From contig JAUNQQ010000013.1 of the NCBI GenBank assembly GCA_030536095.1, positions 2,820 to 16,698 of the forward strand: a DNA stretch of 13,879 nt, read 5' to 3'. The notes beneath the pieces were generated by a model. That model was given only the letters and a program-made list of their open reading frames with translations, did not search any database and was not told the origin of the DNA. The translations under genes were made by a program, and so were the position numbers. How positions within the stretch are numbered: position 1 is the first letter of the stretch; each line of letters opens with the position of its first letter. Shown here piece by piece: positions 1-13,879 of this stretch. The DNA is from Candidatus Saccharimonadota bacterium. Lineage in GTDB: Bacteria; Patescibacteriota; Saccharimonadia; Saccharimonadales; Saccharimonadaceae.

Positions 1-22
1 AGAAGCTATTCTTTCTCGCAAC
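1..22. repeat. Partial end of a palindromic repeat element
   Basis: The first 22 bases contain ATTCTTTCTCGCAAC preceded by AGAAGC. This matches, with one extra base, the outward end of the large palindromic element at 4597-4761, best as the reverse complement of that element's left arm. It is probably the edge of a second copy cut off by the window start. The copy would lie about 90 bases downstream of nusA, just as the complete copy lies about 20 bases downstream of the penicillin-binding protein gene. With only one end visible this is an inference from a short match. Confidence 0.5.
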
Positions 23-45
23 CCCAGCCAAAAACTACTCTTCTA

Positions 46-115
46 GGCTTTATCGTCCTGCCCTCCGAGCCCCGCAGCCACAGACGCAGAAGTTCGCCCT
101 AGAAATTATTTTTAT
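46..115 (-). repeat. Stop-codon-anchored repeat, copy A (3' of nusA)
   Basis: This stretch aligns with 3337-3407 over about 70 bases with a single 1-base length difference. The distal 14 bases match at 13 positions and the 33 bases next to the gene match at 26; the middle is diverged. On the minus strand the repeat starts at the TAA stop codon of nusA (TAAAAATAATTTCTAG) and ends with AGGACGATAAAGCC. The same arrangement follows the pilin gene, so it may be a 3' UTR, terminator or processing element. Here CTAGG near the gene can pair with CCTAG at the far end, but that pairing is not kept in copy B. Confidence 0.6.
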
Positions 116-1218
116 TCTTCCGAATCCTCTATCGCCTCCAATAACGAATCCTCAACATTCACCTTCTTCTTTTTCTTCGTCGGCTCAATCACTTCAATAT
201 CAATCTCGTATCCCGTCAATCTCGACGCTAACCTCACATTCTGCCCCTGTCGCCCAATCGCAATCGACTGCTGCTCCTTCGTCACATAAACCTTCGCCTC
301 TTTTCCAGTCACTTCGACTTTTACAATCTCCGCTGGACTTAGCGCATCCCTAAGGTATTCACTTGGATTATCGCTCCAATTCACAATATCAATTTTTTCT
401 CTATCCCCCACCTCATTCATTACCGCCTGCACCCTAACTCCGCGTCCACCGACAAATGTTCCCACCGGATCAATCCCCGGAGTTGTCGCCATTACTGCAA
501 TTTTCGTCCTGCGCCCCGCTTCGCGCGCAATCGACCGAATTTCTACCGTTCCATTATCAATTTCAGGCACTTCTTGAATAAATAGCTGTTTTACAAATTC
601 CGCATCCGTCCTCGATAGTATCAGCTGTGCCCCGCGCTCATCCCGCTGAATTTCTTTTATTAACACCTTTAATCTCTGTCCAACCGAGTATCGCTCACCC
701 TCAATCTGCTCACTTTTAAGTAAAATCCCCATCGCCTTCCCCAGTTCCACGCACACGACTTTCGGCTCGATTCTCGCCACCACCCCTGTCATAATCGTCC
801 CAATCTTCGATTCGAATGTCTCCAATACCGTCTCCTTCTCCGCCTCTCGGAGTCTCTGAATAATCACCTGTTTCGCCGTCGTTGAAGCTACACGTCCAAA
901 GCTCTTCACTTCATACTCTTCCGACACAACATCCCCAATCTCTTTCCCCTTCGCCTTCGGGTCATCCGCTGGAATTTCCGTCGCCGGATTATATGCCACC
1001 CCCGACTCAACCACGATTTTATCCACAAACACTTTCGCCGCCCCCGTAATCAGATTCAGCTCACTCCGAACATTCGCCTCGCGATCAGTATTTTCTCGCC
1101 GCCATGCCGCCGCAATCGCCGTCTGGATTACATCTAGTACTGTCTCCTCGCTCAGCCCCTTCTCTTCAGCAATCACCTTCACCATCGCCGACATCTGTTC
1201 TAAATCTAAATCTTGCAT
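112..1218 (-). CDS. nusA: Transcription elongation/termination factor NusA
   Basis: This encodes a 368-residue NusA, the RNA polymerase-bound factor that modulates pausing, termination and antitermination. The N-terminal polymerase-binding domain covers about residues 1-130, an S1 domain about 138-205 (MTGVVARIEPKVVCVELG), and two KH domains follow. KH1 carries GTFVGGRGVRVQAV near 253-266 and KH2 carries SIAIGRQGQNVRLAS near 318-332. The length is typical of NusA proteins without the extra C-terminal acidic repeats found in some proteobacteria. A lysine run (348-352) and an acidic tail end the protein. The ATG is preceded on the minus strand by AAGGAAGG about 6 nt upstream, a good ribosome-binding site. 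The usual neighbours rimP and infB are not in the window, although downstream sequence is cut off. Confidence 0.97.
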   Translation of the reverse strand: MQDLDLEQMSAMVKVIAEEKGLSEETVLDVIQTAIAAAWRRENTDREANVRSELNLITGAAKVFVDKIVVESGVAYNPATEIPADDPKAKGKEIGDVVSEEYEVKSFGRVASTTAKQVIIQRLREAEKETVLETFESKIGTIMTGVVARIEPKVVCVELGKAMGILLKSEQIEGERYSVGQRLKVLIKEIQRDERGAQLILSRTDAEFVKQLFIQEVPEIDNGTVEIRSIAREAGRRTKIAVMATTPGIDPVGTFVGGRGVRVQAVMNEVGDREKIDIVNWSDNPSEYLRDALSPAEIVKVEVTGKEAKVYVTKEQQSIAIGRQGQNVRLASRLTGYEIDIEVIEPTKKKKKVNVEDSLLEAIEDSEE

Positions 1219-1244
1219 TTTGTTCCTTCCTTTTCAACAATTAA

Positions 1245-1266
1245 TCCGACCCTTCTTCAGGTCGGA
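1245..1266 (-). promoter_or_regulatory. Hairpin in the nusA 5' leader
   Basis: TCCGACC and GGTCGGA form a perfect 7-bp stem with an 8-nt loop. It sits between the nusA promoter and its Shine-Dalgarno site, about a dozen bases from the expected transcript start. It may be an mRNA-stabilising 5' hairpin or a site for control of nusA; the sequence does not decide between them. nusA has a real leader, unlike most core genes in this window. Confidence 0.5.
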
Positions 1267-1285
1267 CGCTTTCTACTATGACCTA

Positions 1286-1313
1286 ATTATACCCCACTCT
1301 CCCAATTTGTCAA
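1286..1313 (-). promoter_or_regulatory. nusA promoter
   Basis: On the minus strand a perfect TTGACA (1308-1313) and a perfect TATAAT (1286-1291) are separated by 16 bp. The predicted transcript starts near 1279, giving a leader of about 60 nt before the nusA ATG at 1218. Confidence 0.85.
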
Positions 1314-1355
1314 TATTTTTCTTCTCCATTCGGCTAGAATTATGCCAAAAAATCC

Positions 1356-1384
1356 TTGTGTTTAACCGGCATTTCCTGTATAAT
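1356..1384 (+). promoter_or_regulatory. Promoter of the FISUMP-domain gene
   Basis: TTGTGT (1356-1361), a 17-bp spacer and a perfect TATAAT (1379-1384) form a sigma70-type promoter. The upstream in-frame ATG at 1356 lies inside the -35 box, so it cannot be the translation start. The ATG at 1419, preceded by TTAGGGAAACGG, is the sensible one. Confidence 0.75.
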
Positions 1385-1418
1385 AAAACCAGAGAAAGGT
1401 CATATTAGGGAAACGGTA

Positions 1419-3071
1419 ATGAGCGAACGATTTCTAAGTTTCGGCAAATATCTAATAAAAATCACCATTGTTTATTTTGGTGTGGTTTTTGGACTTCTCC
1501 TCATGCCTGGATTTTTCACAGGTACAATCTGCGCAGACGAAGAAATCGACCCAACTTTACGCCCTTCTGCCGAAGCCACTATGGCCGTCGCTATTCGTCG
1601 CAATGTCGAAAATTATCTCCCTTCTGATAACGCTACAATGTGGATTGAGACAGATAACGCTCGTGGTTTAACTACTACAGTCAGCGGCCACAATATTGAC
1701 AATCTAATTAAAATTAAAGATGGTAAAGGCGATTTTTCTATCGGCGACCTCAGTTATAAAACCGGCGCCGACACATTAGTTTTTACTACTATCGCTAATT
1801 TTGCTGCTCAGACTAAGACAATTTTTGACATCGAATATATGCAGGAAATGACCTCAGCTATCTGTGACGCTACTCCGACGCCGCTTGCCGAAATAGACGG
1901 CGCTCTAAACACTGAAATTCCCGAAACTACTCTGATTGATTCGCGTGACGGCAAAAAATATATCATTAGAAAACTTGCCGACGGCCACTGCTGGATGGCT
2001 GAGAATCTCGCTCTTGATCTATCTAGTGAAAAAACTTATACTTCACTTGATACCGATATTGCCCCGAGCTATAACCAGGAAAAACAAGATGCCCTTATTC
2101 GTAACATAAAAAACGCCGATGATTATCTAGTTCGTGTCGCCGAAACGGTCGAGGGTGGCGTTCCAAAAACAATAAAAAAACCTACTCCTACTCCTACCCC
2201 CACTACTGACCCAGAAGAACCTTCCGAAGAAAATCCCGAATCTGATTTAGTCGAATCTGCCCCGTCAACCGTCGATGGTATTATCGAAAATGCTATCACC
2301 TCTAGTGAGGTTGCGCCCAATACAGAACTCCCAGAATTTGAAACTGCTCCCGAGCCGCAACAGTCCAATGGTCTCGCCGAAGCCATCTCTAAGATTGAAG
2401 CCGAAGCTCGCGCTCGCGCTGATGAAGCACGTGCTGCAGAGCAGGCCGTTCGCGCCGCCGAACAAGAGCGCGCCGCTGAAATTGAGAAAAAAGCCGCCGG
2501 CTTAACTAATGAAAGTACCTCAAAAATCGCCAGGGAACTAAACATCAGTCTTCCAGAATATGTCGGCTTCACTCCTGAAAACAGTACTCAGGAACTCGCT
2601 GGTGAACGCTGGCGCGGTGACTCTGTTTCTCAGATTGAAAATGACATTGCCCATTCCCAAAAAGCCACTAATCCCGCTCATGGTAATTATTATAACTGGT
2701 ATTCCGCAACTGCTGGAACTGGCACCTACTATATGGAAGACGCCAAAGCCGGCTCCAGTATCTGTCCAAAGGGCTGGGAACTCCCCGCTGGTGACGGTGC
2801 TAAGAGCTTTGTAAATCTCATTTCTCTCTATAAATTCAATGCCGATACTACTGATTATACTCTCCGCGACTACCTAATTTCCGCCCCACTTTCTCTCTCC
2901 CTCGCTGGCGCTTATTATTACAACGGCCTCATCGGTGGTGAAAACGAATGGGGAAATTACTGGACAAAAGATGCCGAAAATCTCGTCGCCGCCAGCTTTG
3001 ATGTCGAAACCGTCGGTATGAATTACAGTCAAAAAACCAACGGTTACTCCATCCGCTGCGTTGAAAAATAA
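1419..3071 (+). CDS. Secreted FISUMP-domain protein with a coiled-coil insertion
   Basis: This is a 550-residue exported protein of unknown function. A basic N-terminus and a hydrophobic segment (about 13-34) end in TICADEE, a plausible signal peptide with cleavage near residue 39. The FISUMP (Fibrobacter succinogenes major paralogous) fold is recognisable in two pieces. The first is about residues 167-245, with LIDSRDGKKYIIRKLADGHC then WMAENL. The second is about 420-550, with YYNWYSATAGTG, SSICPKGWELP and a final NGYSIRCVEK. Between them lies an unusual insertion: a PTPTPTPTT linker (255-263), an acidic Ser/Pro-rich stretch and an Ala/Glu/Arg coiled coil (about 318-360). It probably sits on the cell surface. 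The start was chosen from the promoter, since the longer frame to 1356 would begin inside the -35 box. The family is well supported; the biological role is unknown. Confidence 0.85.
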   Translation: MSERFLSFGKYLIKITIVYFGVVFGLLLMPGFFTGTICADEEIDPTLRPSAEATMAVAIRRNVENYLPSDNATMWIETDNARGLTTTVSGHNIDNLIKIKDGKGDFSIGDLSYKTGADTLVFTTIANFAAQTKTIFDIEYMQEMTSAICDATPTPLAEIDGALNTEIPETTLIDSRDGKKYIIRKLADGHCWMAENLALDLSSEKTYTSLDTDIAPSYNQEKQDALIRNIKNADDYLVRVAETVEGGVPKTIKKPTPTPTPTTDPEEPSEENPESDLVESAPSTVDGIIENAITSSEVAPNTELPEFETAPEPQQSNGLAEAISKIEAEARARADEARAAEQAVRAAEQERAAEIEKKAAGLTNESTSKIARELNISLPEYVGFTPENSTQELAGERWRGDSVSQIENDIAHSQKATNPAHGNYYNWYSATAGTGTYYMEDAKAGSSICPKGWELPAGDGAKSFVNLISLYKFNADTTDYTLRDYLISAPLSLSLAGAYYYNGLIGGENEWGNYWTKDAENLVAASFDVETVGMNYSQKTNGYSIRCVEK

Positions 3072-3115
3072 TTAAACCCTCCTAAGAAATCCCCCGTCTG
3101 CGCGCGGTATTCTTC

Positions 3116-3156
3116 TAGCTAAACAACCGTGCTTCGCACGGTTGTTGTATGCGCCA
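3116..3156 (+). terminator. TAGCTA-hairpin element, copy 1 (probable terminator)
   Basis: A perfect 11-bp stem (3122-3132 with 3136-3146) and a TTC loop lie 50 bases after the FISUMP stop. The stem is flanked directly by TAGCTA (3116-3121) and GTATGCGCCA (3147-3156). A second element at 4512-4552 keeps the flanks, loop and stem length but has a different stem sequence. Position at convergent gene ends suggests a 3'-end or termination function. There is no clean T-tract, so it is not a standard intrinsic terminator. Confidence 0.6.
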
Positions 3157-3200
3157 CTCACTCATCGCCAATAAACCCCGCCCAAAAAGCCATAAAGAAT

Positions 3201-3319
3201 GTTTTAGTGCTGCGAAGTTTAAGGAAACGGCGCTTGTGGTAGAAGCGAAGAAAAGTCTAAAATTTATTTTAGACTTTTCTAAGCGCCGCCCCACAATTTT
3301 GGCAACGAAATTACTAAAC
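3201..3319. other. Structured, gene-free region (possible RNA or dyad element)
   Basis: A perfect 14-bp stem (3249-3262 with 3267-3280, loop TTTA) is extended directly on its 3' side by AAGCGCCG (3281-3288), which pairs with CGGCGCTT (3228-3235) across a 13-nt bulge. TTGTGG (3234-3239) can alternatively pair with CCACAA (3291-3296), and TTTAGT (3203-3208) with ACTAAA (3313-3318). Together these allow one nested fold of about 120 nt with two competing pairings. No promoter is evident and I recognise no known RNA family. The short open frame across it looks spurious. Confidence 0.45.
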
Positions 3320-3336
3320 GGAGCGAGAAGTGGCTG

Positions 3337-3407
3337 GGCCTTATCGTCCTACCCCCCTGAACACCGGAACTGTCGACGAAGAAATTTACGCTAGAAATCG
3401 TTTTTAT
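3337..3407 (-). repeat. Stop-codon-anchored repeat, copy B (3' of the pilin gene)
   Basis: This is the second copy of the repeat at 46-115. On the minus strand it begins at the pilin TAA (TAAAAACGATTTCTAG) and ends in AGGACGATAAGGCC. The two copies align across about 70 bases with one indel although the genes before them are unrelated. The match is strongest at both ends of the repeat, as for a structure or binding site with a variable middle. Confidence 0.6.
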
Positions 3408-3796
3408 CGGTTACGGCTTTTTTTGATATACGTATCTTCCTTCTCCATTTTCGCCCGCAAGACATACTCCTTACACTTTCCATCTTCGCAATTTGCCGCC
3501 TCATACGAATATGAACTTCCACTCACCCCTAAATTCATCCCATACGGATCAGTAAATAGCGCCGGATCCATCATCGGCAACACATCCTCCGAAATCATCT
3601 CCGGATAATACCCATTTTCCGCATAAAATCCCTCTTCCAACGCATAATACATTGCATTTATTGCTGTCTTCCGCGACTCATCTCGATTCATTGCATCCGT
3701 ATTTAGTTTTTGCAAGAAAAACAGCACCACCGCCAATCCCACCCCAAGAATCACTATCATCAGCTCAACTATCGTAAAGCCTTTTTTCAATCTCAT
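3404..3796 (-). CDS. Type IV pilin-like protein (prepilin)
   Basis: This is a 130-residue class III-signal pilin-like protein. The N-terminus is MRLKKGFTIVELMIVILGVG: a short basic leader, the G6/F7 prepilin peptidase cleavage site, and the conserved Glu at mature position 5 (E11), followed by a hydrophobic helix to about residue 29. The C-terminal globular part has one cysteine pair (C103, C108) that could form a small disulfide loop. It would be a subunit of a type IV pilus or pseudopilus, structures implicated in host-cell contact and DNA uptake in Saccharibacteria. No other pilus gene is adjacent, so whether it is a major or minor subunit is unknown. TATAAT lies 6 nt before the ATG, so the message is probably leaderless. 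Confidence 0.88.
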   Translation of the reverse strand: MRLKKGFTIVELMIVILGVGLAVVLFFLQKLNTDAMNRDESRKTAINAMYYALEEGFYAENGYYPEMISEDVLPMMDPALFTDPYGMNLGVSGSSYSYEAANCEDGKCKEYVLRAKMEKEDTYIKKSRNR

Positions 3797-3802
3797 ATCT
3801 AG

Positions 3803-3828
3803 ATTATATCATAAAAATGTGGTATAAT
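3803..3828. promoter_or_regulatory. Divergent promoters of the pilin and bPH2 genes
   Basis: Two extended -10 boxes face away from each other within 42 bp of intergenic sequence. The minus-strand one reads TGATATAAT (-10 at 3803-3808) and lies 6 nt before the pilin ATG. The plus-strand one reads TGGTATAAT (-10 at 3823-3828) and lies 10 nt before the bPH2-protein ATG. The region is so short that each promoter's -35 area overlaps the other's -10, so polymerases could compete. Neither has a good -35, consistent with extended -10 promoters. Confidence 0.75.
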
Positions 3829-3838
3829 ACAGAAAATT

Positions 3839-4429
3839 ATGCAAAAAGATTTAGCAAAATTGCGCCATCAGCGTAGCCAGAAAGATTTTCCCGACCTAAA
3901 GCTCGAGGATAGTGAGTATGTCGTGCTTGATGTTCGTCGCTCTCCGCTCGGTCTTGTCGCAATCTGGGGTTTGGCTGCTCTTATTGTTGTCTTGCTCGGT
4001 ATTAGTTTTTCTATGGCACGCTTTTCCGACGCTCTGAACGTTCTTGGTTTTCAGGCGCAGGCGCTGAACTACATCTTATTAATTATTATGATTCTTCTTG
4101 CTATCGCCATTCTTTCTGCACTGATAGCGACTAAGGTCTATAAGGAAAACCGCCTAATCGTTACAAATCGCCGTCTTTTTCATCATAATTCAATCTCGCT
4201 TTTCGCAAAAAGCCTAAACGTCATCGATCTCACCTCGATCGAAGATGTCTCTTTCCGCCAAAGCGGTATTATTGACCAAATTTTCAAGATTGGCACAATC
4301 CGTCTCTCAACCGTTGGCGATGAAACGACCTATACTTTTAAATACGTCGACACCCCAACCGACGAACTTGACACAATTACCCACCTTGTCCACCAAGAAA
4401 AAGAACGCGAAAAAGAAGTCCACTCATAA
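3839..4429 (+). CDS. bPH2 (bacterial PH) domain membrane protein
   Basis: This is a 196-residue membrane protein. A cytoplasmic N-terminus (1-36) is followed by two transmembrane helices (about 38-60 and 76-100). A C-terminal bPH2-type domain follows (about 102-186), with the typical start YKENRLIVTNRRLFHHNSIS and then LTSIEDVSFRQSGIIDQIFK and GTIRLSTVGD. Similar YdbS/YdbT-like domains occur in many Gram-positive and CPR genomes; the biochemical function is not established. The last residues are highly charged. The gene has its own extended -10 promoter and a short leader without a Shine-Dalgarno site, and is followed after 80 bases by the second TAGCTA hairpin. Confidence 0.85.
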   Translation: MQKDLAKLRHQRSQKDFPDLKLEDSEYVVLDVRRSPLGLVAIWGLAALIVVLLGISFSMARFSDALNVLGFQAQALNYILLIIMILLAIAILSALIATKVYKENRLIVTNRRLFHHNSISLFAKSLNVIDLTSIEDVSFRQSGIIDQIFKIGTIRLSTVGDETTYTFKYVDTPTDELDTITHLVHQEKEREKEVHS

Positions 4430-4511
4430 CTCTGCCACTCCGCCATTTACTCATCATCCCTCATCTAGCCGACGTACTTCACCTCGCTCTCGTTATCTAT
4501 TTAGCATCCTG

Positions 4512-4552
4512 TAGCTAGAGAAGGTGCCTTCGGCATCTTCTCGTATGCGCCA
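4512..4552 (+). terminator. TAGCTA-hairpin element, copy 2 (probable terminator)
   Basis: An 11-bp stem (4518-4528 with 4532-4542, one G-T pair) and a TTC loop are flanked by TAGCTA (4512-4517) and GTATGCGCCA (4543-4552). Flanks, stem length and loop equal those of the copy at 3116-3156, but most stem bases differ. It lies 3' of the bPH2-protein gene. No T-tract follows. Confidence 0.6.
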
Positions 4553-4596
4553 TTCCCTCTCCCCCCTATGGACGACAGAGAAAACATTAACAGCGT

Positions 4597-4761
4597 TGCG
4601 AGAAAGAATGCTTCTTAGCGAACATGTCGCAAAGCCCGAGCGTCCGAAGAAATGACCATCGAGCCGAGTATACCGGATAGTCCCGGGCGCAGGCCCGGAT
4701 GGTCATTGATAAAGGTGTCCGGCGCACCTGCGACCGTTCGCTAAGAACATTCTTTCTCGCA
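4597..4761. repeat. 165-nt palindromic element with 26-bp arms
   Basis: The ends are inverted repeats: a 14-nt arm starting TGCGAGAAAG (4597-4610) pairs with 4748-4761, and TTCTTAGCGAAC (4612-4623) pairs with 4736-4747. That is 26 perfect base pairs with one bulged C at 4611. Inside are a perfect 10-bp stem (AATGACCATC 4651-4660 with GATGGTCATT 4698-4707) capped by a GC-rich hairpin (CGGGC/GCCCG around 4684-4697), and a 6-bp hairpin (4713-4718 with 4724-4729). It starts 20 bases after the penicillin-binding protein stop, and part of a second copy lies at 1-22. No target-site duplication is visible. It may be a MITE/REP-like mobile element or a 3' UTR structure. The remaining interval 4430-4596 holds only the hairpin element. 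Confidence 0.75.
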
Positions 4762-4781
4762 CCCCCCAACAACCCCAACAT

Positions 4782-7532
4782 TTAATTCCCAGGCGTCACC
4801 ACCGGCGTCGCCGTCGGTGTTGGCGTCGGCTTCTTTTGTGCTCCTCCCGAATACGCCGAAATCTCCGACGCCGACAACTCATCCGTCGCCTCATACCCCA
4901 GCTCGTCCTTCACAATCAGCTGGATTGATTCCTCGGTTCCTGTCGGCTTATATCCTAGACTAACCGAATTTCCACTTACTGCCCCACTTGCCACCGTCAC
5001 TCCATTCACCGCCAACGAATACCCCGTAATATTTCTCGATCCCTTTGAGATAATTGCCTTTAATCCAGACGTTCCATCCGAAACGATATTCACCGTCGGC
5101 GTTTTATATGAACAGTCGTCCTCTTTATCTCTGTTATATCCATCCGGCACAGTCCAAACTTCCTTATTCGTAATCGGATCCAACATCTTTGTCGCATCAA
5201 TCGTAATCTTCTGATCTGCCGGAGTACACTCACTCGCCAACATCTTCGTGTATTTATTAAACGTTAGCTTTACTACTGCCATTCCAGAATTTCTAGCATT
5301 ATACCACGACGGCCAAATATCCCCATTCGCAATCGTAATCCCTTCCGGTCGCACTGGTTCCTGATTCTTCGTCCATCTCCCCGCCGGTTCATACAGATTT
5401 AGATGTACATCACTCATATAATTATTTATTACTCTCCGCACTAAGTCATTCGAAGAATTCCACAGTGCCGACCCGTCATGATTCCCATTCCATACTACCG
5501 TCGAAACCACCGGCGAATAAGAAATCATCAACGAATCTTTTGTCTGGCTACTATTTGCCGTCGTCGTTGTTCCCGTCTTACTGGCTGTCCAAACATTCGG
5601 CACCTTAAATCCATACGATGTCGCCATACTTCCAAAGACCAAATTCCGCGCCGCCGCATCACCTAAGATATTCGAAACCATATATGCCACCTGCTCATCA
5701 TAAACTCTCGTCCCCTCCGAATCCTGCCATGACTCAATCACCTCACCCGCCGAGTTTTTTAGCTCAAGTATATAAGCAATATCTTTATATGTTCCACCTC
5801 GCGAAATAGACGCATAAGTATTGGCGTGTTCCACTAATCGAATATTACATCCCGACCCAATTGCAATCGAAAGTCCGCCTGCCGACCCCGCATCAGCACA
5901 ATACGATTTCTCCCCTAAATTATGCGCCACCTCTAGTGAATTCTCAATTCCATTTATATATAACGCCTTCACCGCCGGAATATTTAGGGAATTTGCCAGC
6001 GCTTTCCGAATTGTCACATTCCCATAAAACGCCCCAGTATAATTTCGCAGTTTACACGACCCCGTATATCCCGCACAATAAATTGCATCAATATTTTCAT
6101 CCTTCAAAATTGTTCCCGGCGCATAATTTTGTCCTGTTCTCTGCATCATCAACGGCCCGTAATCCAAAACCGGCTTAATTGTCGACCCCGGCTCCAATAA
6201 TGCTGTCGCCGCATTTACCTCGCCATATCCTGGTACATTCCAATCCACCGACCCAACCATTGCAATTACTTGCGATGTTTCAACATCCACCGAAGCCATC
6301 GCGATATTATCGCTCCCGTTCAGATTTCGCATTTCCGCCCCCGCCGCCACCGCCGCTTCTGCCATTTTCTGCGCATTATAATCCAGCGTCGTCTTAATCA
6401 TGTATCCACCCGACCGCATCGTCTTCACCCCATACTTATCCTCAAGATAATCCTTGACAGCCAAGACAAAATGTGGCGCCTTAATATTCTCATACTGATC
6501 CACCTCCGGCTTAATCGTATCTAGAACCGCTATACTTTTTGCTTCGTCCGCCTGCTCCTGTGTAATATATTCCATCTCCACCATCGAATTAAGCACCTTA
6601 TGCTGTCGCTCAATCAGCGCCTGATTTGCCTCTATATTATAAGGATTCAGCACCGCCGGATTATTCGGAATCGCCGCAAGTAATGCCGACTCCGCTAATG
6701 TTAAATCTTTCGCCGACTTACCAAAATACGTCTGCGCCGCCGACTCAACTCCGTTCCTTCGCCCACCATACGGACTCTCGTTCAGATACATCGTAATCAG
6801 TTCTTCCTTATCGTACATCTTCTCAATTTCCAACGATAAAATTGCCTCCTTAATCTTTCGCGGGATACCTGTCACTGTCCGGTCTTTTGACTCGTCCGAA
6901 AAATACACCTGCTTTATTAGCTGCTGTGTCAGAGTCGAACCACCCTGAACACCTTTTCCAGCCACCGTAAAAATTGCCGCCCTTATTGTCGCCCAGAGAT
7001 CAACTCCCATATGATTATAGAAATTTTTATCCTCAATCGCCACTGTTGCTTGTCGCATATAAGTTGAAATCTGATCACCCTCAACCACAAGTCGATAATC
7101 TCCATCCCCCTTATCTTCCCACAATACTTCTCCATTTCTGTCAAGATAAGTATTCACCGTATCCGCAACCTGCAAATCCTCCAACTTAATCGCATCCAAA
7201 TCCTTCTTGTAATACAAGAATAAACCACCAATCGCAATAATCGCCAACAGAAACAACGCTAGTCCACACTTTAAGAAGAACTTCACTCCGCGCATCGAAA
7301 AAATAAACCTAAACACCCGCTTCGGATGTAGTCTTGCAAAAAATCGCTTTACCGGATTTTTTGGTAAATCAGCCAAATCATCCGCTCGCTTTCGCGCTTT
7401 TTTATCTGCCTTTACTTTTGATTTATAAACCAACGACGAATAAGTATCCATCGACCTATTCGAGGAACTGCGTTTTTTTCGCTTCGGCGCCTTCTTTGGC
7501 ACCTCTTTATCTTTCGAATTAGATTTCACCAT
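4782..7532 (-). CDS. Class A penicillin-binding protein (PBP1A-like)
   Basis: This 916-residue bifunctional peptidoglycan synthase polymerises glycan strands and cross-links stem peptides outside the membrane. A long basic cytoplasmic tail (1-80, many K/R) precedes one transmembrane helix (about 84-107). The GT51 glycosyltransferase domain (about 130-310) shows the catalytic motif EDKNFYNHMG (E167) and GGSTLTQQLIKQ (197-208). The transpeptidase domain has the nucleophile motif STIK (S450/K453), SLN (515-517) and KTG (652-654), so both activities look intact. After about residue 770 comes an extension resembling an Ig/FN3-like domain and a PTPTPTATPVVTPGN tail. The gene follows tyrS by 9 bp with its own extended -10 promoter at the tyrS stop codon. 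The assignment to class A PBP is firm; which paralogue is not. Confidence 0.95.
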   Translation of the reverse strand: MVKSNSKDKEVPKKAPKRKKRSSSNRSMDTYSSLVYKSKVKADKKARKRADDLADLPKNPVKRFFARLHPKRVFRFIFSMRGVKFFLKCGLALFLLAIIAIGGLFLYYKKDLDAIKLEDLQVADTVNTYLDRNGEVLWEDKGDGDYRLVVEGDQISTYMRQATVAIEDKNFYNHMGVDLWATIRAAIFTVAGKGVQGGSTLTQQLIKQVYFSDESKDRTVTGIPRKIKEAILSLEIEKMYDKEELITMYLNESPYGGRRNGVESAAQTYFGKSAKDLTLAESALLAAIPNNPAVLNPYNIEANQALIERQHKVLNSMVEMEYITQEQADEAKSIAVLDTIKPEVDQYENIKAPHFVLAVKDYLEDKYGVKTMRSGGYMIKTTLDYNAQKMAEAAVAAGAEMRNLNGSDNIAMASVDVETSQVIAMVGSVDWNVPGYGEVNAATALLEPGSTIKPVLDYGPLMMQRTGQNYAPGTILKDENIDAIYCAGYTGSCKLRNYTGAFYGNVTIRKALANSLNIPAVKALYINGIENSLEVAHNLGEKSYCADAGSAGGLSIAIGSGCNIRLVEHANTYASISRGGTYKDIAYILELKNSAGEVIESWQDSEGTRVYDEQVAYMVSNILGDAAARNLVFGSMATSYGFKVPNVWTASKTGTTTTANSSQTKDSLMISYSPVVSTVVWNGNHDGSALWNSSNDLVRRVINNYMSDVHLNLYEPAGRWTKNQEPVRPEGITIANGDIWPSWYNARNSGMAVVKLTFNKYTKMLASECTPADQKITIDATKMLDPITNKEVWTVPDGYNRDKEDDCSYKTPTVNIVSDGTSGLKAIISKGSRNITGYSLAVNGVTVASGAVSGNSVSLGYKPTGTEESIQLIVKDELGYEATDELSASEISAYSGGAQKKPTPTPTATPVVTPGN

Positions 7533-7540
7533 ACTACATT

Positions 7541-7549
7541 ATTATACCA
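7541..7549 (-). promoter_or_regulatory. PBP promoter overlapping the tyrS stop codon
   Basis: On the minus strand TGGTATAAT (extended -10, TATAAT at 7541-7546) lies 8 nt before the PBP ATG. Its TAA is the tyrS stop codon, so the promoter is embedded in the 3' end of tyrS. This allows the PBP to be expressed on its own as well as by read-through. There is no convincing -35 and no Shine-Dalgarno site. Confidence 0.65.
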
Positions 7550-8762
7550 CAACCGCAAATTTATTTTTACCTTTTTTCAAAATTCCCGTTTTTTTTAGCA
7601 CAGCATTTTCATCTGTAATTTTTTCATTATTCAGCGAAACCGCCTTCCCCTTAATAAATTTTCTCGCCTCAGATTTACTTTTTGCCAGCCCAGTTTTCAC
7701 CAATCCCTCCAAAATATTTTCCGACTTTTCCACATTTGGCAATAACTTTTTCGCAACGTCAATATCTATATCATTTTTCTCTCGCGAAAACAACTGCTCC
7801 GTCAATAAAATCACCTCGTCTGTCAACTCTTTTCCATGAACTACCTCTGTTACTCCACGCGCTAACATCTTCTGTGCCACCCGCGCTTCCGGTGCTTTTT
7901 TCTGTTCCACCATTACGCTTTCAATCTCATCCGGCTCATAAGTCGTATAAATTTTTAGCAAGTTTTCCACCGCCTCGTCCGCCTGATTAATCCAGAACTG
8001 ATAAAAATCGAACATCGATGTAAAATTCCCGCCACCATTATCACTTCCCGCTAGCCACACTGCGTTCCCCTCCGATTTTCCAAATTTCTTTCCAGAAACC
8101 GGGTCAATCACGAGTGGCGTTGACCAAACATTCGCCTCCGCATTTTCCATTCGCCTAATTAGATGAATCCCCGAAGAAGCATTTCCGTATTGATCCGCCC
8201 CACAAATTTGCAAATCCACACCATATTTTCGATAAAGATGCAAGAAGTCATACCCTTGTATCAGCGTATAAGAAAACTCCGCGTACGAAATCCCCGCTCC
8301 ACCTTCTCCAATCCGATTTTGGACAAATTGCCGATCGAGCAACTGTGTCATTGAAAAACTTTTTCCTACCTCGCGCAAGAAATCCAGATATTTTATCTCT
8401 CGAAACCAGTCATAATTATCCACAATTGTCAAATCGTCCGCCTTGACAATTCGCCTAAACTGTTCTGTAATACATTCCTTGTTATGTGAAACTTCCTCCA
8501 AACTTTTTAGTTCTCGCTCTGAATTTTCCTTCGGGTCGCCAATCTGTCCCGTTGCTCCACCCACCAAAAGATACGGTTTATATCCGTGCCGAATAAAACA
8601 CGCCGCCATCATTAGTGCCGCCAAATTCCCAATTGTCAGCGAATCCGCCGACGGGTCCGCCCCTAGATAAAAACTGTGCTTTTTTGCGTCCAAATCTTCA
8701 ATATTCTTCACTGTCGTCTCCGCGACAAATCCCCGATACTTTAATTCCTCTGATAATTTCAT
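7542..8762 (-). CDS. tyrS: Tyrosyl-tRNA synthetase
   Basis: This is a 406-residue class I aminoacyl-tRNA synthetase charging tRNA-Tyr. The Rossmann catalytic domain shows FYLGADPSADSLTIGNL (31-47), where the HIGH-equivalent signature is TIGN, so both histidine positions are replaced. Other conserved motifs are GGATGQIGDP (68-77), the tyrosine-binding YTLIQGYDFLHL (165-176), GADQYGN (188-194) and the KMSKS-equivalent KFGKS (226-230). A C-terminal S4-type RNA-binding domain covers about 348-406 (GLAKSKSEARKFIKGKAVSL). Length and domain order are normal for the bacterial TyrRS. The ATG is only 6 nt from TATAAT, so the mRNA is probably leaderless. The PBP gene follows 9 bp downstream on the same strand. 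Confidence 0.97.
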   Translation of the reverse strand: MKLSEELKYRGFVAETTVKNIEDLDAKKHSFYLGADPSADSLTIGNLAALMMAACFIRHGYKPYLLVGGATGQIGDPKENSERELKSLEEVSHNKECITEQFRRIVKADDLTIVDNYDWFREIKYLDFLREVGKSFSMTQLLDRQFVQNRIGEGGAGISYAEFSYTLIQGYDFLHLYRKYGVDLQICGADQYGNASSGIHLIRRMENAEANVWSTPLVIDPVSGKKFGKSEGNAVWLAGSDNGGGNFTSMFDFYQFWINQADEAVENLLKIYTTYEPDEIESVMVEQKKAPEARVAQKMLARGVTEVVHGKELTDEVILLTEQLFSREKNDIDIDVAKKLLPNVEKSENILEGLVKTGLAKSKSEARKFIKGKAVSLNNEKITDENAVLKKTGILKKGKNKFAVVV

Positions 8763-8768
8763 ACCTAT

Positions 8769-8797
8769 ATTATATCTATTTTCCCTAAAAAGTCCAA
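8769..8797 (-). promoter_or_regulatory. tyrS promoter
   Basis: On the minus strand TTGGAC (8792-8797), a 17-bp spacer and TATAAT (8769-8774) lie 6 nt before the tyrS ATG. The predicted start of transcription coincides with the start codon. Confidence 0.8.
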
Positions 8798-8858
8798 TGT
8801 TTTATGCGTGCTTTTTGGCTGTAAAAATAAATAAAAAAATCATTTTTCGCATGGAAGA

Positions 8859-8867
8859 TGCTATAAT
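8859..8867 (+). promoter_or_regulatory. Extended -10 promoter of the island
   Basis: TGCTATAAT (TATAAT at 8862-8867) is an extended -10 with no good -35. Transcription would start near 8872-8874, leaving a leader of about 140 nt before the large island gene. The leader carries a tyrosine-rich mini-ORF and a TACGAG/CTCGTA hairpin (8893-8898 with 8904-8909). Confidence 0.6.
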
Positions 8868-8871
8868 TAAA

Positions 8872-8910
8872 ATGTCAAACTATAGTTATTCATACGAGAT
8901 TTACTCGTAG
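8872..8910 (+). CDS. Possible 12-aa tyrosine-rich leader peptide
   Basis: Directly after the -10 box is a short frame MSNYSYSYEIYS followed by TAG. Four of its 12 residues are tyrosine, and its last codons lie in a 6-bp hairpin. It precedes the 865-residue protein gene and is divergent from tyrS. It could be a leader peptide sensing tyrosyl-tRNA supply, or simply chance in a leader. The ATG is only 4 nt from TATAAT, closer than for the other genes here, and it has no Shine-Dalgarno site, so translation is uncertain. Confidence 0.25.
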   Translation: MSNYSYSYEIYS

Positions 8911-9013
8911 AAGGCGGAGCGACTATTCTGTAAAAAACTTTTCTATGAGAATGACACTAGTTCGGCAATCAAATAAGAATCGCTTTTTCAAGGCGACAGG
9001 AGGAAAATAAGGA

Positions 9014-11611
9014 ATGAATCATAAATCATATCCACCACACCACGAAGACTATGGTAATAATTCGGATGATGCCTACCGTAAATGGCAAGATGCTATGCGG
9101 GATGTCGATTTTCAAGGGGGTGGAAGTTCATTTCAAAAAAAACCGGATAAAACAAAAACTTTTCTTGGCAAAATTCAAGGACTTAGGGGGTTAATAAAAA
9201 GAAAATTTAGTATTTCAAGCAGTGAACAATCAGTAGAAAAGACGGACGATACGCCAGCTCAAGAAAAGTGGAATCTAACAAAGGTAAGTAGGCAGCTAGG
9301 CTCGAACGAAGGTGGGTGGTATGAAAATCCTGACGGTGAACGTTATTATGTAAAGTTTTATAAAAATCCGAATCAAGGGCGAGCGGAGTTCGTAGCTAAT
9401 GCGATTTACGAGAAGGCAGGAATTAAGGCGGTACGGTCCGAGATGATTCAACTTGATGGACGTGAAGCGATTGCGTCTCCAGTGATACCTGGCGCCACGG
9501 CAGCCAGTAAGGAGGCTCAAAAAGCTAGTGAAGATGTTCAAAAGGGGTTTGTTGCGGATGCGTTTTTAGCAAACTGGGATGTAGTTGGTTTAGCATTCGA
9601 CAATATAGTCCAGAGTGATGACGGTTTTTATCGGATTGACAATGGCGGCTCCCTTATTTTTCGCGCACAGGGTGGCGATAAGACCTATTCTCCTGATTCG
9701 ATTCCGGAACTTAATTCCATGTTGGCGAATGGTCGTCCAGCCGGGGAAATATTTGCGGGTATAACAGAAAAAGAAATTAGAAGACAGGCACAAGATTTAG
9801 TTAGTAAAGTAAAACCAGAAGACATAAGAACAATCGTGGACGAATCTGGACTTACGGGGGAAGATCGCGACAGGATTTTGGCTGGTCTGCTGGGGCGACG
9901 TGAATATTTGGCGAAGACATATGGAAAATCAATATCAACCGCAGGGGAATCAGTGAGTTCAGAAAAAGAGATTAATCTAGGGGCTGAAGCGCGTAGGCCA
10001 AGGAGAAGTATGAGCGAAGCAATTAGATTAGTCAGCAATCAAGAAATGGAGCAATCTAGAGAGAGACTAGTGCGGCCTAAGACAGAAATTGTGTGTGACC
10101 ACGGACATATCGAGGGACAGAGGATTGATGTTATTGATAAAAGGGACAAGGGCGTGGTGGAATTCAAGTTTAAGCTAAGAGAGCCGACCGAAAAAATAAG
10201 GAAAATGATAACGGAGTTTAATAGCTCTGCCGACCAGCCAGAAGTCGTCACTTCTAGTGGCGTAATCATGAAAAAGGGCCAAATTACCTATGAATCGACA
10301 TCGGGTCCGCTGGATGATTATTCTGCACAAGTTTTATGTGATGCGTTCATTTTTGAGAAAAATGGAGTGGAAGTCGCCATTGCGGATTATCGAAATCGAC
10401 ATGGTGTAACTAAAGATAGTATTGTCCATCAGAATTCTGGGGCCGTAAGGTCGGCTATGGGACTAGTTAAAATAGATATTTCGGCAGATATGGACCCTGA
10501 AAAAATGGAGAATACTTTAGCAGAAATACTAGGAAAAGACCTAGGTATTCCAGATGCGTTGGGTGAAGTTCCAAAAGAAGCAGAAAGAGAATATAAAGTA
10601 TCTCGTTATAAATGGCAACATGCGATTAGGGGAGAATTATCGCCAGAACAGAAAAAACAAGCTGAGAGACTAGAGCGAGAAGAGGTATTTCCTGGATATA
10701 CGACTTTCATAGAGAAGGGTAAGCACGAAGAATATCTTAGCAGATACGGTAAAGATATACGTGCATTTCATTCGCTATATTCCGGAGACACTGAATCTAT
10801 TCATCGAGTATTGACTCAGGGATTGATGTCTACGACCGAACGATATTCTAGGGGGTTCTTGAAAAAAGGATTATCGTCCACCACTGATATTGACATGGGC
10901 GGCGCAGATAGTGTATTTACTAGAGTTGGAAATAAAATGGCTAGAATGCGTACTGATGACGGTTCTTTAGTGATACTTAAGCCAGAAATATTTGATCGGA
11001 CGGATTGGTATTCCTATAGTATGGATAGATATGGCTCAACCGAAGATAACGTCTTTGATGTGCGACTTTCGCCTGATGCCCTTTTTGACTATGTAACTGA
11101 TCCTATAAGCGGCTCCTGTTCTGCTGGTAACGAGCAGATGTTTAGAACAGGAATTGGCGCCAACTATATTGAGTCAATAGAAGTCAGTAATGACTCGCGC
11201 GACAAAATTATAGCCGAACTACGTTCTATGGGATTGAAAGAAGTGGACGGGAGGCCAATTGAGGAGGTTATTACATCACGCAAAACCTTATCGGAAGAAT
11301 CGGATGTTCAAAAAGCTATTGATGATCTTTTTGCTGACCTTTTCGCTGAGTCTCCTGAGTCTGATGAGGCTAGCTCAGCCCCAATTTCGCCTAATAAATC
11401 TAATCATGCTACTTATGAGCAGTTGGGGATTATCCCTAAATTCAACGTTGGAGATGCAGTCTTTAGTGATTTTGGTTTTTCTGGCATAGGAACAATTGTC
11501 GGCATAGATCCAAAACCATCAGCGGAAGGAAAGGCAATGTACCATGTTCTAACAGATGAAGGCGAAGAAAAAACAATAATAGAATCCTTGCTAAGAAAAC
11601 ATTGGCCTTAA
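9014..11611 (+). CDS. Kinase-like / putative ADP-ribosyltransferase-like fusion protein
   Basis: This is an 865-residue multidomain protein that I do not recognise as a named gene. Residues about 85-300 resemble the HipA/PI3K-like kinase fold: a glycine-rich loop LGSNEGG (95-101), YYVKFY with K114, ADAFLANWDVVGLAFDN (181-197) as catalytic loop, and RIDNGGS (207-213) as the metal-binding DFG equivalent. Residues 355-560 are unassigned. Residues about 583-745 resemble an ADP-ribosyltransferase of the H...E type: AFHSLYSGDTESI (H586), LTQGLMSTTER, GLSSTTDIDMGGADSVFTR, and NEQMFRTGIGANYIESIEV (E707). Residues 805-865 look like a small SH3/KOW-like barrel (VGDAVFSDFG). No signal peptide or membrane segment is seen. 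AGGAGG lies 10 nt before the ATG. Arg codons AGA/AGG are common and the strand is purine-rich, unlike neighbouring core genes, suggesting acquisition. The CDS is firm; the domain calls are inference. Confidence 0.75.
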   Translation: MNHKSYPPHHEDYGNNSDDAYRKWQDAMRDVDFQGGGSSFQKKPDKTKTFLGKIQGLRGLIKRKFSISSSEQSVEKTDDTPAQEKWNLTKVSRQLGSNEGGWYENPDGERYYVKFYKNPNQGRAEFVANAIYEKAGIKAVRSEMIQLDGREAIASPVIPGATAASKEAQKASEDVQKGFVADAFLANWDVVGLAFDNIVQSDDGFYRIDNGGSLIFRAQGGDKTYSPDSIPELNSMLANGRPAGEIFAGITEKEIRRQAQDLVSKVKPEDIRTIVDESGLTGEDRDRILAGLLGRREYLAKTYGKSISTAGESVSSEKEINLGAEARRPRRSMSEAIRLVSNQEMEQSRERLVRPKTEIVCDHGHIEGQRIDVIDKRDKGVVEFKFKLREPTEKIRKMITEFNSSADQPEVVTSSGVIMKKGQITYESTSGPLDDYSAQVLCDAFIFEKNGVEVAIADYRNRHGVTKDSIVHQNSGAVRSAMGLVKIDISADMDPEKMENTLAEILGKDLGIPDALGEVPKEAEREYKVSRYKWQHAIRGELSPEQKKQAERLEREEVFPGYTTFIEKGKHEEYLSRYGKDIRAFHSLYSGDTESIHRVLTQGLMSTTERYSRGFLKKGLSSTTDIDMGGADSVFTRVGNKMARMRTDDGSLVILKPEIFDRTDWYSYSMDRYGSTEDNVFDVRLSPDALFDYVTDPISGSCSAGNEQMFRTGIGANYIESIEVSNDSRDKIIAELRSMGLKEVDGRPIEEVITSRKTLSEESDVQKAIDDLFADLFAESPESDEASSAPISPNKSNHATYEQLGIIPKFNVGDAVFSDFGFSGIGTIVGIDPKPSAEGKAMYHVLTDEGEEKTIIESLLRKHWP

Positions 11612-11633
11612 AGCCTTGATTTTACCCCCCCGA

Positions 11634-11665
11634 ACGATTATGGGGATTAATCGTAGTTATATAAT
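11634..11665 (+). promoter_or_regulatory. Promoter with an inverted repeat upstream of the 146-aa gene
   Basis: TATAAT (11660-11665) lies 19 nt before the ATG. Just upstream is a perfect 7-bp inverted repeat, ACGATTA (11634-11640) and TAATCGT (11648-11654), with a 7-nt centre, occupying the -35 region. It looks like an operator, or less likely a terminator of the preceding gene, since no T-tract follows. The downstream gene can therefore be regulated apart from its large neighbour. Confidence 0.5.
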
Positions 11666-11684
11666 AATAAAAGATAGGAGAAAA

Positions 11685-12125
11685 ATGGAACCATCCAAAA
11701 AACCAACGGCGCAATCATCTAGTGTAGGGGCTAACATAAATAATGGAATAGGTGATGCTGAAAAGGGAAAAACTACAGAAAAAATACCAAAGCCAGTCTA
11801 TTATATTGAATCGCCTGACGACGATACGGTGTTGATTGGGATTAATGTAGCTATAAATCATAATAAAGCGGGTGAAAATGATATTTATATAGTAAGATGG
11901 TATGATACAGTCCGTGAGCGCATTATGATAGCATCAGAAATAAGGAAAAATGATGATTATTTTGCATTCAAGCGGCTAGAGCAGGAGGGTGGCGGATTTT
12001 ACTATTTTATGCCAATGAATCTTGAGATTTATAATAATAAGGTTAAACAACGACTGGCGATCCAGAAAGATTTTACGAATGAAAATGACCTAATAAATGC
12101 ATTTTTATCTTCGATCGAAGACTAA
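11685..12125 (+). CDS. Hypothetical 146-aa protein paired with the kinase/ART-like protein
   Basis: This 146-residue protein has no family I recognise. Residues 1-38 are low-complexity, polar and probably disordered. The remainder (about 40-146) looks like one compact alpha/beta domain rich in Tyr, Ile and acidic residues, with no signal peptide, membrane segment or catalytic motif. The ATG at 11685 was chosen because AGGAG stands 6 nt upstream; the longer frame from a TTG at 11616 would run through the promoter. It begins 73 bases after the 865-residue protein gene and shares its A-rich coding. Size and position would fit a partner, antitoxin or immunity protein, but that is inference only. 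A hairpin overlapping its stop codon probably ends the unit. Confidence 0.75.
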   Translation: MEPSKKPTAQSSSVGANINNGIGDAEKGKTTEKIPKPVYYIESPDDDTVLIGINVAINHNKAGENDIYIVRWYDTVRERIMIASEIRKNDDYFAFKRLEQEGGGFYYFMPMNLEIYNNKVKQRLAIQKDFTNENDLINAFLSSIED

Positions 12126-12157
12126 AAGTCGGTTCTTTTAGGGGGCTTTTCTCTTTT
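12124..12157 (+). terminator. Probable terminator of the island
   Basis: AAAAGTC (12124-12130) can pair with GGCTTTT (12144-12150, one G-T pair), followed by CTCTTTTT. An alternative perfect stem is CTAAAAG (12122-12128) with CTTTTAG (12135-12141). Either overlaps the stop codon of the 146-aa gene and marks the island end. Confidence 0.5.
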
Positions 12158-12176
12158 TAGCAGGAATCAACCGTTA

Positions 12177-12203
12177 TTGGCAGCCTTGACATCCCACTGC
12201 TAA
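12177..12203 (+). promoter_or_regulatory. Degenerate CIRCE-like HrcA operator
   Basis: TTGGCAGCC (12177-12185), nine bases, then CACTGCTAA (12195-12203) has exactly the 9-9-9 geometry of the CIRCE consensus TTAGCACTC-N9-GAGTGCTAA. It matches 6 of 9 and 7 of 9 arm bases. The N9 contains the -35 box of hrcA, where a bound repressor would block polymerase. This fits autoregulation by HrcA, but with three and two mismatches it is tentative. Confidence 0.45.
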
Positions 12204-12214
12204 TTCGCTATAAT
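12186..12214 (+). promoter_or_regulatory. hrcA-grpE promoter
   Basis: This is a perfect sigma70-type promoter: TTGACA (12186-12191), 17 bp, TATAAT (12209-12214). The hrcA ATG starts 6 nt after the -10 box, so transcription should begin at or next to the start codon, giving a leaderless mRNA. Confidence 0.9.
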
Positions 12215-12220
12215 AAACCC

Positions 12221-12988
12221 ATGAATTTATCATCCCGTCAGCGCGCAATTCTTTTTGCCGTAATCGAAGAATATTCTGAGACTGCAACCCCAGTTGGCAG
12301 CATTATGCTCTCAAAATTATTCCAGGTTTCCTCGGCAACTATTCGCTCTGAAATGGGCTATCTAGAAAGTCTTGGCCTACTTGAACAGCCGCATACTTCC
12401 GCCGGCCGTATTCCGACTGATAGTGGTTATCGTTTTTATGTTAATACTCTAGCCGAAAATATCGAGTCGCATGGTAACGCTTTTGCCCCGCATCTTCTCG
12501 AGAATAAAAGTCTAAATCGCAATACTCGTGTTATGGAAATCCGCGCTAACTCTCGCGAAAATGCTGACCAGGTCATAAAATCCGTCGTTGAAACCCTCGT
12601 TGACTTAACAGGGAATCTTGGTCTTGCTACAATTGGCGACCAACTTTATCTTCGTGGAATTTCCCGCCTTTTTTCCCAGCCCGAATTTTCCGATAATTCT
12701 CACGTTCGCTCCGTTGCGAAGCTTCTTGATAATCTTGAGCCGTGGCTCCGAGAAGTTTCCCCTGGTGAGCCGCTCAATATCTTTATTGGTCAGGAAAATC
12801 CTATCGGTAAAAATTCCGGCGTCGCGCTAATTGTAGCAAAGTTTCGCTCGCCCTATTCCGATAAAAGTTATGTTGGAATTCTCGGTCCGACTCGTCAGAA
12901 TTACGGAAAGACCATGGCGCTCGTAAAATACGCCGGCGAAATTTTAGAAACCGTTTTAATTGATAATAATGAGAAAGGATATTTATGA
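12221..12988 (+). CDS. hrcA: Heat-inducible transcription repressor HrcA
   Basis: This is a 255-residue HrcA, the repressor of chaperone genes that binds CIRCE operators. The N-terminal winged-helix domain is canonical (SSRQRAILFAVIEEY, then VSSATIRSEMGYLESLGLL and HTSAGRIPTDSGYRFYV, residues 4-74). The C-terminal part ends with VGILGPTRQNYGKTMALVKY. At 255 residues it is clearly shorter than the roughly 340 residues of typical HrcA; the missing part maps to the middle or dimerisation/insert region, with both ends kept. It ends in TGA, and ATGA overlaps the grpE start by 4 bp, so translation is coupled. A CIRCE-like site at its own promoter suggests autoregulation. Confidence 0.93.
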   Translation: MNLSSRQRAILFAVIEEYSETATPVGSIMLSKLFQVSSATIRSEMGYLESLGLLEQPHTSAGRIPTDSGYRFYVNTLAENIESHGNAFAPHLLENKSLNRNTRVMEIRANSRENADQVIKSVVETLVDLTGNLGLATIGDQLYLRGISRLFSQPEFSDNSHVRSVAKLLDNLEPWLREVSPGEPLNIFIGQENPIGKNSGVALIVAKFRSPYSDKSYVGILGPTRQNYGKTMALVKYAGEILETVLIDNNEKGYL

Positions 12989-13482
12989 AAAACCCTCTAA
13001 AAACCCCCGATGAAACTAAGTCGCCTAAAGAAACTCCGTCCACAGAAAAACCATCTCTCGACGCCACCGAGCTTCTTAATACGCTCCAAAAAACCCGCGC
13101 CGATTTCGAGAATTTTCGTAAACAAGTCGAAAAACAGCGCGCCACTGCCATAAGAATTGCCGAAGAATCCACTGCGACAAGATTGCTCCCACTTCTCGAC
13201 GATATTGACCGCGCAATTTCTGCCAATCCAGAGCTTCAGCCCCTCCAAAAGTCCCTCGAAAAAACCCTAAAGGAACTTAAGCTCGAAAAAGTCTCCGCTG
13301 AGGTGGGTGTCGATTTTAATCCTGATCTTCACGAAGCTGTTATGGTCGAAGGCGATGGCGAAGTTGAAACAATCGCTGAAGTATTGCGCAATGGCTATGC
13401 TTATCACGGCGAAATTATTCGCCCTGCCATGGTAAAAGTCCAAAAATCCTCCCCCGAAGCACCAAAACCTCCAAAAGCCTAA
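12985..13482 (+). CDS. grpE: GrpE nucleotide exchange factor
   Basis: This 165-residue GrpE releases ADP from DnaK in the Hsp70 cycle. Residues 1-27 are a polar, Pro/Lys-rich tail. A long helix (about 28-105) with TRADFENFRKQVEKQR and LLPLLDDIDRAI forms the dimer stalk, followed by the beta domain with VGVDFNPDLHEAVM (108-120) and the closing GYAYHGEIIRPAMVKV (137-152). It overlaps hrcA by 4 bp and AAAGGA lies just before its ATG. dnaK and dnaJ, its usual neighbours, do not follow directly; tsaB does. The protein looks complete. Confidence 0.95.
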   Translation: MKNPLKTPDETKSPKETPSTEKPSLDATELLNTLQKTRADFENFRKQVEKQRATAIRIAEESTATRLLPLLDDIDRAISANPELQPLQKSLEKTLKELKLEKVSAEVGVDFNPDLHEAVMVEGDGEVETIAEVLRNGYAYHGEIIRPAMVKVQKSSPEAPKPPKA

Positions 13483-13523
13483 ATAACCCCGAAAGCTTTT
13501 CTGGTAATTTTTCTAACAGAGTG

Positions 13524-13529
13524 TATAAT
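13524..13529 (+). promoter_or_regulatory. tsaB -10 box
   Basis: A perfect TATAAT stands 6 nt before the ATG at 13536. The GTG at 13521, which would extend the frame by five codons, overlaps the -10 box and is rejected as a start. No strong -35 is seen. Confidence 0.6.
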
Positions 13530-13535
13530 AGGGGT

Positions 13536-13868
13536 ATGAAGATATATTTAGATACTTCGGAAAAGAAGGCGGTTTTGCGGCTGGACGAAAAAACCTATGA
13601 ATGGGAAGCTGATAGAGAAATGGCGGAAGGGATTTTTAGATTTATCCACGATAAGCTAGTAGAGAATGACGCAGAGTGGGGGGATATTTCCGAAATTCAT
13701 TTTATGAGTGGGCCGGGGTCGTTTACTGGACTGAGAATTGGGGCGACAGTGATAAATGCGCTGGCGGACCAGCTGGGAGTCCCACTATACAATCATCATG
13801 GGGAAAAAGTCGAGATGATTATTCCAGAGTATGGGCGGGGAGCAAGGATTACGGCGCCCAGGAAATAA
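13536..13868 (+). CDS. tsaB: Short TsaB-like t6A tRNA modification protein
   Basis: This is a 110-residue TsaB-like protein. TsaB is the inactive paralogue that supports TsaD and TsaE in forming threonylcarbamoyladenosine at position 37 of ANN-decoding tRNAs. The N-terminal ASKHA fold is recognisable: MKIYLDTSEKKAVLRL at the start and the TsaB signature GPGSFTGLRIG (residues 59-69). It stops at a TAA after RGARITAPRK and so lacks the second half of the usual 220-230-residue protein. There is no sign of a frameshift in the few bases that remain. The short form may be normal in this lineage, since TsaB dimerises with TsaD through its first half, but I cannot confirm that. Coding is G-rich, unlike hrcA-grpE just upstream. 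Confidence 0.82.
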   Translation: MKIYLDTSEKKAVLRLDEKTYEWEADREMAEGIFRFIHDKLVENDAEWGDISEIHFMSGPGSFTGLRIGATVINALADQLGVPLYNHHGEKVEMIIPEYGRGARITAPRK

Positions 13869-13879
13869 TCTCCAGAAAA

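Follow-up and report, generated by a model that had tools for sequence, protein, structure and literature searches.

MuF polymorphic toxins, described from temperate phages, carry C-terminal enzymatic toxin modules that include ADP-ribosyltransferases (ARTs); a small ORF of < 150 aa usually lies downstream, and the MuF head proteins themselves are proposed to enter the host together with the DNA (PMC5576092). Polyvalent proteins, known from phages and from conjugative elements, combine several enzyme domains in one chain, kinases and ARTs included. Their kinases form a group described as having lost the C-terminal subdomain, found mainly in phages and prophages of the Verrucomicrobia-Chlamydia group and Bacteroidetes, and their ARTs are of the H-Y-D type (PMC5512222). 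Two further points of reference are the CtkA and HipA kinases and DarT (PF14487), of the DarTG system.

The operon described here, from Candidatus Saccharimonadota, resembles each of these in part, and the literature searched yielded no paper on its effector-partner pair in CPR bacteria. It lies in a window of 13,879 nucleotides, the whole stretch of DNA that was analysed. The phage relatives of its effector are themselves MuF proteins, whereas the CPR effector is without a MuF match and carries an added kinase, a word that does not appear in the main text of PMC5576092. As in polyvalent proteins, two enzyme-like domains share one chain; phage genes flank the operon at one other locus (L002), but not in the window. 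The operon comprises the following features.

9014..11611, + strand: effector gene encoding kinase, middle and ART-like domains, 865 aa (ORF, homologues and structure model)
9275..9922, + strand: HipA/CtkA-like kinase domain, residues 88-303 (K114, E125, D182, N187-D189, N197, R207, D209, G211, G212, R217)
10031..10549, + strand: middle domain, residues ~340-512, mixed alpha/beta, of no named family (pLDDT mostly > 90)
10691..11284, + strand: DarT-like, ADP-ribosyltransferase-like domain, residues ~560-757 (H586, R610, G629, D664, E707)
11351..11608, + strand: C-terminal tail, residues 780-865, predicted disordered and unconserved (pLDDT < 50, alignment)
11685..12125, + strand: partner gene, 146 aa from the ATG at 11685, likely an immunity or antitoxin gene (conserved position and structure model)

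The reading preferred here, held with somewhat more confidence than doubt, is that the operon encodes a mobile, phage-shared two-enzyme effector akin to MuF toxins, lacking the MuF domain, together with its cognate immunity protein.

The 865-aa ORF proposed in an earlier note on this DNA was found at exactly 9014-11611 on the + strand, and the motifs which that note listed for a kinase (K114, NWD at 187-189, DN at 196-197, RIDNGG at 207-212) and for an ART-like enzyme (H586, GLMSTTER, GGADSVFTR, NEQMF with E707, IESIEV) lie at the residues given there. These motifs are far from chance, as the family numbers at least 256 database proteins at E <= 0.01, the window's own copy counted, with scoring limited to 7994 candidates. 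In an alignment of 73 sequences taken from the best 120 of these, the four residues whose conservation the note had proposed checking are retained: D209, H586 and E707 in all 73 and K114 in 71, with two gaps. N187, W188 and D189 are each present in 72 of the 73 (one gap each). Conservation is arranged in three blocks, at residues ~88-303, 340-512 and 520-757, with a variable N-terminus and a variable tail past ~760, and the structure model (mean pLDDT 79.5) exceeds 90 across most of the three domains. The CPR origin suggested previously agrees with the 752-kb genome and with the closest homologous records, which among the matches listed are titled Candidatus Saccharibacteria. The effector matched nothing in Pfam or NCBIfam at E <= 1 or among PDB sequences at E <= 10, and a single PHROG at E 0.3; no PADLOC model matched effector or partner at E <= 1, the only, weak matches in that search being to L010 (E 0.0016 to 0.028). 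For neither protein does any model of Pfam, PHROGs or PADLOC exceed its cut-off.

The HipA-like kinase claimed earlier is supported, CtkA being the best match by both profile and structure, with ~16% identity in the structural alignment. The predicted domain has the kinase fold in common with CtkA and HipA, differing in its fused architecture, and holds the ATP-binding lysine, the catalytic aspartate and the metal-binding asparagine and aspartate. Among 24 aligned kinases from CPR bacteria, phages, Legionella and other bacteria, K114, E125, D182, N187, D189, R207, D209, G211, G212 and R217 do not vary; 21 of the kinases have N197 and 16 have D196. The catalytic loop of the CPR kinase is presumably longer than that of HipA. 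The kinase domain is also found with a NUDIX domain in Legionella longbeachae and other bacteria (L013 9326-15391, L014 9833-13792 and L016 9320-11545), accompanied by ankyrin repeats in the L013 and L014 proteins.

The second enzyme domain is best described as ART-like, with moderate support, DarT being the nearest solved fold. Fourteen positions are invariant across 26 such domains from CPR bacteria, phages and plasmids (R610, G614, G619, S621, D625, G629, F635, R637, R662, D664, D671, G674, E707 and G746), whereas H586, invariant in the CPR family, is retained in 21 of the 26. The 'H...E' pair on which the claim was first based is therefore not the full signature, given that E707 and R610 are present throughout. 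In local hhalign comparison (probability 34%) E707 lines up with the DarT glutamate column; H586 falls on the histidine column in the global mode alone, but that mode is unreliable and was set aside, as 4 of 100 shuffles reached an equal or higher score. The DarT set had 14 rows from 16 loci, L112 and L122 being the same gene and L119 and L121 being left out at the threshold. The CPR domain, fused to a kinase, falls under all sequence thresholds for DarT: PF14487 did not match the effector at E <= 1, the Pfam gathering score not being reached, and was also absent from nine effector homologues, in which only other families appeared, below cut-off, and from all 239 phylum genomes scanned, its own included. 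Two ART-domain queries found no match among INPHARED phages.

Between these enzymes, the middle domain aligns locally with the corresponding region of phage MuF proteins (hhalign 97.4%). The region preceding the ART-like domain of plasmid proteins gave 0.2%, and homology is not claimed. The small barrel once proposed at residues 805-865 is rejected, since it falls within the tail at 780-865, where pLDDT is below 50 and the alignment reveals no conservation.

What most shapes the interpretation is the partner gene, which the earlier note did not include. A homologue occupies the same position in 7 of 7 CPR loci with downstream DNA, spanning four CPR lineages; at six CPR loci it is spaced -14 to +20 bp from the effector, and the spacing in the window, measured from the ATG, is +73 bp, an in-frame TTG at 11616 offering an alternative start for a protein of 169 aa. 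Homologues also lie 3' of 10 of 25 ART-like genes on viral contigs with the first profile and of 21 after iteration, these 21 representing about 14 distinct sequences by a count from the listing. At L055 the homologue is ~560 bp away; L048 and L059 have none, and L069 and L070 stop at the contig edge. At L061, L062 and L069, matches within the effector gene itself arose in the second search iteration and were absent again in the third. The small ORF directly downstream that marks MuF toxins is thus present in the window and in the CPR and most viral loci. The N-terminal MuF domain (PF04233) was matched neither in the window protein nor in any of the seven CPR genomes carrying the operon, so the CPR effector cannot be classed as a MuF toxin, though it probably works like one.

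The partner is likely to be a cognate immunity protein or antitoxin. Its model, a predicted PH-like barrel with two helices (pLDDT 85), matched PH-like barrels, and no macrodomain was among the 50 VIA matches listed. This bears on the main rival, a role in defence inside the cell comparable to that of DarTG, in which the effector would be a toxin held by its partner and released on infection to abort phage growth. The tight two-gene operon, the ART-like domain's likeness to DarT, the patchy occurrence and the fact that no delivery domain was recognised in the CPR effector all favour such a role; yet the partner is no evident macrodomain, PADLOC models recognise neither protein, and in the phage relatives these domains are parts of head proteins, an arrangement consistent with delivery. 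We regard it as rather unlikely, and membership of DarTG is not claimed, as the Pfam threshold is not reached and the partner is not recognisably a macrodomain. Less probable still is that the partner is a chaperone or adaptor by which the effector is loaded into virions or secretion machinery, because CPR genomes retain it although none of the seven searched yielded a MuF protein, and because in one Saccharibacteria draft record (L006 423-3564) the effector frame is broken in its ART-like part beside an intact partner gene, as immunity predicts.

Kinship with phages and mobile elements, also suggested in the earlier note, is borne out by scans of viral and plasmid sequences. The kinase recovered 29 loci in IMG/VR. 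Nine of their proteins were scanned, MuF being found in six and an ART-superfamily Pfam match at E <= 0.01 in six (three over cut-off); both occur in four (L018, L021, L024 and L038) and neither in L017. The ART-like domain recovered 25 loci, lying at or near the C-terminus of viral proteins of 819-1760 aa, several of them cut by contig ends, and MuF was matched at E <= 0.01 in all eight of these relatives scanned, with six scores above the cut-off. The kinase HMM by itself matched a single one of the 25, L059; a pooled profile of 11 viral ART-like proteins aligned with the kinase profile at 95.4% (hhalign, P 1.9e-8), the kinase motif being visible in 7 of the 11. No kinase motif is seen in L058 and L063. 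Among the best BFVD structural matches to the effector model taken as a whole are an HK97-type portal protein, Gordonia phage proteins and two entries named ADP-ribosyltransferase. One phage MuF-ART-like protein (L050 5322-8624) contains an intein with HNH endonuclease matches right after its MuF domain.

The ART-like domain is found on 19 plasmid records, 18 from Streptomyces and one from Mycolicibacterium. In the four inspected, a kinase-motif protein of 797-890 aa is encoded upstream of the ART-like one, and a small ORF (146-153 aa) lies with them, with one additional ORF between the first two genes at L105, whose upstream protein alone was matched by the kinase HMM; three upstream proteins, pooled, aligned with the kinase profile at 93% (P 3.4e-7). 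Comparison of the CPR partner with the plasmid small ORFs gave an hhalign probability of 0.1%, and homology is not claimed. On three Streptomyces plasmids (L104 2673-7582, L106 2634-7528 and L123 1715-6594) the kinase and ART-like proteins have a near-identical N-terminus (MGTGSKSSH.SYAV), which suggests a shared targeting or packaging signal; the same plasmids have an ADP-ribosylglycohydrolase gene ~4-6 kb beyond the pair.

The effector is patchily distributed, being found only in its own genome among 60 relatives and among 379 phylum genomes, its own counted in both. The window copy lies between tyrS and hrcA, flanked by the housekeeping genes tyrS, PBP, hrcA and grpE, with no phage gene among the neighbours scanned. 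By contrast, at L002, from goat ileum, the operon sits amid phage-family genes, with phrog_37857 and phrog_6813 to the left and ERF, a resolvase-like protein, methyltransferases and a terminase to the right. Such flanks, like the MuF- and Alt-like relatives, would be expected of a phage or prophage moron serving host take-over or superinfection exclusion that persists in CPR chromosomes as a relic or a passenger. This reading seems doubtful, however, as nearly all of the 73 aligned homologues are open and full-length with intact active-site residues, and the window copy has its housekeeping setting. Of 29 relative loci, 5 have a PBP homologue 3' of grpE within the short flank; in the window (4782-8762, 12221-13482) PBP-tyrS are on the minus strand and across hrcA from that position, and the operon lies where the two parts meet, possibly through rearrangement. 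The product of a 571-aa ORF at 1356-3071, hydrophobic over a stretch close to the N-terminus and containing a segment rich in Glu and Ala, may be secreted.

The module set thus occurs in three formats, as a MuF fusion in phages, as clustered genes on actinobacterial plasmids and as a direct fusion in CPR epibionts. The recurrence of a kinase, an ART-like domain and a small downstream ORF in this way is best explained by a cassette of toxin plus immunity, and the related sets, in head proteins of phages and on plasmids of Streptomyces, suggest a mobile toxin accompanied by its antidote. Under the preferred MuF-toxin-like reading, the effector would be a CtkA/HipA-like kinase joined through the conserved middle domain to a DarT-like ADP-ribosyltransferase, which in the target cell would use NAD+ to ADP-ribosylate a macromolecule, perhaps DNA given the resemblance to DarT, or else protein, while the kinase would phosphorylate the same or a second target. 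The small protein from the next gene would bind the ART-bearing part and so protect the producer. Phages use related modules as the terminal part of their MuF head proteins, and CPR bacteria and actinobacterial plasmids carry the cassette, no MuF domain being recognised in the CPR case. More speculatively, and with little weight placed upon it, kinase and ART may form one obligatory two-step machine, which phages, plasmids and CPR epibionts would have assembled or retained in these formats and which CPR bacteria would use against hosts or rival bacteria; for example, the kinase might make or activate the ART site, or act on the ADP-ribose product. The kinase's repeated company is an ART here and NUDIX elsewhere, both linked to NAD or ADP-ribose chemistry.

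With an effector family that has at least 256 database members, yet is unmatched above cut-off in the models searched, the operon would contribute an effector with two enzymes and a new candidate family of immunity proteins, and would tie CPR genomes to toxins delivered by phage heads. It would also provide a testable candidate for the means by which ultrasmall epibionts fight phages, rivals or hosts.
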